This document shows, piece after piece, positions 1 to 64,000 of a DNA stretch of 64,000 nucleotides; position 1 is the stretch's first letter, and every line of letters begins with the position of its first letter. Source of the DNA: an uncultured Acidimicrobiales bacterium (GTDB lineage: Bacteria > Actinomycetota > Acidimicrobiia > Acidimicrobiales > SHLQ01); contig CAKZVC010000005.1 in the NCBI GenBank assembly GCA_937922235.1, positions 1-64,000 on the forward strand. Reading direction: 5' to 3'. Under the pieces are notes generated by a model, which was not told the DNA's origin, made no database searches, and saw only the letters and a list, made by a program, of their open reading frames with translations. Both the position numbers and the translations under genes were made by a program.

Positions 1-782
1 ATCACGTCTTTTGCGAGACACCGTTCTCCAGCGATGAGAGCCACCGGCTCAGCACCGACGCTGGCGACGAGGTGCAAGCCGCCATGTTGTGCGGAGCCTT
101 TGCCGAGGAGGTCGTCGTCGATCACAGCCAGGTCGTCGCCATCCCCAAAGATCTCGACTGGACCGTCGCGTCGTTGCTCGCATGTGGTGTCATCACCGGC
201 GTTGGTGCCGTGACGAATACGTCAACGATCGATAGCTCAAGCAGCGTTGTTGTCGTCGGAGCTGGCGGCGTTGGTCTGAACGCCATCCAGGGCGCAGCCA
301 TCGTTGGGGCGCCTGTGGTCATCGCCGTCGACATTGCCCAAGAGAAGCTCGACATCGCCAAGAACTTCGGCGCCACTCACGTTGCAACGCCCGATGACGC
401 CCGCTCGGTTATCAAGGAAGCGACCGGCCGCAAGGGCGTCACGCACGCCCTAGTGACGGTCGGATCGTCGGCGGCGATCAGCGCAGCACTTCGCTACATC
501 GAGCCAGGCGGCGAGCTCGTCATCGTGGGGATGCCGGCCAGTAACCAAGAGATCGAGATCGACCCATCGATTATTGCTGCGGTCGGACACCGGATCGTGG
601 GTTCGAAGATGGGTACCAGTCAGATCCGCCGGGACATTCCCCAGCTGATCGAGTGGTACAAGGAAGGCAAGCTCAAGCTCGACGAGCTCGTGAGCGGCAC
701 CTACGCCCTCGACGACATCAACTCAGCGATCGACAACGTTGCCGATGGCGGAACCATCCGCAACGTCGTCCTCATGGATTAG
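1..782 (+). CDS. Zinc-type alcohol dehydrogenase (MDR family), 5' end missing
   Basis: The reading frame is open from base 3 at the window edge, so the N-terminal part with the catalytic zinc site lies outside; about 259 residues are visible. The NAD(P)-binding Rossmann fold is clear: a V-V-V-V-G-A-G-G-V-G-L motif near visible residue 82, then an acidic residue (A-V-D-I) closing the second strand. The stretch G-V-I-T-G-V-G-A-V is typical of class III / mycothiol-dependent formaldehyde dehydrogenase-like enzymes, and the length of the visible part agrees with a protein of about 370 residues. It probably oxidises an alcohol or a thiol adduct with NAD. The next gene starts 9 bases downstream on the same strand, so the two are probably co-transcribed. 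Substrate cannot be told from the sequence. Confidence 0.85.
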   Translation, partial: HVFCETPFSSDESHRLSTDAGDEVQAAMLCGAFAEEVVVDHSQVVAIPKDLDWTVASLLACGVITGVGAVTNTSTIDSSSSVVVVGAGGVGLNAIQGAAIVGAPVVIAVDIAQEKLDIAKNFGATHVATPDDARSVIKEATGRKGVTHALVTVGSSAAISAALRYIEPGGELVIVGMPASNQEIEIDPSIIAAVGHRIVGSKMGTSQIRRDIPQLIEWYKEGKLKLDELVSGTYALDDINSAIDNVADGGTIRNVVLMD

Positions 783-791
783 AGGCACCAG

Positions 792-1988
792 ATGAAGTTC
801 ACCGATGTCGAGACGTTCGTCGTTGCAAACCCGGGCAAGGGGTACGGCGGGCGCTACTTCGTGTTCGTCAAGCTCTCGACCGACACCGGTGCAGTGGGCT
901 GGGGCGAGGTCTACTCGCCGCCATTCGACGCCGCCACCGTCGAGGCCGTGATCGCCGACGTGTTCGAACGTTCGGTGAAGGGCACCGACCCGTTCCGCAT
1001 CGAAGAGCGAACCCGCAAGATCTACTCCATCGCGTTTACTGCCCGACCCGACGTCACCATCGGCGGCATCATCTCGGCGTTCGATATGGCCTCGTGGGAC
1101 ATCGTCGGCAAAGAGACCAACCGCAACGTGACCGAGCTGCTCGGTGGTTTGGTGCGTGATCGGGTCCGGTCGTACACCTACCTCTACCCGGCCGACGACG
1201 ACCCGACCGAGGACGTCTACGAAAACGCCAGCCTCGCGGCCGAGACCGCGGTGATGTACGTCGAGAAGGGGCACACCGCCATCAAGTTCGACCCCGCCGG
1301 CCCGTACCGCGCCGTTGGTCCTCGCCAGCCAACCATGAACGAGCTCACCCGCTCGGCCGACTTCGTCAACGAGATTCGTGCTGCAGTTGGGAACTCAGCC
1401 GACCTGCTCTTTGGCACTCACGGGCAGTTCACGGTGTCGGGCGCGATCCGCCTGGGTCAGCTGCTCGAGTCGGCGGCGCCGCTGTGGTTCGAAGAGCCGT
1501 GCCCGCCCGACATCCCCGAGGCCATGGCTGAAGTGGCCCGCCACTGCAGCGTGCCGATCGCGGCCGGCGAGCGGCTTACGAGCATCCATGAGTTCCAACG
1601 TCTGTTGGTCAACGGCGTGGGCATCTTGCAGCCGAACCTGGCACGAGCAGGCGGCATCACTGCCGGCAAGAAGATCGCGGCCATCGCCGAGGTGCACGGA
1701 GCTCAGGTCGCCCCGCATCTCTACTCGGGGCCGATCGGGGGAGCGGCCAATATCGCTGTCGCCGCGACCATCCCGAACTTCTTGATTCTCGAAGGGATCC
1801 AGGAGTGGGGCGGCTTCCATGCGGAGATCCTGACCAACCCTGTCCGGTGGGAAGAGGGGTACGTCGTTCCGTTCACCGAGCCCGGTCTTGGCACCGAAGT
1901 GAACGAGGAAGTTGCGCGAGCAAACCCGTGGACGGCAGGTCAGACACACCTCGCCATGCTCGAAGACACTGACGAGTGGCCCGGCTAG
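792..1988 (+). CDS. Mandelate racemase / muconate lactonizing enzyme family protein
   Basis: A 398-residue member of the enolase superfamily, which abstracts a proton next to a carboxylate, usually to dehydrate or racemise sugar acids. The N-terminal capping domain (about 1-125) is followed by the barrel. Visible barrel motifs are K165-F-D167, G-T-H210-G-Q, W-F-E234-E235-P, A-G-E260-R and H309. In the best-known sugar-acid dehydratases the first metal ligand is an aspartate just before H-G-R; here that position reads glycine (G-T-H-G-Q). It follows an alcohol dehydrogenase by 9 bases, suggesting a small sugar-acid or polyol catabolic operon. Its stop codon is shared, on the other strand, with the phosphatase-like gene. 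The family is certain; dehydratase activity and substrate are not. Confidence 0.85.
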   Translation: MKFTDVETFVVANPGKGYGGRYFVFVKLSTDTGAVGWGEVYSPPFDAATVEAVIADVFERSVKGTDPFRIEERTRKIYSIAFTARPDVTIGGIISAFDMASWDIVGKETNRNVTELLGGLVRDRVRSYTYLYPADDDPTEDVYENASLAAETAVMYVEKGHTAIKFDPAGPYRAVGPRQPTMNELTRSADFVNEIRAAVGNSADLLFGTHGQFTVSGAIRLGQLLESAAPLWFEEPCPPDIPEAMAEVARHCSVPIAAGERLTSIHEFQRLLVNGVGILQPNLARAGGITAGKKIAAIAEVHGAQVAPHLYSGPIGGAANIAVAATIPNFLILEGIQEWGGFHAEILTNPVRWEEGYVVPFTEPGLGTEVNEEVARANPWTAGQTHLAMLEDTDEWPG

Positions 1989-2371
1989 TCACCTAGGCGA
2001 GCGGCGAGCTGTTCGACGTGCTCGGAAAGCGCCGCGAATGCTTGGCTTGGGTCCTCGCTGAAGTTCGGAATAGCCCAGCCTTCGACCGCATCATGTGTCG
2101 GGAGGTGGCTAAGCGAACATCCGATGTTGACCACGTGTGTTGCGGCCAACAGCGCGTCTGCGGTGAGCATCTTTGGTGTGTCCGTGACGTCGTAGCCATC
2201 TGACTCCAGCTGTTCTCGGACGAGTGGCAGCACCTCAGGGTCTGGCTCAGTGCCGGCCGTGGTGATCTCAATATCGAGGCCGCGAGCCTCAGCAATTCGA
2301 CCGAGGTAGGCCGCGGCTGCAACGCTCTTGGCGGCGTTGTGCGGGCACAGGATGAGGATCGTGGTTGACAT
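1985..2371 (-). CDS. Low-molecular-weight phosphatase / arsenate reductase-like protein
   Basis: 128 residues with the fold signature of the LMW protein tyrosine phosphatase / ArsC group: a beta strand (T-I-L-I-L) leading directly into a P-loop beginning C9-P-H-N. In the canonical family the loop is C-x5-R-S; here it reads C-P-H-N-A-A-K15-S, with lysine in place of the invariant arginine. The gene starts 18 bases after chrA on the same strand, with a good ribosome site (AGGAG, 6 bases before ATG), so it is probably translated from the chromate transporter mRNA. A role in oxyanion handling or signalling is inferred from this position only. It could be an active phosphatase with altered anion binding, a reductase, or a binding protein. 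Confidence 0.7.
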   Translation of the reverse strand: MSTTILILCPHNAAKSVAAAAYLGRIAEARGLDIEITTAGTEPDPEVLPLVREQLESDGYDVTDTPKMLTADALLAATHVVNIGCSLSHLPTHDAVEGWAIPNFSEDPSQAFAALSEHVEQLAARLGD

Positions 2372-2389
2372 GGGATTCTCCTAGTGGGG

Positions 2390-3802
2390 TTAGGTGAGTA
2401 CTTGTGATAGGGCGCCGATGACGCCAGCGAGGGCAACGATGCGCAGCGTTGACAAGTCGGTCTTGAGAATCGCGAGCCCAGCGCCGACGGCGATTAGCAG
2501 CGCCAGGGGATTCAGCGATGACAGCTCGGGCTTGTAGAGCAACACGCCGAAGCGTCGATGCTCCTCGACGGTCTCGAACAGGGTGAAGAGGGCAAACCAG
2601 ATCGCCAGGTTCAGCACCACACCAACGACGGCCGCCGTGATCGTGGAGAGGGCAGAGGTGAGCGCTGGACGTCCTCGGAGGTGCTCGATGAATGGTGCGC
2701 CGAGGAAGATCCACAGGAACGACGGCACGAACGTCACCCACGTGGCAACAACTGCACCACCGACGCCCGCCTGCAGTGGGCTAAGCGAGCCGGGTGCCCG
2801 GTATGGGCCCATGAAGCCGACGACTTGCACGACCTGGATGAGTGGTCCAGGTGTGGTCTCGGCCATACCGAGGCCCGAGATCATCTCGCCGGGCTCGAGC
2901 CAGCCATAGGTCGTTACCGACTCTTGGGAGATGTAGGCGAGGACTGAGTAGGCCCCACCGAAGGTGAGTACGGCGGCCGACGAGAAGAACTTGGCGACAT
3001 CGACATAGACCGAGTCTCCTCCGACAAAGAACGCCAAGAGCAGCACCGGACCGGCCCACAGCACCGCGCCGCTGCTGAGAATCCGGGCGAAGCGCCGGAA
3101 CGTTGGTTTGCCAAGCGAGATGTGCTGGTCGCCAACCAGCACATCGTCGCCGTCAACCGCCGTCGAATCGTCGTGGCCGGTCACGATGTTGAAGATGTCG
3201 GGACGAGCTCGACCGCCCACGAGGCCAATAACGCCAGCGATCGCGACGATAAGGGGGAAGGGGAGCTCGAGGAAGAAGATGCCGATAAACGCTGCCGCCG
3301 ATACGGCGAACATGATCTTGTTCTTGATCACGCGCCCGCCGATTCGCTTCACTGCGTTGGCCACGACGGCGATCACCGCTGCGGAGATGCCGAAGAACAT
3401 GCCGCTCACCCAGGAGACGTCGCCGTACGCAGCGAAGAGAATGCTGAGGGCCATGATGCTTACGAACCCGGGGAGTATGAATAGCGCTCCGGCGAAGAGT
3501 CCTCCCCGTGGGCCTTTCAGGAGCCAGCCGAGGTAGGTCGCCAGCTGTTGGGCTTCGGGGCCGGGCAGGAGCATGCAGTAGTTGAGCGCGTGGAGAAACC
3601 GCTGCTCACCTATCCATCGCCTACGAACGACGATTTCGTCGTGCATCACTGCTATCTGCCCGGCCGGTCCACCAAAGCTGTTTGCGGCAACCGTGCCCCA
3701 CGCGCTCCACCAGTCGCTGCGTGAGATGCCTTCGCCAGGGAACCTAACGTCGTCGGCCACTTCACTTTTGGTGTGTAACCGTGGTTGCTCTTTGGGGGAC
3801 AT
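2390..3802 (-). CDS. chrA: Chromate transporter ChrA
   Basis: A 470-residue inner-membrane protein of the CHR family, which exports chromate. It has the long (two-domain) architecture: the first CHR domain carries S-F-G-G-P-A-G-Q-I near residue 40 and L-L-P-G-P-E-A soon after; the second repeats the pattern with L-T-F-G-G-A-Y and A-E-T-T-P-G-P-L. Several hydrophobic helices follow each motif. The frame stays open upstream, but the ATG at 3802 is preferred because the conserved domain begins shortly after it and the divergent chrB starts only 24 bases away. The phosphatase-like gene follows in the same operon. A GTAACC-type palindrome (3775-3788) lies inside its first codons and a better copy lies at the chrB start, so ChrB-type control is likely. 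Confidence 0.93.
   Translation of the reverse strand: MSPKEQPRLHTKSEVADDVRFPGEGISRSDWWSAWGTVAANSFGGPAGQIAVMHDEIVVRRRWIGEQRFLHALNYCMLLPGPEAQQLATYLGWLLKGPRGGLFAGALFILPGFVSIMALSILFAAYGDVSWVSGMFFGISAAVIAVVANAVKRIGGRVIKNKIMFAVSAAAFIGIFFLELPFPLIVAIAGVIGLVGGRARPDIFNIVTGHDDSTAVDGDDVLVGDQHISLGKPTFRRFARILSSGAVLWAGPVLLLAFFVGGDSVYVDVAKFFSSAAVLTFGGAYSVLAYISQESVTTYGWLEPGEMISGLGMAETTPGPLIQVVQVVGFMGPYRAPGSLSPLQAGVGGAVVATWVTFVPSFLWIFLGAPFIEHLRGRPALTSALSTITAAVVGVVLNLAIWFALFTLFETVEEHRRFGVLLYKPELSSLNPLALLIAVGAGLAILKTDLSTLRIVALAGVIGALSQVLT
3775..3788. promoter_or_regulatory. Operator-like half-palindrome, copy 1 of 2 (chrA side)
   Basis: The 14 bases GTAACCGTGGTTGC match the perfect palindrome at 3821-3834 at 12 of 14 positions. 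It lies within codons 5-10 of chrA. The two copies start 46 bases apart and bracket the divergent starts. Binding by the product of the neighbouring chrB-like gene is inferred. Confidence 0.6.
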
Positions 3803-3827
3803 GGATCGCACGATAGACTTGTAACCA
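3791..3827 (+). promoter_or_regulatory. Candidate promoter for a leaderless chrB transcript
   Basis: TTTGGG (3791-3796) and TAGACT (3814-3819) are spaced by 17 bases, and the ATG of chrB lies 7-8 bases after the second box, where transcription would be expected to begin. No ribosome site precedes the ATG. Leaderless mRNAs are common in actinobacteria. The first box is weak. Confidence 0.4.
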
Positions 3828-3834
3828 TGGTTAC
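3821..3834. promoter_or_regulatory. Operator-like perfect palindrome, copy 2 of 2 (chrB side)
   Basis: GTAACCATGGTTAC is a perfect 14-base palindrome whose centre is the ATG start codon of the chrB N-domain gene. A repressor bound here would cover the transcription start. Its near-copy at 3775-3788 supports a real binding site and not chance symmetry. Confidence 0.65.
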
Positions 3835-4312
3835 GCAACACGAGCCTTGGGTCTTGCTCAGCTATCGCATCCCACGAGAACCATCGACGCCGCGCATTGC
3901 CGTGTGGCGTCAATTGAAAGACCTCGGCGTCGTTCAGGTTGGCGACGGCCTCGTCGGACTTCCAGGCTCTCCTCGTACCCGGGAACGCCTCCAATGGGTG
4001 GCGGCCAAGATCCTTGAGGCTGACGGCGAGGCGATCGTGTGGGATGCGTCAACAAGCACCAAGCGAGATGGACGGGCACTCGCTGACCGCCAGAAGGAAG
4101 CTCGCACCGCCGAGTACGCCGAGCTCTTGCTCGAGATCGAATCTGATTCAAGTCCCACAAGCCGCACGATTCAGAAGTGGCGGCGGGCGTGGCGCAAAAT
4201 CGACCGACGCGACTACTTCGATGCCCCGGGCCGAGAAGAAGTTCGCGCGGCGATCGACCTGCTAGCTGAACAACCGGCCGCCATCGACGACCTCCGGAAT
4301 ACAAAAAGGTGA
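3827..4312 (+). CDS. chrB: ChrB N-terminal domain protein, probable chromate-responsive regulator
   Basis: 161 residues corresponding to the N-terminal part of ChrB, the protein that controls chrA in proteobacteria. The opening W-V-L-L-S-Y-R-I-P-R-E-P-S-T-P-R and the following W-R-Q-L-K-x-L-G segment are characteristic, and the C-terminal half is basic and helical (K-W-R-R-A-W-R-K-I-D-R-R-D). In well-studied ChrB this region is fused to a second domain in one protein of about 310 residues; here the second domain is a separate gene whose GTG overlaps this stop (GTGA). The ATG at 3827 was chosen over an upstream TTG because the conserved start follows it and because it lies inside a palindrome matched by a second copy. 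Regulation of the divergent chrA is inferred from layout. Confidence 0.82.
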   Translation: MVTQHEPWVLLSYRIPREPSTPRIAVWRQLKDLGVVQVGDGLVGLPGSPRTRERLQWVAAKILEADGEAIVWDASTSTKRDGRALADRQKEARTAEYAELLLEIESDSSPTSRTIQKWRRAWRKIDRRDYFDAPGREEVRAAIDLLAEQPAAIDDLRNTKR

Positions 4313-4716
4313 AGTGGGCCACTCGTCCCGGAATCCACATCGACCGTGCTGCGTCCGCGTGGTTGATCACCCGGTTTGTTGATGTTGATGCTGAGTTTCT
4401 CTTCGTCGAGGACCTCGACGACGTACCGAGCGATGCCACGCCGTTCGACTATGTCGGATGCGACGTAAGCCACCATGGCGACGATGTCACCTTCGAAACC
4501 ATCTTGAAGATGCACGACCTCGACGACCCGATCCTGTGGGAGATCGCCAAGATCGTGCACGAAGCTGATGTCGAGGACGGTCGGTTTGATGCGCCGGAGG
4601 CGCCTGGGTTCGACCTCCTTGTTCGGGCCTTGAGCTCGGACCGCGACGATGAACAGGTCCGCATGCTCACCGGGGTCATCTTCGACAGCGTCATGGCTCA
4701 CCTTCGATCTCGCTAA
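4309..4716 (+). CDS. ChrB C-terminal domain (chromate resistance) protein
   Basis: 135 residues equal to the second half of ChrB. It begins W-A-T-R-P-G-I-H-I-D-R and continues A-S-A-W-L-I-T-R-F-V-D-x-D-A-E-F, the hallmark of this domain, followed by acidic and histidine-containing segments (C-D-V-S-H-H-G-D-D) that could bind metal. The GTG start shares bases with the stop of the N-domain gene, so the two halves should be made in equal amounts by coupled translation and may assemble into one unit. Whether the split is ancestral or results from fission cannot be told here. No signal peptide is visible, so it is cytoplasmic. Confidence 0.82.
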   Translation: MKWATRPGIHIDRAASAWLITRFVDVDAEFLFVEDLDDVPSDATPFDYVGCDVSHHGDDVTFETILKMHDLDDPILWEIAKIVHEADVEDGRFDAPEAPGFDLLVRALSSDRDDEQVRMLTGVIFDSVMAHLRSR

Positions 4717-4755
4717 CGAACGCGACATACTGGGCCCGATGAAGAACGGTGCCCG

Positions 4756-5661
4756 ATGAACGTGGTCGAACTGCTGATCAACGTGATGGGGCCCGTGGTA
4801 CTCATCGTCGCGCTCGGCTGGTTCGCCGGCACTCGGATGGACTTCGACGTGGCGACGTTGTCACGTTTGGCCTTTTGGGTGCTGGGTCCGATCTTCGTGC
4901 TCGACGTCTTTGCCGACGCAGAGCTTGATAGCTCGACGGTCGTGAAGCTCACGATCGCTGGAATTGCCGCGATGCTCGTAGGTGCGCTGATCGCCTACAC
5001 AGCGGCAACCGCCATGAGCGTGACGCCGTCGCGAACCAAAGCTGCCGTCATGACGAGCTCGTACGGCAATGTTGGAAACGCCGGTCTGGCGATCTGTGCG
5101 TTCGCGTTCGGTGAGGACGCCATCCCGATCGCTGCCGTGTTGATGATCGTGATTAACTCGATCGGCATCTTCATGGGTGTCGCCTTGGCCTCGGCCCAGA
5201 CTGCAGGTGTAGCTGCGGCGGTCAAGCGGTCGTTGTTGACCCCAATGACTATCGCTGCCATCGCCGCGATAGTGCTCAACGTGTTTGGGTGGGACTTTCC
5301 GCTCGTACTCGACCGATCGATTTCTATTGCCGGTCAGGCGCTCATCCCCGTGATGCTCATCACGCTCGGTCTTCAGCTCGCTGGCGATATTCGTCCCGAG
5401 CTCACCAACGATGCGGGCATCGTGGTCGGGGTGAAACTGATTCTCGTGCCGCTGGTCGCCGCGTTGGCAGGTTGGCTTCTCGGACTCAACGGCGATGCTC
5501 TTGGCGTGCTCATCATTCAGAGTTGTATGCCGCCGGCGGTGTTCACCGCGGTCGTGGCACTCGAATTTGACCTCGAACCCGAACGGGTGACCAAGACCGT
5601 GCTCGGAACGACGTTGGTCGCGCTGCTGACGATTCCGATTGCGCTTATTGCCGTGACGTAG
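4756..5661 (+). CDS. AEC family (auxin efflux carrier-like) transporter
   Basis: 301 residues, almost entirely hydrophobic, with about ten membrane helices in two halves, the usual size for bacterial AEC permeases that export or take up small carboxylates. The first half holds the family's G-N-V-G-N-A-G-L-A-I motif after helix 4, and the second half contains L-I-P-V-M-L-I-T-L-G-L-Q-L and a late Q-S-C-M-P-P-A-V-F segment, both typical. It starts 40 bases after the chrB C-domain gene on the same strand and could be read from the same transcript, but no link with chromate is known. Substrate unknown. Confidence 0.87.
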   Translation: MNVVELLINVMGPVVLIVALGWFAGTRMDFDVATLSRLAFWVLGPIFVLDVFADAELDSSTVVKLTIAGIAAMLVGALIAYTAATAMSVTPSRTKAAVMTSSYGNVGNAGLAICAFAFGEDAIPIAAVLMIVINSIGIFMGVALASAQTAGVAAAVKRSLLTPMTIAAIAAIVLNVFGWDFPLVLDRSISIAGQALIPVMLITLGLQLAGDIRPELTNDAGIVVGVKLILVPLVAALAGWLLGLNGDALGVLIIQSCMPPAVFTAVVALEFDLEPERVTKTVLGTTLVALLTIPIALIAVT

Positions 5662-5681
5662 CCGGAGGTGGCTTTGGGCGT

Positions 5682-6683
5682 CTACCGGTGCGCAGCTTCG
5701 ATCGCCGCATCGATGATGTGGTTGCCAGGACCGCCATTGGTCTGTGCCTCGGGTGAGTAGTCCTCGCCCAGCAGCGCTCCTGTGCAGGCTGCAGTTGACT
5801 GGCCGAGCGCGTCAAGGTCGTAGCCGCCTTCAAGAAAAGCGATCCGACGCCCAGCGGTTGACGACGACACAAGTCGGGCGCAGATTGCGGCGTAGTCGCC
5901 CGAGGTCAGGCCGAGGTTCGTGAGTGGGTCGGCTCGGTGGGCATCGAACCCCGCCGAGATCAGTACCCAGTCGGCGCCGAACGACTCGAGCGCAGGTTCG
6001 AGCACTTCGTCGATCGCGCGGAGGTAGACGTCGCCGGTTGCCCCCGATGGCATGGGGAAGTTGATGGTGTAGCCCGTGCCAGTGCCGGCGCCAGTCTCAT
6101 GAAGTGCACCGGTCCCGGGGTATTGCGGGTACTCGTGGAACGACGCGAACAGCACGTCGTCGCGCCCGTAGAACGCGTCCTGGGTGCCGTTGCCGTGATG
6201 GGCGTCGATGTCGATGATCGCCACCTTCTCTCCTGCGTCGGTAAGGGCCTGTGCGGTAACGGCAACGTTGTTGAACAAGCAGAAGCCCATCGCTTGCGTT
6301 GGCGTGGCGTGGTGACCCGGAGGCCGCACCAAGCAGAACGCCGAGTCGGCTTCGCCAGCGCGCAGGGCGGTGATCGCATCGAGCCCTGCACCAGCAGCAA
6401 GGCGAGCTGCGGTGAGCGAACCCAAACTCATGTGCGTGTCAGCGTCGATGCGTTCGTACTCGCTCTCGCCGCGCGACGTGATGTTCTCGACGTGGTCTGC
6501 CGTGTGCACCCGAAGCAGCGACTCGATCGGCGCCGCTGTCGGCTCCCGCCAGGAGAGAGCCTGGCCGAACCCGGCAGCCTTGATGCCATCGACGGCGGCA
6601 GCGAACCTCGCAGGCCTCTCCGGGTGGCCCTCTGGCGGGCGATGATCGGCTACTCGTTCGTCAGCAATCACAAGAATCGACAT
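5682..6683 (-). CDS. Histone deacetylase family amidohydrolase
   Basis: 333 residues of the arginase/deacetylase fold, zinc enzymes that remove acetyl or similar groups from amines. Key residues are in place: the H124-H125 pair in R-P-P-G-H-H, the zinc ligands D160 and H162 in D-I-D-A-H-H-G-N-G-T, the third ligand D247 in A-G-F-D-A-H, and the transition-state tyrosine Y288 in E-G-G-Y-D-L. The N-terminal H-P-E-R-P substrate-loop motif is also present. Bacterial members act on acetylpolyamines or acetoin-related targets; the exact one cannot be assigned. It converges on the AEC gene and diverges from an LLM oxidoreductase 44 bases away. Confidence 0.92.
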   Translation of the reverse strand: MSILVIADERVADHRPPEGHPERPARFAAAVDGIKAAGFGQALSWREPTAAPIESLLRVHTADHVENITSRGESEYERIDADTHMSLGSLTAARLAAGAGLDAITALRAGEADSAFCLVRPPGHHATPTQAMGFCLFNNVAVTAQALTDAGEKVAIIDIDAHHGNGTQDAFYGRDDVLFASFHEYPQYPGTGALHETGAGTGTGYTINFPMPSGATGDVYLRAIDEVLEPALESFGADWVLISAGFDAHRADPLTNLGLTSGDYAAICARLVSSSTAGRRIAFLEGGYDLDALGQSTAACTGALLGEDYSPEAQTNGGPGNHIIDAAIEAAHR

Positions 6684-6727
6684 GGCTTGAGTATGTCACC
6701 AGCACGCTCACCCGCGAAGATCGGGTA

Positions 6728-7582
6728 ATGAAGGCAGCAGTCGCACACTTCCCAACGTCGTATTCGATCTCGCCGAGCGAGCTAGGTCCAGCGCTCGAAG
6801 AGCGAGGCTTTGAGTCGATCTGGGTGGCTGAGCACAGCCACATTCCGCTTAGCCGCAAGACCCCGTCACCGTCGGGTGGGCCCTTGGCGCAGCGTTACTA
6901 CGACACGCTCGACCCGTTCGTGTTTCTGACTGCGTTGGCAACACACACGACCGACCTGCTGCTCGGCACCGGCATCTGCCTGGTCATCCAGCGCGACCCA
7001 ATCCACACCGCCAAGAGCGCGGCAAGCCTCGACCAGCTCAGTGGCGGTCGATTTCACTTTGGCGTGGGCGCTGGGTGGAACGAAGACGAGATGAACGACC
7101 ACGGCACCGAGCTTCATGGCCGCTTTAAGCTCATGCGTGAACGGGTCGGTGCGATCACGTCGATGTGGACCGAAGACGAGCCGAGCTACGACGGCGATCT
7201 CGTCCACCTGCCGCCGATGTCGTTCAACCCAAAGCCGCTGCAAACTCCGCATCCGCCCATTCATGTTGGCGGGTCGTTCCCAGGTGGAGCTCGGCGTGCG
7301 ATCGAGTGGGGCAATGGGTGGATCCCGATTCCTGGCCGTGGCGAGGGAACGATCGCTGAGCAGGTGGTGGCGATGCGTCAGATGGCCGAGGAGGCTGGCC
7401 GTGACCCTCATGAGATCGAGGTGTCGATCTATTTTGCTCCTGCCGATGTGGCGAAGCTGACCGAGTTCGCCGAAGCTGGCGTGCATCGGGTTGCATTCGA
7501 TCTGCCGTCAGTCGCTGGAGCTGAAGCAATCGACGCACTCGACAACGCAATGGCCGCAATGGACGAAGCCGGCCTTCGCTAA
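6728..7582 (+). CDS. LLM-class F420-dependent oxidoreductase
   Basis: 284 residues of the luciferase-like monooxygenase superfamily, TIM-barrel enzymes that use reduced F420 or FMN. The beginning (L-E-E-R-G-F-E-S-I-W-V-A-E-H-S-H), the T-D-L-L-L-G-T-G-I segment, the L-D-Q-L-S-G-G-R-F-H-F-G-V-G motif and W-N-E-D-E are characteristic. The single-domain length and the N-terminal pattern fit the F420 branch common in actinobacteria. Substrate unknown. It is divergent from the deacetylase gene and 71 bases before an SDR gene on the same strand. Confidence 0.88.
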   Translation: MKAAVAHFPTSYSISPSELGPALEERGFESIWVAEHSHIPLSRKTPSPSGGPLAQRYYDTLDPFVFLTALATHTTDLLLGTGICLVIQRDPIHTAKSAASLDQLSGGRFHFGVGAGWNEDEMNDHGTELHGRFKLMRERVGAITSMWTEDEPSYDGDLVHLPPMSFNPKPLQTPHPPIHVGGSFPGGARRAIEWGNGWIPIPGRGEGTIAEQVVAMRQMAEEAGRDPHEIEVSIYFAPADVAKLTEFAEAGVHRVAFDLPSVAGAEAIDALDNAMAAMDEAGLR

Positions 7583-7653
7583 CGCACAATCAACTATCGC
7601 ACTATCGCAACCAACCAATCTCGACTGACGGTCGGGGAAAGAGAACCATCACC

Positions 7654-8451
7654 ATGAGCCCTCGTATCGATGACCTGTTCAACCTCACCGGAAAGACAGC
7701 GGTCATAACGGGAGGCTCACGTGGCATTGGCGAGATGATCGCTGAGGGGTACATCGATGCTGGGGCATCGACGGTCATCATCACGGCTCGCAAGGCCGAA
7801 GCGCTCCAGGCAACTGCCGACCGGCTGAACGCCAAGGGCGCGGGCAAGGTCATTGCGATGCCAGGCGACCTTTCGACACCTGAGGGCATCACGGCCTTCG
7901 CCGACGCGGTCAAGGCCGAGGTTGATGCCATCGACATTCTCGTGAACAACGCCGGTGCCGCATGGGGCGCCCCGCTTGGGGAGTACCCGGTCGATGGCTG
8001 GGACAAGGTCATGAACGTCAACGTTCGAAGCATCTACTTCCTCACGCAGGAATTGGTCGATCACTTGCGAGGCGCTGGTACTGAAGATGACCCGGCACGC
8101 GTCATCAACGTCGGCTCGGTCGACGGGCTTCGTGCCTGCGATATCGAGCACTACGCCTACTCGACCTCGAAGGCTGCTGTGCATCACCTCACCCGTCAGC
8201 TGGCCAAGCGTCTCAAGCACGAGAACGTACGTGTCAACGCCATTGCACCAGGACCGTTCGAGTCGAACATGATGGCCTTTGCCCTTCGTGACGAAGAAGC
8301 TCGTGCGGCAGTTGCCGCTGACGTGCCAGTCGGCCGTATTGGCAACCCCGACGACATGGCCGGCCTCACGATCTTCCTTGCGTCGAAGGCCGGGGCCTAC
8401 CTGACCGGCGTGACCATCCCGGTCGGCGGCGGCATCGCTACTGCCGACTAG
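7654..8451 (+). CDS. Short-chain dehydrogenase/reductase
   Basis: 265 residues, classical SDR. The cofactor motif T-G-G-S-R-G-I-G spans 19-26, N-N-A-G spans 97-100, and the catalytic set is S154, Y168 and K172 (Y-S-T-S-K). The C-terminal P-x-G-G-G segment closes the fold. The residue after the second strand (T-A-R-K) suggests NADP preference. It resembles 3-oxoacyl-ACP reductase and gluconate 5-dehydrogenase-type SDRs but cannot be placed further. Predicted cytoplasmic. Confidence 0.9.
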   Translation: MSPRIDDLFNLTGKTAVITGGSRGIGEMIAEGYIDAGASTVIITARKAEALQATADRLNAKGAGKVIAMPGDLSTPEGITAFADAVKAEVDAIDILVNNAGAAWGAPLGEYPVDGWDKVMNVNVRSIYFLTQELVDHLRGAGTEDDPARVINVGSVDGLRACDIEHYAYSTSKAAVHHLTRQLAKRLKHENVRVNAIAPGPFESNMMAFALRDEEARAAVAADVPVGRIGNPDDMAGLTIFLASKAGAYLTGVTIPVGGGIATAD

Positions 8452-8490
8452 CTTTTCGCCACCTCACGAACGGTCGTCTAGGGCCGATAG

Positions 8491-10284
8491 TTGCCCGTGC
8501 GGCGAATTCACTCGATTCTGGCGCTCAGTGCGGTCGCGTTGGGGCTGGCCCTGACAGCGACGGTGATCTGGTGGTCCTCACGCGGCCACGGTCTCATCGA
8601 CGAATCGCTGTATCTGACCATGATCGACAAGCCGGCTGCCGGCATTCGGTTCCCGAGTGCGTTTCATGTGCTGCTCAACCCGTTGTGGGAGTTGTCCGGG
8701 GAATCCATCCCTCGTTGGCGGCTTCTCCGCGCTGCTGTCGATATCGGGGTGGACGTCGTGTTCGCCACGACACTTGTGCGCTGGGTCCACCATCACTATC
8801 CACAATCGGCAATGGGCCAGGTATGGCCGCGGGTCGCTGCGGTCGCATCGATCACGGTCGCTGGGTTTGGCACGTGGGCATGGGCACCAAACGGAATTGG
8901 CTACAACGAGCTCGCATCGATCCTGCTTACGATGCTCGCCACGCTGCTCATCGTGCTCGCCTGGGACGATTGCGCACGATCGAAGGTTGTCGCTGCGTCA
9001 GTTGCGACCGGCGCCCTGCTGTTCTTGATGCTGCTCGTCCGGTACACCGCCATGGCCGGCTTTGTTCTCGCACTCTCAGCGGTGCTCGTGCACAGGCGCG
9101 GGGTTGCTGGAGCGCTTCGAATTGCTCCGTTCATTGCTAGCGGAGCCGCAGCGGCGGCAGTGTTTGTACACCTGGCGATCTTCGATCTTGGGCAGATTCT
9201 TGTGGGAATCGTCGAAAGTACATCTGAGGCTGCTCAGGGAACCCATGGGCCAGTAGCGCTTCTCGGCACACATCTGCTGTCGACCGCGGAAGCCCTTGTT
9301 GACGGGCTTCGGTACGGAGGACCGTTCATTGTTGTGTTGGCGATCTTCACCTTTGCTGAACAGCGGGTCGGCGCTAGCGACGATCCTGATCCCGAGCGGC
9401 CAACAATGCGTCACCCGCAGCCGGCGGCCATCGCAATCGCAGCTGTAGTGGCGGGAGCGCTGCTGCTGATCAGAACGCCGATCACCGGTGTCGAAAAGAG
9501 TCTGATGGCGATCAACACCTGGGCCTTCAACGCCCTTCTTCTTGGGTTGTGGATCGTGGTTCAGGGCGTACGAAGCTCACTCAGCAATGCTGGTGTGCGG
9601 TCGGTGTCATCGGTCTGGACGCTCGCGGCTGCGCTCGTCGCCATTCCTGTGATGTTCTCGTTCGGCACGGCAAATCCGCTCTACCTCAATGCCATTTCGC
9701 TTGCACCGTTGTGGTTCGGCGCCACCATCATCGCGATGTCGCCGGCAGCAACGCGTGATCGGTTTTCTCGAGGGGCCGTCGTTGGCTTGAGCATCCTCAC
9801 GTTCTCTGTCTCGATACTCGCGTATGCCGGCATCACTACGACGCTGTTCGGGCCGAACGGCAGTCAGGACACCCGAGTCACCGCTGGCCGGTTCGAGGGT
9901 TTGCTGCTCGACTCGGAAACGGCCCGGTTCGTTGGCGAGCTCGAAACCCTTCGCGGTCAGTTGGATGACGATCCGACCGTGATTTCCTTTTGGCGGCGGC
10001 CTGCGGTTCCGTTTGCACTCGATGGCGAGGGAATCGGCTTCCCCTGGTATTCGAACTTCTCGAAGGATGCTGACTCTGCCCTTATGGCCGGAGCCTGTCG
10101 TGCGGACGGGGCACCGACAGGCCAGATCGTGCTCGTGACCGAGGAGACCGACCCGGAGGAGTTTGGGCCGTTCCGCGAAGCACTTGCCGAATGCGGTATT
10201 GCCTACCCGGGTGGCTTCGAGCACATGACGCAGTTAACAGAGGCGAATGGTCAAACGCTCGACGTGTTTGTGGCGAGGCGGTAG
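8491..10284 (+). CDS. Polytopic membrane protein, GT-C glycosyltransferase-like topology
   Basis: 597 residues with an N-terminal membrane helix (about 8-27), roughly nine further helices to about residue 450, then a soluble C-terminal domain of about 140 residues. The loop after helix 1 carries an acidic pair in L-I-D-E-S-L-Y, where GT-C glycosyltransferases place their catalytic acidic residues; this is the only functional hint. I do not recognise the family. The start is TTG at 8491, with GTG at 8497 as an alternative; a standalone ATG is lacking. The sucrase/ferredoxin-like gene follows after 27 bases. A role in transfer of a lipid-linked sugar to an envelope component would be consistent but is not shown. 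Confidence 0.6.
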   Translation: MPVRRIHSILALSAVALGLALTATVIWWSSRGHGLIDESLYLTMIDKPAAGIRFPSAFHVLLNPLWELSGESIPRWRLLRAAVDIGVDVVFATTLVRWVHHHYPQSAMGQVWPRVAAVASITVAGFGTWAWAPNGIGYNELASILLTMLATLLIVLAWDDCARSKVVAASVATGALLFLMLLVRYTAMAGFVLALSAVLVHRRGVAGALRIAPFIASGAAAAAVFVHLAIFDLGQILVGIVESTSEAAQGTHGPVALLGTHLLSTAEALVDGLRYGGPFIVVLAIFTFAEQRVGASDDPDPERPTMRHPQPAAIAIAAVVAGALLLIRTPITGVEKSLMAINTWAFNALLLGLWIVVQGVRSSLSNAGVRSVSSVWTLAAALVAIPVMFSFGTANPLYLNAISLAPLWFGATIIAMSPAATRDRFSRGAVVGLSILTFSVSILAYAGITTTLFGPNGSQDTRVTAGRFEGLLLDSETARFVGELETLRGQLDDDPTVISFWRRPAVPFALDGEGIGFPWYSNFSKDADSALMAGACRADGAPTGQIVLVTEETDPEEFGPFREALAECGIAYPGGFEHMTQLTEANGQTLDVFVARR

Positions 10285-10311
10285 GTCAACGCCGCCCAAT
10301 AGACTGCTTGC

Positions 10312-11214
10312 ATGAGCATCAGTCTTCCACTCGCCACCGAGTCGGTCCGATGCGTGGACTTCGCCGTAGCGAACCAGCTCGACCCGGGCGGAACTGCGCT
10401 TGCACCTGACGTTGTGGTGTTGGTCGAGGTCGACGAGCCATGGCCCAAGCCTGTTGGCAAGCACGAGTCGCTCGTTGATCTTGTTTACGCGTGCCAAGAG
10501 TGGCCCGAGCAGATTCGTCTGCTCGCAGCTGTTCCTCGAGGCGACGAGCCCCGGCGCGTACTTGTGTTTCGACCAACACCTACGGGCATGACGCGTGCCG
10601 AGCAGCTGCTCTGTGCTGACCCTGTTGGCGCGTTGCGCTCGGCTTTGGGCGGCGATGGCGCTGAATCGCTTGCCACGGCTGATGGCATCACGTCGATGTT
10701 GATTTGCACTCAGGGTTCACACGACATCTGCTGTGGTGAGGATGGCGCTCGGTTCGCTGAGTGGGCCGAAGCCAACGCTGATGTAGAAGTCTTCCGAGTG
10801 AGCCATACCGGTGGGCACCGATTCTCGCCAACCGCCATGACGCTGCCCGACGGACGCATGTGGGCCTACCTCGATGCCGACTCCGCTGACCAGATACTCA
10901 TCCGTCGCGACGACGCAGCGTCGGTTGTTCGCCAATGCCGCGGCTGGTGGGGTGCCCCGACGGGGCCCGCTCAGGTCGGTGAGCGTGCAGTGTTTGGCGA
11001 GCTCGGTTTTGAGGCCGACAACATCGAGCGATTGGTTTCGGTCGAAGATTCCGATGGACGCTACGACGTTCGCGTCCGAGCCGGTGATGTGAACTACCTG
11101 GTGCAAGTTGAGGTTGGGCGAGAAGTGCCGACGATTGCCTGCGGCGCTCCCGGTGGTGAACCAATCAAACCGGGTCGCGAGTGGCGAGTGAGCTCGGGGC
11201 CGGCTGCGCAGTGA
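10312..11214 (+). CDS. Sucrase/ferredoxin-like family protein (thioredoxin-fold Fe-S protein)
   Basis: 300 residues. The C-terminal half shows the Suc_Fer-like / Apd1 pattern: C132-T-Q-G-x-H-D-I-C140-C141-G, then H165-T-G-G-H169-R-F-S-P-T-A. In yeast Apd1 a thioredoxin-like domain binds a [2Fe-2S] cluster through cysteines and the two histidines of an H-x3-H motif, and the same spacing is seen here. It is probably a cytoplasmic electron-transfer protein; the partner is unknown. Its stop overlaps the GTG of the following lipoprotein gene. Confidence 0.83.
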   Translation: MSISLPLATESVRCVDFAVANQLDPGGTALAPDVVVLVEVDEPWPKPVGKHESLVDLVYACQEWPEQIRLLAAVPRGDEPRRVLVFRPTPTGMTRAEQLLCADPVGALRSALGGDGAESLATADGITSMLICTQGSHDICCGEDGARFAEWAEANADVEVFRVSHTGGHRFSPTAMTLPDGRMWAYLDADSADQILIRRDDAASVVRQCRGWWGAPTGPAQVGERAVFGELGFEADNIERLVSVEDSDGRYDVRVRAGDVNYLVQVEVGREVPTIACGAPGGEPIKPGREWRVSSGPAAQ

Positions 11215-12044
11215 GGCGGCCGATAGCGCTCGCTGTTGCTCTCGTGCTTGCAGTCAGCTCCTGTTCTTGGTCGACGACGGAGAATCCCGATCAGGCCGAA
11301 AGTGGGATCCCACCGTTGCCTCCGGTAGCGACAAACCAGTTAGGCATCCCCGTCGCTCCCGGCGACACAAGCGGTCAGGTCGAGAGCGACAGCCCAGCAA
11401 CTGAGCCCACTATCTCTGACGAACCTGTCGAGCGCCTGCCGGACAATCAGGGGATTGTCGAAGCGTCGAATTGGCTGGCCCGCACCGCGATGGATTCGAG
11501 CTCGGTCGAGTTGGTGTGGTCGCCGGTAGACGGTGCCAAGACGTACCGGCTCTACCGGCTGCCAACCGACGAGGCTGACTACGACGCGATTGCCACCGGC
11601 AGCCTCGCCGGAGCCAACGAGGTCTATGAAGGCAACGAGTACGGCTTCATCGATACCGACGTCCCTGAGAACACGTTCCTCACGTACCTCGTGGTGGCCG
11701 AGCTCGACGACGGGTCGACCGAACCCCGCTGGACCGAGGCGCTCACGGTCGACGACGTAACACCGCCCACGCCGGTGACCGGCCTGACCGCCGAAGTAAC
11801 GAACGATGGCGTGCTCCTGAAGTGGGATCCATCAACCGATGACGTCGAGTTCGCGGCCTACAACGTGCAGGTGTTCGTCGATGGGCAGCTGCAGTACCTT
11901 GGCGGCGGCGCCGATCCGGGCCAAACGTCGTTCCTCGACAACGAACCGCTCGATGGGCTCAACCGCTACGTCGTCGCTGCGGTCGACTTTCACAACAACG
12001 TGTCTGCTGCGGCTGAGGTCGAAGTCGACTTCGACCTACGATGA
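11211..12044 (+). CDS. Lipoprotein with fibronectin type III-like domains
   Basis: 277 residues from a GTG that overlaps the preceding stop (GTGA). This start gives a compact lipoprotein signal: R-R, then a hydrophobic run and the lipobox A-V-S-S-C, so the mature protein should be anchored by its cysteine on the outer face of the membrane. A proline- and serine-rich linker follows to about residue 70. The rest contains two beta-sandwich repeats of FnIII type, each with the S-V-E-L-V-W or G-V-L-L-K-W strand followed by a tyrosine-rich Y-R-L-Y-R or Y-N-V-Q-V strand. No catalytic residues are seen; a binding or adhesion role is likely. The next gene's ATG overlaps its stop (ATGA). Confidence 0.75.
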   Translation: MRRPIALAVALVLAVSSCSWSTTENPDQAESGIPPLPPVATNQLGIPVAPGDTSGQVESDSPATEPTISDEPVERLPDNQGIVEASNWLARTAMDSSSVELVWSPVDGAKTYRLYRLPTDEADYDAIATGSLAGANEVYEGNEYGFIDTDVPENTFLTYLVVAELDDGSTEPRWTEALTVDDVTPPTPVTGLTAEVTNDGVLLKWDPSTDDVEFAAYNVQVFVDGQLQYLGGGADPGQTSFLDNEPLDGLNRYVVAAVDFHNNVSAAAEVEVDFDLR

Positions 12045-12973
12045 CCTCAATGAATCGACGCCGGATCGCCGTTGCCCCCACCTCGCGCCCCGCCATGTTC
12101 GATGCGATGATGCAAGCAGTGATCGACGCAGGCGGTGAGCCAGCCCCGATCGCTGAAGCGTCCGCCTTGATGTGGGCTGATCCCGCCGCGGCAGCTGAGT
12201 TCCCGGGAGTCGTCGAGGCCGCCCCCGAGCTTGAGTGGGTCCAGCTTCCGTACGCCGGCATCGAGAACTTTGCCGATCAGCTCGACCCGTCGAAGACCTG
12301 GACGTGTGGCAAGGGCGTGTATGCCGAGCCGGTCGCCGAGCACATCATTGCGCTGACGCTGGCAGGGTTTCGCCATCTGCACACGTCGATCCCGGCCAGA
12401 TCATGGCCCAAGCAGCAAGGTCGGAATCTCCTAGGGGCCAACGTCACCGTTATTGGCGGCGGTGGCATCACCGAGTCGCTATTGACCTTGCTCGAGCCGT
12501 GGCGAAAAAAGGTCACCGTGGTCCGCCGCTCGGCCACACCGCTCGAGGGCGCGGTGCGCACGGTGACGATGGACGACGTCACATCGGCGATCGCACACGC
12601 TGATGTTGTCGTGATCGCTGCGGCGCTTACCGACGAGACTCGAGGCATGGTCGACGCCGACTTCCTTCGAGCCATGAACGACGATGCCTGGCTGATCAAC
12701 GTGGCCCGGGGCGGGTTGATCGTGACGGACGATCTTGTCGATGCGCTCACCGAAGGCGTGATTGCGGGCGCTGGTCTCGATGTCACCGATCCCGAACCAC
12801 TTCCGCACGGCCATCCGCTGTGGGAGATCGAAAACTGCATCATCACCCCGCACGTGGGGAACACCCCAGAAATGGGTCTACCGCTCATTGCAGAACGGGT
12901 CCGGCGCAACGTCGAGCGCTGGATTGCCGAGGAACCGCTAGTTGGTCTTGTCGACGTAGAAGCGGGGTACTAG
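12041..12973 (+). CDS. D-isomer specific 2-hydroxyacid dehydrogenase
   Basis: 310 residues. The NAD-binding domain (about 100-280) has the motif V-I-G-G-G-G-I near residue 132, the catalytic arginine in V-A-R-G-G, an acidic segment G-L-D-V-T-D-P-E-P-L and the histidine of T-P-H-V-G-N, which together form the Arg-Glu-His set of this family. It should reduce a 2-keto acid or oxidise the D-2-hydroxy acid; substrate unknown. The ATG overlaps the lipoprotein stop and the next gene begins directly after this stop, so translation is coupled through the block. Confidence 0.88.
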   Translation: MTSMNRRRIAVAPTSRPAMFDAMMQAVIDAGGEPAPIAEASALMWADPAAAAEFPGVVEAAPELEWVQLPYAGIENFADQLDPSKTWTCGKGVYAEPVAEHIIALTLAGFRHLHTSIPARSWPKQQGRNLLGANVTVIGGGGITESLLTLLEPWRKKVTVVRRSATPLEGAVRTVTMDDVTSAIAHADVVVIAAALTDETRGMVDADFLRAMNDDAWLINVARGGLIVTDDLVDALTEGVIAGAGLDVTDPEPLPHGHPLWEIENCIITPHVGNTPEMGLPLIAERVRRNVERWIAEEPLVGLVDVEAGY

Positions 12974-14188
12974 ATGGGTGACTATCACCAGTTCGGACCG
13001 ATCACGACGCTGCACAAGCTGTCCGCTCGTCCGATCGAAAGCTTGGAAGCCGACCTTGTTGACTGGTCGAGGACCAGGCCGATGGCGCTCGTTATCCCCG
13101 CGCTCTACAGCGAGCTCGGTGGTGATGCACTCGAGAACATCGTCGAGGAGCTCACGAAGGTTCCGTACCTCAGCGAGGTGATCATTGGGATCGATCGGGC
13201 GAACGAAGACGAGTTCAACCACGCAAAAGAGTTCTTCAGTCGGCTACCGCAACGGCATCGCTTGCTCTGGAACGACGGCCCGCGGATGACCGAGCTCGAC
13301 GCCGAGTTCGATGCACTCGGCATTGCCCCGAACCAGCCTGGCAAGGGTCGCAACGTTTGGTACTGCATGGGCTACTACCTGGCATCGGGCCGGGCAACGG
13401 CCGTGGCGCTGCACGATGCAGATGTACTGACGTACGACCGCGGCATGCTCGCCCGGCTCCTGTACCCGGTCGCGCATCCGACGTTCGGCTATGCGTTCTC
13501 GAAGGGCTATTACTTCCGCTCTGATGGAGAGAAGCTGAATGGCCGTGTCACTCGCTTGATGGTCGCCCCACTGTTGCAAGCACTGCGGGTGACGCTCGAT
13601 CAGAGCGATGAGTACCTCGAGTTCTTGCAGAGCTTCCGCTATCCGCTTGCTGGCGAGTTTGCGATGCACACCAACGTCGTCCGTAACATGCGGTTCCCGA
13701 GCGACTGGGGCCTTGAGATTGGTGTGCTCAGCGAGCTGTACCGTCGCTACACACCGCAGCGAATCTGTCAGGTCGATATTGCGGGTGCGTACGACCACAA
13801 GCATCAGAGCGTGTCACCGGAAGACAAAGAGCGTGGCCTGCACAAGATGTCGATCGACATCGCCAAGGCGCTGTTCCGTAAGCTCGCCATCGACGGTGAG
13901 ATCCTGACCCCGGAGACCTTCCGCACGATCAAGGCGAGCTACTACCGCACGGCCCTCGACCACGTCGATCGCTATCACAACGATGCGGTCATCAACGGGT
14001 TCGAAAGCCAGCGCCATGCTGAAGAGACGATGGTCGAGCTCTTCGCCAGCGCCATCATGGACGCCGGTGCCGAGTTCCTGAACAACCCGATGGAAACGCC
14101 GTTCATCGCAAGCTGGGCACGGGTGATGAGCGCGATGCCGAACGTGTTCGAGCGCATCGCCGACGCCGTCGAAGCCGACAACGCCTAG
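12974..14188 (+). CDS. GT-A fold glycosyltransferase, similar to glucosyl-3-phosphoglycerate synthases
   Basis: 404 residues. The N-terminal half has the GT-A nucleotide-sugar pattern: A-L-V-I-P-A-L-Y near residue 37, V-I-I-G-I-D-R near 72, P-G-K-G-R-N near 120 and the D-x-D metal motif in A-L-H-D-A-D-V near 145. The P-G-K-G plus H-D-A-D arrangement resembles glucosyl- or mannosyl-3-phosphoglycerate synthases and related GT81-type enzymes. No membrane helix is evident. The ATG follows the dehydrogenase stop with no gap. If the assignment holds, it would make a compatible solute or a precursor of methylglucose polysaccharide; the acceptor is not proved. Confidence 0.65.
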   Translation: MGDYHQFGPITTLHKLSARPIESLEADLVDWSRTRPMALVIPALYSELGGDALENIVEELTKVPYLSEVIIGIDRANEDEFNHAKEFFSRLPQRHRLLWNDGPRMTELDAEFDALGIAPNQPGKGRNVWYCMGYYLASGRATAVALHDADVLTYDRGMLARLLYPVAHPTFGYAFSKGYYFRSDGEKLNGRVTRLMVAPLLQALRVTLDQSDEYLEFLQSFRYPLAGEFAMHTNVVRNMRFPSDWGLEIGVLSELYRRYTPQRICQVDIAGAYDHKHQSVSPEDKERGLHKMSIDIAKALFRKLAIDGEILTPETFRTIKASYYRTALDHVDRYHNDAVINGFESQRHAEETMVELFASAIMDAGAEFLNNPMETPFIASWARVMSAMPNVFERIADAVEADNA

Positions 14189-14199
14189 CCGCTTCGGCA

Positions 14200-15276
14200 G
14201 TGGACCTCAGCCGGATCACCGCGATCGTCGAAGAGGCGGTTGAGGCCGGCGAGCTTCCTGGCGTGGGTTTATCGATTCGTTCGCGAAGCACGTCAGTTGA
14301 TGTCATTGCGGGCGTGGCCGACGTCCACGGCTCCGTGCTCAGCGGCGATTCGATCGGCCGCTACTACTCGTCGGCCAAGCTCGTCACCAGCATCGTTGTG
14401 TTGCAACGTATGGAGGCTGGCGAGCTCGAGCTCGATGCTGCAGTCTCGACCATCCTTCCCGAGTGGGCCGATGTCGACGAAGCGCCGACCATTCGACAGC
14501 TGCTCACCCATACCGCCGGACTGACGTACCCGGCCGACCCGGCCACCGGCGATGTCGACCCCGTCGATGCCGCCTACTTCACCGCGGGCATCAACCATGA
14601 GGGTTCGATGTCGCTTGAAGACTTCAGCAGTCGCCTTGCCGCGCAGCCGCTCTGCTTCGCCCCTGGCACCCAATGGCGCTACAGCTTGGCCCATGACCTG
14701 CTCGGGCGGGTGGTCGAGGTCGTTGCGAACGCCTCGTTGAGCGAGCTCGCCAACCGGCGTATCTTCGAGCCTCTCGGGCTCACCCGCACTAGCTTCACGG
14801 CCGCCGCGCTGCCCGACGAGCTCGGGTCGTGCTGGATACATCGCCCAGATAGCGATCCTCGCTACGAGCTCGCCGACCCGGGCGGACCCGATTCAGCCTT
14901 CCTGAACCCCGACCGAATGCTGTCTGGGGGAGGGGGCTTGATCTCGACGCTCAACGACTACACCCGACTGTGCGAGGCCGTGTTGCATGCCGACGACAGG
15001 CTGCTCTGTGCCGAGTCGTTCGACGAGCTGCTCACCGACCAGCTCGCGGCCGACATCGTCGGGCCCGACGAACACAGCGGGTTTGGGTTCGGCGGGCTCG
15101 TTGCCAGAGCGGGCGGCCTCTTGCCGGAGGGTGCGTTCAGTTGGGGAGGGTACGCAGGGACGCAGTTTCTCATCGACCGAAACTCGGGCACGGTTGTCTG
15201 CCTGCATCTGCAAGTGCAACACGATTTCACCGTCACGCTTTGGCCCGAGATTCTGTCGTACCTATTCGAGCAGTAA
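14200..15276 (+). CDS. Serine hydrolase of the beta-lactamase class C / PBP-like family
   Basis: 358 residues from a GTG. The nucleophile motif S-x-x-K is S57-S-A-K60 in Y-Y-S-S-A-K-L-V. The Y-x-N box appears as Y-S-L within W-R-Y-S-L-A-H-D-L-L-G, and the third motif as a glycine-rich W-G-G-Y-A-G-T. There is no signal peptide, so it is likely a cytoplasmic esterase or peptidase of the EstB kind and not a secreted beta-lactamase. It starts 11 bases after the glycosyltransferase and its 3' end overlaps the convergent HNH gene by 15 bases. Confidence 0.85.
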   Translation: MDLSRITAIVEEAVEAGELPGVGLSIRSRSTSVDVIAGVADVHGSVLSGDSIGRYYSSAKLVTSIVVLQRMEAGELELDAAVSTILPEWADVDEAPTIRQLLTHTAGLTYPADPATGDVDPVDAAYFTAGINHEGSMSLEDFSSRLAAQPLCFAPGTQWRYSLAHDLLGRVVEVVANASLSELANRRIFEPLGLTRTSFTAAALPDELGSCWIHRPDSDPRYELADPGGPDSAFLNPDRMLSGGGGLISTLNDYTRLCEAVLHADDRLLCAESFDELLTDQLAADIVGPDEHSGFGFGGLVARAGGLLPEGAFSWGGYAGTQFLIDRNSGTVVCLHLQVQHDFTVTLWPEILSYLFEQ

Positions 15277-16647
15277 TTGTTGGCCGGTGGCAGCATCTGC
15301 CACTGGGGTCGCTGGTGGTGTTTCGGGCTTGGCTCGTTGCCGCGGTGACCCGTTCGATGCCGGCCGTTTCGGCGGGATCTCGTGTTTGAGCGCTGGTCGC
15401 AGTTTCCAGATGCCCTGCTCGTCTCGGAACAGGGTGAGGTTCCGGTCGTGAATGTGGTCGTGGCAGTCGTCGCACACCAGCGCGAGCTCATCGATGTTCG
15501 TCTCGCCTCGGATGGGAGCGTTGTATGGCTTCAGATGGTGGGCAACGCAGTGGTCATGGTGAGCGCTGCACCGCACGCAACCGCCGTCGCGGGCGATGAG
15601 GCCCTTGACCTGGGCTGGGGTGGCGTACCGGGTGGAACGACCTTGCCAAAGCAGCTCTCCGGTGGCGGAGTAGATCTGGCCGATGAAGTCAGCGCCGCAG
15701 CAGTACTTCTGGACGATGGAGGGAGGAAGCACGGTGCCATCGCTTGCCGTGATCGCCGACACGGTGTCGGCTCCGGTTGCTTGGTCGAGCGTGAGGTTGA
15801 TGAACACCGTGGCCCGTCGATCCTGAGGGCGCTGCCGGGATGGTGAAGCTGTCTTGGTTGTGCCTGACTTCGTTGCGTCTGCTTCCGCGATGTCATCGCC
15901 CCGACCCGTCAGCAGCGCAATGCCTGCGTCGTACTGCCGTTGTTGATCAGTGCGAGGATGTTGGTCGTGCGGGAGATCTCGGCCGCCGTCCTTGTCGTAG
16001 AGCCGGTTCGCCCCGGCCATGATGTTGCGCTCGGCCTGATCGATCGAGTGGTCGTCGCCCTCAAACACGAGGCAGCTGCGCCCGGTGCCAGGCTTGCGGT
16101 ACTTGTAGACTTTGCGGCCTTTGCGAGCCTGATCGTGCAGAGACTGACTGTTGTCTTCGGTGTTCTGGCGGATGTACTCAGCCGCAGTCTTCTTGCCCTG
16201 TTCGGGAGTCGAATTGGCAATCTTCTCGATAAGGGCATCATCGATGGCCGCCTTGCCGTCGGTCTTCTCGGCGGCTTCGGCAATGACATCGGTCTGTTCG
16301 GTGGAGAGTGCGCCAGAGGCCAACTTCTCGGCAAGTTCCGGGTTCGCGTTGACTGCCTTGGCTCGCTTCGTGCGCTTCTTTGCATCGGCCTTTGACGTCT
16401 GGCCGCTGGAGGTGAAGTCGCGCTCGATATCACGATCGCGGGCGCCCTTGTCGAACCGTTCGGCGAGCAGTGAAGCCTCGGCTGCATCGAGGCGTCGGCG
16501 GCAAAAGTCGATGAGCTGCAGTGACGTTTCGCGCGGAACGGCGTTGAGCTCGTGCGAGATGCCGATCATGTGGTCGGTGACGCGCAGCACAACACCGTTG
16601 CCATCATGCGGATCGCCCGCAAAGGAGTTGGTGGAAGCCGATGCCAT
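15262..16647 (-). CDS. DUF222 / 13E12-type HNH endonuclease
   Basis: About 461 residues. The N-terminal two thirds is the helical, basic DUF222 region (A-E-A-S-L-L-A-E-R-F and a run of lysine/arginine), and the end is an HNH nuclease with zinc-binding cysteines: C-V-R-C, H-H-L-K-P-Y, T-N-x-D-E-L-A-L-V-C, C-H-D-H-I-H. Hundreds of such genes occur in actinobacteria; 13E12 proteins of mycobacteria are DNA-damage induced. A perfect LexA box (16660-16677) covers the alternative ATG at 16668, so the downstream ATG at 16647 was preferred; ATGs at 16668 and 16692 would add 7 and 15 residues. The product may act in DNA repair, gene transfer or selfish spread. Confidence 0.87.
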   Translation of the reverse strand: MASASTNSFAGDPHDGNGVVLRVTDHMIGISHELNAVPRETSLQLIDFCRRRLDAAEASLLAERFDKGARDRDIERDFTSSGQTSKADAKKRTKRAKAVNANPELAEKLASGALSTEQTDVIAEAAEKTDGKAAIDDALIEKIANSTPEQGKKTAAEYIRQNTEDNSQSLHDQARKGRKVYKYRKPGTGRSCLVFEGDDHSIDQAERNIMAGANRLYDKDGGRDLPHDQHPRTDQQRQYDAGIALLTGRGDDIAEADATKSGTTKTASPSRQRPQDRRATVFINLTLDQATGADTVSAITASDGTVLPPSIVQKYCCGADFIGQIYSATGELLWQGRSTRYATPAQVKGLIARDGGCVRCSAHHDHCVAHHLKPYNAPIRGETNIDELALVCDDCHDHIHDRNLTLFRDEQGIWKLRPALKHEIPPKRPASNGSPRQRAKPETPPATPVADAATGQQLLLE

Positions 16648-16659
16648 ATCAAACAAGGT

Positions 16660-16677
16660 ATCGAACATATGTTCGAT
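16660..16677. promoter_or_regulatory. LexA (SOS) box
   Basis: The 18-base palindrome ATCGAACATATGTTCGAT contains TCGAAC-N4-GTTCGA, the LexA operator consensus of mycobacteria and related actinobacteria, with no mismatch. It lies 13-30 bases before the chosen ATG of the HNH gene, a position that would block transcription start. Confidence 0.88.
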
Positions 16678-16709
16678 TTGCAACCTGGGCATGCGGGATT
16701 CTTGCGTTG

Positions 16710-17489
16710 TTAGCTCTTGGTGAACTCGTGCGATCGGCGGACTTCGACATAGCCGAGTCGGGCGTACCATTCGCGGGGCCAGTCATCGAGGTCGGCGATG
16801 AGGAACGACAGTCCGCATCCGGCAGCGGCAGATCTCTGGAGGCCTTCACGAACGAGCGCAGCGGCGTGGCCACGTCCACGAAAGTTGTGGTGGGTGACCA
16901 AGCTTTCGAACTGGGCGATGCCGTTCGTACGATCGAGGTAGAGCTCGGCTCGCGACGCGACCTCATGGCCGTCGAACGTGGCGAGAAAGACGGTCTCGGT
17001 TGCACGCGAGTAGAGCGCGACCCGGTCGGCGAGTTGGTCGATGACCTCGTCGGAAGCATCCGGCAGATCAACCTTCCAATCGCGGATGAGTGCGGGGCGA
17101 AGCTGCTCCAGCGTTACTTCGTGAACTGGGCTCTGGTCGGAACTGGCGAGGCTCGTTGGAATGTCGCCGTTGTGGATCATCGCTACGAGTGGCTGATGCT
17201 CGTACCCCGCAGCGACGAGGGAGGGGATCGCCGCTTCGCCGGCCGCCTCGTCATCGAACTTCACGTAGCGGTGGGCTAACCCGGCCTCGCCGAGCACGCG
17301 ATCGGTCTCGGCCAGGATCTCAGCAACTGTGGCGTCGCCCGTGACCACCACTCGATTGTGTGAGTGAGAGTGCGGGAAGTCGGAGTGGAGGTGGGCAAAG
17401 CCCCAACCGAGCTCGACGACCCTGTCCGACTGGGATCGATCGAAGTGATGATCGAAGGCGACGATGCGATCTAGATCTGACCCGTCCAT
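16710..17489 (-). CDS. GNAT family N-acetyltransferase
   Basis: 259 residues. The C-terminal half holds the acetyl-CoA binding signature Q/R-x-x-G-x-G/A as F-R-G-R-G-H-A-A-A-L-V near residue 212, preceded by the beta strand I-A-Q-F-E-S-L-V-T and followed by F-L-I-A-D-L-D-D and W-Y-A-R-L-G-Y, the usual last motif. The N-terminal half looks like a second, degenerate GNAT-like module. The acceptor is unknown. It lies upstream of the HNH gene on the same strand, but the LexA box between them indicates a separate promoter for the nuclease. Confidence 0.85.
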   Translation of the reverse strand: MDGSDLDRIVAFDHHFDRSQSDRVVELGWGFAHLHSDFPHSHSHNRVVVTGDATVAEILAETDRVLGEAGLAHRYVKFDDEAAGEAAIPSLVAAGYEHQPLVAMIHNGDIPTSLASSDQSPVHEVTLEQLRPALIRDWKVDLPDASDEVIDQLADRVALYSRATETVFLATFDGHEVASRAELYLDRTNGIAQFESLVTHHNFRGRGHAAALVREGLQRSAAAGCGLSFLIADLDDWPREWYARLGYVEVRRSHEFTKS

Positions 17490-17538
17490 GTGACGACAGT
17501 AGTGGGGCTACGATCACCCCATCGACAGAGGGGGACGC

Positions 17539-18564
17539 ATGCGGTTCGGATATCAGACGGGATATTGGAGTTCGGGGCCGCCGAAAGGCGCGCTCGATGC
17601 CATCAAGGAGGCCGACAAGCTCGGCTTTGAGAGCGTGTGGTCGGCCGAGGCGTATGGTTCCGATGCGCTGACGCCCCTGGCGTGGTGGGGTTCGCACACC
17701 GAGAATCTGAAGCTCGGCACCGCCATCATGCAGATGTCGGCTCGCACGCCTGCGGCAACCGCGATGGCTGCGATGACGCTCGATCATCTCAGCGGTGGAC
17801 GGTTCATTGCTGGCATCGGCGCTTCTGGACCTCAGGTTGTTGAAGGGTGGTACGGCCAGCCGTATCCACGGCCGCTCGAACGCACCCGTGAGTACGTCAA
17901 CATCATGCGGCAAGTCTTTGCCCGTGAAGCGCCAGTCGAGTTCTCTGGTCGGCACTACCAACTTCCGATCGAAGGTGGCACGGGGCTCGGGAAGGCCTTG
18001 AAGCCGACCGTGCACCCGCTGCGAAGTGACATCCCGATTTACCTCGCTGCCGAGGGTCCGAAGAACGTCGCGTTGTCGGCCGAGATCTGTGATGGCTGGC
18101 TGCCGTTGTTCTTTGCCCCAAAAGACAACCAGTTCTACAAGGATGCGTTGCAGTCCGGAATGGACACGGGAGGCCGGAACAACTGGGACGACTTCGAAGT
18201 CGCTGCCACCGTCACGATGATCCCAGGTGCGGACGTCGAGGAATGTGCCGACAAGGTTCGTCCGATGCTGGCGCTCTACATCGGCGGGATGGGAGCCAAG
18301 GGCCAGAACTTCCACTACGACGTGTTCGAGCGCATGGGCTACGAGGCCGAGTGCGCCACGATTCAGGAGCTCTATCTCGCTGGCAACAAGGCCGACGCTA
18401 TTGCCGCCGTGCCGACGTCGATGTGCGAGGCGATTTCGCTGCTTGGCCCACCAGCGAAGATCCAAGACGAACTCGCTATGTGGGAAGAGTCGGTCGTCAA
18501 CACGATCATGGTGAGCGGACCGATCGAGCTGCTGCACTTCATCGCTAACGACCTGATGGGATAG
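17539..18564 (+). CDS. LLM-class F420-dependent oxidoreductase (Rv1855c-like)
   Basis: 341 residues, luciferase-like fold. Typical segments are A-D-K-L-G-F-E-S-V-W near residue 26, K-L-G-T-A-I near 59, M-T-L-D-H-L-S-G-G-R-F near 80 followed by G-I-G-A-S-G-P-Q-V-V-E-G-W-Y-G, and I-Y-L-A-A-E-G-P-K-N-V near 170. The G-A-S-G-P-Q and A-E-G-P motifs mark the F420-dependent subgroup represented by mycobacterial Rv1855c. Substrate unknown. The gene ends 2 bases from the end of the convergent regulator gene. Confidence 0.88.
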   Translation: MRFGYQTGYWSSGPPKGALDAIKEADKLGFESVWSAEAYGSDALTPLAWWGSHTENLKLGTAIMQMSARTPAATAMAAMTLDHLSGGRFIAGIGASGPQVVEGWYGQPYPRPLERTREYVNIMRQVFAREAPVEFSGRHYQLPIEGGTGLGKALKPTVHPLRSDIPIYLAAEGPKNVALSAEICDGWLPLFFAPKDNQFYKDALQSGMDTGGRNNWDDFEVAATVTMIPGADVEECADKVRPMLALYIGGMGAKGQNFHYDVFERMGYEAECATIQELYLAGNKADAIAAVPTSMCEAISLLGPPAKIQDELAMWEESVVNTIMVSGPIELLHFIANDLMG

Positions 18565-18566
18565 GT

Positions 18567-19325
18567 CTACTTCGGAACAAAAAGGACCAACTGCCAGCCG
18601 GGATGATCCGGTAGCGCTAACCGATGCTGATCGAATGACCGCTGGCCCGAGGGGTGGTTGATGACTCGTGCCTTCGGTGCCAGAGGCGCCACGTCGTGGC
18701 GGTCCCACGCTCGAGCGAACTCACCATGTTCGGCTCGCAGCTCGGCGGAGAGGGCGTCGAGACGTTCGTCCGGAAACTCGGTGACGTGTGCCCGAAACTG
18801 CCGCGTAAGCCGCTCGACCTCGCTCGGCCAATCGGCGATGAACTCGCGTATCTCCGGGTGTTCGAGGAACAGGCGCAACAAGTTGGGGCTTGATCCCGCC
18901 GTCGTGAGCACCGGGAAGAGTTCTTCTTCCGATGTGTTCCACGCCACGAGGTTCCAGTTGTGGTCGAGCAGGTAGGCAGGGTTTGGGTTGAGGCTGTCAA
19001 CTAGGCGCTGGAGGGCCGGAGTTAAGGCGACGTCGACGGCTTCGGTCGGAAGTCGAACGGCAGCCAACGTGTAGAGGTGGGCGATTTCGGTTCCGCTCAA
19101 CCGCAGTGCGTTCGCCAGACCGCCGAGAACCTCCGTTGACACGTTGTTGGCACGGCCCTGTTCGAGTCGGGTCAGCCACGACACACCCACGCCAGCGAGC
19201 ACGGCAACTTCTTCCCGACGGAGACCAGCGGTGCGACGGTTCGTGCCGCCGGGCAACCCAACGGTTGTTGGATCGATTCGCTCACGACGGGAACGTAGGA
19301 AGTCTCCGAGCTCAGCTGCCTTCAT
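18567..19325 (-). CDS. XRE-family regulator with MmyB-like ligand domain
   Basis: 252 residues. An N-terminal helix-turn-helix (about 5-75; L-R-R-E-E-V-A-V-L-A-G-V-G-V-S-W-L-T-R-L-E-Q-G-R) is followed by the MmyB-type PAS-like domain (N-P-N-P-A-Y-L-L-D-H-N-W-N-L-V-A-W-N, then L-F-L-E-H-P). Proteins with this build are abundant in actinobacteria and respond to small, perhaps lipidic, ligands. The frame is open further upstream, but the ATG at 19325 starts directly before the helix-turn-helix region and has GAGGTG just before it. It is divergent from an aminotransferase, with a palindrome between them, and probably regulates that gene and itself. Confidence 0.87.
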   Translation of the reverse strand: MKAAELGDFLRSRRERIDPTTVGLPGGTNRRTAGLRREEVAVLAGVGVSWLTRLEQGRANNVSTEVLGGLANALRLSGTEIAHLYTLAAVRLPTEAVDVALTPALQRLVDSLNPNPAYLLDHNWNLVAWNTSEEELFPVLTTAGSSPNLLRLFLEHPEIREFIADWPSEVERLTRQFRAHVTEFPDERLDALSAELRAEHGEFARAWDRHDVAPLAPKARVINHPSGQRSFDQHRLALPDHPGWQLVLFVPK

Positions 19326-19360
19326 CACCTCAGCATGCCCGAAGTCGTAGAAATCTGTCC

Positions 19361-19374
19361 TACCACTGGTGATA
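19361..19374. promoter_or_regulatory. Candidate operator between MmyB regulator and aminotransferase
   Basis: TACCACTGGTGATA has arms TAnCAC and GTGnTA around a two-base centre, 36 bases upstream of the regulator start and 53 upstream of the aminotransferase start. A second TACCAC lies at 19373. The symmetry is imperfect, so this is a suggestion. Confidence 0.35.
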
Positions 19375-19426
19375 CCACCATCGCGAAGGTCTTCTCCGGT
19401 CGGTGATCCGTCGTCAAGCTGTACCG

Positions 19427-20617
19427 ATGTCGTCAGTGCTTCAATCTCCGACCCAATCACGTGCTCTACTCAGTGAGCGAGCGAACGCTGGCTCGTCTTC
19501 AGCGATCCGCGACCTTCTCTCTCAGGCCAAACAACCCGGCATGATTTCCCTCGCGGGCGGACTGCCGGACAGCGCGCTATTTCCGACGACCGAGCTCGCC
19601 GCCATTGCCCAGCGAGTAATCGCTGAGCAGGGGCGGGAGGTGCTCCAATACGGCGAGACGGCTGGCTACCCGATGCTGCGCGAGCGGTTCGCTGCATCGA
19701 TGCCAGGGGTTGATGGTGGCGACGTCGTCGTTACTACCGGCTCGCAACAAGGGCTAGATCTTCTTGCCCGATCGCTCATCGATCCGGGTGATCGGGTCGT
19801 CGTTGGAGATCCGGAGTATCTCGGAGCGTTGCAGGTCTTCGGTCAGTATCAGGCTCAGCTCGAGCCCATCGCCATGGATGCCCGCGGCCTCGACACCGAT
19901 CTACTGGAACGACGCCTCCTCGAGGGCTTGAGGCCGAAGGCGTGCTACGTCGTCCCGAACTTTCACAACCCGACCGGAACCTCGATGACGGCGGTGCGAC
20001 GCCGTCACCTCGCGTTGCTCTCCGATCGCTACGGCTTCGTCGTCATTGAGGACGACCCGTACCGAGACCTTCACTTCGAGGAACATCCACCCGATGAGTC
20101 ACCGTTCAACCCGGAGCTGCACGTGCGTCTGCGTAGCGTCTCGAAGACGCTGGCGCCTGGGCTGCGAGTCGGAGCCTTGGCTGCGCCGCAGTGGCTGGTC
20201 GAAGCCGTCGTCATTGCAAAGCAGTCATGCGACCTGCACACGAGCACCCTCTCGCAGGCAGTCGCCGCCGAAGCTCTTGCGTCGTCCTGGTATCCCAAGC
20301 ACCTTCGTGAGATGCGGTCGCTCTACCGGGTGAAGCGCGATGTGTTGATCCGTTCTCTTCAGATCGAGTTTGGAGCTCATCTGTCGTTCGCGAGGCCTGC
20401 CGGCGGCATGTTTCTGTGGATCGACTTGCAGTCCGGTGACACCACCGCCCTTCTTAAAGCTGCGCTCGAACGACGCGTGTGCTTTGTTCCGGGCGGCGCA
20501 TTCGCGGTCCACACAGATCTGTCGTCATGGGCGAGGTTGAGCTTCGCCACAGGCAGCGCTGAATCGCTGACAGAAGGCGTACGCCGCCTTGCGCAATCCT
20601 GCTCGTTGGCGGCCTAA
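19427..20617 (+). CDS. PLP-dependent class I aminotransferase (2-aminoadipate transaminase / MocR-domain type)
   Basis: 396 residues, fold type I. The ATG at 19427 was chosen over an upstream start at 19403. Motifs: M-I-S-L-A-G-G-L-P at the N-terminus, L-Q-Y-G-E-T-A-G-Y-P for substrate contact, the T-G-S-Q-Q-G-L-D-L cofactor loop, P-N-F-H-N-P-T-G with N181, D209/P-Y, and the Schiff-base lysine K240 in S-V-S-K-T-L-A-P-G-L-R-V-G. This subgroup transaminates aromatic, branched or 2-aminoadipate-type substrates. It lacks the DNA-binding domain of MocR regulators. Divergence from a MmyB regulator suggests ligand-controlled expression. Confidence 0.9.
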   Translation: MSSVLQSPTQSRALLSERANAGSSSAIRDLLSQAKQPGMISLAGGLPDSALFPTTELAAIAQRVIAEQGREVLQYGETAGYPMLRERFAASMPGVDGGDVVVTTGSQQGLDLLARSLIDPGDRVVVGDPEYLGALQVFGQYQAQLEPIAMDARGLDTDLLERRLLEGLRPKACYVVPNFHNPTGTSMTAVRRRHLALLSDRYGFVVIEDDPYRDLHFEEHPPDESPFNPELHVRLRSVSKTLAPGLRVGALAAPQWLVEAVVIAKQSCDLHTSTLSQAVAAEALASSWYPKHLREMRSLYRVKRDVLIRSLQIEFGAHLSFARPAGGMFLWIDLQSGDTTALLKAALERRVCFVPGGAFAVHTDLSSWARLSFATGSAESLTEGVRRLAQSCSLAA

Positions 20618-21396
20618 CGTTTGTGCTTCTCCAGATACGCCTGCGCAGCAGCTTGGCCCTCGGGGTCACGGAGGCCCGCCATCAGCGCCTCGGCGTCGCG
20701 CCACGAACCGGCGAGGCTGACCATGTTCGAGGTGACCTCGTTGACTGCGGACTTGGTCGCCTGTGTGGCGAACGCGGGCTTGGAAGCGACGAGTTGGGCG
20801 AGCTCAGCGACCGTTGCGTCGAGCTCGTCGGCGGGAACAACTCGGTTCAGGAAACCAGCCGCCAACGCCTCGTCGGCATCGAACGGACGGCAGGTGATGA
20901 CGAGCTCTTTGGTCAGCGCCGGCCCGATCTCGCGGACGAGACGGTTGATCCCACCCCACGCCAGGGGGATACCGATGTCGACTTCGGGGATCGAGAAGCT
21001 GGTTCCTGCTGCCGCGATGCGCAGGTCGCATGCCGCCGCAACAACCAAGCCACCGCCCACACAGTGTCCGTGGACCTGGGCGATCGTGATGGCACGCATA
21101 GCCTCAAGCCCATCTGCCATTCGGCGGCCGGCATCGCCAGCTACATGTGGGGGATGCGTGTTCATCCCATCCGGGGCGAAGCTGGACAAGTCGGCTCCGG
21201 CAGAGAAGGCCCGGCCTTCGCCGCGAACCGTGACCACTCGCAGTTCGGGGTGCTGGTCAAACCATCGAGCCGCTGTCTCCATGTCGAGAAGCGTCTCGGT
21301 CGACAACGGGTTGAGCTTGTCGCCCTGGGTGAAGACGAGCGCCCCGAACGAGCCGTCTGCCTCGACACGGAATCCGGTGAACTGCTGAGTGGCCAT
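20614..21396 (-). CDS. Enoyl-CoA hydratase/isomerase family protein
   Basis: 260 residues, crotonase fold. The oxyanion-hole segments are A-F-S-A-G-A-D-L near residue 63 and H-C-V-G-G-G-L near residue 110. The catalytic glutamate region reads I-P-E-V-D-I-G-I-P, so at least the second acid position is kept. A hydratase in beta-oxidation or a related CoA-ester reaction is likely; the crotonase family is broad. The ATG at 21396 begins the conserved region; upstream in-frame codons were not used because they run into the end of the NYN gene. Confidence 0.88.
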   Translation of the reverse strand: MATQQFTGFRVEADGSFGALVFTQGDKLNPLSTETLLDMETAARWFDQHPELRVVTVRGEGRAFSAGADLSSFAPDGMNTHPPHVAGDAGRRMADGLEAMRAITIAQVHGHCVGGGLVVAAACDLRIAAAGTSFSIPEVDIGIPLAWGGINRLVREIGPALTKELVITCRPFDADEALAAGFLNRVVPADELDATVAELAQLVASKPAFATQATKSAVNEVTSNMVSLAGSWRDAEALMAGLRDPEGQAAAQAYLEKHKR

Positions 21397-21424
21397 GGCC
21401 AACCTTATTGGATTGTCAACTCGC

Positions 21425-22420
21425 CTACCGTCGGCTGCGTTTGGTGGGGGCGGCAACCATGCGGCCGTCGGACTTTCCGGTGATCTTGATAACGCCACGA
21501 GCTTCGGCGGCGGTAACGAAGCTGTTGAAGTTGCGGTAGCCGAGGGTCTTCTCGTTGAAGTTCGAGTCGCGTTTGCGCAGAGCGGTCTTGAGACCAGTGA
21601 GCGGGATCGGTCCTTCCTCGCGGACGAGTCGTGTCAGCGCCTCGTCGACCTCGGCTCCGCTCGCCCCGCTGAGCGCAACCTCAGGGTCGCCGCTTCCGGT
21701 GAGTTCGACTTGCCCCTTGCTTGCGAGGTCGGCAAGTAGCGCTCCAAAGTTCCGGTACCCAAGCTCGGCCTCGGAGAACGTCGGGTCTTTGCGAAGCAGC
21801 GCTCGCTTCAGGCTGGAACTCCGCACGGTGCCTGATGACGAGCTCAAGCCCGCAAGTGTGCTGGTGACGATGCCGATGTCGGTCGTTGCCGTTGGGCCAT
21901 CGTCATCGGTTTTGGCTTTGCCCTTTTTCTTGGGTTCATCGTCGCTCACGAGGTTGTCGTAGAACATGAACTCGTCGCACGCCGGCGGCAAGAGCTTCGA
22001 GGTGCTTTGGCGCACGCCAACGCCGATCACTTGGCGGTCGAGCTCGCGAAGCTTCTGCACGAGTGGGCTGAGGTCGCTGTCACCGGTACAGATCACGAAG
22101 GTGGTGATGTAATCGCGGTCGAGGGCCAGCTCGATGGCATCGATCGCCATCTTGATGTCGGCCGCGTTCTTGCGACTGCCGCCCATCTTCTGCGGAATGT
22201 CGACGAGCTCCACTTGATGGCGTGTGAGCATCCGCCGGTCGCTATCGAAGTACGACCAGTCGGCGTACGCCTTGCGATGGATCACTCGGCCACGCTCGGC
22301 GAGCGCATCGGCTACCGGGCCGAAGTTGAACGCCGATCCAAGGTTGTCCTTTGCTCCAATCGCGAGGTTCTCGTAGTCGAGAAAGACAGCAATGCGTGGT
22401 TCGGAATCGTCGATGGCCAT
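21425..22420 (-). CDS. NYN-domain (PIN-like) RNase candidate with two OST-HTH/LOTUS-like repeats
   Basis: 331 residues. The N-terminal domain (about 8-165) is an NYN/LabA-type PIN-fold nuclease: I-A-V-F-L-D-Y-E-N-L with D15, D-I-K-M-A-I-D near 96 and T-G-D-S-D-L-S-P near 117 give the acidic metal-binding set. A lysine-rich linker follows. The C-terminus has two related repeats of about 70 residues, each ending in L-G-Y-R-N-F and a K/R-G-V-I-K-I-T-G-like strand, which resembles the OST-HTH/LOTUS winged-helix RNA-binding domain. The likely role is RNA turnover or processing in the cytoplasm. The start ATG at 22420 is followed at once by the nuclease domain. Confidence 0.82.
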   Translation of the reverse strand: MAIDDSEPRIAVFLDYENLAIGAKDNLGSAFNFGPVADALAERGRVIHRKAYADWSYFDSDRRMLTRHQVELVDIPQKMGGSRKNAADIKMAIDAIELALDRDYITTFVICTGDSDLSPLVQKLRELDRQVIGVGVRQSTSKLLPPACDEFMFYDNLVSDDEPKKKGKAKTDDDGPTATTDIGIVTSTLAGLSSSSGTVRSSSLKRALLRKDPTFSEAELGYRNFGALLADLASKGQVELTGSGDPEVALSGASGAEVDEALTRLVREEGPIPLTGLKTALRKRDSNFNEKTLGYRNFNSFVTAAEARGVIKITGKSDGRMVAAPTKRSRR

Positions 22421-22450
22421 GGCCCACCCTTCCACACTCCCCGCACAGAG

Positions 22451-24133
22451 TTAGCGAGGGGCGAGAAGCCAGGCCGATTCGTACGGGCCGAGGGCAACCT
22501 TTTGTTCCCACACATTGCCCGTCAGCACACACGTCGCGGGGCGGTCGATGAACATCGACTGTGGCGAGTCGGTCAGGTTACAGAGAACGGTGATGCGGTT
22601 TTGGCCGTCAGGCGAGGTGCGCTCGATGGCGAGCAACCCGCGACCTAGATCGTGCAGCTGTTGGCCGCCAGACGGGTGAAATGCAGTGTGGCGCCGCCGC
22701 ACTGCAGCTCGGGTTATAAGACCGGTGAAGATCCGGCTCTGCCACGAGTCGCCGCCGAAATCGGGTACATCGGCGAGCGCCACCCGGCCGCGGTTAATCG
22801 ACCGGCGCACGCCATCGACTTCGACGGCATCGATATCGTTCGACGTGCCCAAGAGTGAGTTGATGTAGAACGCGGGAACGCCAGCGAACGCCAGCACGAT
22901 CGTATGCAACAGCAGGATCCGTTCGACCATGTGCGGATCGTCGGGGCCGCCGAAGAGATCAGGGAACGAGATGTTGAGCTCGTACGGCAATGGCTCGCCA
23001 TTGCGGTCATACGTTCCGTGCAACCCGCCGCGCTCATGGGTGAGCGCCACCAGCTCATCGATCTCTTCTTGGCTGAGGATGCCTTCAGCAGGCCGGACGC
23101 CGATGCCGTCGTGCGACGCCAAGAAGTTGAACAACGTGGTGCCGGGAGGGGGAGGGGTGGCCGAGTTCATCCACGCGACCAGTCGGTCGGCTCGGCCATT
23201 GAGCACCGCGTCGATCGTCAGCGGCGGAAGCGTGAAGTTGTAGATCAGGTGCGCTTCGTCGCTGTTTCCGAAGTAGGTCCGGTTCTCACGATCGGGCACA
23301 TTCGTCTCGGTGATGATCGACACGGTTGGCTCTCGAGCGGCGAGCAGCGTATGGAGCAGCTTTACCATCTCGTGGGTCTCAGGAAGATGGATGCTCGTCG
23401 TGCCCGGCTCTTTCCATATGTAGGCCACGGCATCGAGTCGAAGCAGCCGTGCCCCTGCGGAGATATAGAGGTCGATGATCTTGAGCATCTCCGCAACAAG
23501 ATCAGGGTTCGACCAGTCGAGGTCGACCTGATCTTCGCTAAACGTCGTCCACACCAGCTTGGGCCCTGCGGCCGTTTCGAACTCGGTGAGCAACGGCAAC
23601 GACCGCGGTCGCACAACGTTCGAGAGATCCCATGACGAATCGCCCGTCTTGATGAAGTCTTTACCGGGTGCTTCGTCTGCGAGGAATTGCTGGAACCACT
23701 CCGACTTCACCGAACAGTGGTTGAGGACAAGGTCGAACATAAGGGCAGCGCGCTGTCCCAGAGCGTCCATGTCATCCCATGTTCCGAGGTTCGGGTCGAC
23801 CGCGGTGTAGTCGATGACCGAGAATCCTCGGTCGGAGCTGTAGGGACTGAACGGCAGCACATGCACGATGCTGATCGCATCAGCAAGGTCGCCGGCGAGC
23901 AGTGAGGTCAGCGCCTGCAGCGGTGCCCGATCTTCGTCGACGATCGAGTCGCCATACGTGATTAGGGCAACATCGGTTTCATCCCAGCGAGATGCGGACG
24001 CCAGGTCATCGTCGGGCTGAATGCCGACAGCCTCGATAAAGCGAGTTGCCAGTTGCTCGTCGGGGTACCCCCAGATGCGTTCGATGTGCTCGCTGACGCG
24101 TGCGTGTAGGTCGATAAACGATCTCAGGGCCAC
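22451..24133 (-). CDS. GH13 family sucrose-phosphorylase-like enzyme (subfamily 18 type)
   Basis: 560 residues. The barrel carries H-V-L-P-F-S-P-Y-S-S-D-R-G-F-S-V-I-D-Y, the marker of sucrose / glucosylglycerate phosphorylases, D-L-V-L-N-H-C-S, the nucleophile in L-L-R-L-D-A-V-A-Y, the acid/base in I-T-E-T-N-V, and the stabiliser in L-A-S-H-D-G-I-G. Such enzymes split glucosides with phosphate to give glucose 1-phosphate. Whether sucrose or glucosylglycerate is the substrate cannot be decided. The start is GTG at 24133: the open frame upstream runs antisense through the helicase gene and lacks any domain. The helicase start is 31 bases away on the other strand. Confidence 0.85.
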   Translation of the reverse strand: MALRSFIDLHARVSEHIERIWGYPDEQLATRFIEAVGIQPDDDLASASRWDETDVALITYGDSIVDEDRAPLQALTSLLAGDLADAISIVHVLPFSPYSSDRGFSVIDYTAVDPNLGTWDDMDALGQRAALMFDLVLNHCSVKSEWFQQFLADEAPGKDFIKTGDSSWDLSNVVRPRSLPLLTEFETAAGPKLVWTTFSEDQVDLDWSNPDLVAEMLKIIDLYISAGARLLRLDAVAYIWKEPGTTSIHLPETHEMVKLLHTLLAAREPTVSIITETNVPDRENRTYFGNSDEAHLIYNFTLPPLTIDAVLNGRADRLVAWMNSATPPPPGTTLFNFLASHDGIGVRPAEGILSQEEIDELVALTHERGGLHGTYDRNGEPLPYELNISFPDLFGGPDDPHMVERILLLHTIVLAFAGVPAFYINSLLGTSNDIDAVEVDGVRRSINRGRVALADVPDFGGDSWQSRIFTGLITRAAVRRRHTAFHPSGGQQLHDLGRGLLAIERTSPDGQNRITVLCNLTDSPQSMFIDRPATCVLTGNVWEQKVALGPYESAWLLAPR

Positions 24134-24164
24134 AACCAAAGCGTAGGCAGCCCATACTGAAGTT

Positions 24165-26630
24165 GTGCGCGATACGGGACTACCGATCGAGGAGGTCATC
24201 GACGACGTCCGCGAGGCAATGATTGCCCCCGGCGTTGGCGTGTTGACCGCCGAGCCCGGTGCGGGCAAAACGACCGTCGTGCCGCTGCGCCTGCTGCACG
24301 AACCGTGGAACGACGGCGTCATTCTCGTTCTTGAGCCTCGACGTGTCGCGGCTCGAGCAGTGGCCAGGCGAATGGCCGAGCTGTTGGGTGAGTCGGTCGG
24401 AGACACGGTTGGCTGGCGAACCCGCGACGACACCAAAGTGTCATCGAGTACCCGCATTGAGGTCATCACCGAGGGGATTCTCACCCGACGGATCCAGCGC
24501 GACCCAAACCTGCCCGGCGTGTCGGCTGTGCTTTTTGACGAGTTCCACGAACGCTCGGTGCACGCCGACCTTGGTCTGGCCTTGGCCCTCGAAGTACGAG
24601 AGAGCATCCGCCCCGACCTACGCCTGTTGGTCATGTCGGCAACGATCGACGCCGAGGCGGTCGCCGAGCTTGTTGGGCCCGAGGAAGGAACGCCGGCACC
24701 GGTGATCGAGTGCGCGGGACGGTCGTTCCCCATCGATATCCGCTGGCGGCCGCGCAAGGGTAAAGACAAACTCGAGTCTGCCGTATGGAGCGCTGTTGCT
24801 GAGGCGCTCACCGAGCCCGGTGACGTGTTGGTCTTCCTTCCAGGAGTTCGCGAGATCAAACGGGCGATCACCGAGATCTCGTACAACACCGATGCCGCTG
24901 TCCTTCCGCTCTATGGCGCGCTTCGCCCAGAGGAGCAAGATGCTGCACTTCGGGTGATTCCGGGACAACGCCGCATCGTCGTCGCCACCGACGTGGCCGA
25001 GACGTCCCTGACCGTCGATGGCATCGGCACCGTGGTCGACGCTGGGCTCTGCCGTCGTCCCCGCTATGACCCAGCCTCGGGTCTGTCCAAGCTCATCACG
25101 TCGGATCATTCGAAGGCCTCGGCCGACCAGCGGGCCGGACGTGCGGGTCGTCTTGGTCCAGGCGTCGCAATCCGCTTGTGGTCGAAGATGGAGCACGCCA
25201 GTCGCAGTCGTCATGAGTCGGCCGAGATCGAACAGATCGACCTCGCTGGTGTGGTGCTCGAGTCGTTGGCCTGGGGCGTGTCCTCGCCAGCCGAACTTCG
25301 ACTGCTCGACCAACCGCGGGATGGAGCAGTCGCAGAGGCGTTCGAAATTCTCGCGATGCTTGGGGCAGTCGACGACGACAAGCGCATCACCGCAGAAGGT
25401 CGCGCCATGCTGGCGCTACCGCTCCATCCTCGCCTCGCTGCAATGGTTGCCGCCGTCAGCGATGGTCCGTTGGGCTGGCCCGCGGCGGTGCTCGCGTCGC
25501 TGCTCGAAGAACGCGACGTGATCGCTGGGCGGCCATCCGAACGCCCCGTCGACATGTGGACCCGGGTCAAGCTCGTGGTCGAGGACGACTACCGGGTGCC
25601 GAACACCGATGTAGCTGCGCTCCGACAGGTGCGGCGCCGAGCACGCCAGCTCGTTCGGCGAACCAACGCGAGCGAAGGGGTTATCTCGATCGACGACATC
25701 GGGCGGGCGCTCTCGTTTGCCTACCCCGATCGCATTGGGAAAAAGCGAGCTGGGCAAGGCGGACGGTTCCTCTTGCGCAACGGCATGGGTGTCGAGGTAG
25801 CCAAGACCGACCCACTCGCTCACGACGAGATGGTGGTCGTCGCCGAAATCGCCGGGTCCAAACGCAATGTCCGCATTCGCCTTGCGGCCGGCATCGACCC
25901 GCTCGACGTTGAGCTCGGCTTCATGGTCGACATGACCGAACGCAATTTCGTGACGTGGGACGATGGCCGCAACGACCTTGTTCGCCGCGTCGAACGCTGC
26001 CTCGGTGCCATCGACTTCGGCACGCACGACCAACCAGTAGAACCAAGTCCGCAAACGACCGAGGCGCTCATCGATCGAATCGTGTCCACCAAGCTCGACA
26101 TCCTGCCCTGGACTGATGCAGCCCGAGCCTTCCAACGGCGGGTGAGCTTCGTCGCCGAGCATCGCCCCGATCTCGTGAGCACGAGCATCGACGACAAGGC
26201 ATTGTTGGCACACGCGCATGAACTGTTCGAGCCATGGTTATCCAACGCCTATCGGCGCAAGGACATCGAAGAGCTCACGATGATCGATGTGCTCCGCAAC
26301 GCGCTCGAGTGGAACGAGACCGAAGCCGTCGACCGGCTCGCCCCAACCCACGTCACCTTTGCCCGGGGCCGCCGTGCCCAGATCGACTACCTCGGTGAGC
26401 AACCGAAAGTGTCGGTGCGGGCCCAGGATGCATACGGCACGAGTGTCACGCCGTCGATCGTCGATGGCAACGTACCGATCGCCGTCGAGCTCCTTTCCCC
26501 AGCGAACCGTCCGATTCAGATCACCTCAGACCTCGCCGCGTTCTGGACCGGCAGCTGGTCGGAGGTGCGCAAAGACATGGCGGGTCGCTACCCGAAGCAC
26601 GATTGGCCTACGCAGCCAGGCTCCGCCTGA
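24165..26630 (+). CDS. hrpB: ATP-dependent RNA helicase HrpB
   Basis: 821 residues, DEAH/RHA superfamily 2 helicase of the HrpB group, the normal length. Motif I is A-E-P-G-A-G-K-T-T near residue 27, Ia includes E-P-R-R-V-A-A-R-A, motif II is D-E-F-H near 126, motif III S-A-T near 157, and motif VI Q-R-A-G-R-A-G-R-L near 322. The C-terminal half has the helicase-associated and HrpB-specific domains. The start is GTG at 24165. Its cellular role in actinobacteria is not settled. It is divergent from the GH13 gene. Confidence 0.93.
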   Translation: MRDTGLPIEEVIDDVREAMIAPGVGVLTAEPGAGKTTVVPLRLLHEPWNDGVILVLEPRRVAARAVARRMAELLGESVGDTVGWRTRDDTKVSSSTRIEVITEGILTRRIQRDPNLPGVSAVLFDEFHERSVHADLGLALALEVRESIRPDLRLLVMSATIDAEAVAELVGPEEGTPAPVIECAGRSFPIDIRWRPRKGKDKLESAVWSAVAEALTEPGDVLVFLPGVREIKRAITEISYNTDAAVLPLYGALRPEEQDAALRVIPGQRRIVVATDVAETSLTVDGIGTVVDAGLCRRPRYDPASGLSKLITSDHSKASADQRAGRAGRLGPGVAIRLWSKMEHASRSRHESAEIEQIDLAGVVLESLAWGVSSPAELRLLDQPRDGAVAEAFEILAMLGAVDDDKRITAEGRAMLALPLHPRLAAMVAAVSDGPLGWPAAVLASLLEERDVIAGRPSERPVDMWTRVKLVVEDDYRVPNTDVAALRQVRRRARQLVRRTNASEGVISIDDIGRALSFAYPDRIGKKRAGQGGRFLLRNGMGVEVAKTDPLAHDEMVVVAEIAGSKRNVRIRLAAGIDPLDVELGFMVDMTERNFVTWDDGRNDLVRRVERCLGAIDFGTHDQPVEPSPQTTEALIDRIVSTKLDILPWTDAARAFQRRVSFVAEHRPDLVSTSIDDKALLAHAHELFEPWLSNAYRRKDIEELTMIDVLRNALEWNETEAVDRLAPTHVTFARGRRAQIDYLGEQPKVSVRAQDAYGTSVTPSIVDGNVPIAVELLSPANRPIQITSDLAAFWTGSWSEVRKDMAGRYPKHDWPTQPGSA

Positions 26631-26698
26631 TTTTGGCTGCTCGCAGGCTTTGCGCCGGAGGCGGTGATTGCTTGGGATCAGGTGATAGAAATGTCGCC

Positions 26699-27127
26699 AT
26701 GCACGTCGTTGTGACCTACGAATCACGCACCGGAAACACCGCCACTGCTGCCAAGCACGTGGCCAAGCGTCTCGAGCGCGCCGGAGCCACCGTTTCTTTC
26801 TTCCCAGTCGATGAACCTGACTACGGAGCGCTCGCCCAAGCCGACGCGGTCATCGTCGGCACCTGGTGCGGCGGTCTGTTCTTCTTCGGTCAGCATCCAG
26901 GCGGCGCGGGCAAGATCGCTGGCGAGCTTCCCGATTTGTGGGACAAGGCAACGTTCGCATTCGTCACCTATGCGCACAACCCAGGCAAGGCTGCCGACAA
27001 GTTGGGCGAGGTGCTCGAGGCGATGGGTTCGGTCAACCTTGGCGTTGGCACAATCCATCGCAACGAGATCGAAGCCGACGCAAAAGACTTCGTCGAAATG
27101 GTCCTCGCCGAGTTCGCTTCGGCCTAA
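26699..27127 (+). CDS. Flavodoxin family protein
   Basis: 142 residues. The FMN phosphate loop is Y-E-S-R-T-G-N-T near residue 7, and a tryptophan-containing loop, G-T-W-C-G-G, replaces the usual aromatic site near the isoalloxazine. The later strand V-T-Y-A-H-N-P-G fits the third flavin loop. It should carry electrons in the cytoplasm; partner unknown. ATG at 26699 is used because the fold begins at once. It ends in a four-base stop overlap with the convergent lipoprotein gene. Confidence 0.85.
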   Translation: MHVVVTYESRTGNTATAAKHVAKRLERAGATVSFFPVDEPDYGALAQADAVIVGTWCGGLFFFGQHPGGAGKIAGELPDLWDKATFAFVTYAHNPGKAADKLGEVLEAMGSVNLGVGTIHRNEIEADAKDFVEMVLAEFASA

Positions 27128-28311
27128 CCGCCAGCCACGGTTTCAACGAACGCCAGGTTGCCATCAGCAACCTCAAGAACCCGATAGCTGCGCGCCACGG
27201 GTAGTTGGATTCCCTGACCGACCGCGATCTCGCCGCTCAGAACATCGATTGTTGAACCGCGAGTTGCATCGGCGATGCGACGAGATCCAACCGAATTCGA
27301 TCGGGTAACGGAGGTGGCCAACGCTGCCAGGGTGTCGGCCGCGACGACATCGACGGCTTCCGCCTCTTCGATACTGTCGAGGAGGTTGGTCACTTCCGCG
27401 ACCGGGTCGTCCCCGTGCACGCTCGAAGGCGAGAAGAGGAAGATGTCGGTCAGCTGAGGGTCCCATCGTTGGGGTTCGCCAAACCACGGAACGAGGATTG
27501 GCTGCTCATTGCCGGCAGAGCGCAATGCCGCAACCACATCACCGAGCGCTGGTGCCAGCGCACAGACGACGATTGCGTCGACGCTGGCAAGCCCCTCGCC
27601 CAGTGACGCGACGAGAGTTTCAGGGTCATCAACAAGCCCCACGAACGAGCCGTCGACCGACACATCGATGGCCTTGGGCGGGGCCGAGGCGAACTCTGCT
27701 ATGTCAGTACAGGTCTGATCGACATCGGGGATCAGATTGGAAGACAACACCGCGAGCGAGGTGAGGTCCTGGGTATCGGCCCAGTTCGCCATGGCGGCAG
27801 GAGCATCGTCCAAGCTGGCCAGATCGATGAAGAGTCGGCTCGAGACGTCGAGCTCGGGCTTCGGGATGGCCACACATCCGGTTACCGCCAGGAGCTGCTC
27901 GTCGATGGCCGCGTCAACAACGGTCGGCATGCTCAGGTTGTCACAGGAGGTGGCGATCACGGTGACGCCGCGGTTGACGAGCTCGCGAACCGCAGCGGGT
28001 GCGTCATCGAGGTCGGAGATTGTCACCGTATCGATGAGCACCTCGACAGGTTGGGATGCGCTGACTGCCTCAGCGCTCGCTGCGAGGACATCGACCAATC
28101 GGGCATCGCGTGCAGCGGTTGGTGACGCCGTGTTGAGGACGAGGCCGACGTTGATCGCATCGATGCCAACGTCAGACTCAGCGTCAGCTGCGGCAACCGT
28201 GATCGGCGGGGCTGTCTGCGAATCCACCCCTGATGTACAGCTCGTTGCTACAAGCGCCACCGCGAGAATCGCAGCATGGAATCCAGCGGTGTTCCGGGGG
28301 ATCGTTAGCAC
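27124..28311 (-). CDS. Lipoprotein, periplasmic-binding-protein-like
   Basis: 395 residues from GTG. The signal peptide has a hydrophobic core (A-A-I-L-A-V-A-L-V) and lipobox A-T-S-C at about residue 25. The mature protein alternates strands and helices in the manner of type I periplasmic binding proteins (branched-chain amino acid receptor fold): I-N-V-G-L-V-L-N-T-A-S near residue 52 opens the first lobe, G-V-T-V-I-A-T-S-C is the second-strand motif, and D-A-I-V-V-C-A-L-A-P marks the second lobe. Ligand unknown and no permease is adjacent. The GTG overlaps the end of the upstream gene by 7 bases. Confidence 0.72.
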   Translation of the reverse strand: MLTIPRNTAGFHAAILAVALVATSCTSGVDSQTAPPITVAAADAESDVGIDAINVGLVLNTASPTAARDARLVDVLAASAEAVSASQPVEVLIDTVTISDLDDAPAAVRELVNRGVTVIATSCDNLSMPTVVDAAIDEQLLAVTGCVAIPKPELDVSSRLFIDLASLDDAPAAMANWADTQDLTSLAVLSSNLIPDVDQTCTDIAEFASAPPKAIDVSVDGSFVGLVDDPETLVASLGEGLASVDAIVVCALAPALGDVVAALRSAGNEQPILVPWFGEPQRWDPQLTDIFLFSPSSVHGDDPVAEVTNLLDSIEEAEAVDVVAADTLAALATSVTRSNSVGSRRIADATRGSTIDVLSGEIAVGQGIQLPVARSYRVLEVADGNLAFVETVAGG

Positions 28312-28652
28312 GAGGCTGAGCCATCAACCGGCGCCGGTCGATGAAGGACCGCCGCCGAGATGGCGATCGTGAGAACGTCGCCGTCGATGCTGCCCGCGCC
28401 ATCGGCGATCAAGCTGAACTCGCCCTCAGCGATTGCAGGCCACAGCAGAGACAAGGGAGCATCGTCAGCAATGCGTGAGGCAACACCTCGACCAAACCCG
28501 GTAACTCGCACGACGGCGGGATCGGATTCGACCGCCACCACAACATGATTGACTCGGGCCGAACCATCCGCCGAGCTGTAGAGCAGGTACGGGGTAGCGC
28601 CATATGGTGCAGCGGTGTCGGCTAGGTTGGCAGGGTCTACGGCGTGGCTCAC
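28305..28652 (-). CDS. Small protein, possibly a PPOX-type flavin-binding split barrel
   Basis: 115 residues from GTG at 28652. It consists mainly of short beta strands (Y-L-L-Y-S-S, H-V-V-V-A-V, V-V-R-V-T-G-F-G-R-G-V-A-S-R-I, G-D-V-L-T-I-A-I-S). The arrangement resembles small pyridoxamine 5'-phosphate-oxidase-like or heme/flavin split-barrel proteins, but no decisive motif is present. Its end overlaps the start of the lipoprotein gene by 7 bases, so the two form a coupled pair. Function unknown. Confidence 0.5.
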   Translation of the reverse strand: MSHAVDPANLADTAAPYGATPYLLYSSADGSARVNHVVVAVESDPAVVRVTGFGRGVASRIADDAPLSLLWPAIAEGEFSLIADGAGSIDGDVLTIAISAAVLHRPAPVDGSASC

Positions 28653-28958
28653 CCCACGATGGTACCGGACAGCAATCGGTGACTTTTGTTTCGACTCGTA
28701 TCCATCTCGACATGATTTCGACGTGTTGTGGGCGCCACGGAATCTCACCTTCCGCGCGAGATCTGCAGGCGCTGGGTGACTTTGGTTACAGAGCGTCCCA
28801 TTTGTGCACGCAGGGTCCCGATTTACCGCAGATCTTCCCACTTAGCGTCAAGACGTCGAATCTTGGTGTTGTGGCGGGCGAAACGGAAGTGAAATACTCA
28901 CGTTGCGGGCCTAGGTTATTCGACCCACACCGCAAGATACTTGGCGGAAACAAGGATT
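28653..28958. other. Intergenic region of 306 bases between divergent genes
   Basis: No gene is supported here; the open frames lack start signals or recognisable protein. TTGTGG (28869-28874) and AATACT (28893-28898), 18 bases apart, are a weak promoter candidate for the downstream membrane protein. No strong hairpin or repeat was seen. Confidence 0.5.
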
Positions 28959-30056
28959 ATGGCGACAAACGAGCTCCCCTCACGGGAAAATAGGCGAGGC
29001 GGACCAGGTTGGTGGATGGACCTGGAAGGCGTGTGGCGCGCCCCTGAAGAATGGCCCGAAGACACCCCTCCATTGCAGGGTTGGATTCGTGGCGATGATG
29101 GTCGCTGGCGCGAGCCGCGCATGTCTGAGGCTGTTGAAGAATCCCACGCTCCTCTCGCGGTCGCGGAGCGTGTTGAGAAGTCCGACGAACAACCGCGCCG
29201 ATCTCGGCAAGCCGAGGCTGATCGGCGAGCAATGCTCATGGTCGCTGGAATCATCGCCGGAGCCATGGTCATTTTGGCGGCTGCGCTCATCCTCATCACG
29301 CAGGCTGGCGCTGAGGACACCGTCGATGCCGACTCGAGTCCGCAAGGTTCTGTCGTATTCGCCGCCGAAACCGACGAGGTCAAGATGGCTCGCCGGACTG
29401 CGCTCGCAGCCGAAGCACCGGAGGCGGCCCGGTCGGCGCTCTCGACCATGGTCGTGCGATCAGGCACAGGTGAGGAGGACTCACTCGTTGGTTTCGACGT
29501 TGTTGAGTGGACTGCCGATCGCACCGACTGCCTCGACATTGCCGAGCAGGTTCTCGTCGAACGATCCCGTACCCCGATTGCATGGGCAGACAACCTCGAG
29601 TGCGTCCCTGATCGAGGCCGCTGGTCCGATCGCTACCTCGGAACGACGATCTCGCGGACGCTCGATGCCGACGTCACCCTGCACGTCCCGGCAGCAGTTG
29701 CCTACGTTTCTGGTGGCTCGGAATGGACCACCGTCACGCAACAGCGATATCTCACCGACACCGCCCACCCAGCCGTGCTAGAGATCACCAGCGCCGGAAG
29801 TGGCCACAACCCGCGTGGCCAAGGCCCCGAAGCGTGGAAGCCGAGCGATCGGTCGACCTGGTGTGCGTATGCCATCGACTGGATTGCCGTGAAGTCACGC
29901 TGGGAACTCAGCGTTACTGACGCTGAGCGCAGCGAGCTCAACTCGATGCTCGACACGTGCAGCGATCCAACATCGGCTGGCCCTGATCTGTGGACAATGC
30001 CGATCGACGAGATCGCACCCCCGACCATCGAACGCATCGAGAGCGCTTCGGAATAG
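28959..30056 (+). CDS. Membrane-anchored protein with a degenerate GmrSD/DUF1524 (HNH-like) domain
   Basis: 365 residues. The ATG at 28959 has AAGGA five bases upstream and was preferred over a TTG at 28941. The N-terminus carries a short aromatic module P-G-W-W-M-D of DUF2510 kind and a second W-x-R-G-D-D-G-R-W, then a basic segment and one membrane helix (about 90-112), so the rest is outside. The outer domain ends in W-K-P-S-D-R-x-T-W-C-A-Y-A-I-D-W-I-A-V-K-S-R-W-x-L and E-R-x-E-L-x-x-x-L-x-x-C, the signature of secreted DUF1524/GmrSD nucleases. The catalytic D-H-x-V-x-L part is replaced by D-V-T-L-H-V-P-A-A, so it is probably not an active nuclease. Confidence 0.65.
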   Translation: MATNELPSRENRRGGPGWWMDLEGVWRAPEEWPEDTPPLQGWIRGDDGRWREPRMSEAVEESHAPLAVAERVEKSDEQPRRSRQAEADRRAMLMVAGIIAGAMVILAAALILITQAGAEDTVDADSSPQGSVVFAAETDEVKMARRTALAAEAPEAARSALSTMVVRSGTGEEDSLVGFDVVEWTADRTDCLDIAEQVLVERSRTPIAWADNLECVPDRGRWSDRYLGTTISRTLDADVTLHVPAAVAYVSGGSEWTTVTQQRYLTDTAHPAVLEITSAGSGHNPRGQGPEAWKPSDRSTWCAYAIDWIAVKSRWELSVTDAERSELNSMLDTCSDPTSAGPDLWTMPIDEIAPPTIERIESASE

Positions 30057-30065
30057 TTTTCCTGG

Positions 30066-32654
30066 GTGACCAATGCTGAACAGCAGCGCCTAGCCGACGA
30101 CTACGACTCCTGGATCGCATGGGGCCCCTATGTGGCCGAACGCGCCTGGGGAACCGTGCGCGAGGACTACAGCGCCAACGGCGACGCCTGGAATGCATTT
30201 ACCTACGACAACGCTCGCAGTCGCACGTTCCGTTGGAATGAGGACGGGCTGTTCGGATTCTCCGATGACAATCAGCGCTGGTGCTTTTCGGTGTCGCTTT
30301 GGAATGGTCGCGATCCGCACCTGAAAGAACGACTCTTCGGCCTCAACGGCCACGAGGGCAATCATGCTGAAGACGTCAAAGAGGAGTGGTGGTACCTCGA
30401 CGCGACGCCATCGCACTCGTGGGGGCGTACGGCCTACGCCTACCCGCGGATGGAGTTTCCGTACGCCCATCTTCGCCAGGTGAACGAGTCGCGCAATCGT
30501 CAAGAACCCGAGTACGAGCTTGTTGACACGGGCATCTTCGAGACTGGCTGGTGGGACGTTCAGGTCACCCACGCCAAAGCCGCTCCCGACGATCTCTGTT
30601 TCGACATCACGGCGACCAACCATTCGAACGAACGTGACACGATCCACCTGCTGCCGACGATCTGGTTCAGGAATCGCTGGAGCTGGGGCCGTGGCGAGGC
30701 AAAGCCAGAGCTCCATGTCACCGACGCCGGCGGCATCTCGCTCCACGAAACCGATACCGGCACGCTGGAGCTCACTGGCTCGCCCGGTTCGACTGCGCTG
30801 ACGTGCGATAACGAGACGAACCGCATGCTCGTGCACCGCCAAGATGTTGATGTCCGATACCCCAAGGACGGCATCAACGATCACGTGATGGCTGGCCTAC
30901 CGACCGTCAACCCGGAAGGGACCGGCACCAAGGCGGCGCTGTGGTATCAACACGAGGTCGACCCTGGGGAAAGCGTTACCGTGCGCGTTCGGTTGGCAAC
31001 GTCGGCCAAGGACGCAGACGCCACCGACGAGATCTTCGCGGCTCGTCAGGCCGAGGCCGATGAGTTCTACGCCGAACTGCTCCCAGACACGATCGACCCG
31101 CAACGTCGGACGATCGCTCGTCAGGCGCTCGCCGGCCTGTTGTTCTCGAAGCAGTGGTACCACTTCGACGTCGATCAATGGCTCGACGGCGACCCGGCAT
31201 CGAATCCGCCGCCAGCTTCCCGACTGAGCGGACGCAACACGAGCTGGCGCCACCTCAACAATGCTGACGTCATTGCGATGCCCGACACGTGGGAGTACCC
31301 GTGGTACGCCGCCTGGGACACGGCGTTTCACTGCCTGCCGTTCACGTTGGTCGACCCAACGTTCGCCAAGACCCAGCTGCACCTCTTGGGCCGAGAGTGG
31401 TACCAGCACCCGAACGGTCAGCTGCCTGCCTACGAGTGGAGCTTCAGCGATGTAAATCCGCCGGTGCATGCGTGGGCTGCGTTGCGTGTCTTCGAGCTCG
31501 ATGGCGGGTGGGACACGCACTTCCTCGAGCGGATGCTGCACAAGCTGATGCTCAACTTCACCTGGTGGGTGAACCGGCGAGACGCCGACGGCAACAACCT
31601 GTTTGATGGCGGCTTCCTCGGGCTCGACAACATTGGTCCGTTCGACCGGTCCGCCGGCATTGGGGCAGGGAGGCTTGAACAGGCTGATGCAACGGCATGG
31701 ATGGCGATGTACTCGCTCGACCTGCTCGACATGTCGCTGCGGCTAACCCATGAGAGCCCGGCGTACGAAGACCTGGCGACCAAGTTCGCCGAACACTTCG
31801 CCTACATCGCAACGGCGATGGACGAACACGAGCTCTGGAACGAAGACGACGGCTTCTACTACGACAATCTGAAGATCGATGGGAAGTCGATCCCGCTTTC
31901 GGTCCGGTCGATGGTCGGCCTCATTCCACTGTTCGCGACCCGAATCGTGTCGGCAACAAACCAACAACGTCTCACATCGTTCACCACACACCTCACGTGG
32001 TTCCGTGACAACAAGCCCGAGTGTTCGCTCCACATGCACGAGAACGACCGCGGCGACTTGCTCATGTCGCTCGTTAGTCCCGACCGACTCGTTCGGATGT
32101 TGCAGACGATCCTCGACGAGGACGAGTTCTTGTCGCCGCATGGTTTGCGTGGGCTGTCGAAAGCCCACGAGAACGATCCGTTTTCGCTGAAGGCTGATGG
32201 CCAGGTTTTCGAGGTCGGGTACGAGCCTGGTGAGTCGGAGAGCAGCTTGTTTGGTGGCAACTCCAACTGGCGTGGACCGGTGTGGTTCCCACTCAACTAC
32301 CTGCTGATCGAATCGCTTCGGCGCTTCGACTATTGGGCGGGTGGCAAGCTCACGGTCGAGTTCCCGACCGGTTCCGGTGTCGAGATGACGATCGGCGAGG
32401 TCGCCGACCACCTGGCCAACCGGTTGGTTTCGCTGTTCGAGGTCGATGAGTCAGGCCAACGTCCGGCAGTGCCCAACAACGAAATGTACGCACCGGGCGG
32501 CCCCTGGCACGACCGGCTTCTGTTCCACGAATACTTCCACGGTGATTCCGGAGCCGGTCTCGGTGCCAGCCACCAAACCGGCTGGACGGCACTCGTTGCG
32601 TCGCTCGCCACCAAGTCTGCCAACCCGCTAGGCCGCCGATCCCAAGCCCGCTAG
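30066..32654 (+). CDS. MGH1-like / GH63 family glycoside hydrolase
   Basis: 862 residues from GTG at 30066. The sequence has the layout of bacterial GH63-like glucosidases: an N-terminal beta domain and an (alpha/alpha)6 barrel in the second half. Recognisable parts are W-G-P-Y-V-A-E-R-A-W-G-T-V-R-E-D-Y near the start, Y-P-W-Y-A-A-W-D-T-A-F-H near residue 415, D-G-G-F-L-G-L-D-N near 515, and W-R-G-P-V-W-F-P near 737, the last holding the usual catalytic region. No signal peptide, so cytoplasmic. Related enzymes hydrolyse mannosylglycerate, glucosylglycerate or alpha-glucosides; the substrate is not decided. It starts 9 bases after the membrane protein gene. Confidence 0.83.
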   Translation: MTNAEQQRLADDYDSWIAWGPYVAERAWGTVREDYSANGDAWNAFTYDNARSRTFRWNEDGLFGFSDDNQRWCFSVSLWNGRDPHLKERLFGLNGHEGNHAEDVKEEWWYLDATPSHSWGRTAYAYPRMEFPYAHLRQVNESRNRQEPEYELVDTGIFETGWWDVQVTHAKAAPDDLCFDITATNHSNERDTIHLLPTIWFRNRWSWGRGEAKPELHVTDAGGISLHETDTGTLELTGSPGSTALTCDNETNRMLVHRQDVDVRYPKDGINDHVMAGLPTVNPEGTGTKAALWYQHEVDPGESVTVRVRLATSAKDADATDEIFAARQAEADEFYAELLPDTIDPQRRTIARQALAGLLFSKQWYHFDVDQWLDGDPASNPPPASRLSGRNTSWRHLNNADVIAMPDTWEYPWYAAWDTAFHCLPFTLVDPTFAKTQLHLLGREWYQHPNGQLPAYEWSFSDVNPPVHAWAALRVFELDGGWDTHFLERMLHKLMLNFTWWVNRRDADGNNLFDGGFLGLDNIGPFDRSAGIGAGRLEQADATAWMAMYSLDLLDMSLRLTHESPAYEDLATKFAEHFAYIATAMDEHELWNEDDGFYYDNLKIDGKSIPLSVRSMVGLIPLFATRIVSATNQQRLTSFTTHLTWFRDNKPECSLHMHENDRGDLLMSLVSPDRLVRMLQTILDEDEFLSPHGLRGLSKAHENDPFSLKADGQVFEVGYEPGESESSLFGGNSNWRGPVWFPLNYLLIESLRRFDYWAGGKLTVEFPTGSGVEMTIGEVADHLANRLVSLFEVDESGQRPAVPNNEMYAPGGPWHDRLLFHEYFHGDSGAGLGASHQTGWTALVASLATKSANPLGRRSQAR

Positions 32655-32660
32655 CGGACT

Positions 32661-32707
32661 TTCTCTGAGCATGGTGCACGGTATGCGTGGTTCAGGCTCA
32701 GAAAAAC
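32661..32707. repeat. Imperfect inverted repeat in a convergent gap
   Basis: TTTCTCTGAGC (32661-32671) and GCTCAGAAAAA (32697-32707) pair at 10 of 11 positions around a 25-base loop. It lies between the ends of the GH63 and FrhB-like genes. A tract of T follows on neither strand, so it is not a standard terminator. Confidence 0.35.
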
Positions 32708-32717
32708 GCTGGTAGCG

Positions 32718-33938
32718 CTACGAGGAGTAGCGGCCGGCTTCTACTCGGCGGGTTGTTCCGGCGATCTCTGCGGCACGCTGGTCGTTGGTGAGGCGCTCGC
32801 CGAGCTCATCAACTCGTAGGCCGTCTGTTGCGATGACCGGGTGGCCAGCTGCCGACATGCCGGCATAGCGAGCCGACAGGGCAACCTTCTTGCGGACCTG
32901 ATGCGGTTGCAGGTCGTCGTACTCGCGGGCGGTGATCTCGTCGCCGATGACGAGCGCTCCGGCATCAACCGCAGACTGTACGAGTGCTGTGCCAGCGAGT
33001 GAGCGAACCATGATGCCGTTGAAGCCCTCGTCTTCTCCCGTAGGCCCGCCGCCAGGCCATGCGTCTGCCGCAGCGACGTCGGCGCACTCGCCGAGCGCGT
33101 CCGGGCAGACAGTGCATCGGCTCTCGGTCTTCCAGCCGGCCTCGTCGTCCCACATCTCGTTATAGGTCAGTTCAAACGAACGTCCGTCGTGGGTCTCGAC
33201 CCGGGTTGGGCCGGGGTTGCCGTAGCCGCGGTATCGGAAGAGCGAGACCTCGGTTTCGTCGAGGCCCAGCTCGTCGATGACGTCGGCTGACTTCTCGAAG
33301 CGTGATTGACCTCCGCACACCATGGTGAGCCGGGCGACGACCAGATCATCGACTCGCTTGTCGGTGCGGGCGTAGGCGTGCACGGCACCAAGGTCGCACG
33401 GTTTTGCGATGATCGCGAACGGTTGGCCCCGGTCAAGGGCTTTGCCCAACCCAGCGAGGGGAGCGGTTGGGCCGTACCACGAACCAGCATTTGCCCGGAC
33501 CGACGCAGAAGTCTCGCTGATGACCCAGCGGCTCCGCATGGGAGCGGAAGGATCGGCTCCCACATGGAGGACAAATGCTGCTTGGCCGGAGTCGAGAAGA
33601 TGCATGCCGAGGGCGGTGAGTACCCCGCCGGTTGCGGCTTCGAAGCGAACGTCGGGATGCCCGGCCCAGGCGTACCGGATGTCGCCCACGCGGCCCCAGA
33701 CCGGATCGGCCGGAACGTCGAGATCGGACCGGGGGCTGGCCGTCGTGCCAGGGCATGCCGCCAAGATAGCGGTCTCCTCTTCGGGGCTGAATCCATCGAT
33801 TGGCGCTGGGCGCAGGCTGCCTGAGTCGGTGAGTCGCATGCTTACGCGCTGCTCGGTCACGGCCTCGCACAGGCCGCAGCCAATACACAGCCCGCTGGCA
33901 ACGATCTCGGCGACGCTCTCCGCAACTCGGGGTTCCAT
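32718..33938 (-). CDS. Coenzyme F420 hydrogenase/dehydrogenase beta-subunit (FrhB)-like iron-sulfur protein
   Basis: 406 residues. The N-terminus has C-I-G-C-G-L-C, a ferredoxin-like cysteine cluster, with a further cysteine in A-A-C-P-G at about residue 61. The central part is the FrhB domain: A-A-T-G-G-V-L-T-A-L-G near 103, K-P-C-D-L-G-A-V near 180, Y-R-G-Y-G-N-P-G and a C-T-V-C-P-D cluster near 273. FrhB-type proteins transfer electrons between F420 and iron-sulfur centres and also reduce other substrates. It begins 2 bases after aroK and should be co-translated with the shikimate genes. The physiological reaction is unknown. Confidence 0.85.
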   Translation of the reverse strand: MEPRVAESVAEIVASGLCIGCGLCEAVTEQRVSMRLTDSGSLRPAPIDGFSPEEETAILAACPGTTASPRSDLDVPADPVWGRVGDIRYAWAGHPDVRFEAATGGVLTALGMHLLDSGQAAFVLHVGADPSAPMRSRWVISETSASVRANAGSWYGPTAPLAGLGKALDRGQPFAIIAKPCDLGAVHAYARTDKRVDDLVVARLTMVCGGQSRFEKSADVIDELGLDETEVSLFRYRGYGNPGPTRVETHDGRSFELTYNEMWDDEAGWKTESRCTVCPDALGECADVAAADAWPGGGPTGEDEGFNGIMVRSLAGTALVQSAVDAGALVIGDEITAREYDDLQPHQVRKKVALSARYAGMSAAGHPVIATDGLRVDELGERLTNDQRAAEIAGTTRRVEAGRYSS

Positions 33939-33940
33939 GC

Positions 33941-34495
33941 CTACGTTTGGTCTTCCTGCAGTATGTCGAGAAGATGCTCGACGATCTGGTCGACGATCTT
34001 CTCGACTGGGCGATCGGTCGTCTCGATCTGGGTGAACCGGCCGTAGCCCTCAGCGCGCTCAGCTAGGAGGTCGATGATTCGTTGGCGGGGATCGTCGACG
34101 GTAAGGAGCGGGCGCTTCGATTTCTCCTCGTCCACAAGAAGGCGATCGATGAGCTCGTCTGGAGTCGCGCTCAAGCAGAAGATGTCGCCGGTCGTGTCGA
34201 GCGCGGCCGCATTACGGTCGTCGAGAAGCATCCGGCCGCCGGTGGCGATAACCAAGCCGGTTCGTTGGGCGAGCTCGGTCGCAACTTCGTGTTCGATGTC
34301 TCGAAATGCAGCTTCGCCCTGGGTTGCGAAGATCTCGGGGATCGATCCGTGTCGCGCTTCGATGAGCGCGTCGGTGTCGACGAAGTCAAAGCCAAGACGG
34401 TTCGCCAAGGCGTGCCCAACGGTCGACTTTCCGGTTCCCATGAAACCTGTGAGCACGATGTTTCCAAGCACAGTATTTGCGGCGGTGTTGCGCAC
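33941..34495 (-). CDS. aroK: Shikimate kinase
   Basis: 184 residues from GTG. It phosphorylates shikimate at the 3-hydroxyl in aromatic amino acid synthesis. The P-loop G-F-M-G-T-G-K-S-T spans 17-25, the shikimate-binding aspartate is D42 (in D-T-D), the arginine is R65 (A-F-R-D-I-E), and a lid arginine occurs in K-R-P-L-L. The usual G-G-G shikimate-contact motif reads G-G-R (86-88), which is odd. It lies 9 bases after aroQ and 2 bases before the F420-related gene. The pathway context leaves little doubt about the family. Confidence 0.9.
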   Translation of the reverse strand: MRNTAANTVLGNIVLTGFMGTGKSTVGHALANRLGFDFVDTDALIEARHGSIPEIFATQGEAAFRDIEHEVATELAQRTGLVIATGGRMLLDDRNAAALDTTGDIFCLSATPDELIDRLLVDEEKSKRPLLTVDDPRQRIIDLLAERAEGYGRFTQIETTDRPVEKIVDQIVEHLLDILQEDQT

Positions 34496-34504
34496 GCTGC
34501 GCCC

Positions 34505-34945
34505 TCAGGTGTTGAGGTGATCGATGAGTGCGTCGAATGCGAGCCGGTAGCTCGTCGCCCCGAACCCGGCTACCACCCCGAGACACACGCCAGCGAGCAC
34601 GGTGCGGTGGCGGAACTCTTCGCGGGCGTGCACATTCGATAGGTGCGTTTCGATCACCGGAAGTTCGCTCGCCGAGATCGCGTCACGAAGCGCGTAGCTG
34701 TAATGGGTGAATGCGCCGGGGTTGAACACCACGCCATCGACGGTTCCACGTCCGGCGTGCAGCCGGTTGATGAGCTCGCCCTCGATGTTCGACTGATAGT
34801 CCTCGATGGTGACGTCAACCGTCTCGGCGTGGGCCCGAATCGACGCGACGATGTCGTCGAGCGTCTGGGTTCCATAGACTTCGGTCTCTCGAGTTCCGAG
34901 AAGGTTGAGGTTGGGTCCGTTGAGGATCAGCACCGTGTGCGACAT
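34505..34945 (-). CDS. aroQ: 3-dehydroquinate dehydratase, type II
   Basis: 146 residues, the standard length of the type II enzyme that dehydrates 3-dehydroquinate. The opening N-G-P-N-L-N-L-L-G-T-R-E, the catalytic tyrosine in V-Y-G near residue 24, E-G-E-L-I-N near 55, N-P-G-A-F-T-H-Y-S near 75 and the final H-L-S-N-V-H-A-R-E-x-F-R are all present. It is followed by shikimate kinase; the preceding gene on the strand is the glutamate-synthase-like one, 27 bases away. Confidence 0.96.
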   Translation of the reverse strand: MSHTVLILNGPNLNLLGTRETEVYGTQTLDDIVASIRAHAETVDVTIEDYQSNIEGELINRLHAGRGTVDGVVFNPGAFTHYSYALRDAISASELPVIETHLSNVHAREEFRHRTVLAGVCLGVVAGFGATSYRLAFDALIDHLNT

Positions 34946-34972
34946 GGGTGACTTTCTACCACCTGGTGCCCA

Positions 34973-36433
34973 TTACCAGGAGGCGTCGTAGCCGTAGATC
35001 TCTCGAATCGGCTTCACGTGGTTGGCTTCAAGGCGAATCTCGACGTTTGCCGGGTCTACAAGGCTGGGATGTTCGACACCCATGGCGTTCGATAACCGGA
35101 CGAGCTCATGGCGAAGCTCGGCCACGTAGTTGGCCAGGCGAACGGACTTCAACGTTGGGTCGAGGCCCCGTGTGAGCCAACGATTCTGCGTGGCCACGCC
35201 AGTGGGGCAGTGGCCATCGTGGCATTTCTGGGCCTGGACGCAGCCGATCGCGATCATGGCCTCGCGGGCAACGCCGATGCCGTCGACCCCCATCGCCATC
35301 GCGACCATGGCCTCAGTCGGCAATCCGAGGCGGCCAGCGCCCAAGAAGACGATTCGCTCGTGCAGCCCTTGTTCGGCGAACGCCCGATAGACCTCGGCGA
35401 ATCCCTGACGGAACGGCAGGGCCACGTGGTCGCTGAAGGGGAGTGGGGCTGCGCCCGTGCCGCCTTCGCCACCATCGACACTAATAAAGTCGGGGCCCCT
35501 GCCCGTATCGGCCATGTGCGCTGAGAGCTCAGTCCAGAACGCTTGCTGTCCAATGGCCGACTTGATGCCCACGGGAACGCCGCTGGCAGTAGCGATCTCT
35601 TCGACGAAATCGACCATCGAAGCCACGTCATAGAACGACCGGTGGCGGCTTGGGCTCTTCACGGTCACGCCCACCTCAACGCCGCGCGCCTCGGCGATTT
35701 CGGGGGTGACCTTGCTTCCGGGGAGAACGCCACCCAAGCCAGGTTTCGCTCCCTGGCTGAGCTTGATCTCGATCGCACGGACGTTTGCACCATCCATCGA
35801 CTCGAGCATGCGATCCATCGAGAACGTACCGTCGGGGTTGCGGGCGCCGAAGTAGCCCGTGCCGAGTTGGTAGATCAACTCGCCACCGTGACGGTGGTGC
35901 TTGCTGATACCGCCCTCGCCGGTGTTGTGCATGCTGCCCGAGATATCGCATCCCTTGTTCAGCGACTCGATCGCCGGAGCCGAGAGTGAGCCGAAGCTCA
36001 TCGCCGAGACGTAGACCGCCGACTCGGGTTGGAACGCCTTCGCCCGATTGTGGCTCTCGCCCATGACCTTGCGCATGTTGAGCTTGTCGGCGTCCTCTTC
36101 GGGCGGTGGGTCGTGCGGGAACGCGGCATGGCGAAACAACACGTAGCCAGGTTCGTTGAGGTCGTTGTCCGTGCCGAAGCCGAAGTAGGCGTTCTGCTTC
36201 TTTGCCGACGCGTAAATGAAACGCCGCGAGTCACGACTGAAGGGAAGCTCCTCGTCGTTGTTTGCAACGATGTATTGACGAAGTTCAGGCCCAATCTTCT
36301 CAATGAGGTAGCGGAGATGGCCGATCACTGGGAAGTTCCGCAGGATCGCATGCTTCTTCTGAAAGACGTCGTGAATGGCAACGCCAAAGATGATGACGAG
36401 CAAGACAACGAGGGACCACAACCACCACGGCAT
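34973..36433 (-). CDS. FMN-binding glutamate synthase domain protein, membrane-anchored
   Basis: 486 residues. A single N-terminal membrane helix (about 3-22) is followed by the central FMN/Fe-S domain of glutamate synthase in stand-alone form. Typical segments are Y-V-S-A-M-S-F-G-S-L-S near 142, H-N-T-G-E-G-G-I-S-K-H-H near 169, E-I-K-L-S-Q-G-A-K-P-G near 221, V-D-G-G-E-G-G-T-G-A-A near 321 and the cysteine cluster C-V-Q-A-Q-K-C-H-D-G-H-C-P-T-G near 403. The glutaminase domain is missing, so it may not make glutamate itself. It heads an operon with aroQ, aroK and the FrhB-like gene. Confidence 0.88.
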   Translation of the reverse strand: MPWWLWSLVVLLVIIFGVAIHDVFQKKHAILRNFPVIGHLRYLIEKIGPELRQYIVANNDEELPFSRDSRRFIYASAKKQNAYFGFGTDNDLNEPGYVLFRHAAFPHDPPPEEDADKLNMRKVMGESHNRAKAFQPESAVYVSAMSFGSLSAPAIESLNKGCDISGSMHNTGEGGISKHHRHGGELIYQLGTGYFGARNPDGTFSMDRMLESMDGANVRAIEIKLSQGAKPGLGGVLPGSKVTPEIAEARGVEVGVTVKSPSRHRSFYDVASMVDFVEEIATASGVPVGIKSAIGQQAFWTELSAHMADTGRGPDFISVDGGEGGTGAAPLPFSDHVALPFRQGFAEVYRAFAEQGLHERIVFLGAGRLGLPTEAMVAMAMGVDGIGVAREAMIAIGCVQAQKCHDGHCPTGVATQNRWLTRGLDPTLKSVRLANYVAELRHELVRLSNAMGVEHPSLVDPANVEIRLEANHVKPIREIYGYDASW

Positions 36434-36456
36434 AGAAAGATCGTAGGCTCAACACA

Positions 36457-37869
36457 ATGCCTCCCACCACACCGCCCGCGACCACGCCGTCTCCCGCCTC
36501 GCCGTCTGCCAGTGCGTCCTCGGAAGATATGTCCGAGCTACTCCGTCTTGCTGAGCGCGTTGTGGAGCAAGCCAAGCCGAACGAGCAAGTCGAAGCGTTT
36601 GTTTCGCGCGGGTCATCGACCGAAGTAAAGGCCTTTGGTGGGGAAGTTGAATCGTTCACGTCGGCGACGTCGGCAGGAATCGGTATCCGAGTCATCCAAG
36701 ATGGCCGAGTCGGGTTTGCCCACGCGGGGAGCCTCGATGAGGACGTCATGTCCGAAACGCTCGCTGAAGCCCGCGACAACCGGGCGTTTGCTGAGCCCGA
36801 CGAATGGGTGGCGCTAAGTGAGCCCGACGGCGGCACGCCTATCGTCCACGATCACTGGGATGACGCCGTCGCCACGATGCCCACCGCCGACAAGGTGCAG
36901 ATGGCGATCGATCTTGAAGCTGCGGTTCTGGCTGCTGATCCCCGCGTCACGGGCGTTCGTGTCTCGATGTACTCAGATGGATCTGGTGAAATGGCGCTCG
37001 CCACGAGCACGGGAGTGCGAGCCGCCGACCGTGGCACCGGAGCGCACATTTCGGTTGCTCCTATGGCCAAAGACGGTGACGACACCAAGATCGCCTCGGG
37101 ATACGACGTCAACTTCGGCCCATCGAACTTGTCGATCGGCAAGGCCTGCGACGACGCGGTATACCGAGTTACTCGTCTGCTGGGAGCAACGCAACCAAAG
37201 TCGGAAAAGTTGACGATCGTGCTCGAACCGCGCATGGCGGCGAGCTTGGTTGGCATCCTCGTTGGCATGCTCAGCGGTGAACGGATGATCAAGGGTCGAA
37301 CGCCGTTCCTCGACCGAGTCGGCGACATCATAGCGTCGCCATTGCTGTCGATTACCGACGATCCAACAGATGCCCGTTCGTTTGGGGCGACGTCGGTGGA
37401 TTCGGAAGGGCAAACCTGTCGTCCGCTCGAACTGGTCAAAAACGGAGTGTTGGGCGGGTTTATGCACAACACCTACACCGGCCGGCGCAGTGGCGAAGGA
37501 ACCACCGCCAATGGAGTTCGCGGTTACCGCTCCACCCCGGGCGTTGGTGCCCACGCCATTGTTGTGACCCCTGGGCAGGGAAGCCTCGATGACATTGTGG
37601 CCTCGGTCGACAATGGCCTGCTCGTTACGTCGATGACCGGCATGCATTCGGGTGTCAATGCAATCAGCGGCGATTTCTCGGTTGGGGCCGAAGGGCTCAT
37701 GATTCGCAACGGTGTTTTGGCGGAACCTATTCGTGAAGCGACGATTGCGAGCACGATGCAGAAGATGCTTACCGACATCATTGCGGTTGGAGCAGATACC
37801 GAATGGCAACCCGGTGGATCAGGGCCTGTCTCCCTTGCGGTCGCCGACGTTTCGATGAGCGGCGCCTGA
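36457..37869 (+). CDS. TldD/PmbA (TldE) family protein
   Basis: 470 residues. A low-complexity start rich in P, T and S (about 25 residues) precedes the PmbA/TldE fold: E-S-F-T-S-A-T-S-A-G-I-G-I-R-V near 67, a central barrel segment, and M-T-G-M-H-S-G-V-N-A-I-S-G-D-F-S near 392, which is the family's conserved C-terminal motif. TldD/TldE pairs cleave peptides; the zinc-binding H-E-x3-H of TldD is not seen, as expected for the TldE partner, and no TldD gene lies in the window. Its stop overlaps the uppP start by one base. An ATG at residue 25 is an alternative start. Confidence 0.85.
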   Translation: MPPTTPPATTPSPASPSASASSEDMSELLRLAERVVEQAKPNEQVEAFVSRGSSTEVKAFGGEVESFTSATSAGIGIRVIQDGRVGFAHAGSLDEDVMSETLAEARDNRAFAEPDEWVALSEPDGGTPIVHDHWDDAVATMPTADKVQMAIDLEAAVLAADPRVTGVRVSMYSDGSGEMALATSTGVRAADRGTGAHISVAPMAKDGDDTKIASGYDVNFGPSNLSIGKACDDAVYRVTRLLGATQPKSEKLTIVLEPRMAASLVGILVGMLSGERMIKGRTPFLDRVGDIIASPLLSITDDPTDARSFGATSVDSEGQTCRPLELVKNGVLGGFMHNTYTGRRSGEGTTANGVRGYRSTPGVGAHAIVVTPGQGSLDDIVASVDNGLLVTSMTGMHSGVNAISGDFSVGAEGLMIRNGVLAEPIREATIASTMQKMLTDIIAVGADTEWQPGGSGPVSLAVADVSMSGA

Positions 37870-38834
37870 TGAACACTCGAACGAACCTGCTCTTTTTCGC
37901 GTTCTCTCGGCGCCTCTTCGCGGTGCCAGCCCTGGCGACGTTCATCTGGTTTCTCGCCACCACTCCTGCGGCCGCGAGCGTGGTGCAGGAGAACGGAACA
38001 GTCGAGCTCACGATTCTCCAGGCGATCATCCTCGGCTTGGTCGAGGGTCTCACCGAGTACCTCCCGGTTTCGTCCACGGGCCATTTGCTCGTGACTAACG
38101 AGCTGCTTGGGCTCAACGAATCGCCCGAGAGCGAAGCAGCCATCAACACCTACGCCATCTGTATCCAGCTCGGCGCAATCATTGCGGTGTTCTTCCTCTA
38201 CCAGGAACGCATTCGCCAGATGATCGACGGGCTGCTTGGGCGTAGCGAAGAAGGACGCAAAGTCTTGATCGCCGTCCTGATCGCCTTTGGCATTACCGCC
38301 GTTATCGGCCTCACCATCGGCGAAACCATCAAGGAACAGCTCTTCGGTGTCCCACCGATTGCCGGCGCATGGATTGTTGGCGGTCTGGTCATCCTCGGCC
38401 TCAGCCGCACCGGATGGTTCGACAAGACCACCAAGGAACTGCACCAGCTCACCTGGCAGAACGCCATCGTTATTGGCCTTATCCAGGCTATTGCGATGTG
38501 GCCTGGCGTAAGCCGGTCGATGATCACCATTATCGGCGCTGTGCTTGTTGGACTGTCGCTGCGCGCGGCGGTCGAGTTCAGTTTCTTGCTCGGCCTCATC
38601 ACGTTGTCGGCCGCAACTGCCTACGAAGCGCTCGATGGTGGTGCCGAGCTCATCGATACGTTTGGTGTGACTACCCCGCTGATCGGCCTCGTCGTTGCGT
38701 TCGTTGCAGCGATTGCGTCGGTCAAGTGGATGGTCACCTGGCTGAACGACAAGGGCTTTGAAGTCTTTGGTTGGTATCGAATAGCTGTTGGCATTCTCGC
38801 CTTCATCCTGCTCGGTACGAACGTCATCAGCTAG
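37869..38834 (+). CDS. uppP: Undecaprenyl-diphosphatase UppP (BacA family)
   Basis: 321 residues, integral membrane. It removes a phosphate from undecaprenyl diphosphate to recycle the cell-wall lipid carrier. The active-site motif E-G-L-T-E-Y-L-P-V-S-S-T-G-H spans 59-72 and the second motif P-G-V-S-R-S-M occurs near residue 215, with eight membrane helices overall. Compared with the roughly 270-residue enzyme of enterobacteria it has about 45 extra N-terminal residues, including a signal-like hydrophobic segment ending A-A-A-S. The ATG overlaps the stop of the TldE gene (TGATG). Confidence 0.95.
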   Translation: MNTRTNLLFFAFSRRLFAVPALATFIWFLATTPAAASVVQENGTVELTILQAIILGLVEGLTEYLPVSSTGHLLVTNELLGLNESPESEAAINTYAICIQLGAIIAVFFLYQERIRQMIDGLLGRSEEGRKVLIAVLIAFGITAVIGLTIGETIKEQLFGVPPIAGAWIVGGLVILGLSRTGWFDKTTKELHQLTWQNAIVIGLIQAIAMWPGVSRSMITIIGAVLVGLSLRAAVEFSFLLGLITLSAATAYEALDGGAELIDTFGVTTPLIGLVVAFVAAIASVKWMVTWLNDKGFEVFGWYRIAVGILAFILLGTNVIS

Positions 38835-38901
38835 CACCACGCCACGGCTGAGGGCCGTCGTACCTAGTCAGCGAGCCCTTGTGGCGGTCGATTACTAGAG
38901 A

Positions 38902-40425
38902 ATGTCGTCGGTCGAGCCAGATGAGCACACTCCGTGGGCCCAGCAGACCCCTACACCTGTTGGTCCCCCGGTATCTCCGACATCGCCGACCCCGCCACCG
39001 CCACGTGGACCGCACGTCGGCTATGCGGCGCCAGCCAGCTACACAACCGCGGCGCCTGACCTGGACGCTGAGCCTGATGCCGACCCTCGCGTTGCCTCGT
39101 TCGGGCAGCGCCTCGTTCTCGTCGCCTTGGCCACGCTCCTCGCCGTCACGGTGTTGGGCGTTCTCCGAGGTTCGTTCAACCGGTCGTGGGACCCAGTCCT
39201 CGAACCATACGTTGCCTACGTCGAAGCGGAGCGTGGGCTCAGCTTCACCAAACCTGTCGACGTGCGCTGGGCCGACATCGCCGCTGAAGTTCGCGGTAAC
39301 GCCCCGGAAGAGACGCTCGACGCCGCCGACGATCCGTGGGCCCAAACGTATGCGTTGCTCGGTTTGGTCGACCCCAACCCCGAGGTCAGCAACGAAGAGT
39401 CATTGACCGAGACGCTGTCGGAGAACGCCGGGGCGTTCTACGACCGTCCAACCGAGACGATCGTCCTACCGGAGGGCGCAAACGAAATCGAACTCAGCGT
39501 CACGATCGTTCACGAGCTGACGCACGCGCTGCAAGACCAGAACGGCATGCTTGGGGGCAGCAAGGCGTTCGAGTCGCCGGACGATTTTGCCTCGCGCCGG
39601 GTCCTCATCGAAGGCGACGCCGAGCGCATTGCGGTCGCCTGGTATTGGGACCAGCCCGAGGCTTTCCGCGACCAGTATCTCGAGGCGATTGGTGCTGACC
39701 CCGATGCCCGTCCCGAGGACCCGGGCGACAACTTCCTCTTCGCTACCTTCCTCTCGTCTTATGAAATCGGTCTGCCAATGGTGGAAACGATCATCGAAAC
39801 AGAGGGGCAGGCCGGCCTCGACGAGCTCCTCCGGTCGAAGAACACGGGAACGACCGAGCGGCTCATCGATCCGTTCGGTGATGTCCGCCAACCCGAAGTT
39901 GATGCGATCGCAGAGATGACCCTGCCCGATGGCGCTGATGGTGTTATTGGCGACCTCGGACCGCTCACCCTGTTCCAGGCCCTCGCTCCGACGATCGGCA
40001 CCGCCGAAACATTCGATGCGCTCATTGGCTACGACAACGACGCATTCGCGATGTTCGAACGGGACGGCACGACGTGCGCCCGGTTGTCAATCTTCTTTGA
40101 GAGTCGTAGCGAGGGGACCGAGTTCATCGACATTCTCAATGCCGCTGATGTTCCGGGGGACCGTGCGCTCGCAAGCACCGAGGTGATCTTCGACGTATGT
40201 GAGCCGATTGGGTCTCCCGAGTTTCAACGCGTCGGAACCATCGTGCCAATAGTTGTTGTCCAGGAAGCTGCTCGCGACCACGTGAACGACGGCGTTCCCC
40301 TTGAGAAGGCTCGCTGCGCAGCTATTGCTCAGGCATCAACAATCCCAGCCGACCAGCCAGCGACCGAGTTCGTTGGACGGGCTCAGCTAAGCGAACAACG
40401 GGCCCAGTTCCTCGCCGATTGTTAA
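38902..40425 (+). CDS. Membrane-anchored zinc metallopeptidase (gluzincin-like)
   Basis: 507 residues. A cytoplasmic proline-rich start (about 1-65) leads to one membrane helix (about 69-89), so the catalytic part faces outward. The zinc motif is H204-E-L-T-H208, followed by A-L-Q-D-Q, and a candidate third ligand lies in E237-G-D-A-E241, the spacing of the gluzincin group. Four or five cysteines in the last third may form disulfides. The exact peptidase family is not recognised. It is 67 bases downstream of uppP, compatible with an envelope-related role. Confidence 0.75.
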   Translation: MSSVEPDEHTPWAQQTPTPVGPPVSPTSPTPPPPRGPHVGYAAPASYTTAAPDLDAEPDADPRVASFGQRLVLVALATLLAVTVLGVLRGSFNRSWDPVLEPYVAYVEAERGLSFTKPVDVRWADIAAEVRGNAPEETLDAADDPWAQTYALLGLVDPNPEVSNEESLTETLSENAGAFYDRPTETIVLPEGANEIELSVTIVHELTHALQDQNGMLGGSKAFESPDDFASRRVLIEGDAERIAVAWYWDQPEAFRDQYLEAIGADPDARPEDPGDNFLFATFLSSYEIGLPMVETIIETEGQAGLDELLRSKNTGTTERLIDPFGDVRQPEVDAIAEMTLPDGADGVIGDLGPLTLFQALAPTIGTAETFDALIGYDNDAFAMFERDGTTCARLSIFFESRSEGTEFIDILNAADVPGDRALASTEVIFDVCEPIGSPEFQRVGTIVPIVVVQEAARDHVNDGVPLEKARCAAIAQASTIPADQPATEFVGRAQLSEQRAQFLADC

Positions 40426-40488
40426 TCGCGGGTACGTTCGTAGCAACGACTTCCCCTCGTTGACTCTCAATACTCATGAGGATGTGTC

Positions 40489-41139
40489 GTGACGATTCTT
40501 CGTCAACCTTGGCGCTGGCTGCCGTTCAGCACCCGGCTTACATTGGCGCGGCTACGCAGCCGACTTAGCCACTACCGACTGCTCCGACGATCGATGATCA
40601 TCGGCGGGATTGCGTTGACAGCGGTGATACTCGTGGGCGCTCGAGCGCAGGCTGGAGCCGCCCGAACAACGTGGGGAGACACTGTCGAGGTACTTGTCGC
40701 CGCCGAAGCGGTCGGGTCGGGCGAGCCGCTCATCGGGCGGACCGAGCTGGTGTCACGACCCGCCGCGTTCGTGCCCGGCGATGTTGTTCGTCACGTTCTC
40801 GATGATGCCGAGCACGCGGCCCGCTCGCTCGAACCAGGGGAGGTCATCACTGCTCGGGACCTTGCCGGATCGGGTCATGCGGTTCGCCTCGCCGACGGTC
40901 AACGAGCCGTGAGCTTGCCGCTCGGCCCGGGTATCCCATCGCTGAATGTTGGCGATCGGGTCGAGCTCTACGTGGTCTTCGACAGCTTTGGTGATCGCGT
41001 TGACGACCCTGAGCGAATCGACGCTGCTGTGGTGGTTGAGCTCGGCGAGCGCGATGTCACGCTCGCAGTAGACAAGGCCGACGTAGCCATGCTTGCTCGC
41101 GCATCGACCTCAGGCGAGGTGATTGTCGCTCGGCGTTAG
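40489..41139 (+). CDS. SAF-domain protein (CpaB/flagella basal-body P-ring-like)
   Basis: 216 residues from a GTG with GAGGA about six bases upstream. A membrane helix (about 33-50) is preceded by a very basic start. The outer part has the SAF/antifreeze-like fold: V-L-V-A-A-E-A-V-G-S-G-E-P-L, a turn, R-S-L-E-P-G-E-V-I-T-A-R-D-L, and A-V-S-L-P-L-G-P-G-I-P-S-L-N-V-G-D-R-V-E-L, which is the CpaB pattern. CpaB assembles Flp/tight-adherence pili; no other pilus gene is near, so the role is open. It shares a four-base stop with fmdB. Confidence 0.8.
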   Translation: MTILRQPWRWLPFSTRLTLARLRSRLSHYRLLRRSMIIGGIALTAVILVGARAQAGAARTTWGDTVEVLVAAEAVGSGEPLIGRTELVSRPAAFVPGDVVRHVLDDAEHAARSLEPGEVITARDLAGSGHAVRLADGQRAVSLPLGPGIPSLNVGDRVELYVVFDSFGDRVDDPERIDAAVVVELGERDVTLAVDKADVAMLARASTSGEVIVARR

Positions 41140-41477
41140 TCGCTCGAAGAAGACGAAGACGACGAAGACGACGATGAGGAGGACGAAGACCCTGACGAGT
41201 CACTCGACGAGCTGCTCTTCGACGCGTCGGACTTCGAGTCTGACGAACTGGATGAGCTACTCGAGCTCGATCCGGTTGACGCGCTCTTCTTGCCATGATC
41301 GTTCTTGTAGAAGCCACTGCCCTTGAAGGTGATACCGACGGCGCCGAACACCTTGGAGATGTTCTTCTTCGAGCGGGTTCCGCAGCTCGGGCATTTCGGG
41401 GTCGAGTCATCGGAGAAGGACTGGACCTTCTCGAACTCTTCTCCACACTGCTTGCAGCGGTATTGGTAGGTAGGCAT
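41136..41477 (-). CDS. FmdB-family zinc ribbon protein with serine-rich tail
   Basis: 113 residues. The first 60 form the FmdB/CxxC zinc ribbon: M-P-T-Y-Q-Y-R-C8-K-Q-C11 and C29-P-S-C32, then V-F-G-A-V-G-I-T-F-K-G-S-G-F-Y-K-N-D. From about residue 65 the protein is nearly all serine with some aspartate and lysine. The serines use all six codons, so the tail is kept at the protein level and is not DNA slippage. The ATG at 41477 begins the ribbon exactly. Function of this common family is unclear, perhaps regulatory. Confidence 0.88.
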   Translation of the reverse strand: MPTYQYRCKQCGEEFEKVQSFSDDSTPKCPSCGTRSKKNISKVFGAVGITFKGSGFYKNDHGKKSASTGSSSSSSSSSSDSKSDASKSSSSSDSSGSSSSSSSSSSSSSSSSD

Positions 41478-41580
41478 GTCTTCTCCGGGCGATACCAACG
41501 GGCGACTGAAAGTATTAGGCCGTATCCGCTCAACAACAACCTGTGCTGTTGTGTTCCCATTTCTGCCGTAACATGACGAG

Positions 41581-42171
41581 GTGTCTGAAACAGTCATTGG
41601 CGTGGCGTTGCTCATAGCTGCGTACTTCGCGGGCTCGTTTCCGACAGCCAGCGCAATCGGCATGGTATCGGGGCACGATCATTCCAAGGAAGGGTCGGGA
41701 AACCCTGGGGCATCGAACGTCTATCGCACCTCTGGCGCGGCCTATGGCCTGATCACAGTTGTGATCGATGTGCTGAAGGGCTTCATTCCGGTGCTTGCCA
41801 CCTTGTGGATCCTCGACAGTCGGCCCTGGGCCTCAGCCGTGTGGGCTGCTGCAACTGTTGGCCACGTAATCCCGTTTGCCCGATGGCGCAACGGGGGCAA
41901 AGGCGTTGCAACCGGCGGCGGAGGCTCACTCCCGCTGTTCCCGTATCTCGGCCTGGTGCTGGTTCCGATCTTCATCGTGGCGGTCAAGCTCACGAAGCGA
42001 GCATCTGTCGGCTCATTGGTTATTACGGGTCTGACACTTGTTGGCGTTGTCATTCTTCATGAGGATCCGATCGAGATCGCAATGGCGGCAGTCGTTGCCG
42101 CGGTGATCATCTACCGTCACCGATCGAATATCGGTCGGTTGTTGTCGGGCCAGGAACTCAAGGTCGGCTAG
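41581..42171 (+). CDS. plsY: Glycerol-3-phosphate acyltransferase PlsY
   Basis: 196 residues from GTG, a five-helix membrane enzyme that moves acyl groups from acyl-phosphate to glycerol 3-phosphate, the first step of phospholipid synthesis. Motif 1 is G-S-F-P-T-A-S near residue 18, motif 2 G-S-G-N-P-G-A-S-N-V-Y-R near 38, motif 3 G-H-V-I-P-F-A-R-W-R-N-G-G-K-G-V-A-T near 94. galU follows after 20 bases on the same strand. Confidence 0.95.
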   Translation: MSETVIGVALLIAAYFAGSFPTASAIGMVSGHDHSKEGSGNPGASNVYRTSGAAYGLITVVIDVLKGFIPVLATLWILDSRPWASAVWAAATVGHVIPFARWRNGGKGVATGGGGSLPLFPYLGLVLVPIFIVAVKLTKRASVGSLVITGLTLVGVVILHEDPIEIAMAAVVAAVIIYRHRSNIGRLLSGQELKVG

Positions 42172-42191
42172 ATCGCTCCGATCAAGCATTT

Positions 42192-43067
42192 ATGACTTCA
42201 CGCGTTCGAAAAGCAGTAATCCCCGCGGCAGGCCTTGGAACCCGCTTTCTCCCGGCGACCAAATCGCAGCCCAAGGAGATGCTGACGATCGTCGATAAGC
42301 CCGCCATTCAATATGTCGTCGAGGAGGCTGTGGCCGCTGGCATCGATGACATTCTGATCATCACGGGCACAGCAAAGAAGGCGCTCGAAGACCACTTCGA
42401 TCGCAACTTCGAGCTTGAAACGCTGCTCGAACGCAAAGGAAAGACCGAGCCTCTCGCCGAGATCATCGCGATTGCAGAGATGGCGAAGTTCCACTTCACT
42501 CGGCAGGGTCAACCGTTGGGTCTTGGTCACGCGGTTCTCCAGGCAGAACAGCACGTTGGAGACGAGCCATTCGTGGTGCTCCTTCCCGATGAACTCATGA
42601 TCTCTCGCGGTGGCACGGTGAAGGCAATGGTCGACGCCTACAACGAATACGGCAGCTCGAATGTGGCGCTCCGTGAGGTGCCGATGGATGAGGTCAGCAG
42701 CTATGGCTGCGCCGCGACTGAAGATGTCGCCGATGGCATCGTCAAGATTCCGCACATTGTCGAGAAGCCGGCCGTTGAAGATGCGCCATCGAACCGCGTG
42801 GTCATGGGTCGTTACCTCTTCACTCCTGACATCTTCGAGTACCTCCACAAAACGGAGCCCGGTGTGGGCAACGAGATCCAGCTCACCGACGCCATGGCAC
42901 AGATTGCCAACGGGTCGGGCCTCTACGGAGTGATCGACAACCAGGGCAGCTGGGACGCTGGCCAAAAGCTCGACTTCCTCCGAGCTCAGGTCGAACTCGG
43001 CCTCCAACACCCAGAACTAGGCAAAGACTTCGCCGCCCTGATCAAACAAGTCGCTGAGAGCTTGTAG
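42192..43067 (+). CDS. galU: UTP-glucose-1-phosphate uridylyltransferase
   Basis: 291 residues, usual length. It makes UDP-glucose from glucose 1-phosphate and UTP. The nucleotide motif A-A-G-L-G-T-R-F-L-P-A-T-K starts at residue 11, followed by K-E-M-L-T-I-V-D-K-P, Q-Y-V-V-E-E-A near 37, the metal aspartate in L-P-D-E-L near 130, V-E-K-P near 195 and E-I-Q-L-T-D-A near 230. UDP-glucose could feed the glycosyltransferase elsewhere in the window. A tandem repeat follows the stop. Confidence 0.96.
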   Translation: MTSRVRKAVIPAAGLGTRFLPATKSQPKEMLTIVDKPAIQYVVEEAVAAGIDDILIITGTAKKALEDHFDRNFELETLLERKGKTEPLAEIIAIAEMAKFHFTRQGQPLGLGHAVLQAEQHVGDEPFVVLLPDELMISRGGTVKAMVDAYNEYGSSNVALREVPMDEVSSYGCAATEDVADGIVKIPHIVEKPAVEDAPSNRVVMGRYLFTPDIFEYLHKTEPGVGNEIQLTDAMAQIANGSGLYGVIDNQGSWDAGQKLDFLRAQVELGLQHPELGKDFAALIKQVAESL

Positions 43068-43076
43068 GCACAACGG

Positions 43077-43144
43077 CCGCGCGATGACCAAGAGGGTCTG
43101 ACCCCAAAGGTCGCGCGATGACCAAGAGGGTCTGACCCCAAAGG
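43077..43144. repeat. Two tandem 34-base palindromic units
   Basis: Two units of 34 bases (43077-43110, 43111-43144) differ only at the first base. Each contains GGGTC-T-GACCC (43094-43104 and 43128-43138), a perfect stem with a one-base centre. They fill the gap between the convergent galU and CNNM genes. Such GGGTC/GACCC palindromes resemble repetitive extragenic (REP-like) elements, which would also stop or protect transcripts. Confidence 0.7.
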
Positions 43145-43149
43145 CCGCG

Positions 43150-44541
43150 CTAGTGGTCGTGGTTGTCGTGTGGCTGGTCGGCGCTTGCGTTGGCGTCGGC
43201 GAGATCCTCGATCTGCTTGATGCGCACCTTGGTGATTTGGCGTCCATCGAGTGACTCGACCGTGACGTCGTAGGGCCCGTGGCGCAGCGTCGTGCCGACT
43301 TCGGGGACAGCGCCATGGTCGGCAAGAACCAGGCCGGCAATCGTCACGACATCGTTGTTGTCGAACGCTGCATTGCCGAGGTGCTCACGAAGATCGCTCA
43401 ATGGCGTCTCGCCATCAACCGACATCGAGCCGTCGTCATGAGTGACAACTTCCTCAAGCTGCTCATCTTCCATGACCTCAGCAATGACGTCATCGAGCGA
43501 AACAAGCCCGATCGTGGCTCCGAATTCGTCGATCACGAGTGCCGCGTGCGTGCCTGCCTGCTTGAAACGATCGAGCAGATCTTCAGCAGAGGTACTTGCG
43601 GCAACTGCCGGGACTTCGCGGGCGATGTCGGAGACAGACGTGAACGTGTTGCTGTGGGCGACACGAATGAAGTCCTTCACGTGCAACAGACCCACGACGT
43701 GGTCGAGGTCGCCGTCGATGACTGGATATCGGCTGCGCGGAGACTCCACGAGCAGCCTCTCGATGTCATCGGCAGACGCCGACTTGTCGATAGCGAGGAT
43801 GTGGCTGCGAGACACCATCATCTCTTCGGCCGGGTGTTCGCTGAGCTCGAAGATGTTTCGGATCAAGTCACGCTGCAAACCACCGAGCTCGCCGCTTTCG
43901 GCCGATTCGTCGGTGACGATAGTGAGCTCGTCACTCGTGTGCAGCGACATGGCCTTATCTGGTTCGGGAATCCGCAGCATCCGCATGAGGGCAAATGCGA
44001 TCGAGTTCAACACCGCAACCATGGGTTTGAACAGCGCCGAGAACGCCCGCATGAGCGGGTTGAGCTTGACGCTGACCGCCTCGGGAGACTGCAGGGCAAG
44101 CGCTTTCGGGATCATCTCGCCAAACACCACGTGCAAGAAGGTGATGATGCTGAGCGCAATGATGAAGCCAAGCGTGTGCGAGAACGTGTCGGGCACGCCG
44201 AGATCCTCGAGCGGGCTGTAGAACCACTTTGCGATCGCTGGCTCGCCGTACATACCAAGCCCGATCGAGGCCAACGTGATGCCAAGCTGAGCTACGGCGA
44301 TGTAACTGTCCTTGCCGGCATGGCGGGTGAAGACATCGAGGAGCCAGCGCGCAGCACTGCTTCCGCCATCGGCCATCCGTTCGAGTCGGCTTGCTCGGGC
44401 ACCGACGAGTGCGAATTCAGCAGCGACGAACATGCCGTTGATGATGACGAGAAAGAAGATCGCAATCACGGGAAGGGCGACGGAGCCAAAACCGCCACCG
44501 CGGCTGGCCTCGGCTGCGAACAGGGAAAGTGAGAGAGTCAT
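43150..44541 (-). CDS. CNNM/HlyC-CorC family transporter, copy A
   Basis: 463 residues. The N-terminal CNNM domain (about 25-205) has four hydrophobic segments with N-G-M-F-V-A-A-E-F-A-L-V-G-A-R and G-I-T-L-A-S-I-G-L-G, then two CBS repeats (about 225-350; S-R-Y-P-V-I-D-G and A-A-L-V-I-D-E-F-G-A-T-I-G-L-V) and the CorC_HlyC C-terminal domain. The end is histidine-rich (D-Q-P-H-D-N-H-D-H). Relatives handle magnesium or other divalent cations. Its start overlaps the stop of copy B by four bases (ATGA). Confidence 0.92.
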   Translation of the reverse strand: MTLSLSLFAAEASRGGGFGSVALPVIAIFFLVIINGMFVAAEFALVGARASRLERMADGGSSAARWLLDVFTRHAGKDSYIAVAQLGITLASIGLGMYGEPAIAKWFYSPLEDLGVPDTFSHTLGFIIALSIITFLHVVFGEMIPKALALQSPEAVSVKLNPLMRAFSALFKPMVAVLNSIAFALMRMLRIPEPDKAMSLHTSDELTIVTDESAESGELGGLQRDLIRNIFELSEHPAEEMMVSRSHILAIDKSASADDIERLLVESPRSRYPVIDGDLDHVVGLLHVKDFIRVAHSNTFTSVSDIAREVPAVAASTSAEDLLDRFKQAGTHAALVIDEFGATIGLVSLDDVIAEVMEDEQLEEVVTHDDGSMSVDGETPLSDLREHLGNAAFDNNDVVTIAGLVLADHGAVPEVGTTLRHGPYDVTVESLDGRQITKVRIKQIEDLADANASADQPHDNHDH

Positions 44542-45833
44542 CGGCTTCCCTCCGGGTCGTCGAAGCTGACACGTTCGATCGCGTTCCCGTCCATCTGCTC
44601 GATCGTTACCTCGAGCTCGCCACCGGCGAGCATGATGGTTTCACCGACCTCAGGGGCACGTGAGAGCTCGTGCCAGATGAGTCCGCCGATCGTGTCGACG
44701 TCTTCGGTTGGGAGCTTCAGGCGGAATTGTTGGTTCAGCGACTCGAGCAGGACTTCGCCCTGTACCGACGCTCGTCCCTCGGAGATCACGATCGGATCAG
44801 GGTCGACATCGAACTCGTCTCGCACTTCACCAAAGACCTCTTCAATTGCATCTTCGAGGGTGACGAGGCCAGCGACGTCGCCGTACTCGTTGATCACCAG
44901 TGCTGCATGGCGGTCGGCCTCATCGAGACGACTCCACAACGCCGGGACGGTCAGCGTTTCAGCCACATCAAGGACTGGGCGGGCAATCGAGGCCACGGGG
45001 GCATTTGGGCTGCGCTTGGCCTCGACGTAGAGATCGCGTACGTGGGCGAGGCCGATGACATCGTCGTGCGACTCAGCCGACCACACCGGGAACCGGGTAA
45101 AGGGGGTGCCGACTACTTCTTCGAGGGCATCAGCGATCGTGGTCGACCCGTTCACACCAGTGAGGCGTCGCCGGGGTGTCATGATCTCGCGCACGAGACG
45201 TTGTTCGACGTTCAGGACGCCAGCAACCATGTTGCGTTCGGACGCATCGATGAGACCGCCTTGGGCGCTTTCGTCAAACAACGCAGCGAGTTCTTCTGGA
45301 GAGTGCACGTGGGCGTGACTGTGTTCGGTGTTGAGCCCGACAGCGCGCATCAACGCGAACGCCGAGCCGTTGAACACCGCGACGAGCGGGCGAAAGAGCA
45401 TCTGGCTGATCTGCATAGGGCGCAGCGTGGCGATCGCAAGCTTCTCGGGGTAACGAAGCGCTGCGGTCTTCGGCAGAAGCTCGCCGAGGATCACCTGTAG
45501 CGCCGTAATGATGATCAGGGTTACTGCAATCGCCGCTGCTCGGGCTCCCGAACCAAACCAGTTCTCGAAGACCGGGGTAAGGCGATCTTGGCCTAGGAAA
45601 CCAGCGATCAGACTGCTCAACGTGATGCCCACCTGGCATGCGGCGACGTAGTTGTCGAGCTTCACCGGGTCGCGCACGGTCTCGAGCAGCGTGTTTGCTG
45701 CCTTGTTGCCATCTTGCGCAATCGCTTGGATTCGGGACTTTCGGGCCCCGACGGTCGCAAACTCAGCGGCGACGTACAGCGCGTTGAGCATGAGCATCAC
45801 CGTGATGGCGATGATCGTGATGATGTGTGTCAC
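44538..45833 (-). CDS. CNNM/HlyC-CorC family transporter, copy B
   Basis: 431 residues, same build as copy A: CNNM domain with N-A-L-Y-V-A-A-E-F-A-T-V-G-A-R near residue 17 and C-Q-V-G-I-T-L-S-S-L near 65, two CBS repeats (with R-F-P-V-W and A-A-L-V-I-N-E-Y-G-D-V-A-G-L-V), and a C-terminal CorC_HlyC domain. Two adjacent CNNM genes, translated with overlap, are common and may form a heterodimer. The GTG start overlaps the stop of the CMD/AhpD-like gene (GTGA). Confidence 0.92.
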   Translation of the reverse strand: MTHIITIIAITVMLMLNALYVAAEFATVGARKSRIQAIAQDGNKAANTLLETVRDPVKLDNYVAACQVGITLSSLIAGFLGQDRLTPVFENWFGSGARAAAIAVTLIIITALQVILGELLPKTAALRYPEKLAIATLRPMQISQMLFRPLVAVFNGSAFALMRAVGLNTEHSHAHVHSPEELAALFDESAQGGLIDASERNMVAGVLNVEQRLVREIMTPRRRLTGVNGSTTIADALEEVVGTPFTRFPVWSAESHDDVIGLAHVRDLYVEAKRSPNAPVASIARPVLDVAETLTVPALWSRLDEADRHAALVINEYGDVAGLVTLEDAIEEVFGEVRDEFDVDPDPIVISEGRASVQGEVLLESLNQQFRLKLPTEDVDTIGGLIWHELSRAPEVGETIMLAGGELEVTIEQMDGNAIERVSFDDPEGSR

Positions 45834-46309
45834 GTGGACTCCTCGCCGAGCAATTGCTTTGCAGCATTGCCAGCTCGATTGTTCAAGTTAGCTTGCCCGC
45901 AGATGAGTACTAGTTCGGCCAATTCGTCCTCGGAATACAGGGATCGGAGCCGGGAATTCAGTTCTGGTGATAGCGCGTGCGTGGGCCCGCACATCGCATC
46001 GGCCAAGTCGAGTGCTGCGATCTCGGCCTCGTCAAACACGTCGCCCCACGAGTCAGGAGACTTCAACGCATCGAGCTGTGCGTCGGTAACACCGCGTCGC
46101 CTCGCCGAGGCAACATGTGAGGTCAGTCAAGTGGGACATTCGTTGACGATTGAGGTCCGGAGAAAAACCAGCTCTTTGCGAGCGGGCGACACCGCACCTT
46201 CATCGGACCACACTGCTTCTCCGAACGCTTTGTACGGGTCGGTTGCCCCCTCCACTTTGGACAGGGTGTAGCCCAGCGGAGCACCAGACAATTTCAATCG
46301 AATAGCCAT
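45830..46309 (-). CDS. CMD/AhpD-like redox protein with in-frame UGA, candidate selenoprotein
   Basis: The frame runs from ATG at 46309 to TGA at 45832-45830 (159 residues) and is broken only by a TGA at 46129-46127. Read through, the site is N-E-C58-P-T-[UGA 61]-L-T-S-H65, which is the C-x2-C-x3-H redox motif of carboxymuconolactone decarboxylase/AhpD proteins with the second cysteine replaced. Upstream K-E-L-V-F-L-R-T-S and downstream R-R-R-G-V-T-D-A-Q-L-D-A-L fit the family on both sides, so neither half looks decayed. A hairpin of SECIS type follows the UGA. The alternatives are a nonsense mutation or a sequencing error. The stop overlaps the GTG of CNNM copy B. The role would be peroxide or thiol redox chemistry in the cytoplasm. 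Confidence 0.8.
46096..46129 (-). promoter_or_regulatory. Candidate bacterial SECIS element with its UGA codon
   Basis: On the mRNA the UGA (46129-46127) is followed by 12 nt, then a stem GUUGCCUC (46114-46107), a loop GGC (46106-46104) and the arm GAGGCGAC (46103-46096): eight pairs including one G-U. The loop begins 20 nt after the UGA and its first two bases are G, both within the published range for bacterial selenocysteine insertion elements. Confidence 0.72.
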
Positions 46310-46436
46310 CCCGACAGTATGTCTCACGAGCGGTACCTGACTTGGTGATCCAAACACCCGGTTTTGCGGACGTGCGGTACCGAGCACGTATTCGCTACGG
46401 TGACCATTCGCCCGTCAATCGAATACGACCGGAGCC

Positions 46437-47861
46437 ATGCCACCCTCATCTTCGCCAATCGAACTCGTTGCTGACTACGTGATTGCTGGAAGTGGTGCCA
46501 TTGGGATGGCCTTCGCCGACATCCTCGTCACTGACTCCGACGCCACGATCATCATCATCGATCAGTACGACAAGCCGGGTGGTCATTGGAACGTGGCGTA
46601 CCCGTTCGTCAAGCTGCATCAGCCAGCCTCGTTCTATGGCGTGAGCTCGGCCGAGCTCAGTACGGGCGAGTTCGAACAGGGCGGCCTCAACGACGGCCTC
46701 GCCGAGATGTCGAGTGGCCCGGCGGTCAGCGCGTACTACGACGACGTGATGCGCCATCAGTTCTTGCCAACGGGCCGGGTGCAGTACTTTCCGCTGCACA
46801 CCTACACCGGCGATGGGAACTTCGTCAGCCACGTGACCGGGCAGACCTATCACGCCACCGCCACGAAGAAGACCGTCGACGCGACGCACCTGAAGACCAG
46901 CGTCCCGGCAACCCACACTCCGAACTTCACCGTCGCCGACGGCGTGCGGTTCATGGCTCTCAACAACCTCCCCACAATCACCGATGCGCCTGACGGGTTC
47001 GTGGTGATCGGAGCGGGAAAGACAGGCGTTGATGCGTGCCTGTGGCTACTCGACCACGATGTCGACCCCGAGGCGATCACCTGGATTGTGTCTCGCGAGG
47101 CGTGGCTACTCGATCGTAAGAACACCCAAATGAGCGAACCGTTTTTCTTCGACACGCTCGGCACCCAGGCCGCAATGATGGAGAGCATTGCCGAGGCCAC
47201 CGACAAGGCCGACATGTTCGAACGGCTTGAAGCATGCGGATACTTCTGCCGCGTCGACGAGTCGGTCACCCCCGAGATGTTCCATGGTGCAACAGTCTCC
47301 CGCGCCGAGATCGACGCCCTTCGGACCATCACGAACGTCGTACGAATGGGCCACGTCACGTCGATCACACCCGACGAAATCCAGCTCGTCGGGGGCACCA
47401 TTGCGACGACTCCAAACACCATCCACGTCGACTGCTCAGCCCGAGCAATTGTGAACACCGATATCAAGCCGGTCTTCGATGGCGACCTCATCACACCCCA
47501 GATGGTGCGGCCCTATCAACCGGTCTTTAGCGCTGCGGTCATTGCATACGTTGAGTTGAACTACGACACCGACGAAGAGCGCAACGCGCTGTGCGGCGTC
47601 GTTCCGCTGCCAAACACGACCGACGACTTCATCACGTTCACGCTTGCGGCGTTGATGAACCAGTACGCATGGTCGCAAGACCGCACCCTCCGCAAGTGGA
47701 TTGCGAAGAACCGCCTCGACGGAGCGAGCAAACTGCTCGCCACGATCGGGGCTGACGATGCGGAGAAGAAGGCCATCACCGACCGCATCAAGGCCGCTGC
47801 CCCGCTGGCAGCGGCGAAACTGTTCGAATTCCAAGCACTGCTCGATGCCGAGGAGGCATAG
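46437..47861 (+). CDS. FAD/NAD(P)-dependent oxidoreductase (flavin monooxygenase-like)
   Basis: 474 residues. The FAD-binding motif is V-I-A-G-S-G-A-I-G-M-A near residue 15, with an acidic strand end (I-I-I-I-D-Q-Y). G-G-H-W-N near 48 recalls flavin-containing monooxygenases. The NADP-binding motif is V-V-I-G-A-G-K-T-G-V-D-A near 189. The C-terminal part has no clear family mark. The DUF2855 gene starts 2 bases after its stop, so both proteins probably act together. Substrate unknown. Confidence 0.8.
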   Translation: MPPSSSPIELVADYVIAGSGAIGMAFADILVTDSDATIIIIDQYDKPGGHWNVAYPFVKLHQPASFYGVSSAELSTGEFEQGGLNDGLAEMSSGPAVSAYYDDVMRHQFLPTGRVQYFPLHTYTGDGNFVSHVTGQTYHATATKKTVDATHLKTSVPATHTPNFTVADGVRFMALNNLPTITDAPDGFVVIGAGKTGVDACLWLLDHDVDPEAITWIVSREAWLLDRKNTQMSEPFFFDTLGTQAAMMESIAEATDKADMFERLEACGYFCRVDESVTPEMFHGATVSRAEIDALRTITNVVRMGHVTSITPDEIQLVGGTIATTPNTIHVDCSARAIVNTDIKPVFDGDLITPQMVRPYQPVFSAAVIAYVELNYDTDEERNALCGVVPLPNTTDDFITFTLAALMNQYAWSQDRTLRKWIAKNRLDGASKLLATIGADDAEKKAITDRIKAAAPLAAAKLFEFQALLDAEEA

Positions 47862-47863
47862 CC

Positions 47864-48973
47864 ATGACCGATTCATCCGTCCGCGAGTTCCAGGTCGAAC
47901 GCCGCGATCTCACCAACTTTCGAGTGGTCGAACGCCCTTCAACTCCTCTCGCCGATGGCGAGATCCGACTGGGTGTCGACGCGTTCGCCTTTACGGCGAA
48001 CAACATCACCTACGGGGCCGCTGGCGACTTTCTTGGTTACTGGCAGTTCTTCCCAGCCGCAGACAACGCCGACAACACGTGGGGCATTCTTCCTGTGTGG
48101 GGTTTTGCCGACGTGGTGGAGTCGACGGTCGACAGCGTTCCTGTAGGCGATCGCCTCTACGGCTACTTTCCCCCAGCGACGTCGGTCGTCATGGTCGCAA
48201 CTGAGGTGTCGAACTCGAAGCTGATCGATGGCTCGGCTCATCGCCAGAAGCTTCCGCCGCTCTACAACCGCTACCAGCGAGTTTCCAACCAGGAGGGGTA
48301 CGACAAGACGCACGACGACGTCACATCGCTCCTTGCCCCGCTCCACCTCACGTCCTTCTGCCTCGTCGACCAGCTCGAACAGAATGGGTTCTACGGAGCA
48401 ACGCAGGTCGTCGTCGCCAGCGCGTCGTCAAAGACCAGTCTGGGAACGGCATTTGGCCTCAGCGAGCACGCCGACTCGCCTCGGATCATCGGTCTGACGT
48501 CAGAACGCAACCGTGCCTTTGTCGAGGGCGTCGGCCTCTACGACCACGTGGTCACCTACGACACGATCGCCGACACCCTCGCCGCTGAAGCGACCGTCGT
48601 GATCGACATGGCTGGCAACCCAGCGGTGACGAGTTCGCTTGCCAACCACCTTGGCGATGCTCTCGCTCGCTACATCGCCGTGGGCATCACGCATTGGGAC
48701 GAACTTGCTGGCAGCACCGAGCATCCGCGTCCGCAGATCGAGGTCGAACAGTTTTTTGCGCCTGGCTACATCGTCAAACGCATCACCACCATGGATATGG
48801 GCGAATTCGATCGAACTTCGCGCAGCTTCGTGCAACGGGCAGCACTCGCGACCAGCCAGTGGATGACCGTGCAACACGAAGATGGACTCGACGGATTGGC
48901 AGGCGTGTACGGCGCTGTCGTCGCTGGCGAATTTGCACCCTCGGCGGGGCTCATCATTCAACTTGCCGAGTAG
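47864..48973 (+). CDS. DUF2855 family protein
   Basis: 369 residues of a family of unknown function that looks like a distant medium-chain reductase: L-A-D-G-E-I-R-L-G-V-D-A-F-A-F-T-A-N-N-I-T-Y-G near residue 29, Y-G-Y-F-P-P near 101, and a Rossmann-like A-T-Q-V-V-V-A-S-A-S-S-K-T-S near 183. The metal and catalytic residues of zinc dehydrogenases are not seen. It is tightly linked to the flavoprotein gene. Function not known. Confidence 0.8.
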   Translation: MTDSSVREFQVERRDLTNFRVVERPSTPLADGEIRLGVDAFAFTANNITYGAAGDFLGYWQFFPAADNADNTWGILPVWGFADVVESTVDSVPVGDRLYGYFPPATSVVMVATEVSNSKLIDGSAHRQKLPPLYNRYQRVSNQEGYDKTHDDVTSLLAPLHLTSFCLVDQLEQNGFYGATQVVVASASSKTSLGTAFGLSEHADSPRIIGLTSERNRAFVEGVGLYDHVVTYDTIADTLAAEATVVIDMAGNPAVTSSLANHLGDALARYIAVGITHWDELAGSTEHPRPQIEVEQFFAPGYIVKRITTMDMGEFDRTSRSFVQRAALATSQWMTVQHEDGLDGLAGVYGAVVAGEFAPSAGLIIQLAE

Positions 48974-49173
48974 GAGCGCTCCCCTATCCAGACGTATCAC
49001 GTTCAGGGCCATTCACAAGCTGGCTCACCACAATCGTCGACCGAATCCCCAGATCAGTGGAAGCAACATGACTAAGATCATGCTGTTACGGCAGCGCTCG
49101 AAGAGATCGGGGCAACGTGACATAGCTACCCGAGAGATATCGCTGCTGATGTCTCCCAAAGGAGAAAAGCAAG

Positions 49174-49512
49174 ATGAGCAAATTTGACGATGCAATGGAT
49201 GCTTGTGTCAAGCAGATGAAGGAGCAGAAGATCCCCGTCGATCGTCCGCTCCTCGAGAAGATCGGCAAGTCTCTCGGCCCGTCGCTCTACAAGCGTGATG
49301 CTTCACTCGTTGCAGCCGCACAGAAGAGCGAACTTGAGACGATCAAGAAGAACTACCTGATCAAGAAGCTCGGTTGCAAGGATGGCCCTGAACTCGACAA
49401 GGCACTCGAGAAGGCTGTGAAGAAGATCGGCAAGAGCCGTCGCAACAAGCTTCGCCCAGTGTTCTACTACCTTCTCGTGAAGGATCTGAAGAAGGAGAAG
49501 GTGTACAAGTAA
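49174..49512 (+). CDS. DUF2853 family small basic protein
   Basis: 112 residues, lysine-rich (helical), beginning M-S-K-F-D-D-A-M-D-A-C and ending in Y-Y-L-L-V-K-D-L-K-K-E-K. It matches the DUF2853 family of small soluble proteins of unknown function. An ideal ribosome site AAAGGAG lies 9 bases before the ATG and a strong hairpin terminator follows, indicating a well expressed single-gene unit. 200 bases upstream (48974-49173) contain no gene and probably the promoter. Confidence 0.85.
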   Translation: MSKFDDAMDACVKQMKEQKIPVDRPLLEKIGKSLGPSLYKRDASLVAAAQKSELETIKKNYLIKKLGCKDGPELDKALEKAVKKIGKSRRNKLRPVFYYLLVKDLKKEKVYK

Positions 49513-49556
49513 CACCTTCTCGTTCTGACAGCGCGAAGGCGCTGACACTACGCAAC

Positions 49557-49601
49557 AACGCCAGGTTGGGCTCGCCCGACCTGGCGTTCGTTCGTTTTGG
49601 G
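49557..49601 (+). terminator. Intrinsic terminator after the DUF2853 gene
   Basis: AACGCCAGGT (49557-49566) pairs fully with ACCTGGCGTT (49579-49588); the loop contains a further GGGC/GCCC stem. A T-rich stretch (CGTTCGTTTTGGG) follows. It ends 16 bases before the next start codon. Confidence 0.75.
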
Positions 49602-49616
49602 TTTCATGATGAAACC

Positions 49617-50396
49617 ATGACCACCCCACTCGACTGCGAGTTCTCGATCGACGGCGACGGACCTCCGCTCTTCCTTATCCACGGCATCGGGGCCCAACGC
49701 GACACGTGGCGATTCCTGCTGCCGAGCTTGGCCGAGCGGTACACGGTCGTGTCATACGACCTTCGTGGTCATGGGAGCTCACCGATGCCCGATGGCCCAT
49801 TCGGGCTTGACGAACTTGTAGCCGACCTCGAACGCGTGCGTGAGCGCACCGGGTTCGAGCGAGCCCACTTCGCTGGCCATTCGCTCGGCGGCATGATCGG
49901 CCCAGCATATGCTCATGCGTTTCCCGAACGAGTTGCGTCGCTAGGGCTTCTCTCCACTGCGGCCTTCCGGACCGAGGACGACAGCGCCAAGGTCAACGGC
50001 GTCGTGGCGAAGATGCGGGCCGAGGGCATTCCTAACGTGCTGGAAACCCTGACCGACCGCTGGTACACGGATGCATTTCTTGCTGCTCACCCCGACATTG
50101 TGCGCGCCCGCCTCGACCAGGTCATTTCGTGCGACCCCGACGTGTTTCTCAACGTGTTCGATATCTACGCAAACTGTGAGATGGCACCATGGCTCCACGA
50201 GGTCGACGCGCCCTGTCTCGTTCTCACAGGCGAGAACGACGGCGGATGTAACCCTCGCTTGAACACGCAGATCGATGCAGCTCTCCCCAACTCCGAGCTG
50301 GTGATCTTGCCTGAGCTCAAGCATTCCATTCTGCTTGAATCCGGCGAACTCGTCGCCGAGCACATGCTTCAATTCCTCTCGACCCACGCCATCTGA
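49617..50396 (+). CDS. Alpha/beta hydrolase
   Basis: 259 residues. The oxyanion strand F-L-I-H-G-I-G-A-Q near residue 19, the nucleophile elbow G-H-S-L-G-G near 88, the acid in G-E-N-D-G-G near 207 and the histidine in L-K-H-S-I-L near 239 form the triad. It resembles 3-oxoadipate enol-lactonases and small esterases. The ATG at 49617 begins just after the terminator and fits the fold. Substrate unknown. Confidence 0.9.
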   Translation: MTTPLDCEFSIDGDGPPLFLIHGIGAQRDTWRFLLPSLAERYTVVSYDLRGHGSSPMPDGPFGLDELVADLERVRERTGFERAHFAGHSLGGMIGPAYAHAFPERVASLGLLSTAAFRTEDDSAKVNGVVAKMRAEGIPNVLETLTDRWYTDAFLAAHPDIVRARLDQVISCDPDVFLNVFDIYANCEMAPWLHEVDAPCLVLTGENDGGCNPRLNTQIDAALPNSELVILPELKHSILLESGELVAEHMLQFLSTHAI

Positions 50397-50443
50397 GACT
50401 CGCTGCGTTTGTCTCGCCCAGAGGTTGTTCGGCAAACTCACGT

Positions 50444-51289
50444 ATGCCCGAAATACTGGTTACTCCTCATGACATCGACACGTTCTCGACCGACGGAGTG
50501 GTGTGCCTTCGCGGTGTGATCGACCGGGGTTGGATCGACCGTTTGCTCGAGGGCGTCGAGTACACAATGGAACACCCAACCCCGAGAGGGCGACTGTGGA
50601 ATCGTGACGAGCAGGGGCGCGAGTCCAGGTACGACAGTCAGGCGTGGACCACTCGACCGGAGTTCCGCGACTTCATTTTCGAGTCACCGCTAGCTGGAAT
50701 AGCTGGCGAGCTGATGCAATCGGAGCGGGTCAACTTCTTCTTCGACGCTATGTTCACCCGAACGCCAGGCACCCAGTTCCGCACACCATTTCATCAGGAC
50801 GAGCCGTTCTGGTCGATCGAAGGGTTTCAGACGGTGTCGTCGTGGATGCCGCTCGTGCCTGTGGCCAAGGCGAGTTGCCTTGAGACGGTTCGCGGTTCTC
50901 ATCGCTGGGAGCAGCGGTTCCGGCAGGAGAACTTTGGAGCCCTCACTGGCGACGAACGTGACCAGGTCGAGTTCGATGACGCCGACGATGGCTTGGTCGA
51001 CTTCCCGGACATCGAAGGCAACCGCGACAAGTACGACATTGCCAGCTGGGACATGGAGCCTGGCGATGTGATCTGCTTCAACGCCCGCATCATCCACGGC
51101 GGGTCGGGCAACCTTCCCGAGGGCAGCGAGCTCAAGGTGTTCAACACCAAGTGGGCCGGTGACGACGCCAGGGTCATCTTCCGTGACACCGGCATGGACC
51201 CCGACCACACCGAAGCGATGACGAGCGTCGGCCTAGCGCCAGGAGATCGGCTCGGGACCGAGCTCTATCCCGAGGTGTGGCGCCGGTAG
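50444..51289 (+). CDS. Phytanoyl-CoA dioxygenase (PhyH) family protein
   Basis: 281 residues, Fe(II)/2-oxoglutarate oxygenase. The iron-binding H-x-D is in P-F-H-Q-D-E-P-F-W near residue 114, and the distal histidine in A-R-I-I-H-G-G-S-G-N near 212; W-D-M-E-P-G-D-V precedes it. This family hydroxylates fatty acyl chains, ectoine or many small molecules. It sits between hydrolase genes on the same strand, so a catabolic role is likely but the substrate is open. Confidence 0.88.
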   Translation: MPEILVTPHDIDTFSTDGVVCLRGVIDRGWIDRLLEGVEYTMEHPTPRGRLWNRDEQGRESRYDSQAWTTRPEFRDFIFESPLAGIAGELMQSERVNFFFDAMFTRTPGTQFRTPFHQDEPFWSIEGFQTVSSWMPLVPVAKASCLETVRGSHRWEQRFRQENFGALTGDERDQVEFDDADDGLVDFPDIEGNRDKYDIASWDMEPGDVICFNARIIHGGSGNLPEGSELKVFNTKWAGDDARVIFRDTGMDPDHTEAMTSVGLAPGDRLGTELYPEVWRR

Positions 51290-51312
51290 CTCGGTTCGAC
51301 AAGAATCGCTCC

Positions 51313-52182
51313 ATGAGCATCGAACCGTTGAGCAAGCAGTACGCATCCGTCAATGGTAAGCAGATGGCGTATCACGATGTGGGAAGCGGCGACCCGGTCG
51401 TCTTCCTGCATGGAAACCCGACGTCGTCGTATTTGTGGCGTGACATTGTTCCTCATGTCTCGGGAATGCATCGATGCGTCGTGCCCGACCTCATTGGCCA
51501 GGGCGATTCCGACAAGCTCGACGACCCTGGTGTCGATTCGTACTCGTTCGTCGAACACCGTGAGTACCTCGACGGTTTGATCGCCTCACTCGACCTTGGC
51601 GACAACATCACGTTCGTGATCCACGACTGGGGTTCGGCGCTCGGGTTTGATTGGGCGAAGCGCCACCCCGAACGTGTTGCGGGCATTTGCTACATGGAGG
51701 CGATCGTTCGCCCGGTTGCCTGGGACGAGTGGCCCGATGGCGCTCGCGACATCTTCCAAGCGATGCGCTCAGAAGCTGGTGAGGAGATCGTGATGACCAA
51801 GAACCTTTTCGTCGAAGCGATCCTGCCAGCGTCGATCATGCGCACGCTCAGCGACGAGGAAATGAACGAGTACCGTCGCCCATTCGCCGACCCTGCCGAT
51901 CGCCGCCCCACGCTCACGTGGCCGCGTCAGATTCCGATCGACGGCGAGCCAGCCAACATGGTCGAGATCGTGCAGTCCTACGCCGATTGGTTGGCGGCGT
52001 CGGATTTACCGAAGCTGTTCATCAACGCCGACCCGGGAACGATCCTCACCGGCGCCCAGCGTGAGTTCTGCCGCACCTGGCCGAACCAAACCGAAGTCAC
52101 CGTGCCGGGAATTCACTTCATTCAGGAAGACAGCGCCGATCTGATCGGTGAGGCGCTCGCCAACTGGCTACCTTCGCTCTAG
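51313..52182 (+). CDS. dhaA: Haloalkane dehalogenase
   Basis: 289 residues. H-G-N35-P-T-S-S-Y-L-W near 33 and the nucleophile elbow H-D105-W106-G-S-A-L give the halide-binding Asn/Trp pair and nucleophile of the DhaA/LinB group; the acid is probably the glutamate in Y-M-E-A near 134 and the base histidine in V-P-G-I-H-F-I-Q-E-D near 268. This enzyme hydrolyses carbon-halogen bonds in chloro- or bromoalkanes. The ATG at 51313 was chosen over an upstream start because the fold begins there. It shares a stop tetranucleotide with the isochorismatase-like gene. Confidence 0.9.
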   Translation: MSIEPLSKQYASVNGKQMAYHDVGSGDPVVFLHGNPTSSYLWRDIVPHVSGMHRCVVPDLIGQGDSDKLDDPGVDSYSFVEHREYLDGLIASLDLGDNITFVIHDWGSALGFDWAKRHPERVAGICYMEAIVRPVAWDEWPDGARDIFQAMRSEAGEEIVMTKNLFVEAILPASIMRTLSDEEMNEYRRPFADPADRRPTLTWPRQIPIDGEPANMVEIVQSYADWLAASDLPKLFINADPGTILTGAQREFCRTWPNQTEVTVPGIHFIQEDSADLIGEALANWLPSL

Positions 52183-52799
52183 CCCGCGAACGAGCTGAAC
52201 GCCTCGAGCACCTCGTTCGTCGTACGGCGAGCACCGGTCTGGAGATACTCCATGGCGTTGAGCGATGCGTCGTGGGCCTCGACGCTCGAGCCAGCCACAC
52301 AATCTTCGACGACCCGACAGAAGTAGTCGTGTTGGTGTCCGTCGACAAACGTGTAGTGCACGCACACATCTGTGTGGCCGCCGATCATGATCAACGTGTC
52401 GGCGTTAAGGCCCTTCAGCAAGATTTCGAGCTCAGTGCCGAAGAAGCACGAGTAGCGACGCTTCCGGATGAAGTAGTCGTCCTCGCGCATGCCGATCGCA
52501 GGGTCGACAGCTGTACCTGGGTCGCCTTCGAGGAGGTGCACGCCTTCGGCGCCGTCGAGCTCACGACCGAAATCGATCAGGTTCCGGCGATGTGCTTCTT
52601 GAAAGAAGATGATTGGGACGTTGCACTCCCGGGCTTTGGCGATCAATGCGGGCGCTGAGCGCAAACGTTCGTCATAGTCGTCCATCAGCGGGATCGACAC
52701 CGGAGCGTCTTCTACGACAGCCCCTTCCCCACCCTGAATGTCGATGACAAGAAGCACCGGCTGGCCCTCGATGAGTTTGCGTACTGGTTGATCGGCCAC
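52179..52799 (-). CDS. Isochorismatase-like cysteine hydrolase
   Basis: 206 residues from GTG at 52799, which has AGGAG five bases upstream; an earlier start would lack a ribosome site. The Asp-Lys-Cys set is present: V-I-D-I-Q near residue 20, I-R-K-R-R-Y near 116, and H-T-D-V-C-V near 147. Members hydrolyse amides such as nicotinamide, N-carbamoyl compounds or ureidoacrylate. Substrate unknown. Confidence 0.9.
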   Translation of the reverse strand: MADQPVRKLIEGQPVLLVIDIQGGEGAVVEDAPVSIPLMDDYDERLRSAPALIAKARECNVPIIFFQEAHRRNLIDFGRELDGAEGVHLLEGDPGTAVDPAIGMREDDYFIRKRRYSCFFGTELEILLKGLNADTLIMIGGHTDVCVHYTFVDGHQHDYFCRVVEDCVAGSSVEAHDASLNAMEYLQTGARRTTNEVLEAFSSFAG

Positions 52800-52844
52800 G
52801 GGTCTCCTGCGGGTCAGGGCTCCACGCATCGTATGTGATACATC

Positions 52845-54458
52845 ATGACCGTGGATATGCCGACGATTGAAGACGCCAAGACCGCCATCTCGACTGCCAA
52901 CGAGGTTGTCGAGCAGGCGATTGCGACGGCAAAGGCGCTCGGGGCGTCAGCGCACGATCAGCAGGTCTTTCTCTACGACCTGTCGCACGCAGCTGCAGGC
53001 GTGTCGATGTGTGCGACGGCTCTCTCGTACGCCGAGCGTGGCGACGATGAAGCGCACCTCGCCCATGTCTTCATCGGCCGGGTTCTCCGCGATCTCGCAG
53101 CGACGCTCTGGACTGCGCACTCAACCTGGGGCGTGTCGCCGTCGGCTCTGGCGTCGTGCCAGAACTACGCCGTTGCCGCCACCGCCGACGACTTCGTCGC
53201 TCGGGCCGCCACGCTCACTGCCCCGTCACACCTTCCCGACGACCTCGAGCTCGTTGCCGACACGTTCCGTCGGTTCGCTGACGACAAGATCGCTCCACAA
53301 GCCGAAGCCATCCACCGAGAAGACCTCGACATTCCCACCGACATCATCGATGGCGTCGCCGAGCTCGGCTGCTTCGGATTGTCGATTCCCGAAGAACACG
53401 GAGGTTCGGCTCAGGGCACCGAAGACGACTACCTCGCCATGATCATCGCCACCGAGGAGCTCTCGCGTGCGTCGCTTGGCGCGGGCGGTTCGCTCATCAC
53501 CCGACCCGAGATCCTCGCTCGGGCGCTCGAAAGTGGCGGCACCGAGGCACAGAAGGCTCACTGGCTCCCAAAGATCGCCTCGGGCGAAACGCTGTGCGCC
53601 GTTGCCGCAACCGAACCCGACTTCGGGTCTGACGTCGCCAACATGAAGGTGTCGGCAACCCCGAGCGACGACGGGTATGTGCTCAACGGAACCAAAACTT
53701 GGTGCACATTTGCTGGCCGGGCTGACGCGCTGATGGTGCTTGCCCGCACCGAGGCCGACCCTTCTCTCGGCCACAAAGGGCTCAGCATCCTGATCGTTGA
53801 GAAGCCATCAGACGACGGCCACACCTTCCGACACGAGGCAGACGGTGGCGTGTTGGAAGGTCAGGCGATTCCAACCCTTGGCTATCGAGGCATGCATAGC
53901 TTCGAGGTCAGCTTCACCGACTGGTTCGTTCCGGCGGACAATCTCATCGGCGGCGATGCGGGTAGGGGTCGCGGCTTCTACCTACAGATGGCCGGCTTCG
54001 AAAACGGGCGAATCCAAACCGCCGCCCGTTCGGTCGGCGTCATGCAGCGGGCGTTCGAACTCGCTCGTGACTACGCCAGCGAGCGATCGGTGTTCGGCGA
54101 GTCGCTCGACAGCTACCAGCTCACCCAAGTAAAGCTCGGCACGATGGCCGCGATCATCGCCATCAGCCGGCAATACAACTACGAGGTTGCTCGAGCCATG
54201 GGGATGACTGGCGATGCAACAGGCAGCGTAGGGGTGTCGGGCGGAAGTCCCGACAACAAGGCCGCAATGGCCAAGGCATTCGTGTGCAAGGCAGCCGAAT
54301 GGGTCACTCGCGAGTCGCTGCAGATTCATGGCGGCTACGGCTATGCCGAGGAATACGAGATCAGCCGACTGTTCGTCGACGCCCGAGTGCTCTCGATTTT
54401 CGAAGGTGCCGACGAAACCCTCTGCCTCAAGCTCATCGCCCGCCGCCTCCTCGCCTAA
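52845..54458 (+). CDS. Acyl-CoA dehydrogenase, (2S)-methylsuccinyl-CoA dehydrogenase-like
   Basis: 537 residues, longer than ordinary acyl-CoA dehydrogenases by an N-terminal alpha-helical domain of about 140 residues. That extension, plus the standard FAD-binding core (A-A-T-E-P-D-F-G-S-D near 265, L-N-G-T-K-T-W-C-T near 285, Q-I-H-G-G-Y-G-Y near 488), matches methylsuccinyl-CoA dehydrogenase of the ethylmalonyl-CoA pathway. No other gene of that pathway lies in the window, so the exact substrate remains to be shown. The C-terminus I-F-E-G-A-D-E-T-L is typical. Confidence 0.8.
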   Translation: MTVDMPTIEDAKTAISTANEVVEQAIATAKALGASAHDQQVFLYDLSHAAAGVSMCATALSYAERGDDEAHLAHVFIGRVLRDLAATLWTAHSTWGVSPSALASCQNYAVAATADDFVARAATLTAPSHLPDDLELVADTFRRFADDKIAPQAEAIHREDLDIPTDIIDGVAELGCFGLSIPEEHGGSAQGTEDDYLAMIIATEELSRASLGAGGSLITRPEILARALESGGTEAQKAHWLPKIASGETLCAVAATEPDFGSDVANMKVSATPSDDGYVLNGTKTWCTFAGRADALMVLARTEADPSLGHKGLSILIVEKPSDDGHTFRHEADGGVLEGQAIPTLGYRGMHSFEVSFTDWFVPADNLIGGDAGRGRGFYLQMAGFENGRIQTAARSVGVMQRAFELARDYASERSVFGESLDSYQLTQVKLGTMAAIIAISRQYNYEVARAMGMTGDATGSVGVSGGSPDNKAAMAKAFVCKAAEWVTRESLQIHGGYGYAEEYEISRLFVDARVLSIFEGADETLCLKLIARRLLA

Positions 54459-54476
54459 CCGGATAGATTTCTCGAC

Positions 54477-55154
54477 GTGGAACAGTCCGAGCCAACGCTC
54501 ACGTCGAAGCTCGCGGCGGAGTTCGTCGGCACAGCCTTCCTGCTTGCCGGCGTCGTCGGGTCGGGCATCATGGCCGAGAACCTCAGCGAAGACGCTGGCC
54601 TGCAGCTCTTCCAGAACGCCGTTGCAACCGCCGGCGTGCTGGTCGCTCTGATCCTCGCTCTGGGGCCGGCCTCGGGAGCGCACTTCAACCCGGCGGTCAC
54701 CCTGGCTGATCGGCTCTTCGGCGGAATCGATACCAAGACCGCTCTCAGCTATGTCGTTGCTCAGATCCTCGGTGGCATCGTCGGCGTCATGGCAGCGAAT
54801 GTCATGTTCGACCTGTCGGCCGTGAACTGGTCGACCAAGGACCGTTCGTCAGCAAACCTCGTCTTCGCCGAAGGCATCGCGACCATTGGCCTGCTGTTGG
54901 TGATCTTCGGCGTCGTCCGCTCGGGCAAGTCCGCAATGGCGGCGTTCTCGGTCGGCGGATATATCGCTGGCGCCTATTACTTCACCTCGTCGACCAGCTA
55001 CGCGAACCCCGCTGTCACGATCGCCCGAACGTTCAGCGACACCTTTGCCGGCATCGAACCAGCGTCGGCTCCAGGCTTCATCGTTGCCCAGCTCGTGGCC
55101 ACCGTGATCGGGGTTGGGATCATCAAGGTCATCTACCCCGACAACGCTGAGTAG
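54477..55154 (+). CDS. MIP family channel (aquaporin/glyceroporin)
   Basis: 225 residues from GTG with six hydrophobic helices and two half-helix loops. The first pore motif is H-F-N-P-A-V-T near residue 69 and the second Y-A-N-P-A-V-T-I-A-R near 175. It passes water or small neutral solutes such as glycerol. It starts 18 bases after the acyl-CoA dehydrogenase. Which solute is carried cannot be decided. Confidence 0.92.
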   Translation: MEQSEPTLTSKLAAEFVGTAFLLAGVVGSGIMAENLSEDAGLQLFQNAVATAGVLVALILALGPASGAHFNPAVTLADRLFGGIDTKTALSYVVAQILGGIVGVMAANVMFDLSAVNWSTKDRSSANLVFAEGIATIGLLLVIFGVVRSGKSAMAAFSVGGYIAGAYYFTSSTSYANPAVTIARTFSDTFAGIEPASAPGFIVAQLVATVIGVGIIKVIYPDNAE

Positions 55155-55161
55155 GCACTTC

Positions 55162-56343
55162 CTACTTGGCCAAGGCCTGTTCGAGGTCGGCCAGCAGGTC
55201 GCCGATGTCCTCGATGCCTGCCGAGTAGCGGACGAGTCCCTCGGGGATACCGAAGGCGGCGCGCTCTTCAGGCGTGCACTCGACGTGACTTGTAGTGGCC
55301 GGTGGGCCAACCGTTGTCTCGACAGCTCCGAGGTTCGCTGCTCGGTGTGCAAGCGTGAGGTGTGGGAGGAACTGCTTCACCGCTTCGAGGCCACCATCGA
55401 TCGCGAAGCTGAGCATGCCGCCGAAGCCAGTCATTTGCGATGCAGCGATGTCGTGTTGCGCATGCGACGCAAGGCCTGGATAGTTGACCTTCGTAATGCG
55501 GTCGTGGCCTTCAAGGAAGGTGGCGACGGCCATGGCATTCTCGGCCTGACGGCGGACTCGAAGCTCGAGCGTCTTCATGCCGCGGAGCAAAAGGTACGCC
55601 GCCATTGGGTCGAGCGTGGCGCCGTTGATCTCGCGGTACTGATACACCTTCTTCACGAGGTCTGCGTCGCCAACCACTACCCCGCCGAGTGCATCGGCGT
55701 GACCGCCAAGGAACTTCGTTGCTGAATGCACGACGAGGTCGGCCCCGAGCGACAGCGGCAGTTGGTTAACCGGGGTGGCGAACGTGTTGTCGACCACAAC
55801 CGTTGCGCCAACGTCATGACCGGCCGTGATCAGGCGGCGCAGGTCGAGCACCTTCAACGTGGGGTTCGTTGGGGTCTCGAGGTACAGCATGTCGCACCCG
55901 GCAGCTACTGCGGCTTCGATCGCCTCGGTGTCGGTGGTGTCGATCAGCTCGCACTCGATGCCGAATGCGGGGAGGAACTCGGTGAACAACAAGCTCGTCC
56001 CGCCGTAGGTGTCCTTGACCGAGACCACCTTGTTGCCCGGACGCAACAGTGCGTGGAGCAAGTTTGAGATCGCTGCCATGCCCGTCGATGCCGACGTGGC
56101 TGCCGCTCCCCCTTCGAGCACTCGAACCTTCTCTTCGAACACCGCAACGGTGGGGTTCGTGTTGCGGCCGTAGATGTGCCCTTCGGCTTTGCCGGTGGCG
56201 ACGTCGTACCACTCGTCGAAATCGGGGTACCCGAACGCCACGCTGTGAACCACCGGTACCTGTGTTGCGCGATCGAGCAGGTAGCGGTCCTCACCGCCCC
56301 ACACCGCTTCCGATGCGATTCCTCGTGCTGGTGTATCTGCCAT
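55162..56343 (-). CDS. Cys/Met metabolism PLP enzyme (O-succinylhomoserine sulfhydrylase / cystathionine synthase type)
   Basis: 393 residues. Motifs of the class: Y-G-R-N-T-N-P-T near residue 58, S-T-G-M-A-A near 86, D-T-Y-G-G-T near 110, the cofactor aspartate in [10 protein letters not shown] near 180 and the Schiff-base lysine in [10 protein letters not shown] near 205. It may be a cystathionine synthase/lyase, sulfhydrylase or methionine gamma-lyase. The ATG at 56343 is used since the domain begins there. It is divergent from doeB. Confidence 0.88.
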
Positions 56344-56416
56344 TGGTTCCCCGAATTCCGTGTTCACTGTCAGCGGAGAGGTCGTCAACCGCTGCCAGAT
56401 ACTACGCTGCCGGGCC

Positions 56417-57430
56417 ATGAGCACCCCGCTTCCGGCTTCCCCGATCAGCCCGACGATTCCACTTGACGCCCCCGGCGTAACGCACGGGTTCTTACATCTG
56501 CCTCATAGCCGTGACGACTCGGCCTATGGGGCCATCATGATCCCGATTTCGGTTGCAGTGAACGGCGAAGGTCCCACCGTGTTGCTCACCGGCGGCAACC
56601 ATGGTGATGAGTACCACGGTCCCCTTGCGCTCACGAAGCTGATGAACTCGATCGACATCTCCGAGGTGACCGGCTGCATCATTTGCGTCCCCTATATGAA
56701 CCACCCAGCGTTCACCGGAGCGGCCCGAAACTCGCCAATCGACGGGGCAAACCTCAACCGCGTCTTCCCCGGCTCTCCGACGGGAGGAGTCACTGAGAAG
56801 ATCGCCGACTATCTCACCCGTGAGCTGTTGCCTATCGCCGATGCGGTGCTCGACATCCACGACGGCGGAAAGACGCTCGAGTTCTTGCCCATGGCCGCCA
56901 GCCACGTCATGGACAACAAAGAACACGAAGCTCGCAACTGGGAAGCCGCGCTCGCGTTCGGTGCACCGTTCGTGACCAAGCTCGTCGAGCTCGACATGTT
57001 GGGCATGTGGGATGCCGTCGTCGAGAACTCGGGCACGCCGTTCCTCAGCACCGAGATCGCCGGTGGCGGAACCACACGTCCGTCGTCGACGAAGATCACG
57101 TTCGATGGCATCCGCAACGTACTGCAGCACTGGGGCGCCCTCGCCGGCGAACCACCAGCGAGCGAATCGGTCGTACTCGACATCCCCGAAGACGGGGCCT
57201 ACCTCATCAGCGAGGAAGAAGGCCTCCTCGAATGGCTCGTCGAGCTCGGCGACGACGTGTCTGTCGGCCAGCCCGTGGCGAGGATCTACAACACGGTGAA
57301 GCTCGGAGCCCCACCGATCGACGTGGTCGCAACCATCGACGGACTCATCGCGATGCGCCACTTCCCCGGACTCGTCAAGCTCGGCGACGCCATAGCCCTA
57401 CAAGCCAGAGCCGTTCGCTCCGCTCACTAA
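56417..57430 (+). CDS. doeB: Succinylglutamate desuccinylase/aspartoacylase family, DoeB-like deacetylase
   Basis: 337 residues, zinc carboxypeptidase-type fold. Metal ligands are H62 and E65 in G-G-N-H-G-D-E-Y-H-G and a histidine in D-I-H-D-G-G near 150. The length and the pattern R-N-S-P-I-D-G-A-N-L-N-R-V-F-P-G are like DoeB, which removes acetyl from N-alpha-acetyl-2,4-diaminobutyrate in ectoine breakdown. The DoeA-like gene facing it supports this. The ATG at 56417 starts the conserved region. Confidence 0.83.
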   Translation: MSTPLPASPISPTIPLDAPGVTHGFLHLPHSRDDSAYGAIMIPISVAVNGEGPTVLLTGGNHGDEYHGPLALTKLMNSIDISEVTGCIICVPYMNHPAFTGAARNSPIDGANLNRVFPGSPTGGVTEKIADYLTRELLPIADAVLDIHDGGKTLEFLPMAASHVMDNKEHEARNWEAALAFGAPFVTKLVELDMLGMWDAVVENSGTPFLSTEIAGGGTTRPSSTKITFDGIRNVLQHWGALAGEPPASESVVLDIPEDGAYLISEEEGLLEWLVELGDDVSVGQPVARIYNTVKLGAPPIDVVATIDGLIAMRHFPGLVKLGDAIALQARAVRSAH

Positions 57431-57470
57431 CCGAGTTTCTCGCCTGGGGGCTCGAAACATCGCGCTCGTG

Positions 57471-57522
57471 AAATTCTGTGGAGCCTCAGCCGGACCCCTC
57501 CGGGCCACGGGCCACAGATTTT
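57471..57522. terminator. Bidirectional terminator between doeB and doeA
   Basis: AAATTCTGTGG (57471-57481) and CCACAGATTTT (57512-57522) pair at 10 of 11 positions; the loop holds a smaller CCGGA/TCCGG stem. T-runs occur on both sides on the respective strands. It ends at the doeA stop. Confidence 0.55.
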
Positions 57523-58694
57523 CAGTCTTTGACGTGCACGCCTCTGGGGAAGTTGGTGAGGCATTCGACGCCGTCAGCAGTGACGAGCGTGGTCTCACTC
57601 ATCTCCATACCCCAGTCGTCCATCCACATACCGAGCATGACGTGAATGGTCATGTTCTGCTCGAGGACAGTGTGGTCGTCGGGGCGGAGGCTGATCGTGT
57701 GCTCGCCCCAGTCGGGCACGTAGCCGACTCCGATGCCGTAGCCGATGCGACTGTCCTTGCTCAGGCCGTACTGATCGAGCACGTCTTGCCAGGCTCGATG
57801 CACGTCGTGGGCAATCGCACCCGGCTTCATGACGGACAGCACCGCCTCCAGCCCTTCCTCGACTGCACGTGCGGTCTCGAACAGCGTTTCTGAGCCGCCA
57901 CCGAGCTGCACGGTCCGGGCGAGTCCGGCGTTGTAGCGCTTGCGAGCACCGCCGAGCTCAAGCGCAACCGTCTGCCCCGCTTCGAAGAGCTCGTCGGTCC
58001 ACATCGGGTGGGCGGTCATCGCGGCCTCACCTGCGAGCACCAGCGGTGAGAGCGCTGTCGTATCGCCGCTGAAGTTCGGGTTGCCGCCGATCTGTTTGCC
58101 AACGACCTCAGCCACCAGGTCGCACTGGCGCATACCGGGCGTGATGATCTCGTAGGCATGGCGCATTGCACCTTCGACCAGAAGCGCGGCCTCGCGCATG
58201 ACCTGCACTTCGGCATCTGACTTGACCGTGCGGCACCAGTTCACGAGAAGGTCAGCGTCGACCCAGCTGGCGTTCGGGAGCGAGGTCTTGAGGGAGTCGA
58301 CAGCCTTGGGTGTGAAGTAGTACGTGTCGCTCTCATAGCCGATGGTCTTGCCGTCGAGCCCCATATCGTTCAGGTACCCGCCCGCAACAAGCATCGGATG
58401 GGTTCCCGGCTTCTGCACGCAGTCTTCTGGGTACGGGCGGACGTCGGCTTCCGTCATGTGCGTCGACAGCCAGGCTGCGCCGGCGTCCATCTTGCGGCCG
58501 ATCCAGATCGGGTCGACATCGTGCTGAACAACCACGATCTGCGGCGTGTAGAACGACCAGGCGTCGTAGCCAGTCAGCCAGTTGTGATTGTTCGGGTCGC
58601 CAATGACCAACACATCCAGCTCGCGGCTCGCCATCTCGGCGCGCACCTTCGCCAGGCGAGCGTCGTATTCGGACTTGGGAAATGCGGGAGGCAT
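57522..58694 (-). CDS. doeA: M24 family metallopeptidase, ectoine hydrolase DoeA-like
   Basis: 390 residues, creatinase/aminopeptidase-P fold. The N-terminal half has N-H-N-W-L-T-G-Y-D-A-W-S-F-Y-T-P-Q near residue 38, a strong mark of DoeA, which opens the ectoine ring to N-acetyl-diaminobutyrate. In the C-terminal half the metal site of true M24 peptidases is only partly kept (A-L-E-L-G-G-A, G-I-G-V-G-Y near 323), as in DoeA. The ATG overlaps the upstream PhyH stop by one base. Together with doeB it indicates ectoine use as nutrient. Confidence 0.85.
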   Translation of the reverse strand: MPPAFPKSEYDARLAKVRAEMASRELDVLVIGDPNNHNWLTGYDAWSFYTPQIVVVQHDVDPIWIGRKMDAGAAWLSTHMTEADVRPYPEDCVQKPGTHPMLVAGGYLNDMGLDGKTIGYESDTYYFTPKAVDSLKTSLPNASWVDADLLVNWCRTVKSDAEVQVMREAALLVEGAMRHAYEIITPGMRQCDLVAEVVGKQIGGNPNFSGDTTALSPLVLAGEAAMTAHPMWTDELFEAGQTVALELGGARKRYNAGLARTVQLGGGSETLFETARAVEEGLEAVLSVMKPGAIAHDVHRAWQDVLDQYGLSKDSRIGYGIGVGYVPDWGEHTISLRPDDHTVLEQNMTIHVMLGMWMDDWGMEMSETTLVTADGVECLTNFPRGVHVKD

Positions 58695-59584
58695 CAGGTG
58701 TTCTCCTGGTGTTGCTGATGGTCGAAGAGTGAGGTGTATCCCTGACTCCAGTCAGGGGGAAGGATGAGCGTGAGGTCTTCGTGGTGGGCTACGCCGGGCT
58801 CGATGCCTCGGACGAGCTCGCCGTGGTGGGAGCTTCGATACGGAGAGGCGGTGTACGGGATGGAGTCGGCGGCGGCGAAGGTGACGATCAGCGCCGGCCG
58901 GCTCGTGTCGCTGCGATTCGGCGCCGAGTAGTGCAGTGTCAGCCCGTGGTGAACGGTAACGCTGCCGGCTGGGCCGGTTACCGTCTCTGCATCATCGAGC
59001 AAACCATCGGGCAACGAGTCAGCGTCGATCGCACCGACCCACGTGCCGTCGTCGGCGTAGTGGGTGTACATCGGCCCGTTGTTCGTGCCGGGGACGAAGG
59101 TGACCGGACCTTTCTCTTCGGTGACCTCATCGAGCATGACCACGAACTGGCACGTGCTGGTGTTGGTGTGGGGGTAGAACGCCAGATCCTGATGCCACTT
59201 GACCTCGGCTCCCCCGCCCGCCCACTTCAGGTTCACGTACGCCTCGCGAAATCGCAGGTTCGGGCCAAGGATGTCTTCGGCGATGTCGACGATGACAGAC
59301 GAGCGACACAGATCCCAATAGACCGGCGCCGCGTCGTCGATATTTGCGGCCCTACGAAGCCGTGGGGCCTCGGCGGTGTGGCCGTCGTCGAGATCGATGA
59401 GGTGTGTCGATTCCGTGAGCGTCCGGCTCGACTCGATGATCGCGTCGAGCGCGTGACGGAGCGGGTCGAGTACGTCGGCAGGTATCAGGCCGGGGAACAC
59501 GAGGTAGCCACGATCCACCCAGTCGGAACGCCCCTGCTCGCCCACAATCTTCGGCGGTACGGCGCAGACGTCGGCCCAACGCAT
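58694..59584 (-). CDS. PhyH family dioxygenase, upstream of doeA
   Basis: 296 residues. H-x-D occurs as K-W-H-Q-D-L-A-F-Y-P-H near residue 137, and the distal H in V-H-H-G-L-T-L-H-Y-S near 220 with an arginine later (S-R-P). It differs from EctD, whose signature W-H-S-D-F-E-x-W-H is not found, so it is not ectoine hydroxylase in the strict sense. The ATG overlaps the stop of the preceding PhyH gene (TGATG) and its own stop overlaps doeA in the same way. Substrate probably related to ectoine or another osmolyte by context only. Confidence 0.86.
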   Translation of the reverse strand: MRWADVCAVPPKIVGEQGRSDWVDRGYLVFPGLIPADVLDPLRHALDAIIESSRTLTESTHLIDLDDGHTAEAPRLRRAANIDDAAPVYWDLCRSSVIVDIAEDILGPNLRFREAYVNLKWAGGGAEVKWHQDLAFYPHTNTSTCQFVVMLDEVTEEKGPVTFVPGTNNGPMYTHYADDGTWVGAIDADSLPDGLLDDAETVTGPAGSVTVHHGLTLHYSAPNRSDTSRPALIVTFAAADSIPYTASPYRSSHHGELVRGIEPGVAHHEDLTLILPPDWSQGYTSLFDHQQHQENT

Positions 59585-60462
59585 CAGCCGGCTCCCCTGA
59601 CTCTCGGAAATTTGTCGCACACGATGCACTCGCCTGCCGTGAGCGATGACTCCATGTAGGTATCGAGTGCCGACCGGTCGTTGTACGTAACGTCATCGCC
59701 GGTCCAGTTGACGGAGAACGCCGCGCGCCGTTGATCGAGGCGGTTCCCCGGAGCGCTATGCAATGTATACGACCACCACACGAGCATGTCGCCTGCGTGC
59801 AGCGGTGCGAAGAGCATTTTCTCATCGTCGAGCTCGTCGCCTGCACCGACCGGGGGCAACGGCAGCTCGGCACGGGCGTGACGATACGGGCGAGTCGGGT
59901 CATCGAAGTCGACCGCTCGGTACAGCGTCTGTGCCTGGTGCGAGCCAGCGAGGAATCGCAGTGCCGACTCGACCGGGATGTCGTCGAGCGCCACCCAGCT
60001 GTTCACGACCTTGAAGCCATCGATTGGGTAGTACGAGTGGTCCTGATGCCACGGTGTGCTTGCACTGTCGCTGTGGGCTTCTTTGATCAGGAGAAAGTCG
60101 TAGAACAGTACGAGATCGTCGCTGTCGAGCAACGGCCAAACGAGGTCAGGAAGCGGCGAGTCGAAGATGAACGATCGAAACGGTTCGATCGTCCGCCAAG
60201 CTCCCGAGCTGAACGAGAATCGCCCCTCGTCGCCATCGCGTTGCACCACGTCGAGGTCAGCGCTCCCTCCATCAAGAGCGTCGATGATGCCCGACTCGAT
60301 CGTTGAGAGCCAGTCGCCCCCAATCGCCTCCCGGAGACAAACCACACCATCGCGTTGCAACGCTTCTCGAGCCAGTTCGGCGTTCGCTGCATGGGCCGGA
60401 AACGACTGGACGTGTGGCACAGCTGTTGACGGAGTTGCGACATGCGATGTGGCCACCGTCAC
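59584..60462 (-). CDS. PhyH family dioxygenase, first gene of the operon
   Basis: 292 residues with the iron-binding motif P-W-H-Q-D-H-S-Y-Y near residue 138 and the distal histidine in Y-T-L-H-S-A-P-G-N near 227. It differs strongly from the second PhyH protein, so the two are not a recent duplication. It opens a coupled three-gene run PhyH-PhyH-DoeA. The ATG at 60462 gives an alanine/threonine-rich start without a signal peptide. Confidence 0.86.
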   Translation of the reverse strand: MTVATSHVATPSTAVPHVQSFPAHAANAELAREALQRDGVVCLREAIGGDWLSTIESGIIDALDGGSADLDVVQRDGDEGRFSFSSGAWRTIEPFRSFIFDSPLPDLVWPLLDSDDLVLFYDFLLIKEAHSDSASTPWHQDHSYYPIDGFKVVNSWVALDDIPVESALRFLAGSHQAQTLYRAVDFDDPTRPYRHARAELPLPPVGAGDELDDEKMLFAPLHAGDMLVWWSYTLHSAPGNRLDQRRAAFSVNWTGDDVTYNDRSALDTYMESSLTAGECIVCDKFPRVRGAG

Positions 60463-60498
60463 ACACTACTGATCGATCGTTCAGCAGGCCGAATCCGC

Positions 60499-60580
60499 CG
60501 TACCCCGTACCCGTACCAGGTCCCTTCCCGCAAAGAGGAACGTGGCACCTTTTTGCGATTAGGTACCAGGTACCTATGGG
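60499..60580. repeat. REP-like intergenic element with hairpins
   Basis: It contains CGCAAAGAGG / CCTTTTTGCG (60529-60538, 60548-60557; ten pairs with one G-U) and AGGTACC-A-GGTACCT (60561-60575), plus several GTACC units from 60500. It lies just after the amidase gene end (on the minus strand) and before the PhyH operon. The composition with GGTACC and TTTTTGCG resembles repetitive extragenic palindromes; it can also serve as a terminator. Confidence 0.55.
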
Positions 60581-62005
60581 CTACAGCCGTTGGTGGAGGT
60601 GATCGAGCGGGTGCCCGAACACCGTTTCGGCGAGCTCGCCGAACCGGAGTGTGGTCAGATCGCCCATGAACGGTCCGAGCACTTGCATCCCGACCGGCAT
60701 CTCGTCTACCGCCAGACCAATCGGCAGGGCCAAAGCAGGAAGATACGTGGGGTTCGCCAACCCAGCCCAAAACCATTGCTCGAGGGTTGAACGATCGACG
60801 CCATTGACTGGCACGGTTCGATCGCTAAATGGGCGATCGGTGTCGTGTGGCGGGGCAACCGTGGCGCTGATCGGCGTGAGTAAAAGGTCGACCGTCGTGA
60901 AGTAGTCGCGCCAGGCCAACCGCCCACGCTCGCGCTCGTTGTTGAGATCGATCCACTGGCGGTACGTGAGCCGGGACGCCTGAGCCATCAGTGCGGCGTA
61001 GTCGCGGCCTCCGGCGTCGTACCGGTCGAGATCGACCTGCGATGGCGGAGCGTCGGGCCCCGACGCGGCGGCGCGGCCAATCTCCAGCCCTACCTTGTGC
61101 CCTCGCACTGCCATCTCGAGGTCGGGGCCCTCGGCAACGGTGACGCCTGCATCTACCAGTTGAGCGACGGCCGATTCGATTGCAGTAGTAACCGCATCGT
61201 CCTGCTCGCCAAGCGGATTCTCGATCAACACGCCGACCGTGAAGTCTGACAGCGACGTTTGTGTTGCGGGCGGCGGGGTCATGTGCGGTTGCCACATCTC
61301 TGGCAACACGAGCGACAGGTCGCCAACGGTGCGGGCGATCGGCCCAAGTACGTTGTTGTCAACGATGCCCTCGTGTCGAGGAAAGCTATGCCCGTGTTGT
61401 GACACCAGCCCAAAGCTCGTCTTGAGACCGGCGAGACCGTTGTAGTTCGATGGCCAGCGAATCGACCCACCAATATCGCTTCCAACTTCGAACGATGACA
61501 TCCCCGTGGCTACGGCGACTGCAGCACCACCCGATGACCCACCGGCCGATCGGGCGACGTCCCACGGGTTGTTGGTGCGGCCGTAGATCTCGTTGAACGA
61601 CTGCCAATCACCCAGGTGTTTGGGCACGTTGGTTTTGCCGTACACGATCGCGCCCGCTGCCTTGAGCTGTTTCACCACGTCAGCATCTTCAGTCGGGAAA
61701 TAGTCGGCGTGGGCCGGGTCACCCCAGGTCGATGGCGCACCGGCGACGTCGATCGAGTCCTTGATGGTGATCGGCAACCCGTGCAGTGGCCCGAGTTGTT
61801 GGCCCGCAGCTTGAGCAGCATCGGCAGCTGCGGCGTCGGCCTTCGCTTGTTCGACATTGGTGAAGACCACAGCGTTGAGCTCGGGGTTGTGCTCGGCGTG
61901 TTGTGTCAGGCACGCCTCGAGGAGTTCAACGGCAGAGATCTCGCGCCGCACAATGAGGTCGCGCTGCTGCACGGACGAGGCGAGCGCTGGGTTTCTCAAA
62001 GCCAT
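60581..62005 (-). CDS. Amidase signature family enzyme
   Basis: 474 residues. The catalytic Ser-Ser-Lys set is visible: K in I-K-D-S-I-D near residue 85, S in G-S-S-G-G near 157 and S in G-S-D-I-G-G-S near 177. It hydrolyses amides to acid and ammonia; members include GatA-like, fatty-amide and aryl-amide enzymes. No GatB or GatC gene is adjacent, so a catabolic amidase is likely. The ATG at 62005 is used as start. Confidence 0.92.
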
Positions 62006-62079
62006 TTCGTCATCGTGGCAGTGCGTCTGATCACACAACAATCTGGCGAACCTCGTTTCTTCTGTGAGACCCTGGTCGG

Positions 62080-63303
62080 GTGCTTGAATCGCTTCGCTCC
62101 GTTGTCTCCCTGAAGCCCATCGAACGAGACCGGACTACTCGCCGGCTTTCCAAGGCCGCCAACATCGACGACTACCGAGCAATGGCCAAGCGTCGACTCC
62201 CCGCCGGGGTGTTCGACTACATCGACGGCGGCGCAGAAGACGAGTCGGCGTTGTCACGAAACGTCAGCCGGTTCGGAGACCGCACGCTTATCCCACGGGT
62301 GCTACGCGACGTCTCGAACATCGAGACGTCGACCTCAATTCTCGGCGCATCTGCCTCGATGCCGCTCATCATCGCGCCCACGGGCTTTCCACGCATTGCC
62401 CACCCCGACGGCGAACTCGCAACGGCCCGCTCGGCGGCTCGACACGACATTCCGTTCTCGCTGTCGACGATGGGCACACGTTCGATCGAAGAAGTTGCCG
62501 ATGTATGCGACGGCCGCAAGTGGTTCCAGGTGTACGTGTGGCGTGATCGTGAGCTCACCAAGGACATGCTCGCCCGATGCAAGGAAAACGGCTTCGAGGC
62601 CCTCTACATCACGGTGGATACTGCGGTGCTCGGCCGCCGCGAGCGAGATGTGCGCCGAGGCATGGCCCTCCCACCGAAGCTTGGACTCGACACATTCATC
62701 GAAGGCGCGATGCGACCCGGCTGGACAATGGAGTTTCTCCGCAACGATCCGATCGTGTTCTCGAACGTCGCAGTGAGCACCAAGCGACTCGGCGACAATA
62801 CCGAGGATGGTTCGTCAGCGGTGTCGCTCGCCGAATACATCAACAGCCAGTTTGATCCGCGACTGTCGTGGGATGACGTCGAGTGGATCCGTTCGCAATG
62901 GGACGGACCGGTGATCTTGAAGGGCATTCAGTCGGTTGCCGACGCGAAGATCGCTGTCGAACACGGGCTCGACGCTGTTGCGTTGTCGAATCATGGCGGC
63001 CGCCAGCTCGACTCCTCTCCCGCCATCATCGACCTCGTCGCCCCAGTTGCGGATGCCGTTGGCGGACAGATCGAGATCTACTGCGATGGTGGCGTCCGCC
63101 GGGGCTCTGACGTCGTCAAGGCCGTGGCCCTCGGTGCCGACGCATGCATGATCGGCCGACCGCATCTGTATGCGCTTGGCGCAGCAGGCGAAGCGGGCGT
63201 TGACCACATGCTCGATTTCTTTCAGGCGGGGATCGAACAGACGATGGCGCTCACTGGTGTGAACTCGATCGCCGACATCGATCGGGACCTCATCACCGAG
63301 TAG
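62080..63303 (+). CDS. FMN-dependent alpha-hydroxy-acid dehydrogenase/oxidase (LldD-like)
   Basis: 407 residues from GTG. The segments F-D-Y-I-D-G-G-A-E-D-E near residue 46, A-P-T-G-F near 95, Q-V-Y-V-W-R-D-R near 148 and the active-site H-G-G-R-Q-L-D near 306 (base histidine and substrate arginine) define the L-lactate dehydrogenase / glycolate oxidase family. The longer sequence around residue 205-280 resembles membrane-bound LldD. It probably oxidises L-lactate or a similar acid. Confidence 0.92.
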   Translation: MLESLRSVVSLKPIERDRTTRRLSKAANIDDYRAMAKRRLPAGVFDYIDGGAEDESALSRNVSRFGDRTLIPRVLRDVSNIETSTSILGASASMPLIIAPTGFPRIAHPDGELATARSAARHDIPFSLSTMGTRSIEEVADVCDGRKWFQVYVWRDRELTKDMLARCKENGFEALYITVDTAVLGRRERDVRRGMALPPKLGLDTFIEGAMRPGWTMEFLRNDPIVFSNVAVSTKRLGDNTEDGSSAVSLAEYINSQFDPRLSWDDVEWIRSQWDGPVILKGIQSVADAKIAVEHGLDAVALSNHGGRQLDSSPAIIDLVAPVADAVGGQIEIYCDGGVRRGSDVVKAVALGADACMIGRPHLYALGAAGEAGVDHMLDFFQAGIEQTMALTGVNSIADIDRDLITE

Positions 63304-63322
63304 CGCATTGCCAGCGCCCGGT

Positions 63323-64000
63323 CTAGCCCAGCGTGATGAGCGCAACGGCGACGCCAGCAGCGATGAGGCCGGCGGTTTGCGTGCGAAGGAGCCGCTCGCC
63401 GCGAAAGATCACGCCGAGCACCACCGCGACACCGGCGTACTGCGACGACAACACGCTCGCCATCGACAAGCCACCACCGAGCTGCAGCGAGAGTACAAAC
63501 AACACGATCGCCGCTGTGGCAAAGATGCCCACGATCAACGACCGGACTTGGTCGGCTCGGTGTTCGGGAAACACTCTCGGCCCGGTCGCACGGGTGATGA
63601 TCACCGCAACGACGAACCCGACGCCTCGCTGTATGACCAGCGGTGTTCCGCCAGCGTCCTCGCCGATCTCGCCAAGAAGGATCAGCAGCAGACCAAAGAT
63701 TACGCCAGCCGCAATGGCGATCGGCAGTCCCTGCCGGTCGCCATTGATTGCTCCCCCTGTTTCGTCTGGTTGATACGACGACAGAGCAATGGCAATAAGG
63801 CCGAGAACAATTCCCGCCATGGTCGGGGTAGAGAGGTCTCTGCCAATGGCAAACAGCTCCCACAACACCGGCACCGCGGTCATGATCACCGCAGCCGTTG
63901 GCGCAGCTGAGCGAAGCGATCCGCGTGAATACGCCATGTAGAGCACGAGAATGCCAATACCGTTCGTCGCACCCGCGATCGCGCCGAAGACGAGGTCTCT
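63323..64000 (-). CDS. DMT superfamily (EamA) transporter, 5' end outside the window
   Basis: The frame is open to base 64000, so the gene begins outside; 225 residues are visible. Eight or more hydrophobic segments alternate with short loops, and an internal repeat as in EamA domains is apparent (A-G-I-V-L-G-L-I-A-I-A-L near residue 70 and A-G-L-I-A-A-G-V-A-V-A-L near the end). It exports or imports small metabolites; substrate unknown. It converges on the hydroxyacid oxidase gene with a 19-base gap. Confidence 0.82.
   Translation of the reverse strand, partial: RDLVFGAIAGATNGIGILVLYMAYSRGSLRSAAPTAAVIMTAVPVLWELFAIGRDLSTPTMAGIVLGLIAIALSSYQPDETGGAINGDRQGLPIAIAAGVIFGLLLILLGEIGEDAGGTPLVIQRGVGFVVAVIITRATGPRVFPEHRADQVRSLIVGIFATAAIVLFVLSLQLGGGLSMASVLSSQYAGVAVVLGVIFRGERLLRTQTAGLIAAGVAVALITLG

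What the first reader, a model, noticed from the sequence alone, without database searches (positions are those of the whole stretch)
45830..46309. Candidate selenoprotein: CMD/AhpD-like protein with UGA at the second redox cysteine
Seen: one frame over 160 codons interrupted only by TGA at 46129-46127. Read through, the site is C-P-T-[UGA]-L-T-S-H, matching the family motif C-x2-C-x3-H position for position, and conserved segments continue on both sides. A stem of eight pairs with a GGC loop begins 13 nt after the UGA (loop 20 nt after). Known: bacterial SECIS elements sit just downstream of UGA with a short loop starting with G; Sec-containing AhpD/CMD-like proteins are, as far as I recall, known from marine metagenomes. 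Inference: this is C-x2-U. Gene callers will split or truncate it into two apparent pseudogene pieces.
Basis: partly seen in the sequence, partly recalled or inferred. Interest (0 to 1): 0.93.

Follow-up and report, generated by a model that had tools for sequence, protein, structure and literature searches.

The report
Selenocysteine redox protein across a stop
A gene that looks broken by a stop codon almost certainly makes an intact small redox protein, because the bacterium reads that one stop codon as the rare amino acid selenocysteine; proteins of this general kind are already known.

Summary
The finding holds. Window 46309-45830 (-) encodes a 159-residue CMD/AhpD-like protein whose only internal stop is TGA 46129-46127, giving C58-P-T-U61-x3-H65. 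The genome carries selA and selB (adjacent), an NDH-selD fusion and two tRNA-Sec genes. Of 15 relatives found by exact-peptide scan, 15 carry TGA at this codon; a profile search of 395 class genomes added one more, and no Cys protein above 70.3 bits. The 8-bp hairpin after the UGA shows compensatory change at two pairs, and synonymous variation in the codons spanning it falls to 0.25 of expectation, lowest of 148 windows. A held-out relative matches the hairpin model at 61.6 bits. Pseudogene, sequencing error and genome-wide recoding are therefore rejected. It is a new member of a known kind (CxxU CMD/AhpD-like selenoproteins, described since 2005) that reaches no NCBIfam equivalog's cut-off. 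The enzymatic role is inferred from the motif. A second AhpD-like selenoprotein sits elsewhere in the genome; four of four related genomes examined have Sec formate dehydrogenase. No structure model could be obtained.

The parts
45830..46309 (-). CMD/AhpD-like selenoprotein gene, 159 residues plus stop TGA; Sec at codon 61
46127..46129 (-). in-frame UGA read as selenocysteine (U61 of C58-x2-U61-x3-H65)
   Evidence: TGA in 17 of 17 distinct sequences incl. window; Cys in distant homologues
46096..46114 (-). SECIS hairpin: 8-bp stem (46114-46107 with 46103-46096), loop GGC 46106-46104
44538..45833 (-). downstream CNNM/CorC-type gene whose GTG start overlaps the selenoprotein's terminal TGA; this neighbour is shared only with L019 and L020 in the same place

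Best explanation
The gene encodes a complete selenoprotein of the CMD/AhpD-like family. SelB with Sec-tRNA-Sec, guided by the hairpin just 3' of codon 61, inserts selenocysteine at the UGA (shown by comparative evidence, not biochemically). Sec takes the place of the second cysteine of the C-x2-C-x3-H redox motif; together with C58, E46 and H65 it most likely acts as the attacking selenol that reduces a peroxide or a disulfide and is then resolved by C58 (inferred from the motif of AhpD-type proteins; substrate and electron donor unknown). The confidence below is for Sec insertion; for the peroxide/disulfide reductase role it is about 0.6.
For: Sec machinery in the same genome: SelB 570 aa with SelB winged-helix domain PF09107, the one of 11 matches over its cut-off, and SelA adjacent; NDH-SelD fusion; two tRNA-Sec genes with anticodon TCA, the two of 14 Rfam matches over the gathering score. 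TGA at this codon in 15 of 15 relatives 58-77% identical, although one of the six search peptides had Cys there, which would have favoured Cys relatives. Profile search of 395 class genomes: 4 strong matches (251-281 bits), each with one TGA, each in a genome with selA; the other 4 matches score 62-70 bits. Hairpin: 126 of 128 cells paired, two-sided changes at two pairs, 0 of 500 shuffles reach the covariation score. Synonymous variation 151 observed against 596 expected in codons 65-72, ratio 0.25, against about 0.8-1.1 away from the hairpin. Held-out L037 matches the model at E 5.8e-13. E46, C58, U61, H65 invariant in 16 of 16. A second selenoprotein in the genome and Sec-FdhA in 4 of 4 related genomes examined indicate that the lineage decodes UGA as Sec.
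Against: No protein-level or RNA-level evidence. The single hairpin is not unusually stable. Rfam on the region gave nothing up to E 5. Among the covariation controls, the number of further pair types does not exceed shuffles (497 of 500 reach it), and 9 of 500 reach the number of two-sided pairs. The loop here is GGC (CGGGU in two relatives), unlike the GGUCU loop of the other selenoprotein genes read in these genomes, so one must assume that the same SelB accepts both. The enzymatic step rests on motif analogy; no structure model could be obtained and no conserved partner gene was found. The other sampled member of the genus lacks the gene.
Confidence: 0.93

Rival explanations
1. Pseudogene: a Cys codon mutated to TGA, or a sequencing/assembly error.
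For: One stop in an otherwise open frame is what a recent nonsense mutation or a base error looks like.
Against: The same TGA in 15 of 15 relatives and one further genome, the frame continuing with conserved segments after the stop in each, and strongly suppressed synonymous change right after it.
Confidence: 0.01
2. TGA is a sense codon (e.g. Trp or Gly) throughout this genome, or the UGA is read through without selenium.
For: The frame is open across the TGA.
Against: The same gene ends in TGA; 11 of 50 mechanically chosen, largely non-overlapping window ORFs of 200 aa or more end in TGA; tRNA-Sec, SelA, SelB, SelD present; distant homologues have Cys, not Trp or Gly, at the site; the hairpin is conserved.
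Confidence: 0.01
3. UGA is a conserved regulatory stop: in low selenium the ribosome terminates to give a 60-residue peptide, and the readthrough product is only a minor form.
For: Partial termination is usual at Sec UGA codons (PMC4513850, start of abstract in the listing: recoding efficiency in vivo 30-40%).
Against: The invariant residues on both sides of the UGA and in the C-terminal segment (G138-R145, G147, N148) show that the full protein is under selection.
Confidence: 0.04
4. Genuine selenoprotein, but not a peroxidase: a selenol-based thiol/disulfide carrier or a CMD-type enzyme acting on a small metabolite.
For: No conserved partner gene in the flanks compared; CMD-fold proteins have several activities (recalled).
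Against: C-x2-C-x3-H with upstream Glu is the redox signature of AhpD-type members (recalled; same spacing in solved relatives 2ijc and 2o4d).
Confidence: 0.35

Closest known systems
CMD domain-containing / CMD-like selenoprotein (Pfam PF02627, CxxU; Sargasso Sea 2005; 'AhpD-like 2' in GOS 2008)
   Same: Same Pfam domain, same CxxU motif, bacterial SECIS just after UGA (passages)
   Different: No sequences of that family could be fetched, so whether this branch is part of it or separate was not tested; the 2026 review holds no word beginning 'acidimicrobi'
NF053654 GroundWater_YciW, YciW-related (seleno)protein
   Same: Best-scoring NCBIfam equivalog (43.3 bits, residues 38-142)
   Different: Far under its cut-off of 310 bits; not a member
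TIGR01926 peroxidase-related enzyme, including its CxxU selenoproteins
   Same: CMD domain with CxxU; the second selenoprotein of this genome is one (140.5 bits, cut-off 81.8)
   Different: Window protein scores 28.1 against cut-off 81.8; 30% identity over 40 residues to that second protein; different SECIS loop
Solved CMD/AhpD-like proteins 2ijc, 2o4d (PA0269)
   Same: Same E-x11-C-x2-C-x3-H spacing
   Different: Cys where this protein has Sec; E about 1e-8, with the alignment starting only at residue 38 or 35 of this protein

Membership tests
Bacterial selenoprotein | In-frame UGA at a position occupied by Cys in homologues | tested here: met
   13 distant homologue matches in 11 loci align Cys at codon 61 (TGA read as Cys there); the best match in each of the 11 loci has no internal stop; for 2 secondary matches the codon was not checked
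Bacterial selenoprotein | SECIS hairpin just 3' of UGA with small apical loop containing G | tested here: met
   loop GGC in 14 and CGGGU in 2 of 16
Bacterial selenoprotein | SelA, SelB, SelD and tRNA-Sec in the genome | tested here: met
Bacterial selenoprotein | Selenium in the purified protein | not testable with these tools
   needs 75Se labelling or mass spectrometry
CMD/AhpD-like family (PF02627, TIGR00778 domain) | Match over curated cut-off | tested here: met
   PF02627 50.8 bits, cut-off 23; TIGR00778 45.2, cut-off 27.8
CMD/AhpD-like family (PF02627, TIGR00778 domain) | All-helical CMD fold | not tested
   Structure prediction queue full at each of 13 attempts
TIGR01926 peroxidase-related | Score over cut-off 81.8 | tested here: not met
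   28.1 bits
NF053654 YciW-related (seleno)protein | Score over cut-off 310 | tested here: not met
   43.3 bits
NF041238 AhpD_rel_CFYUT | Score over cut-off 175 | tested here: not met
   26.6 bits
CMD-like selenoprotein of the Sargasso Sea list | Sequence clustering with its members (e.g. MBW1767730.1) | not testable with these tools

The most novel reading that the evidence does not exclude
A distinct CMD subfamily that exists only in Sec form (nothing between 70.3 and 251.4 bits in the 395 class and 396 phylum genomes sampled), patchily spread over at least four taxonomic families of one class, and read through a SECIS whose GGC loop differs from the GGUCU loop of the other selenoprotein genes read in the same lineage, so that one SelB must accept two loop classes.
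Probability: 0.4. Interest if true: 0.5.

Novelty: new member of a known kind. Interest (0 to 1): 0.4.

Why it matters
It adds a well-supported selenoprotein subfamily that reaches no curated NCBIfam equivalog, in a class of actinobacteria known here mostly from metagenome-assembled genomes in which Sec decoding looks common: selA in 259 of 395 genomes (256 over the cut-off), relatives of a second AhpD-like Sec protein in 93 of 395, of which 91 have a match with TGA, Sec-FdhA in 4 of 4 genomes examined. Selenoprotein genes are widely misannotated (PMC1088965, passage). The alignment and hairpin model would let annotators recover the family. The loop difference between SECIS elements of one lineage is a testable question on SelB recognition.

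Tried and rejected
Rfam on 45700-46500: no match up to E 5. Viral contigs: 31 pattern matches, none a relative. Second hairpin hit in the window at 27263-27294 (+), E 0.033: antisense to a 395-aa ORF, the nearest preceding TGA 9 bases before the stem, the hit not covering the UGA part of the model; taken as chance. Neighbourhood (18 loci and the window, flanks up to 4 kb, several cut short by contig ends, 25 largest clusters listed): after setting aside shadow ORFs and the halves of the gene itself, no cluster covers more than 4 of 19 sources; the CNNM gene pair directly downstream is shared with L019 and L020, with a partial member of that cluster elsewhere in L023; no operon partner is claimed. 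Idea that Sec here is kept without Sec-FdhA: dropped, since 4 of 4 related genomes have Sec-FdhA and the window genome's own strong Fdh-like fragment ends at a contig edge before the active site. My first pair count used a structure string off by one column and is void; one search replaces it. In one search the automatic reading of the FdhA UGA was right for L082 and L083 only; one search gives all four.

Full report
Observation. The minus-strand frame 46309-45830 has 160 codons, ends in TGA and has one internal stop, TGA at 46129-46127. Read through, the site is K-E-L-V-F-L-R-T-S-I-V-N-E-C-P-T-U-L-T-S-H. Pfam CMD matches residues 26-85, across the UGA, at E 1.7e-13; the open N-terminal piece alone matches nothing at E 0.001.

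Machinery. The window's genome (4.4 Mb, 118 contigs, 87.5% complete) has SelA (384 bits) directly upstream of SelB (281.6 bits, with a SelB winged-helix domain) on contig C64, an NDH-SelD fusion (266.9 bits) on the same contig, and two tRNA-Sec genes with TCA anticodon on C41, 93 of 94 bases identical, facing opposite ways about 2 kb apart. SelD carries Cys in C-G-G-C-G-A-K and its 735-aa frame has no internal stop.

Relatives. A scan of the GTDB species genomes with six exact peptides gave 52 stretches, of which 15 encode relatives, 58-77% identical in their best segment. By title 10 are Acidimicrobiales, 1 Acidimicrobiaceae, 2 Actinomycetes, 1 Actinomycetota and 1 unplaced; the window's own class is not named by any tool and is inferred from these to be Acidimicrobiia. 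All 15 have TGA at the same codon. The scan finds only close relatives; one of its six peptides held Cys at this site. So 17 of 17 distinct sequences carry TGA. The four strong genomes lie in four taxonomic families by handle. In 396 genomes of the phylum (a sample that overlaps the class sample) only the window matched strongly; seven others score 60-70 bits without stops. Aligned to the family, 13 distant matches from these 11 loci have Cys at codons 58 and 61; the His four residues on is present in 11 of 13 and the upstream Glu in 12 of 13 (that script read TGA as Cys, so for the two secondary matches in L074 and L076 the codon itself was not checked). The only other sampled member of the genus, G368, lacks a match at this threshold although it has selA.

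SECIS. Over 16 sequences the 8-bp stem pairs in 126 of 128 cells, with two-sided changes at two pairs (U-A to C-G in three sequences, C-G to U-A in one) and a third pair as U-G (8), C-G (5) and U-A (3). Of 500 shuffles, 0 reach the percentage paired or the covariation score, 1 the number of two-sided cells, 9 the number of two-sided pairs, 497 the number of further pair types. Slid registers pair 24-74% of cells with covariation score 0.121 or less against 0.210; one of six slid registers shows one two-sided pair. One two-sided change couples Val to Ala (GTC to GCC) with a synonymous Arg change (AGA to AGG), the other a synonymous Val change with Arg to Lys: the pattern fits selection on RNA. 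Codon pairs that encode the same residue differ 151 times against 596 expected in codons 65-72 (the stem lies in codons 66-72), ratio 0.25; nine-codon windows away from it run from 0.82 to 1.12; it ranks 1 of 148 eight-codon windows. Expectation used codon use within the family, not a phylogenetic model. A covariance model built from the 16 finds its own window copy at E 5.7e-12, the next match in the genome at E 0.033 (150 of 5800 first-look candidates scored). In a search of 12 loci it finds the held-out L037 at E 5.8e-13; in L038-L041 (4 of the 11 loci with distant Cys homologues), the genome's stop-free CMD locus L042 and six second-type selenoprotein loci the best matches are 7.5 and 6.8 bits (E 3.6 and 5.2) or absent. 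The single hairpin is not unusually stable (z -0.73).

Other selenoproteins as controls. The genome has three CMD matches over the cut-off; besides this gene, C23:63671-64249 has an in-frame TGA, in N-H-C-H-Y-U-V-V-H-H, and is a TIGR01926 protein (140.5 bits, cut-off 81.8). Matches to it at E 1e-30 occur in 93 of 395 class genomes; of 105 matches, two have no stop, one has two TGA and 102 have one. The position of the TGA was read in 20 of these loci (the genome's own included): 20 of 20 have it after C-H-Y, followed by a GGUCU loop sequence between complementary arms, though free folding of the own copy prefers another structure. Formate dehydrogenase alpha of four related genomes (three with the window family, and G368) scores 628-638 bits, a little under the family's cut-off of 666, with one TGA each, in S-C-N-R-T-U-H-A-P-S-V, also followed by GGUCU. 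In the window's own genome none of the 10 Fdh-like matches has a stop, but one strong fragment ends at a contig edge.

How it works. Shown by comparison: Sec insertion at codon 61. Inferred: U61 is the reactive selenol, C58 the resolving thiol, E46 and H65 the proton relay, as in AhpD (recalled for M. tuberculosis AhpD; identical spacing in PDB 2ijc and 2o4d). Substrate, donor and partner are unknown; gene context gives no lead. In the window the terminal TGA overlaps the GTG start of a CNNM-type gene, which suggests coupled translation there.

Literature. CxxU CMD-domain and AhpD-like selenoproteins were reported from the Sargasso Sea in 2005 and GOS in 2008 (PMC1088965, PMC2398784: passages) and are listed in two reviews (PMC9312934, PMC13188914: passages). 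PMC1794560 (passages) reports 12 selenoprotein families in Actinobacteria. PMC5330540 (passages) reports bacterial genomes with two tRNA-Sec genes. Searches of the held library for 'selenoprotein' with 'Acidimicrobi' and for 'selenocysteine' with 'Ilumatobacter' gave two papers and one, none about this by title and start of abstract; nor does any title listed (20 of 75 listed) and 56 name this family in this group. No NCBIfam equivalog reaches its cut-off. I therefore file it as a new member of a known kind.

Noticed in passing
own genome contig C23:63671-64249 (-), locus L044: Second AhpD-like selenoprotein (TIGR01926 type, CHYU-VVHH) followed by a GGUCU-loop sequence; matches in 93 of 395 class genomes, 103 of 105 matches with at least one TGA.
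   Followed up: partly
own genome contig C41:73-164 (+) and C41:2063-2154 (-): Two tRNA-Sec genes, 93 of 94 bases identical, in opposite orientation about 2 kb apart, with a shared stretch just 3' of each.
   Followed up: partly
own genome contig C64:55552-56442 (L010): SelD is fused to an NDH-like pyridine nucleotide-disulfide oxidoreductase (735 aa) and carries Cys rather than Sec.
   Followed up: no
window 27263-27294 (+): Hairpin resembling this SECIS, antisense to a 395-aa ORF; probably chance.
   Followed up: partly
L081-L084: Sec-containing formate dehydrogenase alpha (CNRT-U-HAPSV) followed by GGUCU-loop sequences in four related genomes.
   Followed up: partly
window 46437-48973 (+): Two same-strand genes divergent from the selenoprotein gene: a 474-aa protein without Pfam match that by eye looks like an FAD/NAD-binding oxidoreductase, and a DUF2855 protein.
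   Followed up: no
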